This document shows, in pieces, positions 1-64,000 of a stretch of 64,000 nucleotides of DNA. Positions within the stretch are counted from its first letter, which is position 1. Each line of letters starts with the position of its first letter. The stretch is taken from the NCBI RefSeq assembly GCF_007858475.1, contig NZ_VIGX01000020.1:1-64000 (forward strand), read 5' to 3'. The stretch is from Tsukamurella conjunctivitidis. Lineage in GTDB: Bacteria; Actinomycetota; Actinomycetes; Mycobacteriales; Mycobacteriaceae. The notes under the pieces were generated by a model. It did not search any database and was not told the origin of the DNA. It saw nothing but the letters and a program-made list of their open reading frames with translations. The position numbers and the translations under genes are program-made.

Positions 1-65
1 TCCCGGGCAACCCGGACCACATCATCACGGAACTCTTTCGGATAAGGCTTAGGCACAGTAGTCAT
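1..65 (-). CDS. IS3-family transposase OrfA, N-terminal fragment (runs off the window)
   Basis: The minus-strand reading from ATG at 65-63 gives MTTVPKPYPKEFRDDVVRVA, the typical start of the helix-turn-helix OrfA of actinobacterial IS3-family elements (consensus near MPKPYPxEFRxDVVxVAR). A strong ribosome binding site GGAAGG lies immediately upstream (66-71). OrfA binds the terminal repeats and is usually joined to OrfB, the DDE integrase, by programmed -1 frameshifting; neither the rest of OrfA nor OrfB is in the window. Assignment rests on about 21 residues, but the motif is distinctive. Confidence 0.75.
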   Translation of the reverse strand, partial: MTTVPKPYPKEFRDDVVRVAR

Positions 66-100
66 CCTTCCAGGCCGCCCTCCCGGGGCAAGCCAGATCA
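1..100 (-). mobile_element. End of an IS3-family insertion sequence (partial)
   Basis: Read on the minus strand this is the left end of an insertion sequence: the first codons of an OrfA transposase preceded by a short leader that begins TGATCTGGCTTGCCCC. IS3-family elements have TG...CA termini, and the outer edge here ends in CA at 99-100. Just outside it, plus-strand sequence encodes the tail of a Vsr endonuclease, so the edge fits an insertion junction. The rest of the element, its other terminal repeat and any target-site duplication lie outside the window. The exact boundary is inferred from the terminal dinucleotide and the change of coding content. Confidence 0.7.
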
Positions 101-308
101 GATGTCACCTAACCGTGCACCAGTCCCTACGTCTGAGCGGCTCGAGCGTGCAGGCTGGCGCGTCCTCAGATTCTGGGAGCACGAGGATGTCTCAGCAGTG
201 GTCGACAGCGTGCGCGCTGCTGTCGGGTCAGGTGCTGCCAGTTCCGCCGTCACGCGGAAGCCCTTGAGCAATCCTGGCGAGCCGCTACCCTCACCTCGTG
301 GAGCTTGA
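101..308 (+). pseudogene. vsr: Very short patch repair endonuclease (Vsr), C-terminal remnant cut by the IS
   Basis: The frame contains SERLERAGWRVLRFWEHEDV followed by SAVVDSVRAAV. This is the C-terminal signature of Vsr T:G mismatch endonucleases, which usually end ...LxAAGWxVLRFWEHEDPxAVVDRI. The N-terminal two thirds, including the metal-binding and nicking residues, are missing because an IS3-type element ends at about position 100. The ATG at 102 is probably fortuitous. Vsr repairs the T:G mismatches left by deamination of 5-methylcytosine and is often encoded beside C5 methyltransferases, which fits the methyltransferase gene 1 kb downstream. Its C-terminal codons overlap the start of the restriction gene (298) by 11 bases. 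Confidence 0.75.
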
Positions 309-1227
309 CGACCCTGACCTCAACGACGTCGTCGCTGCCCTGCGACGACTTGACCCTGATGGCGAGAGGACAGCTCAGGTCCTTCGCGACACGTTCGACC
401 AGCTCTACGACGGCGTTCGGACCAAGCGGTACAGCTGGGAACAGTTATTCAAGACTGAGAAAACCCACTTCGGAACCCTGATCGAGATCAATCTGCAGCG
501 CGAATTCAAGTTTGCTGACGGCGACAAGCTCGACTACCAAATTGCCGGCCACGATGTCGACGCGAAGTACAGCCAGAAGATGGGCTCATGGATGCTGCCG
601 CCCGAGGCTGTAAATCAGCTCTGCATGGTCGTCACCGCCAGCGATGTCGATTCATCCTTCTCGCTCGGCGTAGTTCGCGCCCGGGAAGAGTGGCTAGGCA
701 AAGGACAGAATCGTGACGCGAAACGGACGCTGTCGGCCGCCGGCCGCCCCCACATTCACTGGCTGACCCGCGACGGCGATCTCCCGCCGAACGTCCTGCT
801 TCACCTATCCCCTTCCGACATCGCAGCAATCTTCAAACCGAAGGGTGGCACTGCCCGCATCTCCGAGCTCTTCCGCAGAGCACCAGGCAAAATTGTCAGT
901 CGTGCAGCGGTGTGCACGGCAGCGGCACAGCTCGACCCGACACGACGCCTGCGGGGCGGCAAGGGTGGAGCTCGGGGTCCCTTGGCAGCCGAAGGCATGG
1001 TCATCCTGAGCGGCGCCTACGATTGGCAGGCACGCGCCGCTCGACAGCTCGGCCTCCCGGTCCCACGACGCACTGAGTACGTCTCCGCATACGTATCGCC
1101 CGCCAGCCCCGAGTGGGCCGGGCCAATCGCGGTTGGCAAGGACGGCGGGAGCCTAGTCCTCATGCCCGTCGAGCCGGCCAGCGCGACTGCATTCTCGACG
1201 GACTGGTACAGCGACAGCCTTGGGTAG
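298..1227 (+). CDS. NaeI-type type II restriction endonuclease
   Basis: This 309-residue protein closely matches my memory of NaeI (about 317 residues; type IIE, recognises GCCGGC, needs a second effector site). Diagnostic stretches are LDPDGERTAQVLRDTFDQLYDG (residues 18-39), KTEKTHFGTL.EINLQREF (52-70), WMLPPEA and RGGKGGARG near 219-227, the C-terminal DNA-binding half. The catalytic D-x8-D-x-K site is visible as D79, D88 and K90. Residues 31-41 form the segment that resembles the DNA ligase I active site in NaeI, where a leucine replaces the ligase lysine; that leucine (L36) is also present here. The start is GTG at 298. The cognate methyltransferase follows 58-70 bases downstream. Specificity for GCCGGC is inferred from similarity. 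Confidence 0.9.
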   Translation: MELDDPDLNDVVAALRRLDPDGERTAQVLRDTFDQLYDGVRTKRYSWEQLFKTEKTHFGTLIEINLQREFKFADGDKLDYQIAGHDVDAKYSQKMGSWMLPPEAVNQLCMVVTASDVDSSFSLGVVRAREEWLGKGQNRDAKRTLSAAGRPHIHWLTRDGDLPPNVLLHLSPSDIAAIFKPKGGTARISELFRRAPGKIVSRAAVCTAAAQLDPTRRLRGGKGGARGPLAAEGMVILSGAYDWQARAARQLGLPVPRRTEYVSAYVSPASPEWAGPIAVGKDGGSLVLMPVEPASATAFSTDWYSDSLG

Positions 1228-1284
1228 AGGCCGAATGTTGCAACTTGCGTGCACGTCTCCGCAAGTTTGTCGGTGCCCCCTGGC

Positions 1285-2622
1285 ATGATGGCGTCCATCA
1301 TGAGCGGAGAGACACGCAGCGACCTCACGGTCGTCGAGATTTGCGCAGGAGCAGGCGGCCAGAGCCTAGGCCTGCATCTTGCTGGGTTCCGCCACACTCT
1401 GGCCGTCGAGCTTGATGAGGACGCGGCTGCGACACTCGATCGCAATCTTCGACGTTTAGCAGACGATGAGGGTCTGGAGCAGCCAAAGGTAGCGATCGGG
1501 GATGTTGCCGATGAGTCGGTCTGGTCCCCTGAGGAACACCGGGGAGTCAGTCTGCTCGCCGGCGGCGTGCCATGCCCTCCGTTCTCTATCGCGGGACAGC
1601 AGAAGGGCGCAGAGGACGAGCGCGACCTGTTCGCCTGGGCGGTCGAGGCTGCGGGGCGCATGGAGCCCGACGCGATCCTGCTTGAGAACGTCCGCGGTCT
1701 CTCGATGCCGCGATTCGCCGGCTACCGCCAAGCAGTCCTCGACCGACTCGCCGAGCTTGGATACAAGGCGGACTGGCGCCTTCTGGAAGCTCGCGACTTT
1801 GGAGTACCTCAGCTCAGGCCACGGTTCATTCTCGTTGCGCTGAAGGAAGAATTCGCTCCATATTTCGCATGGCCCGAGCCAAGTGAAACTGCGCCGACCG
1901 TCGGCGAAGCGCTCAAGCCTCTCATGGCCGCGAGCGGCTGGCGTGGCGCGACCGCGTGGGCAAAGAAGGCCAATAGGATTGCGCCCACAATCGTTGGCGG
2001 CTCCAAGAAGCATGGCGGCCCCGATCTCGGCCCAACTCGTGCCAAGCATGCATGGATGCAACTGTCGGTCGATGGCTTCGGAGTCGCCAATGAGGCACCC
2101 ACCAAAGACACACCCGCCAACTATGTCCCGAAACTTACGAACGAGATGATCGCGCGCCTCCAAGGCTGGCACCAAGACCGCGCTAGCGAATACTACTGGG
2201 ATTTCGCTCCCGCGCGCGGGAAAAAGACCACGATTTACCGCCAGATCGGCAACGCCTTTCCACCCCCGGTTGCCCGTGCAGTCGGAGAGTCCATCGCGGC
2301 CGCACTGCGCAAGACTGGCGATGCGAAGGCGCCAACCGACGGTGATGCCCCCGAATTCCACGATGAGGTCTACAAGGCCTTGCGAGAACGCAGAAATTTC
2401 GTGTCGCTCGCTGGATTAAGCCGCGATCTCGGCAACACGATGCCCACGGACGAGATCGAGCGGCGAATCACGTTCCTAAGCCGAGACTTCGAGATAACTA
2501 CAGGGTCCCGAGGCGGCCGGACTACCTACAAGCTCGGAGAGTGGCGCGCCTTCCGTGGTCAATCTGACCATTCGAGACATCTTTCGTTTATTGAGAAGCA
2601 ATTGCGCGCACGGATCAGTTAA
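1285..2622 (+). CDS. DNA (cytosine-5-)-methyltransferase, probable NaeI-type modification enzyme
   Basis: C5-methyltransferase motifs occur in order: motif I VVEICAGAGGQSLG (AdoMet binding) near the N-terminus, motif IV GGVPCPPFS with the catalytic cysteine (codon near 1573), motif VI LLENVRGL, motif VIII-like FGVPQLRPRFILVAL, and motif X YRQIGNAFPPPVARAVG. The enzyme transfers a methyl group from AdoMet to cytosine C5 and should protect host sites from the adjacent endonuclease. About 95 residues follow motif X (from PEFHDEVYKALRERRNF), an extension beyond the minimal enzyme. The start is uncertain: GTG 1249 and ATG 1285, 1288 and 1300 share the frame and none has a clear ribosome binding site. 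I use the first ATG; 1300 would also leave motif I intact. Confidence 0.9.
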   Translation: MMASIMSGETRSDLTVVEICAGAGGQSLGLHLAGFRHTLAVELDEDAAATLDRNLRRLADDEGLEQPKVAIGDVADESVWSPEEHRGVSLLAGGVPCPPFSIAGQQKGAEDERDLFAWAVEAAGRMEPDAILLENVRGLSMPRFAGYRQAVLDRLAELGYKADWRLLEARDFGVPQLRPRFILVALKEEFAPYFAWPEPSETAPTVGEALKPLMAASGWRGATAWAKKANRIAPTIVGGSKKHGGPDLGPTRAKHAWMQLSVDGFGVANEAPTKDTPANYVPKLTNEMIARLQGWHQDRASEYYWDFAPARGKKTTIYRQIGNAFPPPVARAVGESIAAALRKTGDAKAPTDGDAPEFHDEVYKALRERRNFVSLAGLSRDLGNTMPTDEIERRITFLSRDFEITTGSRGGRTTYKLGEWRAFRGQSDHSRHLSFIEKQLRARIS

Positions 2623-2676
2623 TCGCTGCCGTACTGCGGAAGATGATTCACAGCCAGAAAGAAGGCCTTGAGAACG

Positions 2677-3675
2677 ATGCATCGACGCCCAAACACGCAA
2701 ACCGTCCAGTGGTTCCTGGAACTTCACGCGTCCGGCCAGTTGAATCTCAACCCTAGTTACCAACGACGGTCTGTATGGAGCGACGATTACCGGCGTTTTT
2801 TCATCGACACCATCTTGAAAGACTTTCCTTGCCCCGCCATATATCTCGAGAACGAGACGCGCGCAGGAGCTCCAACGCGGCACAACGTTATCGATGGAAA
2901 GCAGCGCCTCGAAGCTATAATTGAGTTCACGATGGACAAGTTCCACTTAGGTTCCTACTTGGACGATGAGGATCTGGCTGACGCGTACTATTCTGATCTA
3001 CCTGAAAGCAAACAGCAGAAGTTCGTCGACTACGTTCTTAGCGTCGAGAATATCAGCCGTTCAAATCCCCACGAGATCAGAGAAGCCTTCGCGCGCCTAA
3101 ATCGGAACACAGCGAAACTCAACCGGCAAGAGCTACGTAAAGCCCAGTTCGACGGCGCATTCATCACAAAGATGACAAACCTCGCCCGGCACCCCTTCTG
3201 GAGCAAGATTAATGTGGCCACGCGTGCTAGAATTTCCCGAATGCAAGACGTAGAGTACGTCTCGGAAATTTTTATCCTCACAATGGATGGAATTCAGGAA
3301 GGAAGCGCGAACGCGCTGGACGAATATTATGCGCAGTACGACGAACAAATCCCCGACGAAGACCAGGCTCTGGATAGATTCGAAGAGATCCTACTGTGGA
3401 TGAATAACCTCCCCTTAGAATGGCGCAATACGCGATGGCGAAACCTGGGAGACTTCTACAGTTTGTGGGCCGCGAGAATTGCTCTCGGCGAGAGCATACC
3501 TGCCGACGATTCCACTGCAGAGAAACTTCGACTTCTCTCCGAACGCCTGGAGGAGCCGCGTTCTCCCGCAGAAATATCCTATAGCAATGCCGTTAGGCAG
3601 GGCACAAGCAAGGAAGCGAACCGGCGAATCCGTGCTGAGGTTCTCGCCGAGGTACTGATTAACGATCCGGAGTAG
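2677..3675 (+). CDS. DUF262 domain protein (ParB/GmrSD-like), probable defence component
   Basis: A 332-residue protein with the two hallmark DUF262 motifs: NPSYQRRSVWS (residues 25-35) and DGKQRLEAI (73-81). DUF262 is a ParB/Srx-like NTP-binding or nuclease fold found in GmrSD type IV restriction enzymes and other phage-defence proteins. The downstream DUF1524 HNH nuclease domain of GmrSD is not visible; the C-terminal half is an unassigned helical region. ATG 2677 is chosen because AAGAAGG at 2659-2665 is correctly spaced; TTG 2668 is too close. GC content drops noticeably here compared with smc. The next gene starts 3 bases after the stop, implying one transcript and coupled expression. 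A function in defence is inference from family and neighbours. Confidence 0.8.
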   Translation: MHRRPNTQTVQWFLELHASGQLNLNPSYQRRSVWSDDYRRFFIDTILKDFPCPAIYLENETRAGAPTRHNVIDGKQRLEAIIEFTMDKFHLGSYLDDEDLADAYYSDLPESKQQKFVDYVLSVENISRSNPHEIREAFARLNRNTAKLNRQELRKAQFDGAFITKMTNLARHPFWSKINVATRARISRMQDVEYVSEIFILTMDGIQEGSANALDEYYAQYDEQIPDEDQALDRFEEILLWMNNLPLEWRNTRWRNLGDFYSLWAARIALGESIPADDSTAEKLRLLSERLEEPRSPAEISYSNAVRQGTSKEANRRIRAEVLAEVLINDPE

Positions 3676-3678
3676 CTT

Positions 3679-4644
3679 GTGCTGATCACCGGAAGTGTTC
3701 TCAGTGCATACAATTCTGCACTCGAAGTCGCACTCGAGGTACAGAGACTCGCGGGTTCTAGGCTCCGCACGGTATGCGCAGACAATCATTGGCTCTTCGA
3801 TGACAGAATCAAAACAGCCGAGAGCGCTCTATCGAAGGTTGAATCTGGACGGGGCGGCTTCGGCGACCTCAATGATCTCTACGCCGCAATGATTGTCGTT
3901 CCAACTCGAAACCAGATCGAACCGGCGATGTTGGAACTGGAGCCAGTCGTCACCTATCAAACCAAGGTGCGGAGCAACGGCAAGCATGATTCGTTCGCGT
4001 ACGACGATGTTCACCTCATCGCCACACTTGAAGGTAAAGTCAGCCCAGCCGTAGTGTCGTCTAATGTCCGAGAACGACGCTTCGAGGTGCAGGTACGAAC
4101 AGGACTTCAGTACGCTTGGTGGAGCGCGACTCATGATCAGATTTACAAGAGCGTATCGAGCGGAAGAATCGGATGGCACACGCTCAGAACTTCGAGCCAG
4201 GCGCGTGCAGCTTTAGAAATGCTTGATGGTATCCTTACCGATCTAGAAGCAGCTTCACAGCTGCATCAGAGCCAGAGTATTGATCCACCTGACAACGAAA
4301 ATGACACCAAGTACGAGAACTGGCTCAGCCTTTGGCGACCGGACAGACGTCCACATAACGTTCTTCGATTCGTCGAAACAGCGCGAAGCCTCGTCGAATC
4401 ATGCAATGTGGAGTTCGATACTATCGACAAGCTTCTCAAGACATCTGGGTTTTCCACCATCCTAGCTGATACGCTCGTGACGCCGCTTCAGGCCATAGCC
4501 ATTGCGCTACTTAGGATTGTGCCCTTCTCAGAATTCGAAGATTCACTCCGCCGAAATCATGCCAAAATCATGGTAACTGCAGAGGCGGTCGCACATCAGC
4601 CTGACCTAGGCACCTTGCGCGGCGATGTAGTAGTGCGATTGTGA
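3679..4644 (+). CDS. RelA/SpoT-type nucleotidyltransferase domain protein (small alarmone synthetase-like)
   Basis: A 321-residue protein whose first 160 residues carry the RelA/SpoT synthetase pattern: DRIKTAESALSKVE (42-55, like the RxKSxxS..KK segment), FGDLNDLYAAMIVV (61-74, with the metal-binding Asp at 66), SFAYDDVHLIATL (105-117, Tyr108 and His112 where the family has GYxSxH), and FEVQVRTGLQYAWWSATHD (135-153, with the Mg-binding Glu136) ending in IYK. There is no HD hydrolase, TGS or ACT domain, so it resembles monofunctional small alarmone synthetases or toxSAS toxins, which make (p)ppGpp-like nucleotides or pyrophosphorylate tRNA. The C-terminal 160 residues are unassigned. It begins with GTG 3 bases after the DUF262 gene. 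Toxin or defence function is inferred. Confidence 0.75.
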   Translation: MLITGSVLSAYNSALEVALEVQRLAGSRLRTVCADNHWLFDDRIKTAESALSKVESGRGGFGDLNDLYAAMIVVPTRNQIEPAMLELEPVVTYQTKVRSNGKHDSFAYDDVHLIATLEGKVSPAVVSSNVRERRFEVQVRTGLQYAWWSATHDQIYKSVSSGRIGWHTLRTSSQARAALEMLDGILTDLEAASQLHQSQSIDPPDNENDTKYENWLSLWRPDRRPHNVLRFVETARSLVESCNVEFDTIDKLLKTSGFSTILADTLVTPLQAIAIALLRIVPFSEFEDSLRRNHAKIMVTAEAVAHQPDLGTLRGDVVVRL

Positions 4645-4746
4645 GATCGCCAGGTACGCGTCAACCAGGACGGATCTGCAAATGCTCGTCCGGCAGCAAT
4701 CACTATCGGTCGCGTTCGCGGATAGCCCCAACCGTTTGTCCCCGCA

Positions 4747-7700
4747 TCATACGGGCAGCGCGCCCAGCTCCTGTCCACGAATCCGTTGTGAGATGACCTG
4801 GGTGATCCCGTCCCCACGCATTGACACACCGTAGAGAGCGTCGGCGACTTCCATCGTCGGCTTCTGGTGCGTGATGACGATGAGCTGGGACTTGTCGCGC
4901 AGCTGCTCGAACAGGGAGATCAGGCGTCGGAGGTTGGTGTCGTCCAGGGCCGCCTCGACCTCGTCCATCACGTAGAAGGGTGACGGCCGGGCGCGGAAGA
5001 TGGCGACCAGCATGGCGACGGCGGTCAGGGACTTCTCGCCGCCGGACAGGAGCGAGAGACGCTTGACCTTCTTGCCCGGAGGCCGGGCCTCGACGTCGAT
5101 GCCCGTCGTCAGCATGTCGCCCGGCTCGGTGAGGATCAGCTTGCCCTCGCCGCCGGGGAACAGGGTCTTGAACACCTCGACGAACTCGCGCTCCACGTCC
5201 ACCCAGGCCTCGGTGAACACCTGCAGGATCTTGGCGTCCACCTCCTCGACCACACTCAGCAGATCCTCGCGGGCCGACTTCACGTCCTCGAGCTGAGTGG
5301 AGAGGAAGTTGTAGCGCTCCTCCAGCGCCGCGAACTCCTCCAGCGCCAACGGGTTCACGCGCCCGAGCGTCGCGAGGTCCTTCTCCGCGAGCTTGAGCCG
5401 GCGCTCCTGCACCGCCCGGTCGAACGGCAGCCCCTGCGGCTTCACCACCGTCTCGCCGCGCTCGCGCGCCGCCTCGTATTCCTCCAGCTCCAGCGCAGAC
5501 GCGGGCAACAGAACGTCCGGCCCATACTCGGCGACCAGATCATCGGGCGACATCGCGAACGACGCCACCACCTGCTCCTCGAGCTGCTCGATCCGCAGCG
5601 CCGCCTGCGCCCGCGCCACCTCGTCGCGGTGCACCGCATCCGTCAGCTGCGCGAGCCGAGCTGCGAGCGCGGTCGATTCCTGCCGCGCGACGTCCAGCGC
5701 GCCGGCGCGCTGCGCGCGTGATGCCTCCAGCGCATCACGATGCGCAGCAGCCCTCGTCACCGCGCGCCCCAACCGCGAGGACACCAACGCGGCGCCCTCC
5801 GCCACCGACGAAGCCACCGCGGCGGCAGCGAGCCGAGAAGCCGCCGCAGCCTCCGCCCGCTCCCGCGCGGCCCGCTCGGCCGCGGCGGCCCGTCGAAGCC
5901 CTTCGGCCTTGCCTCGCACGCCGGCCGCGCGCTCCTCGGCGGTGCGGCGGGCGAGCCGGGCCTCCATCTCGACCGAACGCGCCGCAGCCAGGGCGGCAGC
6001 AGCCGCATCCCGCTCATCGGTCCCCACGGACACCGAATCGTCCGGCAGGGCTTCCGCGAGACGCAGTCGCTCCTCGTGCTCCACCAGCGCGGCCCGAGTC
6101 TCATCCCGCGAGCCCTCGATCCGGGTTCGCTGCGCCACCAGACGCTCCGCCTCGTCGCGCGCGCTCCGCGCTGCCTGCCCCAGCCGGGCCAGCTGCTCGT
6201 AGATCGCGCCGAGCTGGGAATCCGACTCGTGCAGCGCCGCCAGTGCCGACTCCGTGACCTCGCGCCGCGCGGCCAAGTCCTCGTTCGCCCCGGCCAGCGC
6301 CGCCGACAGCGACTCCACCGACCGCCGGGTCTCCCCCAGCGTCGCCTCGGCCGCGTCGATCGACTTCTGCACCTCCAGGGTGGACTGCCGCGCCGCGGAG
6401 CCGCCGGTCAGCACCCCGTGGGAGATGACGTCACCGTCGGACGTGACGGCCCGCAGCTCGGGCCGCGCGGCGATTACGGCAACCGCGTCCGCCACCGAAG
6501 GCACGAGCACGTACCCGGCCAGCGCCGCGGAAACCGCCCCTTCCAACGACGACGGTGCGTCCACGCACGACACGGCCCAGACGGCACCGTCGGGCAGGGG
6601 GCCGGACGGCACGGTGCCGGGCGCGACGCCCTCGATGACGACGGCCGCCCGGCCCCCGTCCGCCTCGCGCAGCCGCTCGACAGCCGTCACGGCCGCATCG
6701 ACGGAGCCCGCCGCCACGGCCTCCGCCACCGGGCCCAGCGCCACCGCGACGGCCTTCTCGTAGCCGCTGCGGATCGACAGCCGTGACGCGACCGCAGCGG
6801 TCACACCGTCGACGTGCTCGACGACCCAGGCGGCGCCGTCGCCCCGGTCGAGGTTCATCGACAGCGCCTCGATGCGCGCGACCAGCGAGGCGACCTTCTG
6901 CTCGGCCTCCCGCTCCGAGGCGCGCAGCTCCTCCACCCGCGCGCTCGCGGCGTTGAACGCGGCGACGCTGCGCTCGTGATGCTCGTCGAGCGAGGCCTCG
7001 GAGGCGTCGAGCTCGGCGATCTGCCCCTGGACCTGCTCGAACTCGGACTCTGCGGCCTCGGCCCGCTCGACCGCCTCAGCGATCGCGGCGGTGAGCCGTC
7101 CGGATTCGGACTCCACGGATTCGGCGCGGGTGCGAAGGGTCTCGACCTGGCCGGCGAGGCGGGCCAGCCCTTCTCGACGGTCCGCGATGGCCGCGACGGC
7201 GGCCATGTGCGCCTTCTCCGCGTCCCGGGCCGACTCCTCGCGCGACGCCAGCTCTTCCGTCGCCTCCTCGAGGATCATGGCGGCCTCCTCGAGGGCCTCC
7301 ATGAGCTCGGCCTCCTCCTCGGCGACGCGCTCGGCCTCGGCCTCCAGCTCCTCGGGGTCGCGGCCGGGGGCGTGCTGCACGGGCTCCGACAGCAGGCGGG
7401 CGCGCTCGGAGGCGATCCGCTCCGTCGAGGAGACGCGCTCGGCGAGCGCGGACAACGAGAACCAGCCCTCCCCCGCGGCCTTCACCGCGGGGTCGAGCGC
7501 GGCCACGGCCTCCGAGTGCTCCGCGACCAGTGCGTTCGCCTCGTCCAGCTGTTCAGCGACGAGATTCTGCTCCTCACGCACCGCCGCCTCGTTGCCGCTC
7601 TGGTCGGCCAGTTCGGCGCGCCTGCGCACCAGGTCGTCGGCGGCGAGGCGCAGCCGGGCGTCGCGGAGGTCGGCCTGGATGGTCTGCGCCCGACGGGCCA

Positions 7701-8331
7701 CCTCGGCCTGCCGCCCCAGCGGCTTGAGTTGGCGGCGCAGCTCCGTCGTCAGGTCGGTGAGCCGGGCGAGGTTGGCCTGCATCGAGTCGAGCTTGCGGAC
7801 CGCCTTCTCCTTGCGCCGGCGGTGCTTGAGCACGCCGGCCGCCTCCTCGATGAAGGCGCGACGCTCCTCGGGCTTCGATTCGAGGATCGCGGCGAGCTGC
7901 CCCTGCCCGACGATGACGTGCATCTCGCGACCGATGCCGGAGTCCGAGAGCAGCTCCTGCACGTCCATGAGGCGGCACTTGGTGCCGTTGATCTCGTACT
8001 CACCGGCGCCGTCGCGGAACATGCGCCGCGTGATGGAGACCTCGGAGTAGTCGATGGGTAGCGCACCGTCGGAGTTGTCGATGGTGAGCGTGACCTCGGC
8101 CCGGCCCAGCGGCGCGCGACCGGACGTGCCGGCGAAGATGACGTCCTCCATCTTGCCGCCGCGCAGGCCCTTGGCACCCTGCTCGCCCATCACCCAGCGC
8201 AGGGCGTCGAGAATGTTCGACTTGCCCGAGCCGTTGGGTCCGACGACGCAGGTGATACCCGGTTCGAGGCGCAGAGTCGTCGCCGAAGCGAAGGACTTGA
8301 AGCCCTTCAGTGTCAGCGACTTGAGATACAC
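4747..8331 (-). CDS. smc: Chromosome partition protein SMC
   Basis: A full-length 1194-residue SMC. The N-terminal ATPase half has Walker [10 protein letters not shown] (near residue 32), a long first coiled coil rich in Glu, Ala and Arg, a Gly/Ala/Val-rich hinge around residues 490-640, a second coiled coil, and a C-terminal half with the signature [14 protein letters not shown] and Walker [19 protein letters not shown] homodimers with ScpA and ScpB condense and segregate the chromosome. It starts with GTG at 8331. Upstream genes run in the same direction. In mycobacteria ftsY follows smc, but here the downstream side is the restriction island, so ftsY is either displaced beyond it or elsewhere. 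Confidence 0.98.
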
Positions 8332-8356
8332 GAAACGCCAGTTTAGGCGGTGACCG

Positions 8357-8815
8357 CTACAGGACCGCCATCGCCACGATCAGACCGAGCGCAACGTGCG
8401 AGGCGGCGATGACGCGGGCCTGCGGCAGGAAGACCTCGGAGTACATGAGCTCGTCCATGTCCACACCGGTGACCAGGTCGAGGACGCGCACGCACACGAT
8501 CTGCGCGACGATCCCGACGATGCCGTAGACCAGCGAGTACACGACGCCCGCCCACAGGTCGCCGCCGCCGGTGTAGTTCGCGTAGATCGCGACGACGATG
8601 ATGAACGCCATCGAGAGCATGCCGGCGCCCGTGATGTAGGTGGCGTTGGGCTTGCCGGCCTTCACGAGGTCGCGCAGCTTGCCGGGGGTGGACAGGTCGA
8701 CGGCGTAGAAGCCGGCCACCATCAGCACCAGGCCGACGAGGGCGTAGAGGCAGATCGCGCCGATGCCCTTGCCCAGGGTGCCCAGGTCTGCGGCGGCGAG
8801 GAAGGTCGTGTTCAT
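8357..8815 (-). CDS. DUF350 family inner-membrane protein
   Basis: A 152-residue membrane protein with four hydrophobic segments: [55 protein letters not shown] and the C-terminal [12 protein letters not shown] short conserved loop, [10 protein letters not shown], follows the first segment. This matches the DUF350 (YjfL-like) family, commonly encoded beside glutathionylspermidine-synthase-like ATP-grasp proteins, as here. Its start overlaps the 3' end of that gene (8812-8815, ATGA). smc begins 25 bases downstream, so it may be cotranscribed with smc. Molecular function is unknown. Confidence 0.85.
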
Positions 8816-10017
8816 GATGCGGTCGTGCCTTTCGGAGTGATGCGATGCGGGATGAACGCGGCACCGTCGTCGGTGATGAGGCCGGAGGTCTCGCGGATGC
8901 CGATACCGGCGGACTCGTCGCCGACGACCCAGGCGCCGATCACGGGGCGATAGCCGTCGAACTCGGGAAGCGGGTCGAACATCTGGTACACGTAGCCCTC
9001 GGCGCCGTAGACGCCACCGGTGGCGGTCTCCCGGCCCCCGTCCACGATCGTGAGGTTCGCGCCCTCGCGCCCGAGCTTGGGCTTCTTCACGTACTCGGTG
9101 AGGAAGCCGGGGCTGTCGATATAGGCGGGCAACAGGTTCGGGTGGTCGGGGTACATCTCCCAGAGCACCGCGAGGATCGCCTTGTTGGAGAGGATCGCCT
9201 TCCACAGCGGCTCGATCCACGTGGTCGCGGGGATGGATTCGACGACCCGTTTGCCGAAGTCGTCCTCGAGGATCCACTCCCACGGGTAGAGCTTGAACAC
9301 CGAGTGGATGGGGGCGTCCTCGAGATCGACGAAGGTCTTCAGGTCGTGGTCCCAGCCGATGTCCTCGATGGGCAGGCCGACGGTGTCGAAGCCCGCCTCG
9401 GCGGCCGTCTCCTGCAAGTAGCCGGTGGTCACGTGGTCCTCGCCCGTCGCGTCGGCGCCGGACCAGGTGAAATGCAACTCCGACGGCGGGATCACGTTCC
9501 GGATCTCGCCCCAGCGCGCCACCAGCGACTCGTGCAGCGAGTTCCACTGGTCGTACCCGCCCTCGTCCCACGAGCGCTTGTCCGGAGCCGTGTCCTGGAA
9601 CCAGTACCACTGCACCACAGCGGCTTCCAACAGCGACGTGGGCGTATCCGCGTTGTACTCGAGCAGCTTCGCGGGCCGCCGACCGTCGTAGCGCAGGTCG
9701 AAGCGGCCGTACACGTGCGGGTCCTGCCGCTTCCAGGACTCCTCGATCGCGCCCCAGGCCCACTCGGGGATGCCGAAATCGGCGTACCGCTCGGTGAGGA
9801 TCACGTTCTCGACGGCCTTGAGGCACATCGAGTGCAGCACCTCGACCTGCGCCTCGAGGGAGAGCACCTCGTCCATGTCGAACTCGTAGAACACCGACTC
9901 GTCCCAGTAGTTCCGGCTGTCGCCCGCACCGTCGCGCGCGGGCGTGCCGAACACCAGGCCCTGCGATTCGACCGTCCGCTGCCAGCCCTCGCGGGGCGTT
10001 CCCCGCATGCGCCGCAT
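8812..10017 (-). CDS. Glutathionylspermidine synthase-like ATP-grasp protein (YgiC/YjfC family)
   Basis: A 401-residue protein of the GSP_synth family. It contains the family's conserved pieces: WDESVFYEFDMDEV near the N-terminus, YGRFDLRYDG....LLEYNADTPTSLLEA (about residues 105-135), and C-terminal ATP-grasp features such as YVKKPKLGREGANL and GAWVVGDESAGIGIRE. The amidase half of bifunctional E. coli Gsp is absent, so this is the stand-alone type, probably an ATP-dependent amide ligase of unknown substrate; actinobacteria generally make mycothiol rather than glutathione. The start ATG (10017) shares one base with the stop of the upstream gene, so translation is coupled. DUF350 overlaps its end. 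Confidence 0.85.
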   Translation of the reverse strand: MRRMRGTPREGWQRTVESQGLVFGTPARDGAGDSRNYWDESVFYEFDMDEVLSLEAQVEVLHSMCLKAVENVILTERYADFGIPEWAWGAIEESWKRQDPHVYGRFDLRYDGRRPAKLLEYNADTPTSLLEAAVVQWYWFQDTAPDKRSWDEGGYDQWNSLHESLVARWGEIRNVIPPSELHFTWSGADATGEDHVTTGYLQETAAEAGFDTVGLPIEDIGWDHDLKTFVDLEDAPIHSVFKLYPWEWILEDDFGKRVVESIPATTWIEPLWKAILSNKAILAVLWEMYPDHPNLLPAYIDSPGFLTEYVKKPKLGREGANLTIVDGGRETATGGVYGAEGYVYQMFDPLPEFDGYRPVIGAWVVGDESAGIGIRETSGLITDDGAAFIPHRITPKGTTAS

Positions 10018-10832
10018 CAGGAACCGCTCGATCCGGAGCCGCCCTTGGAGCTGCCGCCCTTACTACCGGTGCCGAGGCCACCGCGGTCGATGTTCTTGCC
10101 GGAGGAGCCGTTGTTGCTGCCTGCCTTCGTCCCGCTTCCACCGGACTTGGACCCGGCCGCGGGCGGCGCGGGCTTGCTCGCCGCGTTGCTCTGGCCGTTG
10201 GTACCGAAGGAGGTGGTCTTCGCGGGGTCCACCGCCGCGCCCGACGACGTACGGAACGCGGTGTTGGGCGGGCGGTCGTAGCTGCCGCCGGTGAGCCTGC
10301 CGTTGTTGTAGGAGCCTCCGTAGTTGTACCGGTAGCTCATCCCGTTGAGGAAGATGAAGCCGGTCACCGGGTTGTAGGTTCCGCGCGAGCAGTAGTCGTC
10401 GGAGACCACCTGGTCGCCGTCGACGGTGCAGTACGCCGTCTGCGTGTTCACGTTCTGGGTGTTGTCGTTGTCCGGGATCGCGACGTACAACAGGGCGATC
10501 GCGCCGACGACACCGACACCGACGCCGGCACCGATCATCTGCTTGCGGCGCCGGCTCTTCTTCGCCGCCGCGGCCGCGGCCTCCGCCGCCTCGCGTTCCT
10601 CGTCCTCGGCGCGCTGGCGCTGGGCCCGTTGCCGGGCACGCGCCTCGGCCACCGATTCGGGGCGGGCGGTGGTGTTCTCGTCCTGCTCGCGGATCCGGCC
10701 GGGTCGCCGCGGCGGTTCGACGGTATCGGGCAGGTTCACCTGAGGCGGGAGCCCGGGGACGGGCGGCAGGTGGTTCGACTCCGGCCCGGGGATGTCGCCC
10801 ACGGGGCGGTTCTCAGGAACGGGCGGCTGCAT
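10017..10832 (-). CDS. Single-pass membrane protein with Gly/Ser-rich tail, partner of the ATP-grasp protein
   Basis: A 271-residue protein in three parts: a Pro-rich and then charged cytoplasmic N-terminus with an Arg/Glu/Ala stretch (about 50-95, probable coiled coil, ending KKSRRRK); one membrane helix, MIGAGVGVGVVGAIALLYVAI; and an outer region with two cysteines (YCTVDGDQVVSDDYCSRG) and repeated Tyr/Gly/Asn. The last 70 residues are a low-complexity Gly-Ser-Lys tail. The position, upstream of a GspS-like gene, is where enterobacteria carry ygiB (DUF1190), and the cysteine-containing domain may be analogous, but I cannot prove homology. Its stop overlaps the next start (TGATG). Confidence 0.7.
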   Translation of the reverse strand: MQPPVPENRPVGDIPGPESNHLPPVPGLPPQVNLPDTVEPPRRPGRIREQDENTTARPESVAEARARQRAQRQRAEDEEREAAEAAAAAAKKSRRRKQMIGAGVGVGVVGAIALLYVAIPDNDNTQNVNTQTAYCTVDGDQVVSDDYCSRGTYNPVTGFIFLNGMSYRYNYGGSYNNGRLTGGSYDRPPNTAFRTSSGAAVDPAKTTSFGTNGQSNAASKPAPPAAGSKSGGSGTKAGSNNGSSGKNIDRGGLGTGSKGGSSKGGSGSSGS

Positions 10833-10835
10833 GCC

Positions 10836-11117
10836 TCACCTCTCCTCGAACGACGGGAGCCCGCCTCGTGCGGGCCCGAAAAGTTCCACGACCAGATCGA
10901 CCCTCCCCGGAGTGTGCCCCGACCACAGACGCTGCAGCAAAGTCTCGCACGCGGACCGGTCGCCCTCGACCACGACGCGCACACGCCCATCGGGCTGGTT
11001 GGCAGCGTAGCCCAGCAGGCCCAGTTCCAGGGCCTGAGTCTTCGTCCAGTAGCGAAAGCCGACGCCCTGCACCTGACCGTGCACCCAGGCCGTCATCCGG
11101 GACTGCTCGTCGGGCAC
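10836..11117 (-). CDS. acyP: Acylphosphatase
   Basis: A 93-residue acylphosphatase hydrolysing carboxyl-phosphate bonds. The signature HGQVQGVGFRYW carries the substrate-binding Arg, and the catalytic Asn is in GYAANQPDGRV. The GTG at 11117 has a ribosome binding site (GGAG) in the end of the upstream osmC-like gene, 3 bases away; an ATG at 11096 is an alternative. The order OsmC-like, acyP, smc is conserved in Mycobacteriales, though here three additional genes separate acyP from smc. Confidence 0.92.
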   Translation of the reverse strand: MPDEQSRMTAWVHGQVQGVGFRYWTKTQALELGLLGYAANQPDGRVRVVVEGDRSACETLLQRLWSGHTPGRVDLVVELFGPARGGLPSFEER

Positions 11118-11120
11118 TCG

Positions 11121-11558
11121 CTACTCCGACGTGATGTCGAGATTGACGGTGGTGCCGGCCTTGAGCGTGCGGCCCACGGTGCACACCTGATCGACGGCGC
11201 GGCGCGCGACGGTGATCAGCCGTTCCCGGCCCGCCTCGTCGAGCTCGGAGAGGTCCAGTTCGAGGATCTCGTTGAGCTCGGGGTAGGTCTCGTTCTCCCG
11301 GTCGGCGTCGCCGGAGACGCGCACGGTGGCGTCGTAGTCGTCGCCGAGGCGCCGCGCGAGCACGTGATCGGTGGACATGCCGCTGCACGCCGCGAGCGCG
11401 ATCTTGAGCAACTCACCGGGGGTGAACACACCCTCCACGTCCACCGAGCCCACGAGCACCTCGGCACCCCGCGAGCTGCGCCCGGTGTAGCGGCGCACGC
11501 CGGTGCGCTCGACCCAGAGTTCGGTGGACGGTGCCTGCGCGTTCGTGTCGTCGGCCAT
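11121..11558 (-). CDS. OsmC family peroxiredoxin-like protein
   Basis: A 145-residue OsmC/Ohr-fold protein. The C-terminal half shows the family features: TPGELLKIALAACSGMSTDHVL, with the resolving Cys in AACSG, and VDQVCTVGRTLKAG, with the second Cys. Members reduce organic or inorganic hydroperoxides with a cysteine pair. It corresponds by position to the OsmC-like gene between mutM and acyP in M. tuberculosis. It starts the minus-strand group that runs through acyP towards smc; a divergent gene begins 81 bases upstream. Confidence 0.88.
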   Translation of the reverse strand: MADDTNAQAPSTELWVERTGVRRYTGRSSRGAEVLVGSVDVEGVFTPGELLKIALAACSGMSTDHVLARRLGDDYDATVRVSGDADRENETYPELNEILELDLSELDEAGRERLITVARRAVDQVCTVGRTLKAGTTVNLDITSE

Positions 11559-11639
11559 ATGTCCAATCTACGGCAGCACCGGCCGCGACCGGTGCCCGGC
11601 GGCCCGGTGCCGGCCGTGGTCGGGCGGTAGCGTTGAGCC

Positions 11640-12179
11640 ATGCGCGCACGGTGGTGGTCCTTCCTCGGAACCGTCCTCGCGTACGCGGCCGCAGCGGCGT
11701 GGGCGGCCGCCTCCGGGCCGGACCCCTTCCCGACGCATTTCGGCCTGTCCGGGCAGCCGGATTCGTGCACCCCGCGCGGCGAAGCCGTGCCGCTGCACGC
11801 TGGCATCGCCGCGGGTGTGGCCGTGCTGTTCGCGGTTCTCGCGCTGACGGCGCCGCGGATTCCGGCCTCCGTCATCCGCACGCCCCGGCGCGACTACTGG
11901 CTGTCCCCCGCGCACCGTCCCGCGTTCGACGACATCGTCTCCGGCTTCCTGCTCTGGGCGGGTGGCCTCTTCCTGGTTCTGCAGGGCGCGACGTTCGTGG
12001 TGACGGTCATCGACCCCACCGAGACCGCCGCGAAGTCGACGCTGGTGATCCTCTTCCTCGTCGCGCTGGTGGGGTCCGTCGGATACCTGATCTGGTTGCT
12101 CATGCACCCGCCCAAGCGGTCCTCGACGACGGCGCGCGGAGCCCGCCCCGGCCGGAGCGACAGTCGTTCGCCACGGTAA
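11640..12179 (+). CDS. DUF1648-like small membrane protein (paralogue 1)
   Basis: A 179-residue membrane protein with helices at 6-24 (FLGTVLAYAAAAAWAAA), about 53-68, 100-122 and 132-151. The loop DPFPTHFGLSGQPDSCTPRGEA after helix 1 matches the DUF1648 motif (P..iP.Hf...G.PD), known from SdpI-type immunity proteins. A second motif, RDYWLSPAHRPAFDDI, follows helix 2. The next gene is a clear paralogue (same DPFPTH, G.PD and YWL.P.HR motifs) and a more divergent copy lies at 13950. Function unknown. Confidence 0.75.
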   Translation: MRARWWSFLGTVLAYAAAAAWAAASGPDPFPTHFGLSGQPDSCTPRGEAVPLHAGIAAGVAVLFAVLALTAPRIPASVIRTPRRDYWLSPAHRPAFDDIVSGFLLWAGGLFLVLQGATFVVTVIDPTETAAKSTLVILFLVALVGSVGYLIWLLMHPPKRSSTTARGARPGRSDSRSPR

Positions 12180-12189
12180 CGTTGTGGGC

Positions 12190-12690
12190 ATGCGACCTCG
12201 CTGGTGGATCTTCCTCGCCGCGGTCGTGCTCTGCGGCGCGAGCCTCGCGTGGGCCGCGGCGTCCGGGCCCGACCCGTTCCCCACGCACTGGGGCGGAGGT
12301 GGGACCCCGGACGCGTGGCGGCCCCGCGGCTCGGCGCTCGCTATCCTGGCGGCCTCGACCGCCGGTCTCGCGGCCCTGTTCGGCGTGCTCGCGGCGTGCA
12401 CGTCCGCGATCCCGGACGGCCTGATCAATCTCCCGCCGACCGCGCGGGCGTACTGGCTCGACCCGGAGCACCGATCCGGCCTGGACGCCCTCCTGCAGCG
12501 CTACCTCCTCACGGTGGGGAGCGCGGTCCTCCTGCTCCTGGCCGTCTCGGTGACGGGCGCGATCGTGAGTCCGGACGGGAATCCCGTGCTCGGTGTGGGC
12601 ATCTGGGTCGTCCTCGCGGTCATCGCCGTGAGCACGGCGCACCTTCTCTGGCGCGCCCTCCGGCCTCCCACGGATACCCTGAGTCCATGA
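12190..12690 (+). CDS. DUF1648-like small membrane protein (paralogue 2)
   Basis: A membrane protein of 166 residues from ATG 12190 (GTG 12184 would add two). It repeats the architecture of its upstream neighbour: helix 1, then DPFPTHWGGGGTPDAWRPRG, helix 2, then RAYWLDPEHRSGLDAL, then two further helices. The two genes are 10 bases apart and look like a tandem duplication. Its stop overlaps the start of arr (ATGA at 12687-12690), so it is translationally coupled to the rifampin-modifying enzyme. Function unknown. Confidence 0.75.
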   Translation: MRPRWWIFLAAVVLCGASLAWAAASGPDPFPTHWGGGGTPDAWRPRGSALAILAASTAGLAALFGVLAACTSAIPDGLINLPPTARAYWLDPEHRSGLDALLQRYLLTVGSAVLLLLAVSVTGAIVSPDGNPVLGVGIWVVLAVIAVSTAHLLWRALRPPTDTLSP

Positions 12691-13109
12691 GCGCCTCCTC
12701 GGAAACCGGCCCGTTCTTCCACGGGACCACCGCCGACCTCCAGCCCGGCGACCTGCTCAGCGCGGGCTTCGTCTCGAACTACCGCCCCGACGTGGTGATG
12801 AACCACATCTATTTCACCGCCCTCCGCGACGGTGCCGGGCTCGCCGCGGAGCTCGCCTCCGAGCTCAAGTCCGACGGTGCCGCCCCGCGCGTCTACGAGG
12901 TGGAGCCCACGGGCGCGTTCGAGGACGACCCCAACGTCACCGACAAGAAGTTCCCCGGCAACCCCACCCGGTCGTACCGCAGCACCGAGCCGCTGCGCAT
13001 CGTCGCCGAGGTGACCGACTGGACCCGACTCACCCCCGAGGCGCTGCAGATGTGGCGCGACACCCTGATCTCGAAGGCCCCCACCGATCGCGGCGAGATC
13101 ATCAACTGA
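12687..13109 (+). CDS. arr: NAD(+)--rifampin ADP-ribosyltransferase
   Basis: A 140-residue Arr enzyme that inactivates rifamycins by ADP-ribosylation of the ansa-chain hydroxyl. Family motifs are complete: GPFFHGTTADL (8-18), GDLL..GF.SNY, NHIYFTAL (39-46), VEPTGAFEDDPNVTDKKFPG (72-91) and SYRSTEPLRIV. The His12, Tyr42 and Asp80/81 positions correspond to the NAD-binding/catalytic triad described for mycobacterial Arr. The length equals known Arr proteins (about 140-150). The start overlaps the upstream membrane-protein stop by ATGA. Base composition matches the chromosome and there is no integron or IS beside it, so it looks intrinsic. Confidence 0.95.
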   Translation: MSASSETGPFFHGTTADLQPGDLLSAGFVSNYRPDVVMNHIYFTALRDGAGLAAELASELKSDGAAPRVYEVEPTGAFEDDPNVTDKKFPGNPTRSYRSTEPLRIVAEVTDWTRLTPEALQMWRDTLISKAPTDRGEIIN

Positions 13110-13149
13110 CCGCGCCAAACTTGTCACCCCCTCAGCGGAGAATGGGCGC

Positions 13150-13839
13150 ATGTCCGCTGACGAGGAGATTCGCCGCCTGACCGATGCCGTGCGACTGTTC
13201 CAGGATGATGTCGACTCGCGTCTGCTGGCCCGGGGATGGGTCGTCACCGATCTCACTGTGCCTGATGAGGTGCCGCTCGAGTTCTTCTGGCCGCCCACGG
13301 CGCCGGTCGAGTACGGCGGCAATCCAGAGCCCACTGACGAGGCGATGCGCAGCCGCCCGACGATGTACGGCACCCGGATCACGCCGTGGACACGGCCCAC
13401 GCGTATCACGCACGCCCCCGAAGGGTGGGTCGTGGAGTACGGCGAGGCGCCGAACCTACTGCCGGATCAACCAGCCCGGTTCGCGGTGGGCGCCGAGCTC
13501 CTCGCGGATCTGGAGCGGATCGAGTGCTGGCCCATGTCCGTTGCCGAGGCTGAGCGGCTGCGCATGGAGCGGGTGTATTCGACCACCGTGGCCGATGCCC
13601 GTGACGACCACCGTTTCGGCTTCTTCCCCACGGATCGGTACTTCACCCGCATGCAGGAGTTGCAGGCACTGATCTTCGCGGATCGCACTCGTGCCCCTGA
13701 CTTCTCGATGGACGAGGAGCCGCCGACGCCCCGCCCTCGCGGTGATCTCGCTGCGCAACTGCGTCTCGTGGAAGCTGAGGCGTGGGCCTCCGAAGTCCGC
13801 ACGTCGCGGCTTGGAAGCACGGAGCCGAAGGCGCTCTGA
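13150..13839 (+). CDS. Hypothetical protein
   Basis: A 229-residue soluble protein that I do not recognise. It is acidic with no signal peptide or membrane helix. Visible features are an N-terminal helix (DEEIRRLTDAVRLFQDDVD), a Pro-rich segment with FFWPPTAP, a central YGTRITPWTRPTRITH, and a Pro/Arg-rich hinge (EEPPTPRPRGD) before a short C-terminal helix. It starts at ATG 13150, 40 bases after arr, and could be cotranscribed with it. Confidence 0.6.
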   Translation: MSADEEIRRLTDAVRLFQDDVDSRLLARGWVVTDLTVPDEVPLEFFWPPTAPVEYGGNPEPTDEAMRSRPTMYGTRITPWTRPTRITHAPEGWVVEYGEAPNLLPDQPARFAVGAELLADLERIECWPMSVAEAERLRMERVYSTTVADARDDHRFGFFPTDRYFTRMQELQALIFADRTRAPDFSMDEEPPTPRPRGDLAAQLRLVEAEAWASEVRTSRLGSTEPKAL

Positions 13840-13949
13840 CGACGACGCACCGCATCGGTGTTCGGTTCCCTCGGAACGTCGAATGTGAGAATCCCGGCAC
13901 TCGAGCCGGAGCCCGCACTCCCCGACGGGGTGAGACCTACCGTGGGGCC

Positions 13950-14468
13950 ATGCAGAAGCAGTGGGGGCTGTATCTCGGGTCGTTGTTGTTCTTCCTCGTC
14001 GTACTCGGACTGGTCTACGTGGCCGGCCCGGAGGCGTATCCACAGTCGGGCGGGAGGGGCGCCGGCGCGGTTCCACGCTCGACGTACGTCGAGAACCAGC
14101 TCATAACGTTCGGAGCGACGGTCGTCTTCGTCGCGATCGCAGTACCACTCGTGGGCCGCGGCTTCAGCCCGCGGATGAAACCGGCGGTTCGGGCCTATTG
14201 GACCGAGCACCCCGAGGAGTATCGCCGTCTGACCACGGCGTGGATCCTGAACACCGCCATCGTCGGGACGATCGGCTACGGCCTGATGGTTCTCGTGAAG
14301 TCCGCTTTCACGACGATGCCCTCCGCGCCTCTGGGATTCGTCCTGGTGGCCGCGATCATGGCGATGCTGTTTCGCGGACTCATCCCGGTGGTACGTCCGC
14401 CGATCTCCGGCCTCAGCGGCGCGGCACCGTCTGACAGCTCGGGCAGAAGTGCGAGCCCCGGTTCATGA
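13950..14468 (+). CDS. Small membrane protein, divergent paralogue of the DUF1648-like pair
   Basis: A 172-residue membrane protein with hydrophobic segments at about 8-25, 53-70, 96-115 and 120-140. Like the two genes before arr it has GPEAYP after helix 1 and the segment [14 protein letters not shown] after helix 2, which lines up with RAYWLDPEHRSGL. The DUF1648 HFG..G.PD motif is lost. ATG 13950 is chosen because it starts just before the first helix. The last 56 bases overlap the 3' end of mutM on the other strand. Confidence 0.65.
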
Positions 14469-15273
14469 AGGACTCACGACGCATGATGGTGCCGCACCGG
14501 CGACACGGCTCACCGTCGCGCCCGTAGGCGTTGAGCGACCGCTCGAAGTAGCCCGACTGGCCGTTGACGTTCACGTACAGCGAGTCGAAGCTGGTGCCGC
14601 CCTGGTCGAGCGCGCTCCGCATCACGTCGGTGGCGTCGTCGATCAGCCGGCCGAGCGCGGGTTTGGTCAGGGCGGAGGCACGACGGCGGCCGTGGACACC
14701 CGAGCGCCAGAGGGCCTCGTCGGCGTAGATGTTGCCCACGCCGGAGATCACGGTCTGGTCCAGCAGCACGCGCTTGATCTCGGTGTCCTTGCGCTTCATC
14801 CGCGCGACCACGGCGTCGCGGTCGAACAGCGGGTCCAGCGGGTCGCGAGCGATGTGCGCCACGGACGCGGGCACGAACGTGCCGGCGACCTCCTCGAGCG
14901 GGTCCACGGCCCAGCCGCCGAAGGTGCGCTGGTCGACGAACCGGAGCACGGCACCGTCGGACAATCCGGCCCGGATGCGCAGGTGCCGGTCGTCGCCCGG
15001 CCCGACCAGCATCTGCCCGCTCATGCCCAGGTGCACGACGATCGCGGCGTCGGCGGAGGCGCCGCCGCGCGCGAGCGGCAGCCACAGGAACTTGCCCCGC
15101 CGCTGTGCGGATTCCACATCGGCACCGGTGATCTGGCCGATGAGGTCCGCCTCGCCGGCGACGTGGCGGCGCGCGGCGCGGGGGTGCAGCACCTCCACGG
15201 AGGTGACGCCGCGGCCGACCAGGTGATCGACCAGACCGCGCCGGACGACCTCGACCTCGGGCAGCTCGGGCAT
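14413..15273 (-). CDS. mutM: Bifunctional DNA-formamidopyrimidine glycosylase/AP lyase
   Basis: A 286-residue Fpg. It begins [14 protein letters not shown], where Pro2 is the Schiff-base nucleophile and Glu3 the acid. The helix-two-turn-helix region contains the conserved [12 protein letters not shown], and the C-terminal zinc finger is [24 protein letters not shown]. It excises 8-oxoguanine and other oxidised purines and cleaves the AP site. The ATG overlaps the rnc stop by one base (TGATG), so the two are coupled. The stop-proximal 56 bases overlap a convergent membrane-protein gene. Confidence 0.97.
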
Positions 15274-16040
15274 CAGGCCGACTCGGCGTCGCCCGCCGGC
15301 GCGTCCCCGGCGGCAGGGCCGACCGCTCCCCCGTCCAGCGACTTCCAGGCGGCCGCGGCGGCCTTCTGCTCGGCCTCCTTCTTGGTACGGCCCACACCCT
15401 CGCCGAGGTCGCTGGAGTCCACCACCGCGACGGCGGTGAACTCCTTGTCGTGGTCCGGCCCCGTCGACGTGATGCGGTACGCCGGCGCGCCGAGATCCCG
15501 CTCCGCGGTGAGCTCCTGCAGCGAGGTCTTCCAGTCCAGTCCCGCGCCCATCGACGACGACGCCGTCAGCAACGGCAGGAACAGGCGCAGAACGACCTCG
15601 CGGGCCGTGTCGATGCCGTGCTCGATGTGCACCGCGCCGAGCAGTGCCTCGGTGCCGTCGGCGAGGATCGAGTCCTTGTCGCGGCCGCCGGTCAGCTCCT
15701 CACCGCGCCCCAGGTAGAGGTGCGCGCCGAGGCCGCCCTCCCCCAGCCCGCGGGCCACGCGGGCGAGGGCGTGCATGTTGACCACGCTGGCGCGGATCTT
15801 CGCGAGCTCGCCCTCGGGCTTGTCCGGATGGGTCGTGTACAGCCACTCGGTGACCGAGATCCCGAGCACGCTGTCGCCGAGGAACTCGAGCCGCTCGTTG
15901 GTGGGCAGCCCGCCCGCCTCGTAGGCGTAGGAGCGGTGCGTCAGGGCGAGGGTGAGCAGTTCGTCGTCGAGCGCGACACCCAGGGCTTCGAGCAGCGGGG
16001 CGCGGTCCGTGGCGGGCGGCGCGGGGAGACGCTTGCTCAC
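15273..16040 (-). CDS. rnc: Ribonuclease III
   Basis: A 255-residue RNase III. The signature [14 protein letters not shown] carries the catalytic Glu and Asp, and a second acidic pair lies in [17 protein letters not shown]-terminal double-stranded RNA binding domain follows ([18 protein letters not shown] ... [18 protein letters not shown]), then a low-complexity Ala/Gly/Asp tail. It processes rRNA precursors and double-stranded RNA. The GTG start (16040) overlaps the upstream yceD stop as GTGA; the stop overlaps the mutM start. Confidence 0.97.
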
Positions 16041-16615
16041 TTCGTGTCGGCCTCGCCGTCGGTGGCGAACTTCGCGAGTCCGGCCCAGCGAGGATCGATC
16101 TGTTCGTGGTGGTGATCGGCGGGCAGGTCGGCCAGCTTCTCGCCGCAGCCCTGGCACAGGCCCGGGCAGTCCTCGGAGCACGTCGGGTCGAGGGCCAGCT
16201 CCATGCCGACGGCGTCGATGATGGCCTGCTCGAGGTCGATCATGTCGTCCTCGATGCGGTACATCTCGTCGTCGTCGGTGGTCTTCGCGGTCTCGCTCTC
16301 GGGGTACGCGTACAGCTCCGTCAGGAACAGGTTGAGCGCGCCCGACAGCGGATCGAGGCAGCGGGCGCACTGTCCCGCGGTGTTCGCGCTGACGGTGCCG
16401 GTCACGAGGACGCCCTCGGAGACGGCCTGGACCTGCAGATCGAGGTCGACCTCCTCGCCGGTCTCGATTCCGATCAGGTCGACGCCGATGCGCTCGGGCG
16501 CGGCCACCGTGCGGTGCACCTGCGCTGAGGTGCCCGGCCGCCGCCCGAAGGCCCGGACGTCGAGTACGTACGGCTTACCGGCCGGCTGGCGCACGGCGGC
16601 ATTGGGTTCGTTCAC
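16037..16615 (-). CDS. YceD family protein (DUF177)
   Basis: A 192-residue DUF177/YceD protein with the conserved core [10 protein letters not shown] and the acidic C-terminal motif [33 protein letters not shown], which contains Cys pairs that may bind a metal. YceD in other bacteria sits next to rpmF and affects 23S rRNA levels; here, as in mycobacteria, it precedes rnc instead. It overlaps rnc by 4 bases and ends the group of genes that runs from sepIVA. Confidence 0.88.
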
Positions 16616-16672
16616 AACAATCCTCGGGAACTCGTCAGGTCAAGCCAAACACCCGATTGTACGTCAACCCGC

Positions 16673-17464
16673 CTACCGCGCGTCGACCCGTGATTCGGCG
16701 AACTCCTCGAGGTAGCCGTCGGCGGCGCCGTGATCGCTGTAGTCGTGCACGCCCGCGGCGGTGCGGAGCTGTTGCCGGCCGCGGTTCACGGACCGCATGG
16801 TGGCGCCGAGCACCTCCTCGAACTGCGAGAGCTTGGTGTCGACGTAGACGTCGCACTCCCCGCGCAGGCGATCGGATTCGGCGTGCGCGGCGTCGATGAT
16901 GCGATCCGACTCGCCCTTGGCCGCGGCCACGACCTCGGTCTCGGCGACGAGGCGCTCCTGCTCGGCGATACCCTCGGCCACCGACCGCTGGTACGCGGCG
17001 TTGCCGTCGGCGACGAGGCGCTCGGCCTCGGCGCGGGCGCGGCCGGTCACGGCCTCGTACTCACGCTGAGCGCCGCGACGGATCCGCTCGTCCTCGGCCC
17101 GCGCCTCGGCGACAAGGCCGGTGGCGTGCTGGTGCGCCTCGGCGACCATGCGATCAGCCTGCGCCTTCGCATCCGCCAGGAGCCGGTCGGCCTCGGCGCG
17201 GGAACGGCTCAGCGTGGCGTCGGCCTCGGAATTGGCCTGGGTCACCGTGGTGTCGTAGTGGGTGCGCGCCTCGCTGATCAGGCGATCCTTCTGATCGAGC
17301 ACGTCCTGCGCGTCGTCGAGGTCGGCCGGGAAGGCGTCGCGGATGTCGTCGAGGAGCTCGAGCACATCACCGCGGGGCACGAGGCACCCGGCGGTCATGG
17401 GGACGCTGCGCGCCTCCTCCAGGATGGCGCCCAGCTCGTCCAGTGCTTCGAATACGCGGTACAT
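16673..17464 (-). CDS. sepIVA: DivIVA-like cell division/elongation protein SepIVA
   Basis: A 263-residue, mostly coiled-coil protein: N-terminal MYRVFEALDELGAILEEAR, then a long Ala/Glu/Arg heptad region (about 65-215) with repeated AxAEADRL units, then a short tail. It corresponds by position and sequence to mycobacterial SepIVA (Rv2927c), an essential DivIVA-family protein that acts in septation and polar growth. It is followed after 57 bases by yceD-rnc-mutM. Confidence 0.88.
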   Translation of the reverse strand: MYRVFEALDELGAILEEARSVPMTAGCLVPRGDVLELLDDIRDAFPADLDDAQDVLDQKDRLISEARTHYDTTVTQANSEADATLSRSRAEADRLLADAKAQADRMVAEAHQHATGLVAEARAEDERIRRGAQREYEAVTGRARAEAERLVADGNAAYQRSVAEGIAEQERLVAETEVVAAAKGESDRIIDAAHAESDRLRGECDVYVDTKLSQFEEVLGATMRSVNRGRQQLRTAAGVHDYSDHGAADGYLEEFAESRVDAR

Positions 17465-17591
17465 ACACCCATTGTGACGCGTGGGACCGATGTTTCGCCG
17501 TAACGGCGCCGCCGCGTGTCGACCCCCGGGGAATCCGCCGAATTGCAGTTCGCGCCGGATATATGCGCTGCCGGCTCGACATCGGCCGATT

Positions 17592-18065
17592 TCACGACAG
17601 CTTGGCGGCCACGGCCTTCTGCACGTTCGGCGGGATCAACGCGGAGACGTCGCCGCCGAGCTTCGCGACCTCCTTGACCAGCGAGCTCGACACGTAGGAG
17701 AACTCCGGCGCGGTGGTGAGGAACGCGGTCTCGACACCGGTGAGGTGCATGTTCATGCCGGCCATCGGCAGCTCGTAGTCGAAGTCCGTCGAGTTGCGCA
17801 GGCCCTTGAGGATGCACGCGACGCCCTCCTGACGCGCGTAGTCGACGAGCAGCCCCGTCCACCGGTCGACTGTGACCCCGGGCAGGTCCGCCACGTTCTC
17901 CTCGATCAGCGCGATCCGCTCGTCGATCGAGAACATGCCCTGCTTGTTGGGGTTGACGACGACGGTGATCACCAGCTCGTCGAAGATCCGCGCGGCGCGG
18001 CGGAAGATGTCCAGGTGGCCGTTGGTCATCGGGTCGAACGATCCGGGGCAGCACGCCTTGCTCAT
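17592..18065 (-). CDS. coaD: Pantetheine-phosphate adenylyltransferase
   Basis: A 157-residue CoaD, the penultimate coenzyme A biosynthesis enzyme (4'-phosphopantetheine plus ATP to dephospho-CoA). The nucleotidyltransferase motif CCPGSFDPMTNGHLDI, including the TxGH-type TNGH, is at residues 5-20. KGLRNSTDFDYELPMAGMN and FSYVSSSLVKEV are the other conserved blocks. The start overlaps the rsmD stop (18062-18065, ATGA), forming an rsmD-coaD operon. Confidence 0.97.
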   Translation of the reverse strand: MSKACCPGSFDPMTNGHLDIFRRAARIFDELVITVVVNPNKQGMFSIDERIALIEENVADLPGVTVDRWTGLLVDYARQEGVACILKGLRNSTDFDYELPMAGMNMHLTGVETAFLTTAPEFSYVSSSLVKEVAKLGGDVSALIPPNVQKAVAAKLS

Positions 18066-18622
18066 GCCCGGTCATCCTGCCAGACGGCGATCTCCACGCG
18101 CGTCTCCCCGTAGTCGCGCGTCAGCTCGGGTTCGAAGCCCTCCGGCCATGCGGTGGCGGCCGTGCGCGCCGAGCGCTCCACGACGACGTGGGCGCCGGGC
18201 GCGAGCCAGCCTGCGGTCAGCGCGGCCACGTCGCCGTCGACGGCGTCTGCCGGCAGGTCGTAGGGCGGGTCGAGGAAGACGAGGTCGTAGGACTGCGCCG
18301 GGAGTTCGAGGAAGGCCCTCGTCGCCCGACGGTGCGCGGTCGCGCCCGGCAGGCCGACGGTGCGCGCGTTCTGGTTGATCACCGCGACGGCCTTCGCATC
18401 CGCGTCGACGAGCACGGCGCGGGCGGCGCCCCGGGACAGGGCCTCGAAGCCCAGCGCCCCCGACCCCGCGTAGAGGTCGAGGACGGACAGCTCGTCGAAA
18501 TCGAGGCGGGACTGGAGCGCGCTGAACAGTGCCTCGCGCACGCGATCCGAGGTGGGACGAGTGCCGCGGGGCGGCACTGCGAGCCTGCGCCCGCGTGCCG
18601 CCCCGGCGATGATCCTGGTCAC
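18062..18622 (-). CDS. rsmD: 16S rRNA (guanine(966)-N(2))-methyltransferase
   Basis: A 186-residue Rossmann-fold methyltransferase. It has the RsmD N-terminus RIIAGAARGRRL, RPTSDRVREALFSAL, the AdoMet motif LDLYAGSGALGFEALSRGA, and the catalytic motif VFLDPPYDL for N2-guanine methylation. It modifies G966 of 16S rRNA. It is translationally coupled to coaD. An MFS gene in the same direction ends 22 bases upstream. Confidence 0.95.
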   Translation of the reverse strand: MTRIIAGAARGRRLAVPPRGTRPTSDRVREALFSALQSRLDFDELSVLDLYAGSGALGFEALSRGAARAVLVDADAKAVAVINQNARTVGLPGATAHRRATRAFLELPAQSYDLVFLDPPYDLPADAVDGDVAALTAGWLAPGAHVVVERSARTAATAWPEGFEPELTRDYGETRVEIAVWQDDRA

Positions 18623-18644
18623 CGCTCCACTCTAGTCACGGCCG

Positions 18645-20060
18645 TCAGCTCGCCTGGGCGAGCTTCGCCTCCTCGATCTGCGCGAGGCGGGTGGCATCGG
18701 TGTCCGGCCCGGGCACCTCGGTGCCGCGGATCGAGCAGCCCTTGGTCTCCTGCAGGAACGGCAGCGCGATGAGGCCGATGACGCAGGCCCCCATCATGTA
18801 GAAGGCCGGGAACTGCAGCCAGCCGGTGTTCTCCACCACCGCGTCGTTGACCAGCGGCGCCGTACCGCCGAAGGCGGCGGTCGCCACGTTGTACGAAATG
18901 GCGAACCCCGCGTAGCGCACCTGCGTGGGGAACATCGCCGGGAAGGTCGCGGTGATGGTCGACAGCTGCGGGATGTACAGCAGCCCGAGCACCACGAATC
19001 CGAGGATCGCCCAACCGAATCCCTGGCCCATGAGCCAGAACATGGGCCAGGCCATCACCAGCAGGCCGATCAGCGAGAACCACCACATCGGCTTGCGTCC
19101 CGTGCGGTCCGAGAGTGCGCCGAAGAACGGGATGCACAGCGCCATCGCGACCTGGCCGATCAGCATCAGGATCGACGAGTCGGACTCGGTCATGCCGATC
19201 GTGCCGTGCAGGTAGGTGGGCATGTACGCGATCAGGGTGTAGTTCGCGATGTTGAGGGCGATGACCAGCCCGAACATGATCATGATGGGGCGCTTGTAGT
19301 CCCGCAGCAGGGACACGAAGCGCTGCCAGGCGGAGCCCTGGTGCTCCTGCTCCTCGGCCATCTCCTCGAAGACGGGAGTGTCGTCCAGCTGGTGCCGCAG
19401 GTACCAGCCCACGAAGCCCAGTGGGATCGCGACGAAGAACGGGATGCGCCAGCCCCAGTCGTACATCTCGTCGCGCGTGAGCAGCTGCTGTAGGAGCAGC
19501 ACGAAGGCCGTACCACCGGCGAAACCGCACATGGTGCCGAACTCGAGGAAGCTGCCGTAGCGGCCGCGCTTGCCGTCCGGCGAGTACTCCGCCATGAAGG
19601 TCGCGGCGCCGCCGTACTCACCACCGGTCGAGAAGCCCTGCACCACGCGAAGGCCGATGAGCAGAACCGGCGCGAGCACACCCACCTGCGCATGCGTGGG
19701 CAGCACACCGATCAGCGCCGTCGATCCGGCCATCAGCAGGATGGTGGTCGCCAGCACGACCTTCCGGCCGAGCCGGTCGCCGAGCGGGCCCCAGACGAAT
19801 CCGCCGAGCGGACGCAGGGCGAACGACACGGCGAAACCGAGCAGCGTGCCCAGGGTGCCGAGCGTGCCCGGGAAGAAGGCCTGGGTCAGGTACGCGGTCG
19901 TCGCGGCGTAGACGCCGTAGTCGAACCACTCGGTGAAGTTGCCCATCGCCGATGCCGCGATGGCTTTGTGCAGCTTGCTCTTGTGCTGCTGTTCGGTCTC
20001 CTGGAGTCCCGCGATGGACAGCGGGGACGGCACGGAGGGCGTTGTTGAGTTATCAGGCAT
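18645..20060 (-). CDS. MFS transporter, metabolite:H+ symporter (MHS) family
   Basis: A 471-residue, 12-helix transporter. MHS-family features are MGNFTEWFDYGVYA in helix 1, RPLGGFVWGPLGDRLGRK in loop 2-3, RVVQGFSTGGEYGGAATFMAEYSP, and WRIPFFVAIPLGFVGWYLRHQLDDTP before the central loop. Relatives carry proline/betaine, 2-oxoglutarate or other carboxylates with protons. The exact substrate is unknown; ProP-like osmolyte uptake is possible but not shown. It is divergent from the phosphatase gene with 217 bases between. Confidence 0.9.
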   Translation of the reverse strand: MPDNSTTPSVPSPLSIAGLQETEQQHKSKLHKAIAASAMGNFTEWFDYGVYAATTAYLTQAFFPGTLGTLGTLLGFAVSFALRPLGGFVWGPLGDRLGRKVVLATTILLMAGSTALIGVLPTHAQVGVLAPVLLIGLRVVQGFSTGGEYGGAATFMAEYSPDGKRGRYGSFLEFGTMCGFAGGTAFVLLLQQLLTRDEMYDWGWRIPFFVAIPLGFVGWYLRHQLDDTPVFEEMAEEQEHQGSAWQRFVSLLRDYKRPIMIMFGLVIALNIANYTLIAYMPTYLHGTIGMTESDSSILMLIGQVAMALCIPFFGALSDRTGRKPMWWFSLIGLLVMAWPMFWLMGQGFGWAILGFVVLGLLYIPQLSTITATFPAMFPTQVRYAGFAISYNVATAAFGGTAPLVNDAVVENTGWLQFPAFYMMGACVIGLIALPFLQETKGCSIRGTEVPGPDTDATRLAQIEEAKLAQAS

Positions 20061-20192
20061 GCAGATCAGCCCCTGGCGTTGGTCACCGTGCGGACCGGGC
20101 TTGCCTGTGGCTAGACACTGCTGGGCCCACCGGACGTGTGATTACCGCGCGTTCGACGTTAACAGAATCGAAGTATCGATCCACCCTTAGTG

Positions 20193-20221
20193 GTTCACCA
20201 TGTGGACACCGGTTCGCATCC
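20193..20221 (+). promoter_or_regulatory. PHO-box-like direct repeats upstream of the phosphatase gene
   Basis: Three 7-base units start exactly 11 bases apart: GTTCACC at 20193, GGACACC at 20204, and a weaker CGCATCC at 20215. Direct repeats of GTTCACC-like units at 11-base spacing are the PhoP operator pattern described in Streptomyces, and actinobacterial PhoD phosphatases are often phosphate-regulated. The site lies 57 bases before the chosen start codon. The functional claim is inference. Confidence 0.45.
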
Positions 20222-20277
20222 CCGCTGGTAACCGGTTGTTCGCCGATCCGGAACCGGACTGCGGCATCGTTTCCGCA

Positions 20278-21882
20278 ATGCCCCTCAGTGATTCGCTCTT
20301 CTCGCGCCGCTCCCTCCTCAAGGCCGGCACCGCCGGCGCCCTGCTGATCCCCGCCGGCTCGCTCCTGTCGGCGTGCGGCAGCTCGTCCGACGGTGCCGCC
20401 GCCTCGTCCTCGCCAGGGGTGGTGCGCAGACGGCCGTCCCTCACGCACGGCATCGCGTCCGGCGACCCCCGGACCGACGGTGCGCTCCTCTGGGCCCGCT
20501 CGGACGCGCCCGCACGGATGATCGTCGAGACGGCCTCGTCGGAGTCCTTCAGCAACCCGCGCCGCTTCGAGGGGCCGCAGCTCGATCCGTCGTCCGACGG
20601 TGCCGGACGGTTCCGCGTCACCGGCCTGGAGCCCGGCCAGACGGTGCACTACCGCGTGACCCTCGAGGGCGAGAACGGTGCGAGGTCGGAGCCGGTGGCG
20701 GGCACCTTCCGCACGGCGCCGTCGGCGGCGGGGAACGTGAACTTCACGTGGTCCGGCGATGTCGTCGGCCAGGGCTGGGGCATCAACCGCGACGGCGGGA
20801 TGGCGATCATGGGCGCCATCGCCGATGTGCGGCCCGACTTCTTCCTCCACTCGGGCGATGCGATCTACGCCGACAACCCGGTTCCGGAGACCCAGAAGCA
20901 GAACGACGGCACCGTCTACCGCAATGTGACCGCCGCGGCGAAGGACCACGTGGCGCAGACCCTGGAGGACTTCCGGGGCAACTACGCCTACAACCTCACC
21001 GACGAGCACTACCGGCGGTTCGCGGCGAACGTGCCGCAGCTGATCCAGTGGGACGACCACGAGGTGATCAACAACTGGTTCCCCGGCGAGAACCTGGCCG
21101 GGCAGAACCGCAAGGGCTACACCGAGACCGACGTGAACAAGCTGGCGGACTTCGCCTACCGGGCGTGGCGGGAATGGCAGCCGGTGCAGCCCACGGAAGC
21201 CGCGGATGGTCGCCTGTACCGCAAGATCTCCTACGGACCCCTGCTGGACGTCTTCGTGCTCGACATGCGCAGCTACAAGGACCCGAACCCCAACGCCTGG
21301 GCCACCGCCAACGACGCCGGGATCCTCGGCGACAAGCAGACGCAGTGGCTGATCGACGGCCTGACCTCGTCGAAGGCCGTGTGGAAGGTGGTCGCGAACG
21401 ACCTGCCACTGAGCATCGTCGTGCCCGACGCCGCCACCGATCCGAAGGACGGCGGACCGAAGTCGATGGAGGCCGTCGCGCAGGGCGAGAACGGAGCCCC
21501 GCTGGGCCGCGAGATCGCCTTCTCCCGCATCCTCTCCCGGACCAAGGACGTGAAGAACGTCGTGTACCTCACCGCGGACGTGCACTACACCGCGGCGATC
21601 TCCTACCACCCGGACAAGGCGGCCTTCCAGGACTTCTCGCCGTTCTGGGAGTTCGTCTCGGGCCCGCTCAACGCGGGCGCCTTCCCGCAGAGCCCGCTGG
21701 ACGGCACGTTCGGCGCGCAGTACGAGTTCGTGCACGCCCCCGACAAGGCGAACGTCTCCCCCGCAGAGGGCTTCCAGCACTTCGGGCAGGTCACCATCGA
21801 CGGCGGCACGCGCGCTCTGACGGTGCACCTGCGCGACGCCAAGGGCGCCTCGCTCTACAGCAAGGAACTGCCCGCCGCCTGA
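20278..21882 (+). CDS. Alkaline phosphatase D (PhoD) family protein, Tat-exported lipoprotein
   Basis: A 534-residue PhoD-type phosphodiesterase/alkaline phosphatase. The N-terminus has a twin-arginine signal (SRRSLLKAGTAGALLIPAG) and a lipobox, LLSACGS, so export by Tat and lipid anchoring are likely. An N-terminal PhoD domain (LTHGIASGDP...GALLWAR) is followed by the metallophosphatase core: FTWSGDVVGQG, FFLHSGDAIYAD, VPQLIQWDDHEVINNWFPGE, LDMRSYKDPN and YLTADVHYTAA. It should release phosphate from extracellular phosphodiesters using Fe and Ca. ATG 20278 is chosen because it places the Tat signal at the N-terminus. A PHO-box-like repeat lies upstream. Confidence 0.93.
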   Translation: MPLSDSLFSRRSLLKAGTAGALLIPAGSLLSACGSSSDGAAASSSPGVVRRRPSLTHGIASGDPRTDGALLWARSDAPARMIVETASSESFSNPRRFEGPQLDPSSDGAGRFRVTGLEPGQTVHYRVTLEGENGARSEPVAGTFRTAPSAAGNVNFTWSGDVVGQGWGINRDGGMAIMGAIADVRPDFFLHSGDAIYADNPVPETQKQNDGTVYRNVTAAAKDHVAQTLEDFRGNYAYNLTDEHYRRFAANVPQLIQWDDHEVINNWFPGENLAGQNRKGYTETDVNKLADFAYRAWREWQPVQPTEAADGRLYRKISYGPLLDVFVLDMRSYKDPNPNAWATANDAGILGDKQTQWLIDGLTSSKAVWKVVANDLPLSIVVPDAATDPKDGGPKSMEAVAQGENGAPLGREIAFSRILSRTKDVKNVVYLTADVHYTAAISYHPDKAAFQDFSPFWEFVSGPLNAGAFPQSPLDGTFGAQYEFVHAPDKANVSPAEGFQHFGQVTIDGGTRALTVHLRDAKGASLYSKELPAA

Positions 21883-21885
21883 ACC

Positions 21886-23289
21886 CTAGGCGGGCGCGCC
21901 CGCGTGGGCCTCGTCGTCCGCGCGGATGTAGCGGTGGCGCTGGGCGGGGTGATCGGCGGGCAACCGGTCACCCCGCCCGAACAGCTTGTTGCGCAGCGTC
22001 CCCGGCGCGTACTCCGACGGGTACACGCCCCGTCGCCGCAGTTCCGGGACGATGAACTCGACGATGTCCTCGAAGGTGCCGGGCGTGATGGCGTAGGCCA
22101 GGTTGAAGCCGTCCACGTCCGTCTCCTCGACCCATTCCTGCAGCTCGTCGGCGACGCGCTCGGCGGAGCCGACGAGGACCGGTCCCATACCGCCGATGCG
22201 GCCCCACTTGCCGATGTCCTCGACCGTCCACTCCTTGCCGGACGGATCGGCCTGCTGGAAGTTGGAGACGGCGGAGATGATGGCGTTGGACTGCACATCG
22301 CCGACCGGGTCGCTCGGGTCGTAGGCGCCCAGGTCCACCCCCATCCAGCCGGACATGAAGACCAGCGAGCCCTCGATGCTGGCGTAACGGTGGTACTCCT
22401 CGAGCTTGGCCTGCGCCTTGGCCTCCGTCTCGTCCGTCACGATGGTGAGCAGCGTGTAGACCTTGGCCGAGTAGGGGTCACGGCCGTTCGCGACGAGGCC
22501 CTCCCGGATCGTGCGGACGAGCTTCTTCAGGATCGCCTTGGTGGGCGCCGCCACGAAGATCGCCTCGGCGTTCTCCGTCGCGAACTTCAGCCCGCGCGGC
22601 GACGCCCCGGCCTGGTAGATGACCGGCGAGCGCTGCGGCGACGGCTCCCCCACATGGATGCCCGGCACGTCGAAGTACTTGCCGTGGTGACCTATCGGAT
22701 GCACCTTCGACGGATCGGTGAAGACGCCGCTCTGGCGATCGCGGATCACCGCGTCGTCCTCCCACGAGCCCTCCCACAGCTTGTAGAGCACCTCCAGGTA
22801 CTCGTCGGCGTGGTCGTAGCGCTCGTCGTGCTGCAGCTGGTCGAGCTGCCCCATGTTCTGCGCCGCGGACGGCAGGTAGCCGGTCACCACGTTCCAGCCG
22901 ATCCGGCCGTTCGTGAGGTGGTCCAGCGTGGTCAGCCTGCGCGCGAAGGGGAAGGGGTGCTCGAAGCCCGTGCCCGCCGTGATGCCGATGCCGAGGTGCT
23001 CCGTCGCGCCCGCGATGGCCGAGGCCAGCAGGATCGGGTCGGAGACGGGGACCTGCGCCGCGTGCCTGATCGCCGCGTCGCCGTTGCCGTTGTAAGCGTC
23101 GTAGATTCCCAGGACGTCGGCGATGAAGATGCCGTCGAAGGTGCCGCGCTCCAGGAGCTTCGCCAGGTCCGTCCAGTAGCCGAGTTCCTTGTACCGGTGC
23201 GACTGGTCCTCCGGGTGCCGCCACAGCCCCGGGGACTGGTGGGCGACGCAGTTCATGTCGAAGGCGTTGAAACGGATCTGACGGCTCAT
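21886..23289 (-). CDS. NtaA/DmoA-family FMN-dependent monooxygenase (LLM class)
   Basis: A 467-residue bacterial luciferase-like monooxygenase of the nitrilotriacetate/DszA/DmoA family. Features include IRFNAFDMNCVAHQSPGLWRH at the N-terminus, GTFDGIFIADVLGIYD, the flavin-binding EHLGIGITAGTGFEHPFPFARRLTTLDHLTNGRIGWNVVTGY, SPQRSPVIYQAGASPRG, and VGSAERVADELQEWV. These enzymes use FMNH2 supplied by a separate reductase to oxidise organosulfur or chelator substrates; the substrate here is unknown. ATG 23289 is chosen rather than the upstream in-frame start at 23319 because family proteins begin at this point. The convergent phosphatase gene ends 3 bases away. Confidence 0.9.
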   Translation of the reverse strand: MSRQIRFNAFDMNCVAHQSPGLWRHPEDQSHRYKELGYWTDLAKLLERGTFDGIFIADVLGIYDAYNGNGDAAIRHAAQVPVSDPILLASAIAGATEHLGIGITAGTGFEHPFPFARRLTTLDHLTNGRIGWNVVTGYLPSAAQNMGQLDQLQHDERYDHADEYLEVLYKLWEGSWEDDAVIRDRQSGVFTDPSKVHPIGHHGKYFDVPGIHVGEPSPQRSPVIYQAGASPRGLKFATENAEAIFVAAPTKAILKKLVRTIREGLVANGRDPYSAKVYTLLTIVTDETEAKAQAKLEEYHRYASIEGSLVFMSGWMGVDLGAYDPSDPVGDVQSNAIISAVSNFQQADPSGKEWTVEDIGKWGRIGGMGPVLVGSAERVADELQEWVEETDVDGFNLAYAITPGTFEDIVEFIVPELRRRGVYPSEYAPGTLRNKLFGRGDRLPADHPAQRHRYIRADDEAHAGAPA

Positions 23290-23387
23290 ATCGGCCGACG
23301 CTAGGCCGCGGGCCGGCACCCGCCCAGGCTTGCACTCAGCGTGACGCGAGCCCGGCCGCCCGGGGCGCGTCCGGGTACGGCGGACCG

Positions 23388-23768
23388 TCAGGCGAGGTTG
23401 AGCTGCCAGGACACGCCGAACCGGTCCCCGACCCAGGCGAAGGCGGTGGAGAATCCGTACGCGCCCAGCGGCATGTAGGTCCTCCCACCCGCGCCGAGGG
23501 TCTCCGTCAGGCGCTCCAGTTCCTCGCGGTCGTCGCAGTCCACGAACAACGAGGTCGACGGGGTGAAGTCGAAGGCGTGATCGACCGCACTGTCGCTGAC
23601 CAGGACGTGCTCCCCCTTGATCACCAACTCCGCGAGCTGGATTCCCTGCCCCGGATCGGCGTGCGGGACCGAGGAGAGCACTGCGCCGTCGAAGGCCGCC
23701 ACGTACAGCTCGATCGCCGCGGCGGCGACCCCGCCCTGGAACATGAGGAACGGACGAATCATGGTCAT
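23388..23768 (-). CDS. VOC family protein (PhnB-like)
   Basis: A 126-residue vicinal-oxygen-chelate fold protein of the PhnB/YxeI group. It starts IRPFLMFQGGVAAAAIELYVAAFDGAVLSS and ends FAWVGDRFGVSWQLNLA, both typical of the family. Function is not established for this group. It is divergent from ribokinase with 40 bases between the starts. Confidence 0.85.
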   Translation of the reverse strand: MTMIRPFLMFQGGVAAAAIELYVAAFDGAVLSSVPHADPGQGIQLAELVIKGEHVLVSDSAVDHAFDFTPSTSLFVDCDDREELERLTETLGAGGRTYMPLGAYGFSTAFAWVGDRFGVSWQLNLA

Positions 23769-23808
23769 GGGCCGAGCCTACGGCCGCGGTGCGCCGTAGG
23801 GTGCGGGC

Positions 23809-24672
23809 ATGACGTCAGTGGTCGTGGTGGGCAGCGTGAACCTGGACGCGGTCACGGTGTGCGAGCGTTTCCCGCAGCCGGGTGAGACGGTGACCGGGCA
23901 GTCGGTGGCCTTCGGGCAGGGCGGCAAGGGGGCGAACCAGGCCCGGTCCGCGGCGCGCGCCGGGGCCTCGACGGTGTTCATCGGTGCGGTCGGCGAGGAC
24001 GCCGCCGCCGAGACGGTCCTCGACTCGTTGGCCGCGGCGGACGTGGACGTCACCCGCGTCGCGCGGGTGGACGGCAGCACCGGGTTCGCGAACGTCACGG
24101 TGGACGCCTCGGGCGAGAACCACATCGTGGTGGTGCCGGGCGCGAACGGCGCCGTGACCGTCGGCGACGCGACGCGTGCGGCGATCGCCGAGGCGGACGT
24201 CCTCCTCCTGCAGCTCGAGATCCCCCTGCCGGCCGTCGTCGACGCCGCGCGCGCCGCGCGCGAGGCGGGGACCGTCGTCCTGCTCAACCCCTCCCCCGTG
24301 CAGGCGCTGCCCGACGACCTCGTCGACCTCCTCGACGCCGTCATCGTCAACCGGGACGAGGAGGAGGCGCTCGCGGAGGCCGTGGAGCGCGTGCCGCACG
24401 TCGTCACCACCCTCGGCGGCGACGGCGCCCGTGCCTGCGGGCCCGACGGCACCGTCGAGACGCCCGGCTTCGCGGTGGAGGTCGTCGACACCACCGGCGC
24501 CGGGGACGCCTTCGCCGGAGCCCTCGCCGCCCACTGGGACCTGCCTCCCGCCGAGCGCCTGCGCCGCGCCAACGCCGCCGGGGCCCTCACGGCCACCGCC
24601 GCGGGCGCGGCGGCGGCCCCGACCGCCGCGGAGGTCGACGCCTTCCTCGCCGAACAGGAGCCCACCGGATGA
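23809..24672 (+). CDS. rbsK: Ribokinase (PfkB family)
   Basis: A 287-residue PfkB-family sugar kinase. The first PfkB signature region, GQGGKGANQARSAARAGA, is at about 38-55, and the second, DTTGAGDAFAGALAAHW, contains the catalytic Asp and the anion hole. NPSPVQALPDDL and a monovalent-ion loop near the C-terminus fit ribokinase. It phosphorylates D-ribose at O5. Its stop overlaps the next gene by 4 bases (ATGA at 24669-24672). No ribose transporter is adjacent. Confidence 0.88.
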   Translation: MTSVVVVGSVNLDAVTVCERFPQPGETVTGQSVAFGQGGKGANQARSAARAGASTVFIGAVGEDAAAETVLDSLAAADVDVTRVARVDGSTGFANVTVDASGENHIVVVPGANGAVTVGDATRAAIAEADVLLLQLEIPLPAVVDAARAAREAGTVVLLNPSPVQALPDDLVDLLDAVIVNRDEEEALAEAVERVPHVVTTLGGDGARACGPDGTVETPGFAVEVVDTTGAGDAFAGALAAHWDLPPAERLRRANAAGALTATAAGAAAAPTAAEVDAFLAEQEPTG

Positions 24673-25544
24673 CGATCTCGATCCACCCCGTGCCCGGCGA
24701 CGGCCCGTACGCCCTGGCCACCGGGCCGGACGACGGACTCTGGTTCACATTGGTCGGGAGTGGGGAGATCGGCCGGTACGACGTCGCGACGGGCGAGACC
24801 GTGCGCTTCCCCGCCGGCGCCGACACCGGCCCGACCATCATCGTCCCGGGACCCGACGGCGCCCTGTGGTTCACCGAGTACCGCGCCCACCGGCTCGGCC
24901 GGATCACCGTCGAGGGCGAGGTCTCGCACATCGATCTCGCACCGGGCTGCGGGCCGTACGGCCTCGCGACGGGGCCCGACGGTGCGCTGTGGTTCACCGC
25001 CACGGCCACGAACCGGATCGGCCGGGCCACGGTCACGGGCGAGGTCACCGCGTTCGACCTGCCCATCGCGGGCGCCTTCCCGTCCGCGATCGCCGCGGGC
25101 CCCGACGGCGCGCTCTGGTTCCCGCTCAATCAGGCCGACGCGATCGGCCGGATCGACGTCGACGGGTCGATCCGCACCGTCCCCCTCGACGCCGGCAGCG
25201 CGCCGGTGGGCATCGCGGCGGGTGCGGACGACGGCGTCTGGTTCGTGGAGATCGGGGCGGGGCGGATCGGCCGCATCGCGCCCGACGGGACCGTCACCCG
25301 GCACCCGCTCGTGGACCCCGCCGCCCGCCCACACGCCATCTGCGCGGGCCCCGACGGGCGGATGTGGTTCACCGAGTGGGCCGGCAATGCGCTCGGGTCC
25401 ATCGACGATGAGGGACGAATCCGCAGGTACGAGCTCCCGACGCCGGCCTCCGAGCCGCACGGCATCACGCTCGGCCCCGACGGTGCGCTGTGGGCGGCTC
25501 TGGAGATCGGTGCACTCGCGAGGATCACCCCTCCACACCCCTGA
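24669..25544 (+). CDS. Virginiamycin B lyase-like beta-propeller protein
   Basis: A 291-residue seven-bladed propeller made of about 42-residue repeats, each with G(P)DGALWFTE and GRI(T/D) motifs (GPDGALWF occurs near residues 58, 100 and 142). This is the Vgb family, which linearises type B streptogramins by eliminating the ester bond. The catalytic pattern appears conserved: a His in ARPHAICAG and the Glu-x-His pair in SEPHGITLG. Overlap with rbsK implies coexpression. Chromosomal Vgb homologues are not always antibiotic-active, so resistance is a prediction. Confidence 0.8.
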   Translation: MTISIHPVPGDGPYALATGPDDGLWFTLVGSGEIGRYDVATGETVRFPAGADTGPTIIVPGPDGALWFTEYRAHRLGRITVEGEVSHIDLAPGCGPYGLATGPDGALWFTATATNRIGRATVTGEVTAFDLPIAGAFPSAIAAGPDGALWFPLNQADAIGRIDVDGSIRTVPLDAGSAPVGIAAGADDGVWFVEIGAGRIGRIAPDGTVTRHPLVDPAARPHAICAGPDGRMWFTEWAGNALGSIDDEGRIRRYELPTPASEPHGITLGPDGALWAALEIGALARITPPHP

Positions 25545-25560
25545 TGTGACCCATCTCACA
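25545..25560. promoter_or_regulatory. Perfect CRP/GlxR-type palindrome upstream of ectA
   Basis: TGTGACCCATCTCACA is a perfect TGTGA-N6-TCACA inverted repeat, the consensus for CRP-family regulators (GlxR in corynebacteria, Crp/Rv3676 in mycobacteria). It begins immediately after the stop codon of the upstream lyase gene, 94 bases before the ectA start, a suitable place for activation or repression of ectABC. A TTGACC hexamer follows at 25561 but I see no well-spaced -10 box. Confidence 0.6.
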
Positions 25561-25653
25561 TTGACCCGACTCGCTGGGGATACCCCGGCGTTCCGGTGAC
25601 CGATTTCCGAGGGCGGGTGACTTCCCCAGTGCCGGTTGTTAGCGTCGAAAGCG

Positions 25654-26184
25654 ATGAGCCCGTCTCACAAGAGCGATCCCACAGCCCCCGCCAAAACGGG
25701 GGTCAGCACCCGCCGCCCGTCGATCGACGACGGGATTCGACTCTGGGAAATCGCCCGCGACACCGAGGTTCTCGATCTCAATTCGACGTATGCGTATACG
25801 TTGCTGTGCCGTGACTTCGCCGCCTCGTCGATCGTCGCCGAACGCGACGGCGCCGTAGCGGGTTTCGTCACGGGCTACCGTCGGCCCGACCGCCCGGACA
25901 CCCTGTTCGTGTGGCAGGTCGCGGTGGACGCCGCGCACCGCGGTCACGGCATCGCCTCGCGCATGCTCATCGATCTGTTGGACCGTCTTGCGGTGGAGGG
26001 CGTTTCACGCCTGGAGACCACGATCACCGCGGACAACACCGCGTCCCAACAGCTCTTCGGCGCGGTGGCGAAGAAGCGCGGGTCCACCCTCGCGGTGAGC
26101 GATCTCTTCGCCTCGCATCACATCTCCCCCACTGATTCCGAACCACACGATCCCGAGCAGCTGTACACCATCGACCCCGCTTGA
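25654..26184 (+). CDS. ectA: L-2,4-diaminobutyrate N(gamma)-acetyltransferase
   Basis: A 176-residue GNAT enzyme, the second step of ectoine synthesis: acetyl-CoA plus diaminobutyrate gives N-gamma-acetyl-diaminobutyrate. EctA features are RRPSIDDGIRLWEIARDT, LDLNSTYAYTLLCRDFA, FVTGYRRPDRPDTLFVWQVAV, the acetyl-CoA loop AHRGHGIASRML, and LETTITADNTASQQLF. ATG 25654 is preferred over the in-frame start at 25636 because homologues begin near the Pro/Ser-rich leader. It is the first gene of ectABC. Confidence 0.95.
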   Translation: MSPSHKSDPTAPAKTGVSTRRPSIDDGIRLWEIARDTEVLDLNSTYAYTLLCRDFAASSIVAERDGAVAGFVTGYRRPDRPDTLFVWQVAVDAAHRGHGIASRMLIDLLDRLAVEGVSRLETTITADNTASQQLFGAVAKKRGSTLAVSDLFASHHISPTDSEPHDPEQLYTIDPA

Positions 26185-26219
26185 TCGCGGGGCGCTGCAC
26201 GGCCCAGAGGAGGATCACC

Positions 26220-27518
26220 ATGGCAACCCTGACCGACGATCACACCAGTACCGCAGATTTCGAGCAGCCCTCGATCTTCAGCACCCGCGAGTCGCAGGTG
26301 CGCAGCTACTCGCGCGGCTGGCCCGCCGTGTTCGATCGGGCCGAGGGCTCATGGCTCATCGACCGCGACGGACGCCGCTACCTGGACTTCTTCGCGGGCG
26401 CCGGCGCGCTCAACTACGGCCACAATCACCCGAAGCTCAAGCAGGCCCTGGTGGAGTACATCTCCGAGGGGCACATCACCCACTCGCTCGACATGTCGAC
26501 GGTGGCCAAGGGCGAGTTCCTGCAGACCTTCGAGGACAAGATCCTGAAGCCGCGCGGCCTCGACTACAAGGTGCAGTTCCCCGGCCCCACCGGCACCAAC
26601 ACCGTGGAGGCGGCACTGAAGCTCGCCCGCAAGGTGAAGGGTCGCGAGTCGATCATCAACTTCACCAACGCCTTCCACGGCATGACGCTCGGCGCACTGT
26701 CCGTGACGGGCAACTCGATGAAGCGCGGCGGCGCCGGCATTCCGCTGGTGCACGCGACCCCGATGCCCTTCGACAACTACTTCGACGGCGTCGCACCGGA
26801 CTTCCAGTGGTTCGAGGCGGTGCTCGCCGACTCCGGCAGCGGTCTCAACAAGCCGGCCGGCGTCATCGTCGAGACGGTCCAGGGCGAGGGCGGCGTGAAC
26901 GTCGCCCGCCCCGAGTGGCTCCGTGCGCTGGCCGACCTGTGCGAGCGGCACGACATGCTGCTGATCGTCGACGACGTCCAGATGGGTTGCGGCCGTACCG
27001 GTCCGTTCTTCTCGTTCGAGGCCGCCGGTATCACGCCCGACATCGTGACCCTCTCGAAGTCGATCGGCGGTTACGGCCTGCCGATGGCGCTCACGCTGAT
27101 GAAGCCCGAGCTCGACGTGTGGGGCCCCGGTGAGCACAACGGCACCTTCCGCGGCAACAACCCGGCCTTCGTCACCGCCAAGCACGCGATCGACGAATTC
27201 TGGTCGGACGACGTCCTCGAGAAGGAGACGCTCCGCAAGGGCGCGCACATCGAGAAGCGCTTCGGCGAGCTGTGCGCCGAGTTCCCGGAGCAGCTGAGCC
27301 ACCGCGGCCGCGGCATGGTCCAGGGCCTGGTCTTCACGGACGCCGACAAGGCCGGACAGGTGTGCGCCGCCGCCTACGAGCAGGGCCTCCTCGCGGAGAC
27401 CTCCGGCCCGTCGGACGAGGTGGTCAAGCTGCTGCCCCCGCTGACCATCACCGACTCCGAGCTCGATCTCGGCCTCGACATCCTCGCCACCGCAACCCGA
27501 AAGGTGCTGTCCGCATGA
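26220..27518 (+). CDS. ectB: Diaminobutyrate--2-oxoglutarate transaminase
   Basis: A 432-residue class III aminotransferase making L-2,4-diaminobutyrate from aspartate semialdehyde and glutamate. Family landmarks are [20 protein letters not shown] at the start, [54 protein letters not shown] and the PLP lysine in [17 protein letters not shown] 26220 has a strong ribosome binding site (AGAGGAGG at 26206-26213). Its stop overlaps the ectC start (ATGA, 27515-27518). Confidence 0.97.
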
Positions 27519-27904
27519 TCGTCCGTACGACCGACGAGATCACCGGTACCGAGCGCGACGTCGCCGCCGGCCACTGGCGCAGCAAGCGCATCGTCCTCGG
27601 CGGCGACAAGGTCGGCTTCTCGTTCCACGAGACCGTCATCGAGCCCGGCACCGTCAACGAGTTCCACTACGCCAACCACGTGGAGGCCGTGTGGCTCGTG
27701 GAGGGCGAGGGCACGTTGCTCGACCGGGAGACCGGCGTCGAGTACCCGCTCGCGCCCGGCACGATGTACCTGCTCGACGGCAACGAGCGGCACACCGTGA
27801 CCACCAGGACCCGCATGCGCATGCTGTGCGTCTTCAACCCGCCCGTCGTCGGCACCGAGGTGCACGACGAGAACGGCGTCTACCCCCTGGTCGCCGTCGA
27901 CTGA
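27515..27904 (+). CDS. ectC: L-ectoine synthase
   Basis: A 129-residue cupin that cyclises N-gamma-acetyl-diaminobutyrate to ectoine. It starts [16 protein letters not shown] and contains [31 protein letters not shown], with Glu and His metal ligands, and [14 protein letters not shown]. It is coupled to ectB by ATGA. No hydroxylase gene ectD follows, so the product should be ectoine rather than 5-hydroxyectoine. A long inverted repeat follows the gene. Confidence 0.97.
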
Positions 27905-27915
27905 TCCTCACCTTG

Positions 27916-27976
27916 AATTGAACACCGTTTCGGACAGAAGACCCGCAGGTCAGAATGTCGGAAACGGTGTTCAATT
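27916..27976. terminator. Long inverted repeat between ectC and the convergent ECF genes, probable bidirectional terminator
   Basis: AATTGAACACCGTTTC (27916-27931) is repeated exactly inverted at 27961-27976. After one mismatch four more bases pair (27933-27936 with 27956-27959), giving 21-base arms. The 19-base loop contains its own small inverted repeat, GACC...GGTC (27940-27951). It lies between two convergent genes, where it could terminate both. The arms are unusually AT-rich for this genome, and it could also be a binding site. Confidence 0.7.
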
Positions 27977-27991
27977 GCGTCTGGGGCCGAT

Positions 27992-28762
27992 CTAGAGAGC
28001 CAGGGCGAAAGCGCACGCGGCGACCACCACCACCGCCGCGACGGCGTCGAGGCGACCCGGCCCCGCGGCGTGGACGACCAGCCGGCCGGTGCCGCCGCGG
28101 GCGGCGATGGCCTCCCCCATCTCCGTGGCCCGCCGCAGGGAGACCACCATCGCCGCGACGCAGAGGTCGACCAGATCGGCACGGCGCGAACGCTTCACCG
28201 CGGGCGGCGGCTGCAGCCGTCGCGCCGCCGCCAGGGTCCGGAACTCGTCGATCATCAGCGGGAACGTGCGCAGCGCGAGCGCCAGCGTGACGGCCCACTC
28301 GTCCACCGGCACGCGCAGCGGTCGCAGTGGCCGGGCGAGTCGCGCCGCAGCGGGTGCCACGTCGGCGGGGTCCGTGGTCCACGCGATGAGGGCGCCCGCC
28401 CCGAGCAGCACCAGCCCCAGCAGGATGACGCGGAGGAGGTTGAGCACACCGCCCAGGCCCACGGTCGCCCCGACGAGGTCCACGTGGGGCGCACCGCCGC
28501 TCGCGGCCATCAGGCAGCCGCCGATCGCGACCATCACGAGCACCCACCGCGGGACGGCGGGCAGCACCGAGAGCGGGATCCTCGCCGCCGCGGCGGCGAG
28601 GACGAGGAGCGCGGCGAACAGGCCGATCACGGGCCACCCCGGGTCGATCGTGAGCACGACGGAGATCGCGGCCACCGCCAGCAGTTTCGTACCGGCCCAC
28701 AGATCGTGCAGGTAGGAACGCCGCGGGAGCGGGCGCAGCACCAGCGACGTCGCCCTGCTCAT
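27992..28762 (-). CDS. ECF transporter T component (CbiQ family)
   Basis: A 256-residue membrane protein with five to six hydrophobic segments and the EcfT motifs: LRTFPLMIDEFRTLAAARR and, further on, VVSLRRATEMGEAIAARG (the A-R-G coupling helices that contact the ATPases). The start overlaps the stop of the upstream fused ATPase gene (ATGA, 28759-28762). The pair corresponds to Rv2325c-Rv2326c in M. tuberculosis. It couples ATP hydrolysis to the substrate-binding component of a micronutrient importer of unknown specificity. Confidence 0.88.
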   Translation of the reverse strand: MSRATSLVLRPLPRRSYLHDLWAGTKLLAVAAISVVLTIDPGWPVIGLFAALLVLAAAAARIPLSVLPAVPRWVLVMVAIGGCLMAASGGAPHVDLVGATVGLGGVLNLLRVILLGLVLLGAGALIAWTTDPADVAPAAARLARPLRPLRVPVDEWAVTLALALRTFPLMIDEFRTLAAARRLQPPPAVKRSRRADLVDLCVAAMVVSLRRATEMGEAIAARGGTGRLVVHAAGPGRLDAVAAVVVVAACAFALAL

Positions 28763-30750
28763 GCCACCTCCTCCGCGTCGATCACGCCGTGCCGGAGGTG
28801 GACGGTCCGGTCGCACAGCCGGTCCAGGTGATCGACGTCGTGCGAGATGATCACCATCGCCTGGCCCCCGTCCCGGATCCCGATCAGCAACTCGATCAGC
28901 TCGCGCTGCGAGGGCAGGTCCAACCCGGCGAGCGGCTCGTCGAGAATGAGGAGCCCCGGTGCCCGCGCGAGGAGACCCGCGAGCGCCACCCGGCGGAGCT
29001 GACCACCGCTGAGCCGGTCCACCAGGAGACCGGCCGTCGCCGCGGGAAGGCCCACGGACGCGAGGGCACGGGCGATCGCCGGCCCGTCGTCTCCGCGGAG
29101 TCCGGCCAGCGCCGCGAGGGCATCGCCGGCGGTCCCCCGCACCAGCTGCAGGCGGGCGGCCTGCAGCGCGAGCGCCACCGCACCGACCTGTCCGGTGACG
29201 GGCGCACCGTCGAGCTCGCAGGTCCCGGAGGTCGGAGCGAGCAGCCCCGCCATCACCCAGGCCAGCGTCGACTTGCCCGAACCGTTGCCGCCGCACAGGA
29301 GCATCGCCTCACCCTGGCGGACCACGAGGTCAACGCCGCGCAGCGCCGGGCGCCGCCAGGGCGTGCCCGCGTCGTACTCGTAGTGGACTTCGCGCAGCAC
29401 GAGCAGCGGCCCTCCGGGGTCGGGGCGGGCGGCCCGGCCCGCGACGGGAGGCGGGGACTCCGCGCGTTGCGCGCTGCCGAGGTCGACGGTGCGGTCCGCC
29501 CCGGCCGCCTCCTCCGGATAGTGCGTGATGTTCACCAGGCCCAGCGCGTGCCGCCGGGTCAGGCCGCCGAGCAGGTCCATCAGCTCGTCCCGGCCGTCGC
29601 GGTCCACCATGGTGGTGACCTCGTCGGCCACGACCAGCGCGGGCCGCCGGGCGAGGGCGGCCGCAACGGCGAGGCGCTGCGCCTCCCCGCCCGACAGGCC
29701 TGAGGTGTCCCGGTCACCCATCCCCGCGAGCCCGACCTCCGCGAGCAGGCCCTCGACATCCACGTCGACCGCGTCCGGCAGGCCCCAGACCACGTCGTCC
29801 GCGACGCGGATACCGAGCACCTGGCTGTCGGCGTGCTGCAGCACGAGGGCGGTGCCCCCTGGCCGGCCCAATCCCACCGGTCCGGACCGGACGATGTCGC
29901 CGCTCGTCGGTGGGAGCCCCGCGAGCACGCGCATGAGCGTCGACTTGCCGGTGCCGTTGGCACCGGTCACCGCGACGTGATCGCCGGGCTCCACGGCGAA
30001 GGAGACGCCGGCGAGCGTCTCGCGCTCGGCGTCCGGGTAGCGGAAGGCGACGTCCTGCAGCCGGACCGGCAGGGGGCGAGGCGCTTCGTCCCCGACGTCG
30101 CGGGGGAAGAGGTCGCGCGGTGCGGCGCTGGTCGCACGAACGCGGCGCAGCACCGGGGTGAGGATGCGCCACGCGAAGGAGCAGCCCACGACCACGATGA
30201 GCCACACCGACACCCACACGAAGGCCGGCCAGTGCAGGAGCCCGAAGTCCGCGAGGCGCTGCAGCGCGGCCCCGGGTCCGGCACCGCCGGGGAGCGGCAG
30301 GAGCAGCGCACCGAGGCCGCGCACGTTCGCCGCGAAGGCTCCCAACACCACCGTGCGGATCTCCGTCACGACCGCGAGGAAGGCGAGAACCGCGGTCGCG
30401 ACCACGACGCCCCACAGCGCCGCGACGGCGAGCATCGTGCCGCGCCCGCGGCCCCGTCTGCGCACCTGTCCGCAGATCACGCCCATGTACACGCAGGTCC
30501 ACGCGGACACCAGGCCGCCGAAGCCCGCCAGCAGGAAGGCGACAGTCCCGGCGGCCATCGTCGTCGCGACCGCGACCCGGGCGCGGTGATGGAAGGCCAG
30601 AACCCCCATGGGAACCGCTCCGGCCCAGGCGAAGACGACGGCGCCCGGTACGACCATGGAGAGCACCGCGATCGCGGACATGAGCGCGGCGGTGACCGCC
30701 GCGTGGGCGAACTCGACGGGCCGCAGCGGACCCGACTCGGTTTCCGACAT
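28759..30750 (-). CDS. ECF transporter fusion: S-like membrane domain plus two ATPase domains
   Basis: A 663-residue three-part fusion. Residues 1-200 form a membrane domain of about six helices, including a C-terminal LLHWPAFVWVSVWLIVVVG segment, the position of a substrate-binding component. The first ATPase has Walker A VTGANGTGKSTLMR, signature LSGGEAQRLAVA and Walker B PALVVADE. The second has Walker A CGGNGSGKSTLAW, signature LSGGQLRRVAL, Walker B LLILDEPLAGLD and switch His ISHDVDH. ATG 30750 is chosen over an upstream start at 30777 because the reading MSETESG leads straight into the domain. Substrate unknown. Confidence 0.87.
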   Translation of the reverse strand: MSETESGPLRPVEFAHAAVTAALMSAIAVLSMVVPGAVVFAWAGAVPMGVLAFHHRARVAVATTMAAGTVAFLLAGFGGLVSAWTCVYMGVICGQVRRRGRGRGTMLAVAALWGVVVATAVLAFLAVVTEIRTVVLGAFAANVRGLGALLLPLPGGAGPGAALQRLADFGLLHWPAFVWVSVWLIVVVGCSFAWRILTPVLRRVRATSAAPRDLFPRDVGDEAPRPLPVRLQDVAFRYPDAERETLAGVSFAVEPGDHVAVTGANGTGKSTLMRVLAGLPPTSGDIVRSGPVGLGRPGGTALVLQHADSQVLGIRVADDVVWGLPDAVDVDVEGLLAEVGLAGMGDRDTSGLSGGEAQRLAVAAALARRPALVVADEVTTMVDRDGRDELMDLLGGLTRRHALGLVNITHYPEEAAGADRTVDLGSAQRAESPPPVAGRAARPDPGGPLLVLREVHYEYDAGTPWRRPALRGVDLVVRQGEAMLLCGGNGSGKSTLAWVMAGLLAPTSGTCELDGAPVTGQVGAVALALQAARLQLVRGTAGDALAALAGLRGDDGPAIARALASVGLPAATAGLLVDRLSGGQLRRVALAGLLARAPGLLILDEPLAGLDLPSQRELIELLIGIRDGGQAMVIISHDVDHLDRLCDRTVHLRHGVIDAEEVA

Positions 30751-30842
30751 CGAATCACTGTATCCGCGACCGCACATCTCAGCGGACCGACCGGCCCGTC
30801 GGATTCCGAGCGCCGCGCGGACGCATGGACCAGACTGAGGGC

Positions 30843-31595
30843 ATGACCTCGCTCGCCGATCTGGCCGTCACCCTCACGTCCCTGCACCGCAAGGGCGATC
30901 CCGTCGTGCTGCCCACCACCTGGGACGCCTGGTCCGCGAACACCGCGGTCGCGGCCGGCTTCGCCGCGCTCACCGTCGGCTCGCACCCAATGGCGGATTC
31001 GGTCGGTAGGCCCGACGGCGAGGGCATGTCCTTCGACGAGGCGATGACCCGCGTCGCGCAGATCACCGCGGCCGTCGACGTGCCGGTCTCGGTCGACATC
31101 GAATCGGGCTACGGGCAGTCCGCCGAACGGATCGTCGAGGGACTGCTGGGCGCGGGCGCGGTGGGGCTGAACATCGAGGACACCGTCCACTCCGAGGGCG
31201 GGCGCTTCCGGGAGGCCCAGGAGCACGCCGACCTCGTCGCCGCCCTGCGCGCCGCCGCGGACGCCGCGGGCGTGCACGTGGTCATCAACGCCCGCACCGA
31301 CATCTTCAAGAACCAGGTGGGCGAGGCGGACGATCGCGTCGAGCGCGCCATCGCGCGGATGCAGCTGTGCGCCGAGGCCGGCGCCGATTCGCTCTACCCG
31401 GTCGCGTTCCACGACGCGGCCACTCTCCGGCACCTCGCCGACGCGCTGCCGCTCCCCGTGAACGCGATCGCGAACCCCGCGACCGACGACCTGGCCGCTC
31501 TGGCCGCCGCCGGCGCGGGCCGCATCAGCTTCGGGCCGATCTGGCAGATGGCGCTCACCGAACGATCGAACGAGTTGCTCGCGCGCTGGCGCTGA
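30843..31595 (+). CDS. Isocitrate lyase/phosphoenolpyruvate mutase family protein
   Basis: A 250-residue TIM-barrel protein of the ICL/PEPM superfamily. It shows VVLPTTWDAWSANTAVAAGFAALTVGS, SVDIESGYG (metal-binding Asp region), VGLNIEDTVHSEGG and VVINARTDIF. The canonical isocitrate-lyase KKCGH motif is absent, so it belongs with the PEP mutase/oxaloacetate decarboxylase-like group; the exact reaction is unknown. ATG 30843 is chosen over 30825, which encodes only six extra residues. A SHOCT-like reading continues in the same frame beyond the stop. Confidence 0.85.
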   Translation: MTSLADLAVTLTSLHRKGDPVVLPTTWDAWSANTAVAAGFAALTVGSHPMADSVGRPDGEGMSFDEAMTRVAQITAAVDVPVSVDIESGYGQSAERIVEGLLGAGAVGLNIEDTVHSEGGRFREAQEHADLVAALRAAADAAGVHVVINARTDIFKNQVGEADDRVERAIARMQLCAEAGADSLYPVAFHDAATLRHLADALPLPVNAIANPATDDLAALAAAGAGRISFGPIWQMALTERSNELLARWR

Positions 31596-31599
31596 CGCC

Positions 31600-31868
31600 G
31601 TGGGGCTGTTCTCGAGCTCGCCGCGCGGGACGAGCGGGCCCGCGCGGCCTTCCAGTACTGCACCGGGGCGCCCGACACACCGCCGCCCGGACTGCTCGCC
31701 GACGGGACGCCCTCGCCGCTCAGCCCGGCGGTCCTCGCCGCCTTCGCGACGACGCCGCATCCCGTCGACCGGTTGCACACGCTGGCGGGTCTCCTTGACC
31801 GGGGGCTGATCACGCGCGAACAGTTCGACAGCCTGCGCGCCCGCGTCGTGTGGGAGGCCGGGGCGTAG
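31600..31868 (+). pseudogene. Probable frameshifted small SHOCT-domain gene
   Basis: The frame from about 31614 to TAG 31866-31868 encodes a coherent sequence, ELAARDERARAAFQYCTGAP, then a Pro-rich linker, then VDRLHTLAGLLDRGLITREQFDSLRARV, a good SHOCT domain (short C-terminal oligomerisation motif). That frame has no usable start after the preceding stop at 31593. GTG at 31600 lies in another frame; one extra G in the GGGG run at 31602-31605 would join it to the SHOCT frame and give MGAVLELAARDE. So this is either a one-base frameshift (real or a sequencing error) or a gene remnant. Confidence 0.55.
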
Positions 31869-31870
31869 GC

Positions 31871-33226
31871 CTACCGCGCACCGTCGGGGACGAAGGCGCT
31901 GCCGCGCTCCCGGTCGAGGAAGGTCTCGGACTTGTTGCGCAGGAAGACGATGTACACGGCCAGCGAGATCGCGATGGTGATCGTCACGTAGGCGATGAAC
32001 CACGGCACGTGGCCCGACTTCTTGGCCGCCTCGTAGAGCAGGGGCGCGGTGCCGCCGAAGATCGAGTTGGCGAGCGCGTAGCCGATGCCCACGCCGAGGG
32101 CGCGGACGTGCGAGGGGAACAGCTCGGCCTTCACCAGCGCGTTGATCGACGTGTAGCCGGTGATGATCACGTAGCCGAAGCAGACCATCGCGAGCGAGCC
32201 GATCGCGACGTGGACGTCGGGGAGGTAGGTGATGAGGAAGTACGTGTAGCAGACGCCGCCCACGCCGAAGAAGACCAGCATGGGCTTGCGGCCGATCCGG
32301 TCGCTGATCATGCCGCCGATGGGCTGGATGAGCATGAGGAAGATCAGGCCGATCAGGTTCACCCAGGTCGCCGTCAGCGCGTGGTCGGTGTACGTGCTCT
32401 TGACGATGGCGGGGGCGTTGACACTGTAGACGTAGAAGGCCAGTGTGCCGCCCATGGTGATGAGGAAGCACAGCACCAGCTGTCGCCAGTATCCCGAGAG
32501 CAGCTCGCGCATGGTGCCGGAGCTCGTGTCCTCGCCGGCGCGGACGGCGGCGAGTTGCTCCTCGGAGAGCGATTCGTCCATGGTGCGGCGCAGCCAGAAG
32601 ACGACGATCGCCGCGACGCCGCCGACGAAGAACGCGATGCGCCAGCCGAAGTCGGAGACCTGTGCCTTGGAGAAGATCCCCAGCAGCACCAGCAGCATGA
32701 ACTGCGCCAGGACGTGGCCACCGACGAGCGTGACGTACTGGAACGAGGAGAAGAAGCCGCGGCGTTCGCGCGTGGCGGCCTCGGACATGTACGTCGCGGA
32801 CGTGCCGTACTCGCCGCCCGTCGCGAAGCCCTGCACAAGCCGGCACAGGATCAGGATCACCGCGGCCGCGACACCGATGGTCTCCCGGCCGGGCACGATC
32901 GCGATGATGAACGAGCACGCGGCCATGAGCGAGACGCTCATCGTCAGCGCGGCCCGCCTGCCCTTACGATCCGCGTACCGTCCGAAGAACCAGGAACCGA
33001 CGGGACGCATGACGAAGGTGACCGCGAAGATCGCGTAGACGTAGACGGTCGAGTTCTTGTCGGCCTTGTCGAAGAACTGGCTCTCGAAGTACGTCGCGAA
33101 GACGGTGTAGACGTAGACGTCGTACCACTCGACCAGGTTGCCACTGCTGCCGCGCAACGTGTTCCAGATCGCCCGCCGCGTCTCCGCCCGCGACGACACG
33201 GGAGTCTTCGCACTCGATTCCGTCAT
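31871..33226 (-). CDS. MFS transporter, MHS family (2-oxoglutarate permease-like)
   Basis: A 451-residue 12-helix symporter. MHS hallmarks are SSGNLVEWYDVYVYTVFATYF in helix 1, MRPVGSWFFGRYADRKGRR in loop 2-3, CRLVQGFATGGEYGTSATYMSE and FGWRIAFFVGGVAAIVVFWLRRTMDES. The WYDxYVY and GEYG patterns are nearest KgtP-type dicarboxylate carriers. It is 15 bases downstream of another MFS gene on the same strand, suggesting joint expression. The substrate is inferred only at family level. Confidence 0.9.
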   Translation of the reverse strand: MTESSAKTPVSSRAETRRAIWNTLRGSSGNLVEWYDVYVYTVFATYFESQFFDKADKNSTVYVYAIFAVTFVMRPVGSWFFGRYADRKGRRAALTMSVSLMAACSFIIAIVPGRETIGVAAAVILILCRLVQGFATGGEYGTSATYMSEAATRERRGFFSSFQYVTLVGGHVLAQFMLLVLLGIFSKAQVSDFGWRIAFFVGGVAAIVVFWLRRTMDESLSEEQLAAVRAGEDTSSGTMRELLSGYWRQLVLCFLITMGGTLAFYVYSVNAPAIVKSTYTDHALTATWVNLIGLIFLMLIQPIGGMISDRIGRKPMLVFFGVGGVCYTYFLITYLPDVHVAIGSLAMVCFGYVIITGYTSINALVKAELFPSHVRALGVGIGYALANSIFGGTAPLLYEAAKKSGHVPWFIAYVTITIAISLAVYIVFLRNKSETFLDRERGSAFVPDGAR

Positions 33227-33241
33227 GATCGCCTTTCCGTC

Positions 33242-34612
33242 CTAGACCTCGTCGGCGGAGCGGCCCGTACTCCGGTGGCCGAGGGCGGCCACCGTGATCA
33301 TGAGGGCGATCATCGCCGCCGCCACCACCGCGAACACCCACACGCTGCCACGCTCGTCGAGAATGGGAAGCAGAACGAACGGAAGAAACGCGGTCACCAG
33401 CTTCGACAGCGAATACGCCGCGCCGGCGGCGGTCCCGCGGATGGCGGTGGGATAGGAGTCCGCGAGGTACACGTGGTAGGCGTTCGAGAACAGGTTGGAC
33501 GCGAGGGTGTAGAGGAATCCGGCGAGCACGATCTGCACCGGACCGGCCGCGAAGCCGAACCACAGCCCGAAGGCCGCCATCAGGCCCGCCGAGCCGATCA
33601 CGAGGTAGCGGCGCTCGATCCGCTCGACGATCGGCACCGCGAGCGCTGCGCCGAGCGGATAGCCGATGTACGACAGCGCGACGAACAGCAGCGAGGTCTG
33701 GATCGAATAGCCCTTGGCGAGCAGCACCAGCGGCGCGATCGTGCCGAACCCGTAGTAGCCGAAGACCTCCAGCGCGGAGACGATCCACAGCATCACGGTG
33801 CGCCGGCGGTAGGGCGGCCGGAACAGCGCGCGGATCGTGATGGAGCGGGACGTCACCGGGCGGAGCGCCGCATCGGGTTCGGCGAGCGACTTCCCCTCCT
33901 TCACCGCCTGCGCCTCGAGGCGCCGGACGATGGCGTCGGCCTCGTCGAACCTCCCCTGCGCCTCCAGCCAGCGCGGCGACTCCGGCAGGCCACGCCGGAC
34001 CAGCCACACGAGGAGCGAGCCCAGGGCCCCGAAGACGAACAGCAGGCGCCAGCCCTGCACCTCGACCCCGCCGAGGTCGAAGACCTGCGGTGTGAGCCAG
34101 CGCGCGGCGAAGCCGACCACCGGGACGCCGAGGAAGGAGACCACGTAGGCGAGCGAGATGTACTTGCCGCGCACGTTCTTCGGCAGGATGTCCGAGAGAT
34201 ACGAATCGGCGAGAGCGAATTCGCCGCCGATGCCGATCCCCGCGACGAAGCGCGTCACCACCAGGAAGGCGGCGTTCGGGCTGAACGCGCCGGCGAGCGA
34301 CATCGCCGAGTACAGCGCCAAGTTGATCATGAAGGCGGTCCGCCGGCCGTACCGGTCGGCGAGCCGGCCCATGAACAGCGCACCGATGAACTGGCCGATG
34401 AACGCCGACGCGAGCAGCACCTTGAGCTCGTCGGTCCCCAGCGCGAAGTCGCGTTTGAGCACCGTCGCGATGGTCGCCGCCAGGAAGTTCTCGTATTGAT
34501 CGAAGAACAGGCCGAGGCCGATGACGCCGACCGCGGCGAGGTGCAGCCGTGTCATGGGCAGCCGATCCAGGCGCGCTGCGATCGACGGTGCCTGCGAGGT
34601 CTCGGTGGTCAT
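33242..34612 (-). CDS. MFS transporter, sugar-porter/aromatic-acid type
   Basis: A 456-residue 12-helix transporter of the general sugar-porter fold: FDQYENFLAATIATVLKRDF in helix 1, GALFMGRLADRYGRRTAFM (loop 2-3 GRxxDRxGRR), RFVAGIGIGGEFALADSYLSD and GLPESPRWLEAQGRFDEADAI (the PESPRW motif before the central loop). Relatives carry sugars, niacin or aromatic acids; specificity is not visible. It reads toward the MHS transporter gene. Confidence 0.88.
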   Translation of the reverse strand: MTTETSQAPSIAARLDRLPMTRLHLAAVGVIGLGLFFDQYENFLAATIATVLKRDFALGTDELKVLLASAFIGQFIGALFMGRLADRYGRRTAFMINLALYSAMSLAGAFSPNAAFLVVTRFVAGIGIGGEFALADSYLSDILPKNVRGKYISLAYVVSFLGVPVVGFAARWLTPQVFDLGGVEVQGWRLLFVFGALGSLLVWLVRRGLPESPRWLEAQGRFDEADAIVRRLEAQAVKEGKSLAEPDAALRPVTSRSITIRALFRPPYRRRTVMLWIVSALEVFGYYGFGTIAPLVLLAKGYSIQTSLLFVALSYIGYPLGAALAVPIVERIERRYLVIGSAGLMAAFGLWFGFAAGPVQIVLAGFLYTLASNLFSNAYHVYLADSYPTAIRGTAAGAAYSLSKLVTAFLPFVLLPILDERGSVWVFAVVAAAMIALMITVAALGHRSTGRSADEV

Positions 34613-34724
34613 CGTCGGAATATACTTCGGTGAACGAATACATCGGTTTCCGGGCGGTGACCGCCAGGCGAATGGGCGGTGCGAACTCCCACGCGGACGC
34701 CCCCGGTGCGGTTGAATCTCCTGA

Positions 34725-35822
34725 GTGATCGTCGATTGCGCCCATTACCTGGGTGGCACCCGGCAGGCCGAGGAGACCCTCGCGCCGCTGGACGCCGCCC
34801 GCCTCTGCACGGAGAACGGCTTCGTCTGGCTCGGCCTGTTCGAGCCGACACCGGAGGAGATGGAGTCCGTCCGCGAGGCCTTCGATCTGCACGAACTCGC
34901 CGTCGAGGACGCACAGGACTACCACCTGCGGCCCAAGGTCGAGGACTTCGAGGCATCCGTCAAGCTGGTGATCCTGCGGACCGCGCGCTACGACGACGCC
35001 CGCGAGGAGGTCGACTTCGGCGAGATCAGCGTCTTCGTCGCGAAGAACTTCGTCATCACCGTGCGGCAGGGTGTGGCGAGCGAGCTGCACCAGGCGCGCG
35101 CCCGGCTGGAGCAGAAGCCCGAGCTCCTCGCGCTGGGCACCGACGCGGTGCTGTGGGCGATCCTCGACCAGGTCGTGGACGGCTACGAGCCCGTCGTCGC
35201 CGGCCTGGAGCACGACATCGAGCAGATCGAGGCGACGGTCTTCTCGGGCGCCGTCGCCCCCACCGAGCGGATCTACCTGCTGCGGCGCGAGGTGACGAAC
35301 TTCTACCGGGCCGCGCACCCGCTGCTCGCGGTGGTCACCGCGGTGGGCAAGGGCCTCGGCGAGGAGCGCCTCGCCCCCTACCTGCGCGACGTCTACGACC
35401 GACTGCAGCTGGTCAACGAGGAGGTCTCCGCCCAGCGCGACCTGCTCGGCACCATCCTGCAGGCGAACATCGCCGTGGTCTCCGTCCAACAGGCGCATTC
35501 CGCAGCACGGCAGAGCTCGACGATCGAGCGCCTGACCATCCTCTCGACCATCTTCCTGCCGCTGACCTTCGTCACCGGCTTCTTCGGCCAGAACTTCGGC
35601 TGGCTCGTCGACCACATCGGCGGCGCGTGGCAGTTCTTCTTCCTGGGCCTGGGCGGCCTGCTCGTACCCCTGATCGCGCTCGCGCTGTGGCTGCGCCGGA
35701 ACAAGGGGCCGGAGGTCGATCCGTTCGCGAGCGCGCACCACGGCGCGCACTCCACCTCGGGCGGTGCCTCGTCGGCGCTGGGCGGCCGACCGCCGGCCGA
35801 CCGGGCCGACGGTCAGCGCTGA
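34725..35822 (+). CDS. corA: CorA-family divalent cation transporter with GQN motif
   Basis: A 365-residue CorA/2-TM-GxN protein: a large cytoplasmic domain (WLGLFEPTPEEMESV, AVEDAQDYHLRPKVEDF, VFVAKNFVITVRQG), a long stalk helix (IERLTILSTIFLPLTFVTGFFG) and two C-terminal helices. The loop signature reads GQN (residues 288-290) where most CorA proteins have GMN. A Gly/Ser/His-rich tail follows. It should form a pentameric Mg2+ or Co2+ channel, but the variant signature leaves other divalent ions possible. Translation starts at GTG 34725. Confidence 0.88.
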   Translation: MIVDCAHYLGGTRQAEETLAPLDAARLCTENGFVWLGLFEPTPEEMESVREAFDLHELAVEDAQDYHLRPKVEDFEASVKLVILRTARYDDAREEVDFGEISVFVAKNFVITVRQGVASELHQARARLEQKPELLALGTDAVLWAILDQVVDGYEPVVAGLEHDIEQIEATVFSGAVAPTERIYLLRREVTNFYRAAHPLLAVVTAVGKGLGEERLAPYLRDVYDRLQLVNEEVSAQRDLLGTILQANIAVVSVQQAHSAARQSSTIERLTILSTIFLPLTFVTGFFGQNFGWLVDHIGGAWQFFFLGLGGLLVPLIALALWLRRNKGPEVDPFASAHHGAHSTSGGASSALGGRPPADRADGQR

Positions 35823-35863
35823 GACCGCCCCGTCGGCCCCGTTCCGGCGAGTAACCTGGTGGC

Positions 35864-36757
35864 GTGCGCACTGCGATACCCGCCTGGGAGCCCGCGGAGG
35901 CCACCGCGCCCGACGTGGACTGGGCCGAACGGCTCGACCGGGCGCACGCCGTGTTGCGCGGGCGGCGGATCGTCGCGCTCACCGGCGCGGGCGTCTCCAC
36001 CGCGTCCGGCATCCCCGACTACCGCAGCCCGGGGGCGCCCCGTCGGACTCCGATGACGCTCCAGCAGTTCCTCGGCTCCGCCGAGTTCCGGCGACGGTAC
36101 TGGGCGCGCAACCACCTCGGCTGGCGGCACATGGATTCGGCGCAGCCCAACGCCGCACACCGGGCGCTGGCCGGGCTTCCGGGCGTGACCGGGGTGATCA
36201 CGCAGAACGTCGACCTGCTGCACCTCAAGGCGGGTTCTCGCGGCGTCATCGACCTCCACGGCAACTACGCCCAGGTCCGCTGCCTGAGCTGCGACTACCG
36301 GATCAGCCGCCACCGCCTGCACGCCCAACTCGAACCGCTCAACGCCGGCTTCACGGCACGGATCGCCGGACGAGGCGCGCTCGAGGTCGCCCCGGACGCC
36401 GACGTCGTCGTCGAGGACACGACCGACTTCACCATGGTCGATTGCGCCGTGTGCGACGGCGTGCTCAAGCCCGACATCGTCTACTTCGGCGAGTCCGTGC
36501 CCAAGCCGCGCGTCGCGCGGGCCTTCGCCGCGGTCGACGACGCCGATGCCCTCCTCGTGCTCGGCACCTCCCTCACCGTGATGTCCGGCCTGCGCTTCGT
36601 GCGGCACGCCGCCAAACAGGGCAAACCCGTCGTCATCGTCAACCGCGGACGCACGCGCGGCGACGAGCTGGCCGACGTCACCGTCGACGTGGACGTCGCG
36701 ACGGCGCTGGCCCGTCTCACCGACGACCGTCGTACCCCGACCGAGAGGACCCGATGA
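35864..36757 (+). CDS. NAD-dependent protein deacylase, SIR2 family
   Basis: A 297-residue sirtuin. The NAD-binding motifs GAGVSTASGIPDYRSPG and TQNVDLLH, the catalytic His in DLHGNYAQVRC, and the zinc ligands CLSC ... CAVCDG followed by LKPDIVYFGESVP and LGTSLTV are all present. The pattern resembles class II (SIRT4-like) bacterial sirtuins. It removes acyl groups from lysines using NAD. GTG 35864 begins 41 bases after corA. The stop overlaps the next gene's start (ATGA, 36754-36757). Confidence 0.93.
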   Translation: MRTAIPAWEPAEATAPDVDWAERLDRAHAVLRGRRIVALTGAGVSTASGIPDYRSPGAPRRTPMTLQQFLGSAEFRRRYWARNHLGWRHMDSAQPNAAHRALAGLPGVTGVITQNVDLLHLKAGSRGVIDLHGNYAQVRCLSCDYRISRHRLHAQLEPLNAGFTARIAGRGALEVAPDADVVVEDTTDFTMVDCAVCDGVLKPDIVYFGESVPKPRVARAFAAVDDADALLVLGTSLTVMSGLRFVRHAAKQGKPVVIVNRGRTRGDELADVTVDVDVATALARLTDDRRTPTERTR

Positions 36758-38967
36758 CCTCCGCCGCCGACCTGCCGCTCGAGGACCGCGCCCGCCTGCT
36801 CACGGGCGCCGACTTCTGGACCACGGCCCCGGCGCCCGGCGTCCCGTCGATCGTGCTGACGGACGGCCCGCACGGCGTGCGCCGCCAGGTCGGCGCGTCG
36901 GATCATCTCGGACTCAACGCCGCCGCGCCCGCGACCTGTTTCCCGCCGGCCGTCGCGGTGGGGTCCAGTTGGAACCCGGACCTGGCGCGACGCATCGGGG
37001 CGGCCGTCGCCGCCGAGGCGCGCGCGCTCGGCGTCGCCGTGGTCCTCGGCCCCGGCGTGAACATCAAGCGGCACCCGCTGTGCGGTAGGAACTTCGAGTA
37101 CTACTCGGAGGATCCGCTCCTGGCCGGCACGCTCGGCGCCGCCGCGGTGCAGGGGCTGCAGAGCGCCGGCGCGGGCGCATCGGTGAAGCACTTCGCGCTG
37201 AACAACCAGGAGACCGAGCGGATGCGGATCAGCGTGGACGCGGATCCGCGCACCGTCCGCGAGATCTACCTGCCCGCGTTCGAGACGATCGTCCGCGAGG
37301 CCGCGCCCGCGACCGTGATGTGCTCCTACAACCGCATCGACGGCGTCCACGCTTCCGAGAACCCCTGGCTGCTCACCACCGTCCTGCGGGACGAGTGGGG
37401 CTTCGAGGGCCTCGTGGTCTCCGACTGGGGTGCCGTGCACGATCCCGTCGCGGCGGTGCGGGCCGGTCTCGACCTCGAGATGCCGCACGGGCCGCACAGC
37501 GCCGGGAAGGTCGTCGCCGCCGTGCGTGCGGGCGCGCTCGACGAGGCCGTCGTGACGCGCGCGGCGCAGCGCGTGATCGACCTGACGCGGTGGGCACCGT
37601 CGGACGACGAGCCCGCGCCGGACCTCGACGCGCACCACGCGCTCGCGCGGGAGGCCGCGGCGGAATGCGCGGTGCTGCTGCGCAACGAGAACGCGGCACT
37701 CCCCCTCGGCGGCGCCTCCGGATCGATCGCCGTGATCGGCGAGCTCGCTCGTGCCCCGCGGTACCAGGGCGGCGGGTCGAGCCACATCAACGCCACCCGC
37801 GTCGACGTGCCGCTCGACGAGATCGCCGCGCGCGGAGCCGATCTGGGCGTCGCCGTGGAGTTCGCGGCGGGTTACGGCCTCGGCGACGCGGGCGACGGCG
37901 AGATCCTCCGCTCGGAGGCGGTCGCCGCGGCCGCGCGGTCCGGCGTGACGGTGGTCTTCGCCGGACTCACCGAGTCGGAGGAGTCCGAGGGCTTCGACCG
38001 GCCGGACCTCGCGATCGCCCCGCAGCAGGTCGAACTGATCCGCGCGGTCGCGTCCGCGGCGCCGCGCACCGTCGTGGTGCTGGTCGGCGGCGGGGTGGTC
38101 GAGCTGGAAGCGTGGCACGACGAGGTGGACGCGATCCTCGAGGCCTTCCTGCTGGGCCAGGGCGGCGGCGCGGCCGTCGCCGACCTGCTCTTCGGCATGG
38201 CGGAACCGTCGGGCAGGCTCGCCGAGACGATCCCCCACAGGCTCGAGGAAACGCCGGCGTTCGGAAACTTCCCCGGCGAGTTGGGCACGGTGCGGTACGG
38301 CGAGGGCCTGCTCGTGGGCTACCGCTGGTACACCACGCGCGGGATCGCTCCGCGGTACCCGTTCGGGCACGGGCTCGGCTACACCGACTTCGCGGTCGAC
38401 GACCTCGCCGTGCGCGCCACCGGCCCCGACGCCGCGACCGCCACGGTCCGCGTCACGAACACCGGGTCGCGCGCCGGGAGTCACGTGGTGCAGCTGTACA
38501 TCGGCGGCGGGCCCGGCCCCGTCCTCCGCCCTCGGCGGTCCCTGGCGGCGTTCCGCAAGGTCGCGCTCGATCCCGGTGCGTCGATGACGGTGAGCATCGA
38601 CCTGCCGCGCCGTGCCTTCGCCTTCTGGGACGAGCCGCGCGGCGCGTGGGTGACCGCGCCCGGCACCTACAAGGTGGAGGTGGGGCGCAGCAGCGCGGAC
38701 ATCGATGCCGCTGCGGAGATCCCGCTCGACGGTGACACCATCGTCGACGCCCTGGACATGGAGTCGACCATCGCGGAGTGGGCGGCGCACCCCGTCGCGG
38801 GCGAGGACTTCCGCACGGCACTCGCCGGGGCCGCGGGCGGCATGCCCGTCGACCAGCTGCTGGAGCTCGCCGGATCGATGCCGCTCGGGAAGGCGCTCGA
38901 CATGCTGCCCGGGCCGGCCGGTGACGAGGCGCGGGCGCGACTGGAAGCCGCGGTCGCCGCACGGTGA
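36754..38967 (+). CDS. Glycoside hydrolase family 3 beta-glucosidase-like protein
   Basis: A 737-residue GH3 enzyme. The N-terminal barrel has LTDGPHGVR, ALGVAVVLGPGVNIKRHPLCGRNFEYYSEDP, SVKHFALNNQETER and the nucleophile motif VVSDWGAVHD. The second domain contains LLRNENAALPL and FLLGQGGGAAVADLLFG, and a fibronectin III-like C-terminal domain (VQLYIGG, ...ALDPGASMTVSIDL) follows. There is no signal peptide, so it is likely cytoplasmic and acts on short beta-glucosides or glycoconjugates. It overlaps the sirtuin gene. Confidence 0.92.
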   Translation: MTSAADLPLEDRARLLTGADFWTTAPAPGVPSIVLTDGPHGVRRQVGASDHLGLNAAAPATCFPPAVAVGSSWNPDLARRIGAAVAAEARALGVAVVLGPGVNIKRHPLCGRNFEYYSEDPLLAGTLGAAAVQGLQSAGAGASVKHFALNNQETERMRISVDADPRTVREIYLPAFETIVREAAPATVMCSYNRIDGVHASENPWLLTTVLRDEWGFEGLVVSDWGAVHDPVAAVRAGLDLEMPHGPHSAGKVVAAVRAGALDEAVVTRAAQRVIDLTRWAPSDDEPAPDLDAHHALAREAAAECAVLLRNENAALPLGGASGSIAVIGELARAPRYQGGGSSHINATRVDVPLDEIAARGADLGVAVEFAAGYGLGDAGDGEILRSEAVAAAARSGVTVVFAGLTESEESEGFDRPDLAIAPQQVELIRAVASAAPRTVVVLVGGGVVELEAWHDEVDAILEAFLLGQGGGAAVADLLFGMAEPSGRLAETIPHRLEETPAFGNFPGELGTVRYGEGLLVGYRWYTTRGIAPRYPFGHGLGYTDFAVDDLAVRATGPDAATATVRVTNTGSRAGSHVVQLYIGGGPGPVLRPRRSLAAFRKVALDPGASMTVSIDLPRRAFAFWDEPRGAWVTAPGTYKVEVGRSSADIDAAAEIPLDGDTIVDALDMESTIAEWAAHPVAGEDFRTALAGAAGGMPVDQLLELAGSMPLGKALDMLPGPAGDEARARLEAAVAAR

Positions 38968-39027
38968 CCACGCTGCTCAGAGCGGATCCGACGGTGCCGG
39001 AGGCCCGGGAGTCGTAGCGTTGCCGGT

Positions 39028-39381
39028 ATGACGACCCGCGGCGAGGCACTGTTCCGGCACGAGCTCGGCGCTCACCTGCGCCGGTTGCGGCACGAGCGGG
39101 GCGAACGGCTGACGGACACCGCGGAGCGCGCCGGGATCTCGCCGCAGTACCTCTCCGAGATCGAGCGCGGTCTCAAGGACCCGTCGAGCGAGATGCTCGC
39201 CGCCATCGCCGGAGCACTGGGTACCGGGGTCGGCGCCGTCGCCGTCGAGGTGGGGCTGCGCCTGCAGCCGGCCCGCCCCGTCCTGCGCCTGGATCTCACG
39301 GCGACCCCGGTGCCGGCGGCGCGCCCCGTCTCCCCCGCGCCCGCGTCGCCCGGGCCACGCCTGCTGGCGCTGGCGGCCTGA
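39028..39381 (+). CDS. XRE-family regulator, ClgR/PopR-like
   Basis: A 117-residue protein with an N-terminal helix-turn-helix: LGAHLRRLRHERGERLTDTAERAGISPQYLSEIERGLKDPSSEMLAAIAGALG. The S-x-x-YLSEIERG-x-KDPSSE motif is characteristic of ClgR and PopR, actinobacterial activators of clp genes. It ends 4 bases from a convergent pair of accessory clpP genes, the genomic arrangement expected of PopR, the clpP3-clpP4 activator in Streptomyces. The C-terminus is Pro/Ala-rich and unstructured. The target assignment is inferred from proximity. Confidence 0.8.
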   Translation: MTTRGEALFRHELGAHLRRLRHERGERLTDTAERAGISPQYLSEIERGLKDPSSEMLAAIAGALGTGVGAVAVEVGLRLQPARPVLRLDLTATPVPAARPVSPAPASPGPRLLALAA

Positions 39382-39385
39382 CCCG

Positions 39386-39970
39386 TCAGGCCTCCTCGAT
39401 CACCTCGTCGATCAGCCCGTAGCCGACGGCGTCCTCGGCGGTGAAGACGCGGTCGTGATCGGTGTCCGCGCGCAGTTCGTCCGGCGTCCGGCCCGTGTGC
39501 CGCGCCAGCACCCGCTCCATCTGCGCGCGGACGCGGATCACCTCGTCGGCCTGGAGGATCAGATCCGGGATCGTGCCGCGCCCCTGCGCGGAGGGCTGGT
39601 GCAGCACCACGCGCGAGTGGGGCAGGCCCATCCGCCGGCCGGGTGTGCCGCCCGCGAGGAGCAGCGCGCCCACCGCGACCGCCTGCCCGACGCAGGTGGT
39701 GGCGATCGCCGGCCGGATGTACCGCATGGTGTCGTAGATCGCCAGCGCAGCACTGGGATCGCCGCCCTCGCAGTTGATGTACAGCTGGATCTCGCCGTCA
39801 CCGTCGGAGGCGAGGAAGAGCAGCTGGGCGACGATCGCGTTCGCGACTCCCGCGTCGACCGCCGTGCCGAGGTAGACGACGCGCTCGGAGAGCAGGTGGG
39901 AGTAGACGTCGGTGATCCGCTCGCCGTTCGGGCGCCGGTCGATGACGTTGGGAATGGTGTAGGTGCTCAT
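39386..39970 (-). CDS. Accessory ClpP-family subunit lacking the catalytic serine
   Basis: A 194-residue ClpP fold protein that has lost the nucleophile. The usual GxAASMG box reads GQAVAVG (residues 95-101), with Ala99 in place of Ser. The INSPGG strand motif reads INCEGGDP (65-72). The catalytic His (LHQPS, His124) and the Asp of the ADTDHDR segment remain. It resembles inactive ClpR-type subunits that assemble with an active partner. The start overlaps the stop of the neighbouring clpP gene (ATGA, 39967-39970), so a mixed complex is likely. Confidence 0.88.
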   Translation of the reverse strand: MSTYTIPNVIDRRPNGERITDVYSHLLSERVVYLGTAVDAGVANAIVAQLLFLASDGDGEIQLYINCEGGDPSAALAIYDTMRYIRPAIATTCVGQAVAVGALLLAGGTPGRRMGLPHSRVVLHQPSAQGRGTIPDLILQADEVIRVRAQMERVLARHTGRTPDELRADTDHDRVFTAEDAVGYGLIDEVIEEA

Positions 39971-40584
39971 CGGACCGCCCCCGCCAGGTCGAATCCCGCG
40001 CGGCGCCGGCCGGGCACGACGGTGTCGAAGGAGTCGACGATCTCGTCGATGAAGCCGTACTCGCGCGCCTGCTCCGCGGTGTACCAGCGATCGTGCAGCG
40101 AGTCCTCGAAGATCTGCTCCACGGGTCGGCCGGTGTCCGCGGCGATCAGGCCGAGGACCGTGTCGCGGGTGTGCCGCAGGTCGCCCGCCTGCAGCTCGAT
40201 GTCGACCGCGGTGCCGCCGATACCCGCGGAGCCCTGGTGCATGAGCACGCGGGCGTGCGGCAGCGCGCGCCGCTTACCGGGCGTGCCGGCGGAGAGCAGG
40301 AACTGGCCGGCGCTGTAGGCGATGCCGAGGACCAGCGTGGAGACGTCGCACGGGACGAGCCGCATGACGTCGCGGATCGCGAGCATCGACGGGACGGAAC
40401 CGCCCGGCGAATGGATCCACAGCGCGATGTCGGCCGAACCGGCGGAGGCCAGCGAAAGGATCTGGGTCGCGAGCAGGGAGCCGTTGTCGTCGTCGAGCGG
40501 ACCGTCGAGGACGACGACCCGTCGGTCGTAGAGCTCGCGGCGCACGCTCTCGGTGAAATGCGGAATCTTCGGGTTATCAGCCAT
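39967..40584 (-). CDS. clpP: Accessory ATP-dependent Clp protease proteolytic subunit
   Basis: A 205-residue ClpP with a full triad: Ser91 in LGIAYSAGQ, His in LMHQGSAG, and Asp in FEDSLHDRWY. The IHSPGGSV oxyanion strand is normal. It is distinct from the main clpP1/clpP2 genes at 57-59 kb. As first gene of a two-gene operon with a serine-less paralogue it probably supplies the activity of a second, mixed ClpP barrel controlled by the adjacent ClgR/PopR-like protein. Confidence 0.93.
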   Translation of the reverse strand: MADNPKIPHFTESVRRELYDRRVVVLDGPLDDDNGSLLATQILSLASAGSADIALWIHSPGGSVPSMLAIRDVMRLVPCDVSTLVLGIAYSAGQFLLSAGTPGKRRALPHARVLMHQGSAGIGGTAVDIELQAGDLRHTRDTVLGLIAADTGRPVEQIFEDSLHDRWYTAEQAREYGFIDEIVDSFDTVVPGRRRAGFDLAGAVR

Positions 40585-40684
40585 GCGCCCATGATGGAAC
40601 GGGACGAACGCTCAGGACAGACGAATCCGCCTGGGGCGGAACCGCTCACGGCAGCTCCGCTCCAGGCGGATTCCTGGCGCCGGG

Positions 40685-41692
40685 TCAGCCGGCGGAGTAG
40701 GCGGGCTCGCTGCGGAAGCGCGAGACGCGACCGTCGATGCCAAGGACGCGCCACAGCACGCGCGAGACCGGGTTCATCAACTTCGTCTTCTCGGCGAGCA
40801 GCCGGACGTCGCCGAAGACCTCACGCTTCATCGCCTGCGATTCGGGCGAGCGCCAGTACATCTGCTTCCAGACCTCGCGCGGGATGTCGAACCGCTTGCG
40901 GAACTCGCGCGGCGGCACCGCGATCGCCGTCAGCAGCGAGCGCATCACGAGGGGCAGCGCCAGCGAGAGCAGGAACCGCGGGAACGCGCCACGCGTGGGG
41001 ATGCGGTGCTCCAGCAACTGGTGCGCGAACGAGATGTGGCGCGCCTCCTCCGCGACGTGGAGCTGCATGACCGCGGTCATCGTCGGGTGCTGCTCGATGC
41101 CGGAGCGCAGGAACTGCTTCTGCACGTGGTCGATCGGCTCCTCGCCGCCGAGCACGCCCATGTAGAAGATCATCGGGAAGGTGGTGGCCGCCAGCGGGAT
41201 CATCGGCGACAGGCGCCGGAACCACAGCGGACCGCCCGGGACGTCCATCCCGATCCGGTTGACGAACTCCTGGAACATCAGCGTGTGCTGGCACTCCTCC
41301 TTCGCCTCATGAGTCGCGTAGCGGAACTCCGGCGAGTTGTTCGGCTGCAGAGCCGTGTACTGCATGATCCCGCGGATCAGCACCGACTCGAACTGCAGGC
41401 CGACCTTGGCCACGTTCGCCTGGCGCCACATCCCCATCTCGATCTGCTTGGCGCGGGGCTGCGACTGGTACCACTCGGTGCGGCCGATCGGGTCGAACCG
41501 CGAGTCGAGGATCCACCGCGGATCGTCCGGGATCACCGCGAGCTCGGGCGAATCCCAGTCGATGTCGACGTACGGATCGAAGTTGCGCTGGACGGACGCC
41601 TCGGACAGATCCTGCAGAGTCTGCTCGTACTCCGCCTGCCCGGGGAACGGGCGGCCGCGGGTGCGGCCCATGTGCGTGATGTGCAGTGCCAT
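40685..41692 (-). CDS. AurF-family diiron oxygenase
   Basis: A 335-residue helical protein with the diiron carboxylate motifs of the AurF/p-aminobenzoate N-oxygenase family: an EAKEECQHTLMFQEF helix (E-x-x-x-E-x-x-H type) and EEARHISFAHQLLEHR, plus an upstream Glu in GLQFESVLIRG. Members oxidise aromatic amines or other substrates; this subgroup, common in mycolic-acid actinobacteria, has no defined substrate. A nearly symmetric AAATGT...ACATTT element lies about 40 bases upstream of the start. Confidence 0.85.
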   Translation of the reverse strand: MALHITHMGRTRGRPFPGQAEYEQTLQDLSEASVQRNFDPYVDIDWDSPELAVIPDDPRWILDSRFDPIGRTEWYQSQPRAKQIEMGMWRQANVAKVGLQFESVLIRGIMQYTALQPNNSPEFRYATHEAKEECQHTLMFQEFVNRIGMDVPGGPLWFRRLSPMIPLAATTFPMIFYMGVLGGEEPIDHVQKQFLRSGIEQHPTMTAVMQLHVAEEARHISFAHQLLEHRIPTRGAFPRFLLSLALPLVMRSLLTAIAVPPREFRKRFDIPREVWKQMYWRSPESQAMKREVFGDVRLLAEKTKLMNPVSRVLWRVLGIDGRVSRFRSEPAYSAG

Positions 41693-41730
41693 GACGGACT
41701 CCTCCTGCGGGCTGACACAGTTCTATTGAA

Positions 41731-41755
41731 AATGTACCACGATGGTGGACATTTC
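41731..41755. promoter_or_regulatory. Palindromic operator-like site between the AurF and SRPBCC genes
   Basis: AAATGT at 41731-41736 and ACATTT at 41750-41755 are inverted arms, and CCAC and GTGG pair inside them with one base of asymmetry. Palindromes ending in TGT...ACA with CCA/TGG cores are typical of TetR-family operators. It sits 39-63 bases upstream of the AurF gene start and 109 bases upstream of the divergent gene. No regulator gene is adjacent. Confidence 0.4.
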
Positions 41756-41863
41756 CTACCTGTCTGTATGAATGCCCTGGTCGTGCATGTAGGGTCGCCG
41801 GTGGTCACCCGGGACACCGGGTCCCATACGTACGTCGTCCCTGACGCCGAGGCCGGAGGCACC

Positions 41864-42310
41864 ATGACCACGATCCACCACACCGCGACCGCGTCTGTGC
41901 CGCTGAGCACCGCGTTCGCGCACGTCGCGGACTACCGGACCGTGCCCCGGTGGTTCTTCGGGATCAGCCGGTTCGACCCGCAGGGTGAGAAGGACTACGG
42001 CCTCGGCGCGACGTACGACTCCGCCGTGAAGGTCGGCCCCAAGGAGATCGGCTCGGTCGTGCGGGTGACCGAGTTCGAGGAGGACCGCCTCATCACACTG
42101 ACCTCGATCGCGGGCTTCACGACCACGTCGCGCTGGAGCTTCACCGCCGTCGACGACGCCACCACCGAACTCGCCGTGGAGTTCACCTACGAACTGCCCG
42201 GCGGCCTGGCCGGGAAGGCACTCGGCATGCTCATCGAGCCCTTCGCCGTACAGGCGGTGAAGGCCTCCGAGGCGGCGCTGCGCCGCGATCTCGAAGGCAC
42301 CCAGGTCTGA
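41864..42310 (+). CDS. SRPBCC family (START-like) protein
   Basis: A 148-residue polyketide-cyclase/dehydratase-like protein: TASVPLSTAFAHVADYRTVPRWFFGI at the start, VVRVTEFEEDRLITLTS, and a terminal helix, GLAGKALGMLIEPFAVQAVKASEAALRRDLE. The helix-grip fold binds hydrophobic ligands; the ligand is unknown. ATG 41864 has GGAGG at 41853-41857; an ATG at 41768 in the same frame would add 32 residues and is less likely. Confidence 0.82.
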   Translation: MTTIHHTATASVPLSTAFAHVADYRTVPRWFFGISRFDPQGEKDYGLGATYDSAVKVGPKEIGSVVRVTEFEEDRLITLTSIAGFTTTSRWSFTAVDDATTELAVEFTYELPGGLAGKALGMLIEPFAVQAVKASEAALRRDLEGTQV

Positions 42311-42350
42311 GCACACCGACCGGATCGGCTCCGGCGGCCGCCCGGCGGGC

Positions 42351-43487
42351 CTAGCGGACCGGTACCAGGTCGTCCGCGTGGACGACGGGCCGGCGCAGGC
42401 CCTCCGGCAGGTCCGTCGTATCGCGGCCGAGCATCATCTCGAGCTCGGTGTGGTCGTACGCGACCACACCGCGAGCCCGCACGACCCCGCGCAGGTCGCG
42501 CAGGTTCACCACGTCTCCCCCGGAGAAAGTGCCGGCCACCGCCGTCACGCCGGCGGGGAGCAGCGAACGGCGACGATCGACGACCGCGGAGACGGCGCCG
42601 TCGTCCAGGGTCAGGTCGCCGTGCACGTCGGCGGCATGCCGCACCCAGAACCGTCGGGCGGACAGGCGCACGGCCCGCGGCCGGAATACGGTGCCGACGT
42701 CGGCACCGTCGAGCGCCCGGTCGGCGAGGGCCGCGGCGGTGAGCAGCACCGGGACGCCCGCGTCGGCCGCCAGCCGCGCCGCGGAGAGCTTCGACGCCAT
42801 CCCGCCCGTACCGAGCGCGCCGCCGGAACCGGCGACGACGCCGTCGAGGTCCTCGGGCCCGTCGACGGCGGCGAGCAGCGCCGCGTCTCCCTTGCGGGGA
42901 TCGCCGTCGTACAGCCCGTCGACGTCGGACAGCAGGACCAGCGCGTCGGCACCGGTGAGATGCGCGACGAGGGCGGCGAGCCGATCGTTGTCGCCGAAGC
43001 GGACCTCGTTCGACGCCACCACGTCGTTCTCGTTGATGATCGGCACCGCGCCGAGGGTGCGCAGCCGGTCCAGGGTGCGCTGCGCGTTCGCGGCGTGCAC
43101 GCGGAGGCCGATGTCGTGCGCGGTGAGCAGCACGAGCGAGACGATGCGCTCGTACCGCCGGAACGAGGCGCCCCAGGCGTTGGCGAGCTGGAGCTGCCCC
43201 ACCGATGCGACGGCCTGCTTCGTCGCCAGGTCCGTCGGCCGACGCTTGAGGCCCAGGGGCGCCATCCCGGCGCCGATCGCACCCGAGGAGACGACGATGA
43301 CCTCCGTCCCCCGGTCGAGGCGGGCGACGATGGCATCGGTCAGGGCGTCCAACCGGTCGGAGGCGAGGCCGTGCTCGAGATCGGTCAACGCGGAGCTGCC
43401 GATCTTCACCACGAGCTTGCGGGCGCCAGCGACCACGGCGCGGATGTCGCCCGCGAGGAGATCACCGGTCGCGGGCGCCGCCGTCAT
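42351..43487 (-). CDS. proB: Glutamate 5-kinase
   Basis: A 378-residue ProB catalysing the first step of proline synthesis. The amino-acid kinase domain has [59 protein letters not shown] and [14 protein letters not shown]-terminal PUA domain follows ([42 protein letters not shown]). The start overlaps the obg stop (ATGA, 43484-43487). Confidence 0.97.
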
Positions 43488-44944
43488 TCGTCGTCCTCGT
43501 CGTCGCTCGCCAAACCGCGGCGGACGTCGTGCTGGTGGCGGCGCTTGGCCGCGCCCACCCGCTCGTTCTGCTCGAGACGGATGTCGGTGCCGCGGCCGGT
43601 CACCGGCACGTCGTCGATGGTGCCCAGCGACGGCTCCCAGTTGAAGCAGACGTCGCCGATGGTGACGGGGCAGCCGGGCTCGGCGCCGAGCTTGATCAGT
43701 TCCTTCTCGACGCCCAGCCGGTTGAGGCGGTCGGCGAGGTAGCCCACGGCCTCGTCGTTGTCGAACGGGGTCTGCTTGATCCACCGCTCCGGGCGCGGGC
43801 CGCGCACGATGAAGCCGCCCGGCTGATCGGGATCGGAGATGACCTCGAAGCCGGACTCGTCGATCGCGATGGGCCGGATGACGGGTCGCCGCGCCACCGG
43901 GGTGCCGCGCTCGGCCCGGTACTTCTGCACCAGGTCGGCCAGCGCGAAGGTGAGCTCGCGCAGGCCGGTGTGCGCGACCGCGGAGATCACGAAGACGGGC
44001 CAGCCGCGCGCCTCGAACTCGGGGCGCACCATCTCGGCGAGTTCCTCGGCATCGGGCACGTCGGCCTTGTTGAGGACCACGATCCGCGGGCGCTCGGAGA
44101 GCTCACCCAGGCCGGTGTCGGCGGCGAGCGCCGGCTGGTAGGCCGCCAGCTCGGCCTCGAGCGCGTCGACGTCACTCACCGGGTCGCGGCCCGGCTCGAG
44201 GGTCGCGCAGTCCACGACGTGCGCGAGCACGGCGCAGCGCTCGAGGTGCCGCAGGAAGTCCAGGCCGAGGCCGCGGCCGGTCGACGCGCCGGGAATGAGC
44301 CCGGGCACGTCCGCGATGGTGAAGGTGGTCTCCCCCGCCGAGACGACGCCGAGGTTGGGCGCGAGCGTGGTGAAGGGATAGTCGGCGATCTTGGGCTTCG
44401 CCGCCGAGAGCACGGAGACCAGCGAGGACTTGCCCGCGGACGGGAAGCCGACGAGGCCCACGTCGGCGACCGACTTGAGCTCGAGCACGAGGTCGCGGGC
44501 CTGGCCGTCCTCGCCGAGCAGGGCGAAACCGGGCGCCTTGCGGGCCTTCGAGACGAGTGCGGCGTTGCCGCGGCCGCCGCGACCGCCCTGGGCGGCGTCG
44601 AATCGGGTGCCCGCGCCCACCAGGTCGGCCAGCATCTTGCCGTCGGTGTCCAGCACGACGGTGCCGTCCGGCACCTTGAGCACCATGTCCTGGCCGGACT
44701 TGCCCTCGCGGTTGCCGCCCTCGCCGGGCTTGCCGTTGGTGGCCTTGAGGTGCGGCCGGAAGTGGAAGTCGAGCAGGGTGTGCACCTGCGGATCGACCTC
44801 GAGGATCACGGAGCCGCCGCGGCCGCCGTTGCCGCCGTCGGGGCCGCCGAGGGGCTTGAACTTCTCCCGGTGGATCGAGGCGCAGCCGTGGCCCCCGTTA
44901 CCGGCCGTGACGTGCACCGTCACCCGGTCGACGAACCTGGACAT
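43484..44944 (-). CDS. obg: GTPase Obg/CgtA
   Basis: A 486-residue Obg: glycine-rich N-terminal domain ([35 protein letters not shown]), G domain with [12 protein letters not shown] (G1), [11 protein letters not shown] (G3) and LNKADVP (G4), and the C-terminal OCT domain ([31 protein letters not shown]). An acidic tail (SDDEDDE) ends it. It functions in 50S maturation and stress signalling. It follows rpmA by 111 bases with a terminator between, and overlaps proB. Confidence 0.97.
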
Positions 44945-44985
44945 ATGAACCTCTTTCTACCGATGTGCCCGGATGGGCGAAAAGC

Positions 44986-45029
44986 CGAAGGCGGGCGGGT
45001 CCCACGTCGTGGAGACCTGCCCGCCTTCG
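44986..45029 (-). terminator. Rho-independent terminator after rpmA
   Basis: CGAAGGCGGGCGGGT (44986-45000) pairs with ACCTGCCCGCCTTCG (45015-45029) with a single G-U mismatch. Read on the minus strand the hairpin is followed by GCTTTTC, giving a short U run. It lies in the gap between rpmA and obg, so it may attenuate rather than fully stop readthrough into obg-proB. Confidence 0.75.
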
Positions 45030-45055
45030 AAAAGACTCGTGTGACGCTGCGGGAC

Positions 45056-45319
45056 CTAGGCCTCCACAGCGACCGGCACGATGTTGACCGTCTTGCGGCC
45101 ACGCTTCGTGCCGAACTCCACCGCGCCCGCCGCGAGGGCGAACAGGGTGTCGTCGCCACCACGACCCACGCCGACGCCCGGGTGGAAGTGGGTGCCGCGC
45201 TGGCGGACCAGGATCTCGCCGGCGCTGACCTTCTGGCCACCGAACCGCTTCACGCCCAGTCGCTGGGCGTTGGAATCACGACCGTTGCGCGAGCTGGACG
45301 CGCCCTTCTTGTGTGCCAT
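45056..45319 (-). CDS. rpmA: 50S ribosomal protein bL27
   Basis: An 87-residue bL27: [20 protein letters not shown] at the N-terminus, then [28 protein letters not shown]. The Lys-rich N-terminal tail reaches the peptidyl-transferase centre. It is cotranscribed with rplU 45 bases upstream. Confidence 0.98.
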
Positions 45320-45364
45320 CTGGCTACTCCTGTACTAGGGGTGTTCGTTGTCTCGGTTCGCCGG

Positions 45365-45676
45365 TCAGGCGATCGCGGTCACCTTGACGACCGTCAGCTT
45401 CTGCCGGTGGCCCTGACGCTTGTGGTAGCCGGTCTTGTTCTTGAACTTGTGGATCCGGATCTTCGGTCCCTTGACCTGATCCACGACCTCGCCGGTCACG
45501 GAGATCTTCTCCAGCGCCGCGGCGTCGGTGGTGAGGTTCGCGCCGTCGACGACCAGAGCGACGGGCAGCGAAACGCTGCTGCCGACCTCACCGTCGATCT
45601 TCTCGACCTTCACCAGGTCGCCGACGGCGACCTTGTACTGCTTGCCGCCGGTCTTGACGATCGCATACGTGGCCAT
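45365..45676 (-). CDS. rplU: 50S ribosomal protein bL21
   Basis: A 103-residue bL21: [23 protein letters not shown] at the start and the RNA-binding segment [21 protein letters not shown] near the end. It is the first gene of rplU-rpmA(-obg-proB). The promoter should lie in the 105 bases upstream, before the rne terminator. Confidence 0.98.
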
Positions 45677-45781
45677 CTTCGGACTTACCTCTTCTTACAC
45701 ATCTCGTAGTTCAGCGCGCGCCAGGTGCGCGGCTCGTATCACGCGGGTACTCCGGAACACGCACGCACGAGCGCGCCGCCG

Positions 45782-45811
45782 GAAAAGCGACCTTCCCAGG
45801 TTACGGGAAGG
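45782..45811 (-). terminator. Rho-independent terminator after rne
   Basis: CCTTCCC (45791-45797) and GGGAAGG (45805-45811) form a 7-base stem with a 7-base loop. On the minus strand the stem is followed by TCGCTTTTCC, a U run. It lies 13 bases past the rne stop codon. Confidence 0.75.
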
Positions 45812-45823
45812 CCGGCGACAGGG

Positions 45824-48800
45824 TCAAACCGGCTGGTCCGCCTTGTCGGCACCGTCACTCCCGGGGCCTCCCGCCGCGGGCCCCGCCGGACGGGCGGCGG
45901 CCCGTCGACGGGCCCGCTTGCGCGCGGGCTCGACCACGGAGGCTCCGGCACCGTCCGCGGCCGGGGCGCCCGCCACCGGCGCCTCGGGCGCGGGGGCGGC
46001 GATGTCGACCACGATGGTCTGCGCCGCCGCCGACGTGGTGGTGGGCGCCTTGCGCGCCACCCGCCGCCGCCGGGGCGCCGACGGTGCCGTCGCCTCGACC
46101 GGCGTCGCGGCCTCGGCGCGCGGCGCGGGCGCGGCCTCCGCCGCCGGAGCCGCGGGCGCCTCGGTCACGGGCGTCTCCGCGACGGCCTCGACGACCGGCT
46201 CGACGGCGTCCCGCTCGGCGGTCGCCCCCTCGGCCGGCGCCTCGGCGGGCTGCGCCTCGGCCGTGTCGACGCCCTCGGGGGCGTCCTCGTCGTGGTGCGC
46301 GGCCATCGCACGGAACATCGGGTGCTCGCCCTTGTGCGCGGCGGGCTCCTTGGCGGGCGCGGTCGGGGTCGACGGGGCCGGTGCGGCACCGTCGGACTTG
46401 GCGCGCTTGCGCTTCTTGCGGCCCGAGCCCTCCGCCTTGTCACCGGAGCGGCCGTTGTCCTCGCCGCCGCCCGAGGACTCGACCGGTGCGTCGTGAACGA
46501 TGATGCCCCGGCCCGAGCAGGCCTGGCACGGCGTGGAGAATGCCTCGACGAGACCGGTACCGATCCGCTTGCGGGTCATCTGGACCAAGCCCAGCGAGGT
46601 GACCTCGGAGACCTGGTGGCGCGTGCGATCGCGGCCCAGGGCCTCGGTGAGGCGGCGCAGCACGAGATCGCGGTTGGACTCGAGCACCATGTCGATGAAG
46701 TCGACGACGATCATGCCGCCGATGTCGCGCAGGCGCATCTGCCGCACGATCTCCTCGGCCGCCTCGAGGTTGTTCCGGGTGACGGTCTCCTCGAGGTTGC
46801 CGCCGGCGCCGGTGAACTTGCCGGTGTTGACGTCGACGACGGTCATCGCCTCGGTGCGGTCGATGACCAGCGTGCCGCCCGAGGGCAGCCAGACCTTGCG
46901 GTCCATCGCCTTGGCGAGCTGCTCGTCGATGCGGTACGTCGCGAAGACGTCCGGCGCGTCGGCGTGGGCCTTCTCGAACTTCTCGACCCGCGGCAGCAGG
47001 TCGGGCGCGACGGTCGAGACGTACTTCTCGACCGTGCTCCACGGCTTCGCGCCCTCGATGACGAGCTTGCTGAAGTCCTCGTTGAACAGATCGCGCACGA
47101 CCTTGACCAGCAGGTCGGGCTCCTCGTAGAGCGCCTTGACGCCCTTCTGCGAGGAGGCCTGCTCGATCTCGGCCCACTGCGCCTGCAGCCGGGCGACGTC
47201 GCCCGCCAGCTCCTCGGCGCTGACGCCCTCGGACGCGGTGCGGATGATCACGCCGGCGTCGGCGGGCACGATCTCCTTGAGGATCTCCTTGAGGCGCTTG
47301 CGCTCGGTGTCGGGCAGTTTGCGCGAGATGCCGGCGGAGCCACCGCCGGGCACGTAGACCAGGAAGCGGCCGGCGAGCGAGATCTGGGTGGTGAGGCGGG
47401 CACCCTTATGCCCCACCGGGTCCTTCGACACCTGCACGAGCACCTGATCGCCCGGCTTGAGCGCCTGCTCGATCTTGCGGGCGTTGCCGTCGAGTCCGGC
47501 GGCGTCCCAGTTGACCTCGCCGGCGTACAGGACGCCGTTGCGGCCGCGGCCGATGTCGACGAAGGCGGCCTCCATCGAGGGCAGCACGTTCTGCACGCGG
47601 CCCAGGTAGATGTTGCCCACCATCGACGCCGAGCTCGACGAGGTCACGAAATGCTCGACCAGCACGCCGTCCTCGAGGACGGCGACCTGGGTGTAGTCCT
47701 GCGGGTGCGGGACGGTGTGGCCGTCCTGGCCCTCCGACGGGCCGACGCCGGTGCGCTCGCGGACCACCATCACGCGATCGACGGCCTCCCGGCGCGCGAG
47801 GAACTCCGACTCCGTGAGGATCGGCGGGCGGCGACGCACGGTGTCCCGGCCGTCGCGGCGGCGCTGGCGCTTCGCCTCGAGGCGGGTCGAACCGCTGATG
47901 CCGCGTACCTCGTCGCGACGGGTCCGCTGCCGCGGCTCGCGCTCGTGCACCACGGTGTTGGGCGGGTCGTCGGTCGAGGCGGCCTCCGCGCCGTCCTCCC
48001 CCGTGCCCGCGCGACGGCGGCGACGCCGGCGGCGACGGCGCGAGCCACCGTCCGTCACGTCCTCGACGTCGTCCCCGTCGGCGTCGTCCGACGAGGTCTC
48101 GTCGGCCTTCTCCGCGTCGGACTCGCCGCCGGTTCGCTCACCATCGGCCTGCTCGGCGTCCTGAGCCGGCGCCTCGGCGTCGCCGGCCTTGTCGCCCTCG
48201 TTCTGCTCCTGGGAGTCCTGTTCGTCGGCGTTCTCGCCGCGGCCGCGCCCGCGGCCCCGGCGACCGCGACGGCGCCGGCGGTTGCCGCCCGCCTCGTCGT
48301 CGCCGTTCTGCTCGGTCGACGCCGCGGCATCGGTCGAACCGGCCCCGGAATCCTCCGCGGCGGGCGCGCCGTCGACGGATGTATCAGCCGCAGTGGGAGC
48401 CGACTCGGCGCTGGCGGACTCGGTGGCCGGAGAATCCTCGGCGTCCTTCTTCGCGGCGCGTGCCCTGCGCGGCGGCTGCTCGATCTTCTCGGGCTGCAGG
48501 AACAGGGGCACGTTCGCGTCGAAGGCGACCGCCGGTGCCTGCTCGACGACCGGTTCGGCCACCGCGGCCGCCGAGAACAGCGACGGGGTGCTGTCGGCCA
48601 CGGGCTGCTCCGGCTCGACCGCTGCAGCGACGGGCTCGGGCGCCTCGGCGGCGGGCGCCGCCGGGTCCGCGGAGGCCTCGGCCGCCGACTCGGTGATGCG
48701 GTCGCGCACCCGCTCGGCGGCACTGCGATCGATGCTGGAGTGCGCACTGCGTGCGACGAAGCCCAGTTCGCCGAGGTGCGCGAGCACCTCCTTGCTGGTG

Positions 48801-48898
48801 AGGCCCAGCAGGCGCGCCAACGCGTGGACGCGCAGCTTCTGCGGGAACTCCTCGCGAGCTTCGTTGTTCTGTTCTTCCGGCGACGTGTTGTCGGCCAC
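45824..48898 (-). CDS. rne: Ribonuclease E/G family endoribonuclease
   Basis: A 1024-residue RNase E. Long disordered, acidic and Arg-rich extensions flank the catalytic core on both sides, as is usual in actinobacteria. The S1 domain contains VGNIYLGRVQNVLPSMEAAFVDIGRGRNGVLY; the DNase I-like domain has GTLVIDRTEAMTVVDVNTGKF and IVVDFIDM with the catalytic Asp residues; the zinc-link is CQACSGRG. It initiates mRNA decay and rRNA processing. The N-terminal 80 residues resemble an IF2-type helical domain (QKLRVHALARLLGLTSKEVLAHLGELGF). The GTG start is preceded by GGTAGGAG. Confidence 0.97.
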   Translation of the reverse strand: MADNTSPEEQNNEAREEFPQKLRVHALARLLGLTSKEVLAHLGELGFVARSAHSSIDRSAAERVRDRITESAAEASADPAAPAAEAPEPVAAAVEPEQPVADSTPSLFSAAAVAEPVVEQAPAVAFDANVPLFLQPEKIEQPPRRARAAKKDAEDSPATESASAESAPTAADTSVDGAPAAEDSGAGSTDAAASTEQNGDDEAGGNRRRRRGRRGRGRGRGENADEQDSQEQNEGDKAGDAEAPAQDAEQADGERTGGESDAEKADETSSDDADGDDVEDVTDGGSRRRRRRRRRRAGTGEDGAEAASTDDPPNTVVHEREPRQRTRRDEVRGISGSTRLEAKRQRRRDGRDTVRRRPPILTESEFLARREAVDRVMVVRERTGVGPSEGQDGHTVPHPQDYTQVAVLEDGVLVEHFVTSSSSASMVGNIYLGRVQNVLPSMEAAFVDIGRGRNGVLYAGEVNWDAAGLDGNARKIEQALKPGDQVLVQVSKDPVGHKGARLTTQISLAGRFLVYVPGGGSAGISRKLPDTERKRLKEILKEIVPADAGVIIRTASEGVSAEELAGDVARLQAQWAEIEQASSQKGVKALYEEPDLLVKVVRDLFNEDFSKLVIEGAKPWSTVEKYVSTVAPDLLPRVEKFEKAHADAPDVFATYRIDEQLAKAMDRKVWLPSGGTLVIDRTEAMTVVDVNTGKFTGAGGNLEETVTRNNLEAAEEIVRQMRLRDIGGMIVVDFIDMVLESNRDLVLRRLTEALGRDRTRHQVSEVTSLGLVQMTRKRIGTGLVEAFSTPCQACSGRGIIVHDAPVESSGGGEDNGRSGDKAEGSGRKKRKRAKSDGAAPAPSTPTAPAKEPAAHKGEHPMFRAMAAHHDEDAPEGVDTAEAQPAEAPAEGATAERDAVEPVVEAVAETPVTEAPAAPAAEAAPAPRAEAATPVEATAPSAPRRRRVARKAPTTTSAAAQTIVVDIAAPAPEAPVAGAPAADGAGASVVEPARKRARRRAAARPAGPAAGGPGSDGADKADQPV

Positions 48899-49140
48899 TC
48901 AATATCTCCTACCGACCCCCGGGCGCGATCACTGCTGGTCGCGGCCACGCGGGGGCGTGTCGTGTGGTGCGGGCGAAGGAATCTCCTACCGCCCCACGTT
49001 TGTCAAGGTCTGCACGTGTCTCGTGCGTGGCGCACGCTGGCTCGACGTTGTGCGAACCAGCCGGGCCGGTCGGCGCCGCGCGGTTGCGCGCGCCGACGTG
49101 CGTCCGGGGTCAGTATCCCACATGCCACAGGCAGTGCGGA
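48899..49140. other. rne leader and ndk-rne intergenic region
   Basis: This is most of a gap of about 320 bases between rne and the end of ndk. I see no ORF or RNA gene. An 11-base direct repeat, ATCTCCTACCG, occurs at 48904-48914 and 48981-48991; on the coding strand it is CGGTAGGAGAT, and the first copy is the rne ribosome binding site. The region should contain the rne promoter and a 5' untranslated leader, the usual target of RNase E autoregulation. Confidence 0.5.
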
Positions 49141-49184
49141 AAAGTATCGGGCCCGCGCCGCGCGGTTCGCGCGGGCGGGCCCGT
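49141..49184 (-). terminator. Terminator after ndk
   Basis: CGGGCCCGC (49149-49157) pairs with GCGGGCCCG (49176-49184), with an inner CGCG...CGCG extension. The minus strand then reads ATACTTTT, giving a U run. It lies 33 bases downstream of the ndk stop. Confidence 0.75.
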
Positions 49185-49217
49185 GGGAATCAGGGGTGTG
49201 TAACAGGTTCTGGCAGG

Positions 49218-49631
49218 TCAGGCGAGACCGGGGAACCAGAGGGCGATCTCACGCGCGGCGGACTCGGGCGAGTCGGAACCGTGCACAAGGTTCTCCTGGG
49301 TCTCCAGGCCGAAGTCGCCGCGAATCGTGCCGGGCACGGCCTTCTCCACCGGGTCGGTGCCGCCCGCGAGCTGGCGGAACGCCGCGATCGCGCGCGGGCC
49401 CTCCAGCACCGCGGCCACCACGGGCCCGGAGGTGATGAACTCGAGCAGGGAGCCGAAGAAGGGCTTCTCCCTGTGCTCGGCGTAGTGGCCCTCGGCCACC
49501 TCGGTCGAGACGTGCTTGAGTTCGAGGGCCGCGATGGTCAGGCCCTTCCGCTCGATGCGCGCCAGGATCTCCCCGGACAGGCCGCGCCGCACGCCGTCGG
49601 GCTTGATGAGAATCAGAGTCCGCTCAGTCAC
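49218..49631 (-). CDS. ndk: Nucleoside-diphosphate kinase
   Basis: A 137-residue [19 protein letters not shown] at the start, [25 protein letters not shown], and the catalytic histidine in [12 protein letters not shown]. It balances NTP pools by phosphate exchange through phosphohistidine. The 111-base gap to the upstream DUF4233 gene holds an 11-base inverted repeat (49668-49678 with 49727-49737) that may form a hairpin. Confidence 0.98.
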
Positions 49632-49742
49632 GGGCTACAGCGTAACGGTGAGGTCCGGGGGCGCGTTCCGAGCGTCGGTTTTCCGCGCCGGCGACCGCCG
49701 GATCCGGCCGCCGACGCCAGCAGGACCCGACGCTCGGGACAC

Positions 49743-50144
49743 TCACTCGACGATCGGCTCCTGCCCGGGCAGGCGTCCCTCGGCCATGCGCTGCTTGACG
49801 TCGCGCTCGATGTAGGCGATGTAGGCCCAGACGATGGCGAAGACGACGCCCACGGCGCCGATCCCCCAGTGCACGACGAAGCCGGCGATGACGGCGACCT
49901 GCAGCGCGAGGAAGGCGGGGATCGCCCACGGCTTCTTGACCACCATGCACCCGCCGAAGCATGCTGCGGCCAGGACCAGCACATAGGCGACCTTGAGTCC
50001 CGACAGGCCCGGCGAGAGGCGGATCACGACCGGCAGCGCCAGCAGGATGACGATCATCTCGAGGATCAGGGTGCCGGAGAGGATGCCGCGGAAGCTCTTC
50101 CACGGGTCCTTGGGCGGCGGTGTGAACCGCTGGGGCTCGGTCAC
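49743..50144 (-). CDS. DUF4233 membrane protein
   Basis: A 133-residue protein with four hydrophobic segments (GILSGTLILEMIVILLALPVVI, VAYVLVLAAACFGGCMVV, AIPAFLALQVAVIAGFVV, VGVVFAIVWAYIAYI). It matches DUF4233, found between folC and ndk throughout Mycobacteriales (Rv2446c position). The GTG start overlaps the folC stop as GTGA, so it is coupled to folC. Function unknown. Confidence 0.88.
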   Translation of the reverse strand: MTEPQRFTPPPKDPWKSFRGILSGTLILEMIVILLALPVVIRLSPGLSGLKVAYVLVLAAACFGGCMVVKKPWAIPAFLALQVAVIAGFVVHWGIGAVGVVFAIVWAYIAYIERDVKQRMAEGRLPGQEPIVE

Positions 50145-51559
50145 TGGGGTTCCTTTCCGAACAGCGAGCGCGCGGCGCCCGCGGTGACCACGGAGCCGGT
50201 GATGAGGACGCCGACCCCCGAGGCGGGGCCCTCCTCGTCGTCGGACTCCTGATCGGCGAGCGCGACGGCGGTCTCCACCGCGTCCACCATGGTGGGCGAC
50301 GTGACCACACGGTCCTCGCCGAAGATCTCCTCCGCGATCGCCGCGAGGCGCTCCACCTCGAGCGCGCGGGGCGAGCCGTTGTGCGTGACCACGACGGTGT
50401 CAAGCACCGGCTCGAGCGCTGTGAGCACACCGACGGCGTCCTTGTCGGCGAGCACGGAGACCACGCCGATCAGGGTGCGGAAACCGAATTCCGTCTCGAT
50501 GGTGCGCGCGAGAGCCTGTGCGCCGTGGGGGTTGTGGGCGGCATCGATGAGCACCGTCGGGGCGCTGCGGACGCGCTCGAGCCGACCGGGCGACGCCGAC
50601 TTCGCGAAGCCCTCCCGGACGGTGTCGATGTCGAGCTGCTGGTCGGCGCCCGCACCGAAGAAGGCCTCGACGGCGGCGAGCGCGACCGCGGCGTTGTTCG
50701 CCTGGTGCTCGCCGTGCAGCGGGAGGAAGACGTCGTCGTAGACGCCGCCGAGCCCCTGCAGGGTCAGCTGTTGCCCGCCGACGGCCACGCGCCGCTCGAC
50801 GACCATGAACTCGGAGCCCTCGCGCGCGACGGCGGCGTCCGCCTCGACGGCTCTGCGGAGCAGCACGTCCATCGCCTCCGGCTCCTGCTTACCCACGATG
50901 ACCACGGTGTCCTTGGGGATCAGCCGCTCCGGGGCGCGCTTGACGATCCCCGCCTTCTCCCCGGCGATCGAGGCGAGGTCGGGCCCCAGGATCTCCACGT
51001 GGTCGAGGCCGATCGGGGTGATGACGGCGACCTCGGCGGTCACGACGTTCGTCGCGTCCCAGGTCCCGCCCAGACCGACCTCGACGACCGCGACGTCGAC
51101 GGGGGCCTCGGCGAACGCCGCGAAGGCCATCGCGGTGAGCACCTCGAACTTGCTCATCCGCGGGCCGTCGGCCGCCTCGGACTGCTGATCGACGAGCTCG
51201 ATGTAGGGCTCGAGCTCGCGGTAGGTGTCGACGTACTGCCGGGCGGTGAGCGGCGCACCGTCGACCGCGATGCGCTCCGTCGCGAGCTGCAGGTGCGGGC
51301 TGGTGATCCGGCCCGTGCGACGCGCGAAGGCGAGCAGCAGCGAATCGATCATCCGCGCCGTCGACGACTTGCCGTTGGTCCCGGCCACCTGGATGGACGG
51401 ATACGCGTCCTGCGGCGAGCCGAGCAGCTGCATCAGCGCGGAGATGCGCGCCAGCGAGGGCTCGATCTTCGTCTCGGGCCAGCGCTGGTCCAGCTCCGCC
51501 TCGACCTGTGCGAGTTCGGCGAGGTCGTCGGGGTCGGCGGCGAACGCGGGTACCGTCAC
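50141..51559 (-). CDS. folC: Bifunctional dihydrofolate/folylpolyglutamate synthase
   Basis: A 472-residue Mur-ligase-fold enzyme. The ATP loop is [14 protein letters not shown], followed by [75 protein letters not shown] and [14 protein letters not shown]. It adds glutamates to folates and may make dihydrofolate. GTG 51559 overlaps the valS stop (GTGA); the reading upstream of this in the same frame is a shadow of valS. Confidence 0.96.
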
Positions 51560-54243
51560 GCGGCGCCCCCGCCGAGCTGCGCGATCCGGGCTGCGAGGCG
51601 CTCGACCTCCTCCTGCGCGACCGTCTGTCGTGTGCGGATCTTGTCGACGACCGCGTCGGGCGCCTTGGCGAGGAAGGCCTCGTTCCCGAGCTTCGCCGTG
51701 GTCCCGTCGAGCTCCTTCTGCGCGGCCTTGAGATCCTTCTCCAGGCGCGCCCGCTCGGCAGCCAGGTCGACGGTGCCGGACGTGTCCACCTCGACGGTGA
51801 CGGTGCCGCCCACGAGGCGGACCTCGAGCGAGGCGGTCGCGGCGAAACCGTCCTCCGGCGGAGTGAGCCGGCAGAGGTTCGCCGCGGCCGGGGCGAGGGC
51901 GGTGAGTCCCGCCTCGTCGAGGCCGGAGAGCCGAGCGGCGACCCGCTGGCCGGGCTTGAGCAGCTGATCGCTGCGGAACCGGCGGATCTCGGTGACGAGA
52001 CGCTGCAGGTCGGCGAAACGACGGGCGGACTCGACCCCGTCGGCGGGGATCTCGGCCGGTGCCCAGTCGCGCGACGGCCAGTCGGCGATCACGAGGGAGG
52101 TGCCCCCGGTGAGGGCCTTCCACAGGACCTCGGTGACGAAGGGCATCGTCGGGTGCAGCATCCGCAGGATCACATCGAGGGCCTTGCCGAGGACGAGGCG
52201 GGTGTGCTCGGCCACCGTCTCGTCGGCACCCTGCAACTGCAGCTTGGCGACCTCGAGGTACCAGTCGCACAGCTCGTCCCACGCGAAGTGGTACAACGCC
52301 TCGCAGGCCTTGCCCAGCTCGTTGGCGTCGAAGGCGGCGTCGGCCTCGGCCTGCACCGCGGCGAGGCGGTCGAGGATCCAGCGGTCGGCGTCGGTGAGCG
52401 CGGCACGGGCCGGGAGCTCGCCGACCCGGGCATCGTTCATCAGCGCCAGCTTGGTCGCGTTGAACAACTTGGTGGCGAACTTCTTGCTGCTCGCCGCCGC
52501 ATCGGCGCCCACGTTGAGGTCGGCGCCCGGGATGGTGCCGCGGGCCAGGGTGAAGCGCAGCGCATCGGCGCCGTACTCGTCGACCCAGTCGAGCGGGTCG
52601 ATGCCGTTGCCCTTCGACTTCGACATCTTCTTGCCGAACTCGTCACGGACGAGACCGTGCAGCAGGATCTCGTGGAAGGGGACCTTGCCCGGCGCTCGCG
52701 GCTCCTCGCCGATGAACGTGCCGAACATCATCATCCGGGCGACCCAGAAGAAGATGATGTCGTAGCCGGTGATCAGCGTGGATGTGGGATAGAACTTGGC
52801 CAGGTCGGCGGTCTGCTCGGGCCAGCCCATGGTCGAGAAGGGGAACAGGCCGGAGCTGAACCAGGTGTCGAGCACGTCGGGGTCCTGCTCGTACCCGGGG
52901 GGCGGAGTGTCCTCCGGACCGCAGCACACCACGTCGCGGTTGCCCTCGGCGTCCGCCGGGCCGTACCAGACGGGGATGCGGTGACCCCACCACAGCTGGC
53001 GGGAGATGTTCCAGTCGTGCATCTCGTCGACCCAGTCGAAGAACCGCGGGGCCAGCGACTCGGGCACGATCGTCGTGTCGCCGCTGCGGACCGCGTCGCC
53101 CGCGGCCTTGGAGAGCTGCTCGACCTTGACCCACCACTGCATCGACAGCCGCGGCTCGATCGGCTCGCCGGAGCGCTCGCTGTGGCCGACGCTGTGCCGG
53201 TAGGGCCGCACCTCCTTGACGATCCGCCCCTGCTCGGCGAGGGCGTCACGGATCGCCTTGCGGGCCGCGAATCGGTCGAGGCCGTCGAACTGCGTTCCCG
53301 TACCGACGATGTGGGCCGTCTCGTCCATGATCGTGGGCATCGGCAGGTCGTGCCGCTGGCCGAGAGCGAAGTCGTTCGGATCGTGCGCGGGAGTGATCTT
53401 CACGGCGCCGGAACCGAACTCGGGGTCGACGTAGTCGTCGGCCACGACGGGGATGCGGCGATCCAGGAAGGGGTGTTCGAGCGTCGTGCCGACGAGGGCA
53501 CGGTAGCGCTCGTCCTCGGGATGGACGGCGATCGCGGTGTCACCGAGCATCGTCTCCAGTCGCGTGGTGGCGCAGACGATGTGCGGCTCATCGTCGCTGA
53601 GCGAGCCGTACCGGAAGGAGACGAGCTCGCCGTCGACCTCCTTGTGGTCGACCTCCAGGTCGGAGATGCCGGTCTGCAGCACGGGCGACCAGTTCACGAG
53701 GCGTTCCGCGCGGTAGATCAGGCCCGCGTCGAAGAGCTGCTTGAAGATGGTCTGGACGGCGCGGGAGAGTCCCTCGTCCATGGTGAACCGCTCGCGCGAC
53801 CAGTCGATGCCCACGCCGATGCGGCGCATCTGGCCGGTGATGTTGCCGTGGCTGGCCTCCTTGAAGGCCCACGCGCGCTCCAGGAACTTCTCGCGGCCGA
53901 TCTCGCGACGGCTGGTGCCCTCGGCGGCGAGCTGCTTCTCGACCAGCGATTGGGTGGCGATGCCGGCGTGGTCGGTGCCCGGCAGCCACAGCACCTCGAA
54001 GCCCTGCATCCGCTTGCGGCGACACAGCGCGTCGGTGATGGTCTGGTCGAGCGCGTGCCCGAGGTGCAGGCTGCCGGTCACGTTCGGGGGCGGCAGGACC
54101 ACCGAGAAAGCCGGCTTGGGCGAGGTGTTGTCAGCGGTGAAGTACCCGGCGTCAACCCACCCGGCGTAGATGTCCGCCTCTACCGCACCGGGCTCCCAGG
54201 CGGCGGGAAGTCGGTCTGCGGCGTTCTGCGGCTCAGTAGTCAC
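51556..54243 (-). CDS. valS: Valine--tRNA ligase
   Basis: An 895-residue class I synthetase. The HIGH box appears in [18 protein letters not shown], the KMSKS loop in [17 protein letters not shown], and the editing domain in the middle ([22 protein letters not shown]). The C-terminal coiled-coil ([19 protein letters not shown]) is present. It starts with ATG at 54243, with a divergent ABC-F gene 102 bases away. It is the first gene of valS-folC-DUF4233. Confidence 0.98.
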
Positions 54244-54345
54244 CCCACGATTCTAGTCAGTGCACGCAGGCGCTCCGCGTGGGGCTTTCACGGCACGACC
54301 CCGACACGGAAAAGCAGTGGCGCGCTCCCCGGCGCGACCGACAGG

Positions 54346-55974
54346 ATGGGGCATATGGGACATCTCGAGGCGACGCACGTGGAGTACTACCTGCCCGACG
54401 GGCGGGCGCTGCTCGGTGACGTCTCGTTCCGGGTGGGCGACGGCGTGGTGGCCGCCCTCGTGGGGCGCAACGGCGCGGGCAAGACGACACTGTTGCGGCT
54501 CCTCGCGGGCGAGCTGGAGCCGCACGGAGGGACGGTCACCTCGAGTGGCGGCGTCGGGGTGATGCCCCAGTTCATCGGATCGCTGCGCGACGAACGGACG
54601 GTCCGCGACCTGCTGCTGTCGGTCTCGGCTCCCCGTCTCCAGGAGGCGGCGCGCGAGCTGGACGCGATCGAACTGGCGCTCATGGACGACGACGGCGACG
54701 CGAATCAGATGCGGTACGCGACCGCGCTCGCCGAGTGGGGCGACGCCGGCGGCTACGCCGCCGAGACCCTGTGGGACGCCTGCACGGTCGCGGCGCTCGG
54801 GATCCCCTACGACCGTGCCCAGTGGCGCGGGCTGGCCTCGTTGTCCGGCGGCGAGCAGAAACGCCTCGCGCTGGAAGCGCTGCTCCGCGGCGACAACGAA
54901 GTACTGCTACTGGACGAGCCGGACAACTACCTCGACGTCCCCGGCAAGGAGTGGCTCGAGGAGCAGCTCCGGCAGACACCGAAGACAGTGCTGTTCGTCA
55001 GTCACGATCGAGAGCTCCTCTCGCGTGCCGCCACGCGGATCGTGGCCGTGGATCCCGCACCGGGCGGCGCGGACGCCTGGGTGCACGGCGGCGGCTTCGC
55101 CACCTTTCCCGCCGCACGGGAGGAGCGGTTCGCCCGCTTCGACGAGCTCCGCCGCCGCTGGGACGAGCGCCATCAGCAGCTGAAGAAGCTCGTGCTCACG
55201 CTCCGCGAGCAGGCGAAGTTCAACGACGGCATGGCCTCCCGGTACTCGGCGGCACAGACCCGGCTGCGGAAGTTCGAGGAGGCCGGTCCCCCGCCCGAGC
55301 CGCCGCGGCGGCAGCAGATCGCCATGCGGCTGCGCGGCGGGCGCACCGGTGTCCGCTCCGTCACGGCGAAGCAGCTGGAGCTGACCGGCCTGATGAAGCC
55401 CTTCGACCTGGAGGTCTTCTACGGCGAGCGGGTCGCCGTGCTGGGGTCGAACGGCTCCGGGAAGTCGCACTTCCTGCGCCTGCTCGCGGGCGAGGCCGTG
55501 GCGCACACCGGCACCGCGGCACTCGGGGCGCGCGTCGTCCCGGGGCACTTCGCCCAGACCCACGCGCACCCGGAACTGCAGGGACGCACCCTCGTCGAGA
55601 TCCTTCGGCACGAGCACGCGGCCGACCTCGGACGGTCGATGCCCGCGCTGCGCCGGTACGAGCTGCACGGGCAGGCGGAGCAGCGCTTCGAGACCCTGTC
55701 CGGCGGGCAGCAGGCGCGTTTCCAGGTGCTGTTGCTCGAATTCGCCGGGAGCACCGCGCTGCTGCTCGACGAGCCGACGGACAACCTCGATCTCGAGAGC
55801 GCCGAGGCGCTCCAGGACGCGCTGGAGGCGTACGAGGGCACCGTCCTCGCGGTCACGCACGACCGCTGGTTCGCGCGGTCCTTCGACCGGTTCCTGGTCT
55901 TCGGCTCCGACGGCGCCGTGCGCGAGGCCGACGAACCCGTGTGGCACGAGGCGCGGGTGCAGCGCGCCCGGTGA
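54346..55974 (+). CDS. ABC-F family ATP-binding protein
   Basis: A 542-residue soluble protein with two ABC domains and no membrane part. Domain 1 has Walker A LVGRNGAGKTTLLR, signature LSGGEQKRLALEALL and LLLDEPDNYLD. Domain 2 has VLGSNGSGKSHFLR, LSGGQQARFQVLLLEFAG and LLLDEPTDNLDLESAEAL. The linker between the domains is helical and charged (RRRWDERHQQLKKLVLTLREQAKF). ABC-F proteins act on the ribosome, either in translation or as target-protection resistance factors; this one is close to the translation group, but resistance cannot be excluded. ATG 54346 is used; ATG 54355 is also possible. Confidence 0.88.
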   Translation: MGHMGHLEATHVEYYLPDGRALLGDVSFRVGDGVVAALVGRNGAGKTTLLRLLAGELEPHGGTVTSSGGVGVMPQFIGSLRDERTVRDLLLSVSAPRLQEAARELDAIELALMDDDGDANQMRYATALAEWGDAGGYAAETLWDACTVAALGIPYDRAQWRGLASLSGGEQKRLALEALLRGDNEVLLLDEPDNYLDVPGKEWLEEQLRQTPKTVLFVSHDRELLSRAATRIVAVDPAPGGADAWVHGGGFATFPAAREERFARFDELRRRWDERHQQLKKLVLTLREQAKFNDGMASRYSAAQTRLRKFEEAGPPPEPPRRQQIAMRLRGGRTGVRSVTAKQLELTGLMKPFDLEVFYGERVAVLGSNGSGKSHFLRLLAGEAVAHTGTAALGARVVPGHFAQTHAHPELQGRTLVEILRHEHAADLGRSMPALRRYELHGQAEQRFETLSGGQQARFQVLLLEFAGSTALLLDEPTDNLDLESAEALQDALEAYEGTVLAVTHDRWFARSFDRFLVFGSDGAVREADEPVWHEARVQRAR

Positions 55975-56000
55975 CCGTGCACCTCCGGTGATCGGAACGA

Positions 56001-56033
56001 CTGCGCCCCCGGCCGATTCGGCCGGGGGCGCAG
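56001..56033. terminator. Bidirectional terminator between the ABC-F gene and clpX
   Basis: CTGCGCCCCCGGCCGA (56001-56016) and TCGGCCGGGGGCGCAG (56018-56033) are perfect 16-base inverted arms around one base. It lies between two convergent genes (stops at 55974 and 56046). There is no clear U run on either side, but the hairpin is very stable. Confidence 0.75.
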
Positions 56034-56045
56034 TCCGTACGTCCT

Positions 56046-57323
56046 TTACGCGCTCTTCTCGCGACGCTCGCCGCGGGAGTGCTTGCGCGGCACGATGGTC
56101 GGCAGCACGTTGTCGCGCACCGTCTCCCCGGTGACGACGACCTTCGCCACGTCGTCGCGCGACGGGATGTCGAACATCACCGGATTGAGGACTTCCTCCA
56201 TGATGGCGCGCAGACCGCGGGCACCGGTGCCGCGATGGATCGCTTGATCGGCGATGGCGCCGAGAGCGTCCTCATCGAACTCGAGCTCCACGCCGTCCAT
56301 CTCGAAGAGCCGCTGGTACTGCTTGACGAGCGCGTTCTTCGGCTCCGAGAGGATCGAGACCAGCGATTCCTTGTCGAGGTTCGAGACGGACGCGATGACG
56401 GGCAGACGGCCGATGAACTCGGGGATCAGGCCGAACTTGATCAGGTCCTCGGGGAGGACGTCGGCGAAATGGTCGACCGTGTCAACCTCCGCCTTCGTAC
56501 GCACCTCGTTGCCGAAGCCGAGGCCGCGCTTGCCGATGCGATCGCCCACGACCTTCTCCAGCCCGGCGAAGGCGCCGGCCACGATGAACAGGACGTTCGT
56601 CGTGTCGATCTGGATGAACTCCTGGTGCGGGTGCTTGCGGCCGCCCTGCGGCGGGACGCTGGCCTGGGTGCCCTCGAGGATCTTCAGCAGCGCCTGCTGC
56701 ACGCCCTCGCCCGAGACGTCCCGGGTGATCGACGGGTTCTCACTCTTGCGGGCGATCTTGTCGACCTCGTCGATGTAGATGATGCCGGTCTCGGCGCGCT
56801 TGACGTCGTAGTCGGCGGCCTGGATCAACTTGAGCAGGATGTTCTCGACGTCCTCACCCACGTAACCGGCCTCGGTGAGGGCGGTCGCGTCGGCGATGGC
56901 GAAGGGCACGTTGAGCATCTTCGCCAGGGTCTGCGCGAGATAGGTCTTGCCGCAGCCGGTCGGGCCGAGCATGAGGATGTTGGACTTCGCCAGCTCCACG
57001 CTCTCGCCGCGGGCGTCCTTGCGCTCGCCGGCCTGGATGCGCTTGTAGTGGTTGTAGACGGCCACCGCGAGGTTCCGCTTGGCGGAGTCCTGACCGATGA
57101 CGTAGTTGTCCAGGAAGTCGCGGATCTCGACGGGCTTGGGCAGCTCGTCCAGCTTCACGTCACTGGTCTCGGCCAGTTCCTCTTCGATGATCTCGTTGCA
57201 CAGGTCGATGCACTCATCGCAGATGTACACGCCGGGACCCGCGATCAGCTTCTTGACCTGCTTCTGGCTCTTTCCGCAGAAGGAGCACTTCAACAGGTCT
57301 GCGCCGTCCCCGATCCGTGCCAT
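56046..57323 (-). CDS. clpX: ATP-dependent Clp protease ATP-binding subunit ClpX
   Basis: A 425-residue AAA+ unfoldase. The N-terminal zinc-binding domain ([19 protein letters not shown], then CDECIDLC), Walker [33 protein letters not shown] with the pore motif, Walker [17 protein letters not shown] and the GFGNEV loop (the IGF-type ClpP-docking region) are all visible. It feeds proteins into ClpP1P2. It is 184 bases downstream of clpP2 on the same strand. Confidence 0.98.
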
Positions 57324-57448
57324 GCCCTGTGCCTACTTCCCTTGCCGATGACTCGCCTGCCGCGTTGCTCAGCAGGTGGGGTCTGTTTACGACGGTACCC
57401 GCGAACTTCCGTCCCGGCGACCGATATGAATAGCTTGCTAGAGGTGGC

Positions 57449-57495
57449 ACCGGGGGCCGCGGAACCCGCTCACGCGGCGTGTCGCGACCCCCGGT
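57449..57495. terminator. Hairpin between clpP2 and clpX
   Basis: ACCGGGGG (57449-57456) pairs with CCCCCGGT (57488-57495), and CGCG on each side extends the stem after one G-U pair. It lies 13 bases beyond the clpP2 stop. There is no U run on the minus strand, so it may be a weak terminator or an mRNA-processing hairpin that separates clpP1P2 from clpX expression. Confidence 0.45.
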
Positions 57496-57507
57496 TTCCT
57501 GCTGCGA

Positions 57508-58173
57508 TTACTTCGCGGACGCCTTGCGGTACGGGAACACCGTGTCGACGATGCCGTACTCCTTGGCCTGATCGGCCGTGAGGATGTTGTCGCGGTCCGT
57601 GTCCTTGCGGATCTTCTCGACGGTCTGGCCCGTGTGGCTCGCCAGGATCTCGTCGAGGCGGTTGCGCGCGCGCTCCATCTCGGCGGCCTGGATCTCGAGG
57701 TCGGAGACCTGACCGCGCATCGAACCGCCCGTGCGGGGCTGGTGGATCAGCACCGTCGAGTTGGGCAGCGCCGCGCGCTTGCCCGGGGTGCCGCCGGCGA
57801 GCAGGATCGCCGCAGCCGAGGCCGCGGTGCCGAGCACGACGGTCGCCACGTCGCAGTGCACGTACTGCATCGTGTCGTAGATGCCGAGCGCGTCGTACAG
57901 GCTGCCGCCCGGCGAGTTGATGTAGATCGTGATGTCCCGGTCCGGGTCCTGCGACTCGAGCACCAGGATCTGGGCCATCACGTCGTTCGCCGAGACCTCG
58001 TCGATCTGGTTCTTGAGGAAGATGATGCGCTCATCGAAGAGCTTCGAGTACGGGTTCGTGACGCGCTCGTTGCCGTTCGCCGCGCGCTCGATGAACGACG
58101 GGACGTCGTAGCGGCCGGTGGCGGGGACGTGCAGGCCCTGAGCCGACATCGTGGTGGGGTAACCCTCAGTCAT
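57508..58173 (-). CDS. clpP2: ATP-dependent Clp protease proteolytic subunit ClpP2
   Basis: A 221-residue ClpP with the serine box VLGTAASAAAILLAGG, His in LIHQPRTGG, and Asp in IRKDTDRDNIL. The INSPGGSLYDALGIYDTM strand is normal. It forms the mixed ClpP1P2 peptidase with the upstream gene, essential in mycobacteria. The start is 15 bases from the clpP1 stop, so they form one operon. Confidence 0.97.
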   Translation of the reverse strand: MTEGYPTTMSAQGLHVPATGRYDVPSFIERAANGNERVTNPYSKLFDERIIFLKNQIDEVSANDVMAQILVLESQDPDRDITIYINSPGGSLYDALGIYDTMQYVHCDVATVVLGTAASAAAILLAGGTPGKRAALPNSTVLIHQPRTGGSMRGQVSDLEIQAAEMERARNRLDEILASHTGQTVEKIRKDTDRDNILTADQAKEYGIVDTVFPYRKASAK

Positions 58174-58188
58174 GGAAGTGTCCTCTCG

Positions 58189-58818
58189 CTACTTGACGGA
58201 GCTCGCGCGGCTGACGACGTGGTCGACGAAGCCGTAGTCCCGGGCCTGCTCGGCGGTGAACCACTTGTCACGGTCGGCGTCGGCCTCGATCTTCTCGATC
58301 GGCTGGCCGGTGAATTGCGCGTTGAGGCGGTTCATCTCGACCTTGGTGTTGCGGAACAGCTCGGCCTGGATGGCGATGTCGGCGGCGGTGCCACCGATGC
58401 CGGCGGACGGCTGGTGCATCATGATGCGCGCGTGGGGCAGCGCGTAGCGCTTGCCCTTGGTGCCCGCGGCGAGCAGGAACTCACCCATGGAGGCGGCCAT
58501 GCCCATCGCGTAGGTCGCGACGTCGCACTCGACGAACTCCATCGTGTCGAAGATCGCCATGCCGGCGGAGATGCTGCCGCCGGGCGAGTTGATGTAGAGG
58601 TTGATGTCCTTGGTGGGATCCTCCGCGGACAGCAGCAGCATCTGCGCGCAGAGCTGGTTCGCGATGTCGTCGTTCACCTCGCTGCCGAGGAAGATGATCC
58701 GCGACTCCAGGAGGCGGCTGTACACCGAATCGTTCAGGTTCAGGCCGGCCATTCCGGACCGCATGATGGGGTTGGAGGTCATCCGCTGCTCCCTGCCTTT
58801 CTTTGCTGTCATCGACAC
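58189..58818 (-). CDS. clpP1: ATP-dependent Clp protease proteolytic subunit ClpP1
   Basis: A 209-residue ClpP with the serine box [16 protein letters not shown], His in [15 protein letters not shown], and Asp in [11 protein letters not shown]. The order tig-clpP1-clpP2-clpX matches Mycobacteriales. It lies 60 bases downstream of the tig terminator hairpin. Confidence 0.97.
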
Positions 58819-58878
58819 TAACGAACGTGCACGGCCGGTACGTCCCCCGGCACGCCCGGCTCCGCTGAGGGCAGAAAC

Positions 58879-58905
58879 GCCCCGCAGCCGGTCCGGCTGC
58901 GGGGC
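58879..58905 (-). terminator. Rho-independent terminator after tig
   Basis: GCCCCGCAGCCGG (58879-58891) and CCGGCTGCGGGGC (58893-58905) are perfect inverted arms. On the minus strand the hairpin is followed by GTTTCTGC, a short U run. It lies 12 bases past the tig stop codon. Confidence 0.8.
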
Positions 58906-58917
58906 GCTCCGCGGGTC

Positions 58918-60330
58918 CTACTTCTCGTCGGCCTCGGAGGTGATCTCCTCGGCCTCGGCGACGACGTCCTCCTCGGCGGCGGCCTCCTCGGCGAGCTCCT
59001 CGCCGGCGTCCTCGCGGTCGAACAGCGCCTTGGTGTCGACGGGGTTGCCGTCGGCGTCCTTGACCGTGACCTCGAGCACCACGTCCGCGAGGCCCTTACC
59101 GCGGCGGACCTCCTGGAAGAGGGCGGGCAGCTGGCCGGCCTGCTGGATCTGCTGGATGAACTCGGCGGGCTGCATGCCGTAGCGCTGCGACTGGAACAGG
59201 ATGTGCTCCTGCAGCTCCTGCTGGTCGACCTGCACGTCCTGCGCGTCCGCGATCGCGTCGAGCAGCAGCTGCACCTTGACCTGCTTCTCGGCGGACTCGC
59301 GGGCCTGGGTCTCGAACTCCTCGCGGGTCGTGCCCTGCGCCTTGAGCGCGGTCTCGAGGAGTTCCTCGTTGTGGCCCACCTGGTGCAGCACGTCGTGCAC
59401 GTTGGCGTCGGTCTGCTCCTTGACGACGGCCTCGGGCAGCGGGACGTCGACGGCCTCGAGCAGCTTGTCGAGCACGGCGTCGCGGATGTCCGCGGCCTGG
59501 CCGAGCTTCTTGTTCTGCTCGACGCGCTCGCGCAGGTCCGCGCGCAGCTCCTCGACGGTGTCGAACTCGCTCGCGAGCTGGGCGAACTCGTCGTCCAGCT
59601 CGGGCAGCTCGCGCTCCTTGACGGAATCGATGGTGACGGTGACGTCCGCCTCCTGGCCCGCGAACTCGCCCGCGACCAGGGTGGTCTTGAACTCCTTGGA
59701 CTCGCCGGACTTCAGGCCGACGACGGCCTCGTCCAGACCGTCGATGAGATTGCCGGAGCCGACCTCGTGCGAGAGGCCGGTGGTCTTGGCGTCCTCGACA
59801 TCCTTGCCGTCGACGGTGGCCGACAGGTCGATCGTGATGAAGTCGCCGGTCTCGACGGCGCGGTCGACGCCCTTGAGGGTGCCGAAGCGGGCGCGCAGGC
59901 CCTCGATCTGCTCATCGATGTCGGCGTCGGTGACCTCGAGCGACGGGACCTCGACCTCGATACCCGAGTACTCGGGCAGCGTGATCTCGGGACGCACGTC
60001 GACCTCGGCGGTGAACGAGAAGGTCTCGCCGTACTCGAGCTTGTCGATGTCGATCTCGGGCTGGCCGAGCGCCTTGACGTCGGCGTCCAGCACGGCCTGG
60101 CTGTACTTGCCGGGCAGCGCGTCGTTGATGACCTGCGAGAGCACGGCGTCGCGGCCGACGCGCGCCTCGATCAGCTTCGCGGGGGCCTTGCCCTTACGGA
60201 AGCCGGGGATGTTGACCTGCTGCGCGAGCGTCTCGTAGGCGCGATCGAAATCGGGCGCGAGCTCGTCGAAGGGAACCTCGACGCTCAGGCGGACGCGAGT
60301 CGGGCTCAGCTGCTCGACGGTGCTCTTCAC
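58918..60330 (-). CDS. tig: Trigger factor
   Basis: A 470-residue ribosome-associated chaperone and peptidyl-prolyl isomerase. The ribosome-binding domain starts VKSTVEQLSPTRVRLSVEVPFDEL and includes the signature PGFRKGKAP. The PPIase domain spans about 155-240 (GDFITIDLSATVDGKDVE), followed by the helical arms and an acidic Glu/Ala-rich tail. The GTG at 60330 follows AGGAG (60341-60337 on this strand); the longer upstream reading lacks similarity. Confidence 0.97.
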   Translation of the reverse strand: MKSTVEQLSPTRVRLSVEVPFDELAPDFDRAYETLAQQVNIPGFRKGKAPAKLIEARVGRDAVLSQVINDALPGKYSQAVLDADVKALGQPEIDIDKLEYGETFSFTAEVDVRPEITLPEYSGIEVEVPSLEVTDADIDEQIEGLRARFGTLKGVDRAVETGDFITIDLSATVDGKDVEDAKTTGLSHEVGSGNLIDGLDEAVVGLKSGESKEFKTTLVAGEFAGQEADVTVTIDSVKERELPELDDEFAQLASEFDTVEELRADLRERVEQNKKLGQAADIRDAVLDKLLEAVDVPLPEAVVKEQTDANVHDVLHQVGHNEELLETALKAQGTTREEFETQARESAEKQVKVQLLLDAIADAQDVQVDQQELQEHILFQSQRYGMQPAEFIQQIQQAGQLPALFQEVRRGKGLADVVLEVTVKDADGNPVDTKALFDREDAGEELAEEAAAEEDVVAEAEEITSEADEK

Positions 60331-60520
60331 TCGTTCTCCTCGGGTTGGTATCGGCAGGAGGGCCGCCTGATGTGCGGTTTCCTGCAGGCAGCACGGGACC
60401 CCGTCGGGCCCACGGCACTCGGACAAGCGTACGCGACGGTGCCCGGCACCTGACAGCCCGGGCGGGACCCGGCGGACGGGCGCGAGCGCGGACTCCCGGG
60501 CGATCGGTCATGATGAGCGC

Positions 60521-60904
60521 ATGATCGCGCTCGGACTCGTCTTCGCCGCCGTGGCGGCGCTGCTGCACTGCTTCATCTTCTACCTGGAATCGATCGCGTG
60601 GACTTCACCGCGCTCGCGGGCGACATTCGGCACGACGGAGGAGACGGCGGAGATCACCCGGCCGCTCGCGTTCAATCAGGGCTTCTACAACCTCTTCCTC
60701 GCGGTCGCGGTGTTCCTGGGCCTCGCCCTGTTCGGCGGGCAGCGCGCCGTCGGCGCGACGCTGGTGCTCGTGGGCGTCGGGTCGATGCTCGCGGCGGCGC
60801 TCGTGCTGGCCCTGTCGGACCGCACGAAGCTCCGCGCGGCGACGATCCAGGGCGCCTCGCCGCTCCTCGCGACGGCCTTCCTGTCCATCGGGCTCGTCGC
60901 GTAG
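60521..60904 (+). CDS. DUF1304 membrane protein
   Basis: A 127-residue protein with four hydrophobic segments and the DUF1304 core: LLHCFIFYLESIAW, then FNQGFYNLFLAVAVFLGLAL, with conserved His, Glu and Asn. Function unknown. It begins 190 bases upstream-divergent of tig and ends 52 bases before the acetyltransferase gene on the same strand. Confidence 0.85.
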   Translation: MIALGLVFAAVAALLHCFIFYLESIAWTSPRSRATFGTTEETAEITRPLAFNQGFYNLFLAVAVFLGLALFGGQRAVGATLVLVGVGSMLAAALVLALSDRTKLRAATIQGASPLLATAFLSIGLVA

Positions 60905-60956
60905 GAGCGGCGGCGCGTCCGCCCACCGCCCCGCGTGATCGTCCTACTCTGAAACG

Positions 60957-61481
60957 GTGGAACTGACGCTGCGCGCGATGGAGCGCACGGACCTGCGGTT
61001 CGTGCACGGCCTGTTCAACGACCGGGCGGTGATGTCGTACTGGTTCGAGGAGCCCTTCGACGCCCTGGCCGAACTCGAGGACATCTACGAACGGCACATC
61101 CACGACGAGCGTGAGCGACGTTTCATCATCGAGTACGACGGACTGCCGGTGGGCCTGGTGGAACTCGTCGAGATCAACGTGATCCACCGGAACTGCGAGT
61201 TCCAGATCATCGTGGCCCCGTCGGCGCAGGGGAAGGGGTACGCGGGGCCCGCGACCCGGAAGGCTCTCGACTACGCCTTCCGGATCCTCAACCTGCACAA
61301 GGTGTACCTCTACGTCGACGTGGCCAACGAGAAGGCCGCGCACGTGTACGAGAAGCTGGGCTTCACCCAGGAGGGACTCCTCCGCGAGCAGTACTTCTCG
61401 AACGGGCGCTACCGCGACGCGCGACTCATGGGCATGTTCCAGCGCGACTTCCTGGCCGCCGACACCACTGCGGAGGAGTAG
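60957..61481 (+). CDS. speG: Spermidine N1-acetyltransferase-like GNAT protein
   Basis: A 174-residue GNAT enzyme that closely tracks E. coli Spe[42 protein letters not shown], the acetyl-CoA loop [22 protein letters not shown], and [25 protein letters not shown]. SpeG acetylates spermidine or spermine to relieve polyamine toxicity. Translation starts at GTG 60957. No other polyamine gene is adjacent, although a glutathionylspermidine-synthase-like gene lies at 8.8-10 kb. Confidence 0.88.
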
Positions 61482-61618
61482 GCGCCCGACCGCGGGGTGC
61501 GGATCGAGGTGATCGCCGCACCCACAGCCCGGCCGTGTGATCCGGGTCCCGTTATCAGCCGAGTGTGAGTCGTTGCGGCCACCCAGCGGGGGTGACGCGC
61601 AATCGGTAACCATGGGGA

Positions 61619-62374
61619 ATGACCACCCCGACGGAGCAACAGCCCACGACGCAACAGCCCCGCCCGGTCGTCTCGCGGGACGCGGCCATCGGCACCGATG
61701 CACGCCTGTCCTGGCTTCTCGCCGGGGTCGCCGGCATGGTCGGCGCGGTCGCCTTCCTCCATTCCGCGGGATACTTCGTGACCTTCATGACCGGCAACAC
61801 CGAGCGCGCGGTCCTCACCTGGTTCAAGGCCTCGGACGCGCAGCAGATCGCCGGAGCGGGCGCGCTCGCCGCGACCGCCCTGATCGTCGCCTTCGTGACC
61901 GGCGTCGTCGTCGCATCGGTCTGCCGCCGCTACTTCTGGCACGGACACCCCCACGGGCCGACGGTGCTGACCACCGCGGGCCTGCTCGTCGCCTCGGCGA
62001 CGGACTTCGTCCTGGACGGTTTCGCCGAGCCGGAGGTGCGGTTCGTCCCCATCCTCATCATCACGTTCTCACTGGGAGCACTGAACACCTCGTTCACCAA
62101 GAACGGCGAGGTCTCGGTCCCCCTGTCCTACGTCACGGGCACGCTGGTCAAGCTCGGACAGGGCATCGAACGCCACGCCACCGGCAACGGCACCGTCTAC
62201 GACTGGCTCGGGTACGCGCTGGTCTACGCGGGCTTCGTCCTGGGCGCCGCAGTCGGCGGCGTGATCGGCTCGTTCGTCACGGGCCCCCAGGTGATCCTGG
62301 TGGCGGGCATCCTCTGCGGCGTCACGACGCTGGTCACGTTCCTGCACTCGGATCGGCGGAACCTGCTCGGCTGA
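61619..62374 (+). CDS. DUF1275 (YoaK) family membrane protein
   Basis: A 251-residue protein with six hydrophobic segments. DUF1275 landmarks are FLHSAGYFVTFMTGNTERA near the N-terminus, SLGALNTSFTKNGEVSVPLSYVTGTLVKLGQGI in the middle, and a C-terminal GPQVILVAGILCGVTTLVTF. Function unknown. Its last 41 bases overlap the end of the convergent HxlR gene. Confidence 0.88.
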   Translation: MTTPTEQQPTTQQPRPVVSRDAAIGTDARLSWLLAGVAGMVGAVAFLHSAGYFVTFMTGNTERAVLTWFKASDAQQIAGAGALAATALIVAFVTGVVVASVCRRYFWHGHPHGPTVLTTAGLLVASATDFVLDGFAEPEVRFVPILIITFSLGALNTSFTKNGEVSVPLSYVTGTLVKLGQGIERHATGNGTVYDWLGYALVYAGFVLGAAVGGVIGSFVTGPQVILVAGILCGVTTLVTFLHSDRRNLLG

Positions 62375-62861
62375 TCCGCTCGGGCGCGCTCCACCGTTCC
62401 CGGTTCAACCGGACCTCGATCCCGCTCAGCGGCACCTCCGCACCTCCGGCGGCCGGCCGGGTACGGACCGATTCCCCCGTCTCCGCGTCCACGAAGACGA
62501 GCGGCGCTCCCTCCGGCTGCAGGTGTGCGTCGCCGAACTGGATCAGCGCGAGGAAGACCGGCAGCAGGTCCTCCCCCGCGGGCGTCAGTCGGTACTCGGC
62601 GCGAGCGCGAGCGCCCGGCTCGCGATACTCGGTCGCCATGATGAGATCCGCCGAGGCGAGTTGTTTGAGTGCACGCGAGACCGCCGGGGCGGACGTCTCG
62701 GTCCTGGCGACCAGGTCGTCGAAGCGCGTCGTCCCGTAGAGCAGTTCGCGCAGGACGAGGAACACCGTCTTCGTGGTGAGCAGATCCAGCGTCCGTGCGG
62801 CCGAACAGCCGTCGCCGATCGCCCACCGGCTCCGATCGCGCAGTCGCTCCTCGAATTCCAT
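62334..62861 (-). CDS. HxlR-family winged-helix transcriptional regulator
   Basis: A 175-residue regulator with an HxlR/MarR-like winged helix: CSAARTLDLLTTKTVFLVLRELLYGTTRFDDLVARTETSAPAVSRALKQLASADLI followed by the wing YREPGARARAEYRLTPAG. The C-terminal region is longer than in minimal HxlR proteins. It is divergent from the SDR gene; the 90 bases between contain a CTAACGC palindrome, suggesting it represses both itself and the SDR-tautomerase genes. Confidence 0.85.
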   Translation of the reverse strand: MEFEERLRDRSRWAIGDGCSAARTLDLLTTKTVFLVLRELLYGTTRFDDLVARTETSAPAVSRALKQLASADLIMATEYREPGARARAEYRLTPAGEDLLPVFLALIQFGDAHLQPEGAPLVFVDAETGESVRTRPAAGGAEVPLSGIEVRLNRERWSAPERISRAGSADPSAGT

Positions 62862-62874
62862 CCTCCAATCATAA

Positions 62875-62933
62875 CTAACGCTTGCGTTAGCCAGAAGGGG
62901 ATGCTTGAATCGGTCTGACTAACGCAGTCATTA
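62875..62933. promoter_or_regulatory. Palindromic operators in the HxlR-SDR divergent promoter
   Basis: Site 1 (62875-62890) is CTAACGC-TT-GCGTTAG, a perfect inverted repeat. Site 2 contains CTAACGC again at 62919-62925, embedded in TGACT-AACGC-AGTCA (62916-62930), also a perfect inverted repeat. The shared CTAACGC core in two palindromes between divergent regulator and enzyme genes is typical of autoregulated local repressors. Confidence 0.65.
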
Positions 62934-62951
62934 CCTAGAGGAGGAGTCATC

Positions 62952-63653
62952 ATGACCGCCATCAAGGACGCCGTCGTCGTGGTCACGGGAGGCCGGCGGG
63001 GCCTCGGCGCCGCGCTCGTCGACGGGGCGCTCGCCCGCGGAGCCTGGAAGGTCTACGCCACCGGCCGGGAGCCCTTCACAGACGCGCGGCCGGAGGTGGT
63101 CCCCGTCGAGCTCGAGGTGCGCTCCGACGACTCCGTCGCCGCCCTGGCAGAGCTCGCCGGCGATGCCACGATCGTCTTCAACAACGCCGGGATCATGACC
63201 CCGACCCCGCTCGTCACCGGTGCACCCCGGGAGATCGAGGCGATGTTCGACGTGAACGCCTTCGGCCCGCTCCGGGTGGCCCGCGCGTTCGCGCCCGTCC
63301 TCGCGGCCAACGGCGGCGGCGCCCTCGTCGACATGCACTCCGTGCTGTCGTGGCTGTCCGGCGCGGGCGGGTACGGCGCGTCCAAAGCCGCCGCGTGGTC
63401 GATCACCAACTCGCTCCGCACCGAGTTGGCGGGGCAGAACACCCAGGTCGTCGGGGTCCACGCGGGCTTCATCGATACCGACATGGTGTCGGCGATCCCG
63501 CTGCCCAAGGCGACGCCCGCGGCGATCGCCGCCGCCATTCTCGACGGCGTCGAGGCCGGTGACGTCGAAGTCCTCGCCGACGACATCACCGCCGCGACGA
63601 AGGCCGCCCTCTCGGGCCCCGTCGAGGCCCTCACCCTCCCGGCGGGCGCCTAG
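62952..63653 (+). CDS. SDR family oxidoreductase
   Basis: A 233-residue short-chain dehydrogenase. The cofactor motif is VVVTGGRRGLGAALVDGAL (TGxxxGxG), then NNAGIM, and the catalytic Ser-Tyr-x-x-x-Lys appears as Ser near MHSVLSWLSG and YGASKAAAWS. The Arg pair after TGG and the Arg at ATGREPF suggest NADP. Substrate unknown. It has a strong ribosome binding site (GAGGAGG, 62938-62944) and is followed 32 bases later by a tautomerase gene, likely one operon. Confidence 0.9.
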   Translation: MTAIKDAVVVVTGGRRGLGAALVDGALARGAWKVYATGREPFTDARPEVVPVELEVRSDDSVAALAELAGDATIVFNNAGIMTPTPLVTGAPREIEAMFDVNAFGPLRVARAFAPVLAANGGGALVDMHSVLSWLSGAGGYGASKAAAWSITNSLRTELAGQNTQVVGVHAGFIDTDMVSAIPLPKATPAAIAAAILDGVEAGDVEVLADDITAATKAALSGPVEALTLPAGA

Positions 63654-63685
63654 CACGCCCGTTCCTCCCGACACTAGGAATCATC

Positions 63686-64000
63686 ATGCCGCTCTGGAAC
63701 ATCCACCACACCCCCGGCGTCTTCACCTCCGCGGAGAAGGAGTCCCTCGCCGCCACGATCACCGATCGGTACGCGGCGATCGGGCTGCCGCGCTTCTACG
63801 TCGTCGTGCTCTTCCACGAAGTCGCGCCGCAGGACTTCTTCATCGGCGGCGCGAGCGCGCCCACCGCGGTGCGCATCGCCATCGACCACATCGCTCGGCA
63901 CGCATCCGACTCGGCGAGCCGGACGAGGATCGCCGAGTGGGTGCGCGCGATGGTCGCCCCCGCGCTTGCACGGCACCCGGACCTGCAGTGGGAGTTCCAT
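63686..64000 (+). CDS. Tautomerase/cis-CaaD-like protein, N-terminal part (runs off the window)
   Basis: A reading frame open to the window end (105 codons): MPLWNIHHTPGVFTSAEKES at the start, where Pro2 is the expected catalytic proline of the tautomerase superfamily, then TITDRYAAIGLPRFYVVVLFHEV and FIGG. This fits the cis-3-chloroacrylic acid dehalogenase-like tautomerase group (about 140-150 residues). It follows the SDR gene by 32 bases on the same strand and is probably under the same HxlR control. Confidence 0.8.
   Translation, partial: MPLWNIHHTPGVFTSAEKESLAATITDRYAAIGLPRFYVVVLFHEVAPQDFFIGGASAPTAVRIAIDHIARHASDSASRTRIAEWVRAMVAPALARHPDLQWEFH

Follow-up and report, generated by a model that had tools for sequence, protein, structure and literature searches.

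What does a gene for a RelA/SpoT synthetase-domain protein do directly behind a DUF262 gene, do such pairs recur across genomes, and do they form a system of their own? The question is raised by the window (the whole stretch of 64,000 nucleotides analysed here, located on contig C121 of the 343 contigs of the host genome). The arrangement outlined in a preliminary description of this DNA is borne out: the DUF262 gene (protein P0001) is followed after 3 bases, both on the + strand, by the gene for a 321-residue protein (P0002) whose synthetase domain is supported by Pfam and by its SAS fold, and the pair does sit beside restriction-modification genes (Table 1). The endonuclease and the methyltransferase that make up a type II system are encoded at 298-1227 and 1300-2622 and not by the pair itself; position 1300 is our choice of start, the methyltransferase ORF being open from 1249. 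Downstream of the pair lies a long ORF on the opposite strand (4747-8331), which we read as smc, and the frame at the contig edge is presumably an IS3-type OrfA. The GC content is 52-54% in the pair, 60-66% in the restriction-gene stretch and 66-76% in the chromosome beyond. Rfam and tRNA scans near the pair gave no match.

Table 1. Coordinates of the pair, its motifs and its neighbours in the window
Feature	Position	Strand	Remark
N-terminal end of transposase-like frame, contig edge, beside restriction genes	3..65	-	translation
NaeI-family type II restriction endonuclease, neighbour	298..1227	+	PF09126 E 3e-102
C5-cytosine DNA methyltransferase, neighbour	1300..2622	+	PF00145 E 2e-53; PADLOC MTase_II E 1.5e-216
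P0001, DUF262/GmrSD_N protein (ParB/Srx-like fold), proposed sensor or gate	2677..3675	+	alternative start TTG 2668
D-G-K-Q-R nucleotide-pocket motif of DUF262	2893..2907	+	invariant in 18-sequence alignment A5
P0002, RelA/SpoT synthetase-domain protein (small pyrophosphotransferase), proposed effector, 321 residues	3679..4644	+	PF04607, SAS fold
Donor-triphosphate site R43-x-K45-x3-S49-x3-K53	3805..3837	+	kept in 23/23 readable family members
Catalytic Asp66 and Met71 (Met71 replaces adenine-clamp Arg)	3874..3891	+	Asp in 23/23 family members
Acceptor loop F-A-Y-D-D-V-H, residues 106-112	3994..4014	+	F-x-F-D-D-[LV]-R in most relatives
E136-x-Q138 catalytic pair	4084..4092	+	24/24
C-terminal mainly helical region, residues 206-321, no domain recognised	4294..4641	+	model helices

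Searches for relatives were driven by the synthetase and not by DUF262, which left DUF262 free to be absent. They covered 397 genomes of the order (with the single protein), plasmids, contigs of 84,980 species (18 loci) and viral contigs, and, also with the synthetase, 396 genomes of the phylum and 394 genomes of the class. This gave 24 distinct family loci from bacteria and one archaeal contig (the window, L024, L025, L029, L032-L041, L043-L045, L047-L049, L056, L073, L074 and L083). The record titles name Flavobacteriia, Pseudomonas, Obscuribacterales, Nitrosopumilus (the archaeon), Nitrospira, Methylocystis, Myxococcales, Microbacterium, Arthrobacter, Nocardioides, Gallionella, Modestobacter, Rhodospirillales, Okibacterium and Planctomycetaceae, as well as Rhizobium plasmids; we take these taxa to represent several bacterial phyla. 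Duplicates were left out of the counts (L003, L004, L005, L026, L042, L046, L050 and L082). Also outside the 24 are L108, found by its DUF262, where DUF262 is broken and the synthetase is a 257-residue piece, and L094, where a methyltransferase and a DUF262 gene are followed by the contig end. The module is rare, with family-level matches in 2/397, 2/396 and 2/394 genomes of the order, phylum and class, the window's own match included in each. Among phage records, P0002 found no match, and query P0006 found one ordinary SAS, in a Vibrio phage.

The two genes are tightly coupled. A DUF262 gene lies directly upstream and codirectional in all 24 loci, although interrupted by an insertion in L074 and cut by the contig edge in L083, whereas no matching DUF262 gene occurs at any of 40 distinct loci of other SAS (usually ~1.5 kb a side, less at contig ends). 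The same DUF262 profile does detect more distant DUF262 genes (L063-L070, 142-239 bits). Given 24/24 against 0/40, chance neighbourhood was rejected. The 40 leave out L006, L007, L009 and L014, which are the same places as L030, L031, L086 and L055; all four are included in the 44 other-SAS rows used for Fisher tests. The gap between the two genes ranges from -26 to +17 bases (21 loci measured), and DUF262 and synthetase distances correlate (r 0.83, 0/5000 permutations as high, 19 loci), a correlation equally expected if the locus had been inherited as one unit. In trees computed with 37 of the 40 other SAS, rows of >45% gaps being dropped, the 24 loci form one clade (ultrafast bootstrap 100; FastTree support 0.996 and 0.992; the FastTree family branch carries the label 0.147 after re-rooting, and 0.996 was read without re-rooting). 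The recurrence of DUF262/RelA-SpoT pairs is thus established for several phyla. Mobile elements have entered some of the loci: according to the annotation, an IS5 element divides the synthetase gene of L025, and the insertion in the L074 DUF262 gene (L074:3885-5515) carries an N6_N4 methylase and, by eye, a resolvase-like ORF.

Is P0002 an alarmone synthetase? RelA_SpoT (PF04607; 28.2 bits, just above the Pfam cut-off of 27) is its only Pfam match, and its structure model matches solved SAS structures. Both the SAS fold and the donor/metal residues that characterize toxSAS are present. By motif, its donor-site residues pair with R64, K66, S70 and K74 of FaRel2, which bind an ATP analogue according to the active-site description in PMC11782079. 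In the clade, R, K, S, K, D, E and Q of the donor/metal site are invariant at a median pairwise identity of 35% (21 aligned rows). The acceptor side is altered. The adenine-clamp Arg occurs in 0/23 readable family members versus 40/40 distinct other SAS; the N-terminal piece of L025, counted among 45 'other' SAS rows, also lacks it and has Thr instead. Compared with the reference loop G-Y-x-[SG]-x-H, Phe replaces Tyr in 22/24 members and Arg replaces His in 22/24, the two residues being retained in the window (Tyr108, His112) and in its nearest relative, L056. The 'complete motif set' of the preliminary description therefore has to be corrected: the donor/metal site and the Tyr and His of the window stand, and the adenine clamp is missing. 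The name alarmone synthetase cannot be kept as it was written: because the clade lacks the adenine-clamp Arg and has a mostly different acceptor loop, P0002 is, judged by these residues, no typical alarmone synthetase; they rather suggest a pyrophosphotransferase that is active but has an unpredicted acceptor. Nor is an ordinary (p)ppGpp enzyme the default reading, since the host genome has two further RelA_SpoT genes and the acceptor residues differ. Toxicity by the known chemistry cannot be assumed either, because the toxSAS acceptor clamp is absent and a Tyr-to-Phe change at the acceptor-loop position is described as impairing the FaRel2 toxin (PMC11782079). The C-terminal region, for which the preliminary description suggested a possible trigger or antitoxin-like role, is weakly conserved, lies outside the span matched to solved SAS structures and has no Pfam or PADLOC match. 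Elsewhere, SAS-like genes were seen as accessory cargo at L071:2869-3879 (Vibrio filamentous phage), at L027:3872-4945 (Bacteroides plasmid with phage genes) and at L028:436-1572 on a 3.5 kb Klebsiella plasmid.

P0001 matches PF03235 (DUF262) in Pfam with E 6.6e-22, the domain that is also present in GmrSD, and has a ParB/BrxU-like fold. Its nucleotide-pocket motif resembles the D-G-Q-Q-R motif described for GmrS and SspE (PMC10952713). The DUF1524 HNH-type nuclease of GmrSD was found in neither P0001 nor P0002, and P0001 matches no other nuclease family (Pfam, up to E 1 in both cases); nuclease activity may possibly reside in the DUF262 fold itself. A known antitoxin domain was not found in P0001. 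A YxxY-like neutralization motif was considered and rejected as too weak, since [YF]-A-x-[YFH] is common in the family but also present in 2/8 other DUF262 proteins. All matches from a sequence search of solved structures with P0001, P0002 and the DUF262 profile A5 were taken as chance.

Distant DUF262 genes were seen with other partners. On plasmids of Asticcacaulis and Pseudanabaena, a DUF262 gene overlaps a protein kinase gene (L064:2983-5129 and L068:2983-5227), which may be a sister module using the kinase as effector. At L097, L098, L101, L102, L105, L106 and L070, from viral contigs and one E. coli phage record, DUF262 is followed by an ORF of ~216-222 residues, for which four tested examples gave no Pfam match over the cut-off. 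At L099, L103, L104 and L107, an ORF of ~200 residues with, by eye, a nucleotidyltransferase-like pattern precedes DUF262 (at L104 the only ORF listed there is shorter, with 102 residues); two that were tested had no Pfam match.

The proximity to restriction genes, pointed out for the window at the start, is a recurrent property of the family. The pair has a restriction or methyltransferase gene, annotated as such or reaching a Pfam cut-off, no more than a few genes away in 19/24 loci (the window, L024, L025, L029, L032, L033, L034, L036-L041, L044, L048, L049, L056, L073 and L074). Such genes are unproven in the other 5/24: L043 has sub-threshold Eco57I and N6_Mtase matches, for L045 there is just a methyltransferase match in PADLOC, the surroundings of L047 (on a contig of 3.5 kb) and of L083 (next to a contig end) are mostly beyond the sequence, and none was recognized in L035, whose neighbours were included in the pooled scan and one PADLOC scan. 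L035 is a Nitrosopumilus MAG contig that carries the pair; its other ORFs look to us like archaeal ribosomal and polymerase genes. At L056, a Vsr-like ORF and an unnamed ORF stand between C5-methyltransferases and the pair, and the pooled neighbour scan has one Vsr match. A BsuBI/PstI endonuclease accompanies the pair in 8/24 loci (L025, L034, L036, L037, L039, L041, L049 and L074), a family present in 6/396 genomes of the window's phylum.

Among 59 neighbour proteins of family loci, the window's two included, Eco57I matched 14 and BsuBI_PstI_RE 8, counting the matches listed (25 of 55 families); these proteins were hand-picked from ORF calls, and many ORFs deemed spurious were left out. For comparison, 80 neighbours were picked by script at 14 control loci (8 with other SAS and 6 with other DUF262). 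They had no BsuBI/PstI, Eco57I or C5-methylase among the families listed (25 of 54), which include one N6_N4_Mtase and one ResIII match; a single restriction gene could possibly be present among the controls outside the families listed. Eight other DUF262 loci, which we chose among the top entries of 90 plasmid and 253 phage records, show no annotated restriction-modification gene within ~3 kb a side, by annotation only, which is less sensitive. Conversely, the module is not a fixed part of BsuBI/PstI systems, because six such loci of the phylum sample have no DUF262 or SAS within ~1.5 kb a side at most.

The chromosomal position was compared in three congeners, which carry different cargo in the stretch 3' of the same long gene (4747-8331 in the window). 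Two of them encode a C5-methyltransferase together with a GHKL ATPase. In one (G191, L115) the ATPase is joined to Hypoth_Ymh, a domain that is counted as a HEPN family in the survey PMC3710099, and in the other (G238, L116) to a TIR match that stays below the cut-off. In the third (G313, L117), an AAA ATPase is accompanied by an ORF that matches no family. The spot therefore exchanges cassettes, two of the three restriction-like, and looks like a defence hot spot.

That the pair is no named system, as had been suggested, agrees with both sources consulted: PADLOC-DB 2023 gave no such system (best model for P0002, E 0.0015), and among the open-access papers in PMC none joins DUF262/GmrSD with RelA SpoT or DUF262 with alarmone. 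Among known systems, the synthetase comes closest to toxSAS and CapRel (FaRel2, PhRel2, CapRel-SJ46), which have the same SAS fold, R-x-K-x3-S-x3-K donor site, Asp and E-x-Q; in a sequence-profile search CapRel was the first match with a solved structure (E 5.6e-4), and Q-x-x-W after E-x-Q is common to the family, CapRel and most other SAS matches. In contrast, the toxSAS adenine-clamp Arg on the catalytic-Asp strand (FaRel2 R95, CapRel R116) corresponds to Met71, the G-loop Tyr that stacks the acceptor base is mostly Phe in the family, and the family has its own helical C-terminus and a DUF262 partner. The hallmark of toxSAS is growth arrest by tRNA-CCA pyrophosphorylation or ppApp, neutralized by a partner. 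In CapRel, a C-terminal pseudo-zinc-finger is fused to the synthetase; the P0002 C-terminus is mainly helical in the model, and structure matches to CapRel span residues 1-184 only. The PADLOC candidate PDC-S33 (the 'S' presumably denoting a single-gene candidate) is the SAS-like model behind the P0002 match; it fits the relative L056 with E 3.6e-7 and an ordinary SAS better (L071, E 1.3e-17).

On the DUF262 side, the pair differs from the type IV restriction systems GmrSD, BrxU and SspE in having a separate synthetase gene and no DUF1524 nuclease, and a GmrSD pair was rejected on the latter ground. The top PADLOC models for P0001 are NsnA (E 4.2e-36) and PD-T4-2_A (E 5.8e-24). We assign the Nsn genes to Menshen. 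Menshen (NsnABC) and PD-T4-2 likewise combine a DUF262 protein with other effector genes; the partner here is a RelA/SpoT synthetase, there an OLD nuclease or a HEPN protein, as summarized in PMC10952713. NsnB and NsnC had no match in P0002 or P0003 (up to E 0.1), nor in P0004 among the matches listed (25 of 61). Menshen was consequently rejected, only an NsnA-like protein being present, and so was PD-T4-2, the partner being RelA_SpoT and not HEPN. The operon plan also recalls, by description and not by sequence, the HEPN family MAE_28990, reported as the toxin-like effector in operons with a DNA methylase and a ParB-like nuclease (PMC3710099); a synthetase takes the place of HEPN here.

The pair is probably an undescribed virus-defence module of diverse bacteria and one archaeon. 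For its workings, we lean towards one module that rides mostly with type II restriction-modification, in which DUF262 would gate and the synthetase would arrest the cell. We favour a defence module because DUF262 is strictly upstream in the family and absent from other SAS loci, the gaps are tight, the partners co-diverge and the loci form a single clade; because restriction genes are near in most loci, GC is low and the donor/metal residues are invariant; because the congener spot holds C5-methyltransferase and GHKL ATPase cassettes; and because related proteins act in defence. Thus, PMC10952713 describes DUF262 genes as required for defence in Menshen and Dazbog and the SspE nuclease domain as turned on by DUF262 NTPase activity, and PMC9712102 presents CapRel as a RelA/SpoT-superfamily synthetase acting in phage defence. 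We propose nucleotide binding, sensing and gating for DUF262, and toxicity through some acceptor, with an abortive outcome, for the synthetase. The DUF262 protein would bind nucleotide and probably sense either the state of DNA or a trigger of phage or anti-restriction origin. In the resting state, the synthetase would be either held off by it or left without activation. Once restriction is overcome or the trigger met, an NTP-driven change of DUF262 would release or activate the synthetase, which would use a nucleoside triphosphate as pyrophosphate donor for an acceptor in the cell; growth would stop and the phage would die along with the cell.

The roles might be reversed, the synthetase sensing and making an unusual nucleotide that the NTP pocket of DUF262 binds as a signal, as in CBASS; DUF262 itself could then be the effector. 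The invariant nucleotide motif, the ParB/BrxU-like fold and an acceptor site rebuilt as a new product would need are in keeping with this order, yet no nuclease family was recognized in P0001 (Pfam, up to E 1), and distant DUF262 proteins beside kinases and unassigned partners suit a shared sensor with exchangeable effectors, so we hold it to be unlikely. The tight coupling, the restriction linkage and the co-divergence of the partners would be expected equally of a plain toxin-antitoxin or addiction cassette that stabilizes the restriction-modification locus, with DUF262 as antitoxin and no phage trigger. We doubt it, since DUF262 has a conserved NTPase-like fold, to our knowledge no antitoxin fold. 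Moreover, DUF262 proteins of the systems described in PMC10952713 act in defence.

A guard of the restriction enzyme, comparable to PrrC with its type I enzyme, would watch the restriction-modification proteins and fire when an anti-restriction protein disables them. Recurrence beside different type II systems (NaeI with C5, PstI-type with N6, Eco57I-type) fits such a guard, but these partners belong to different Pfam families, which makes one common binding surface unlikely, and the archaeal locus has no recognized restriction partner; we give this explanation little chance. A decayed or regulatory alarmone enzyme with no defence role, which the lost adenine-clamp Arg and, in most members, the lost Tyr and His might suggest, is very improbable given unvarying donor/metal residues and a restriction-linked, low-GC context.

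Beyond the gated module that we favour, we tentatively entertain a broader possibility: the family may be a separate kind of enzyme, transferring pyrophosphate to an acceptor without known precedent among RelA/SpoT enzymes (a protein, the end of a nucleic acid or another nucleotide). It would then be coupled to type II restriction as a suicidal second line of defence, and would belong to a broader class of DUF262 sensors with exchangeable effectors (synthetase, kinase, HEPN, nuclease).

If the proposed module is real, alarmone-synthetase-type toxins would be tied to classical restriction-modification, and restriction systems would gain a back-up that arrests the cell rather than cutting. The family would represent a RelA/SpoT clade whose acceptor site has been rebuilt and whose substrate could be searched for directly, and would strengthen the view of DUF262 as a sensor module of general use that combines with different effectors.
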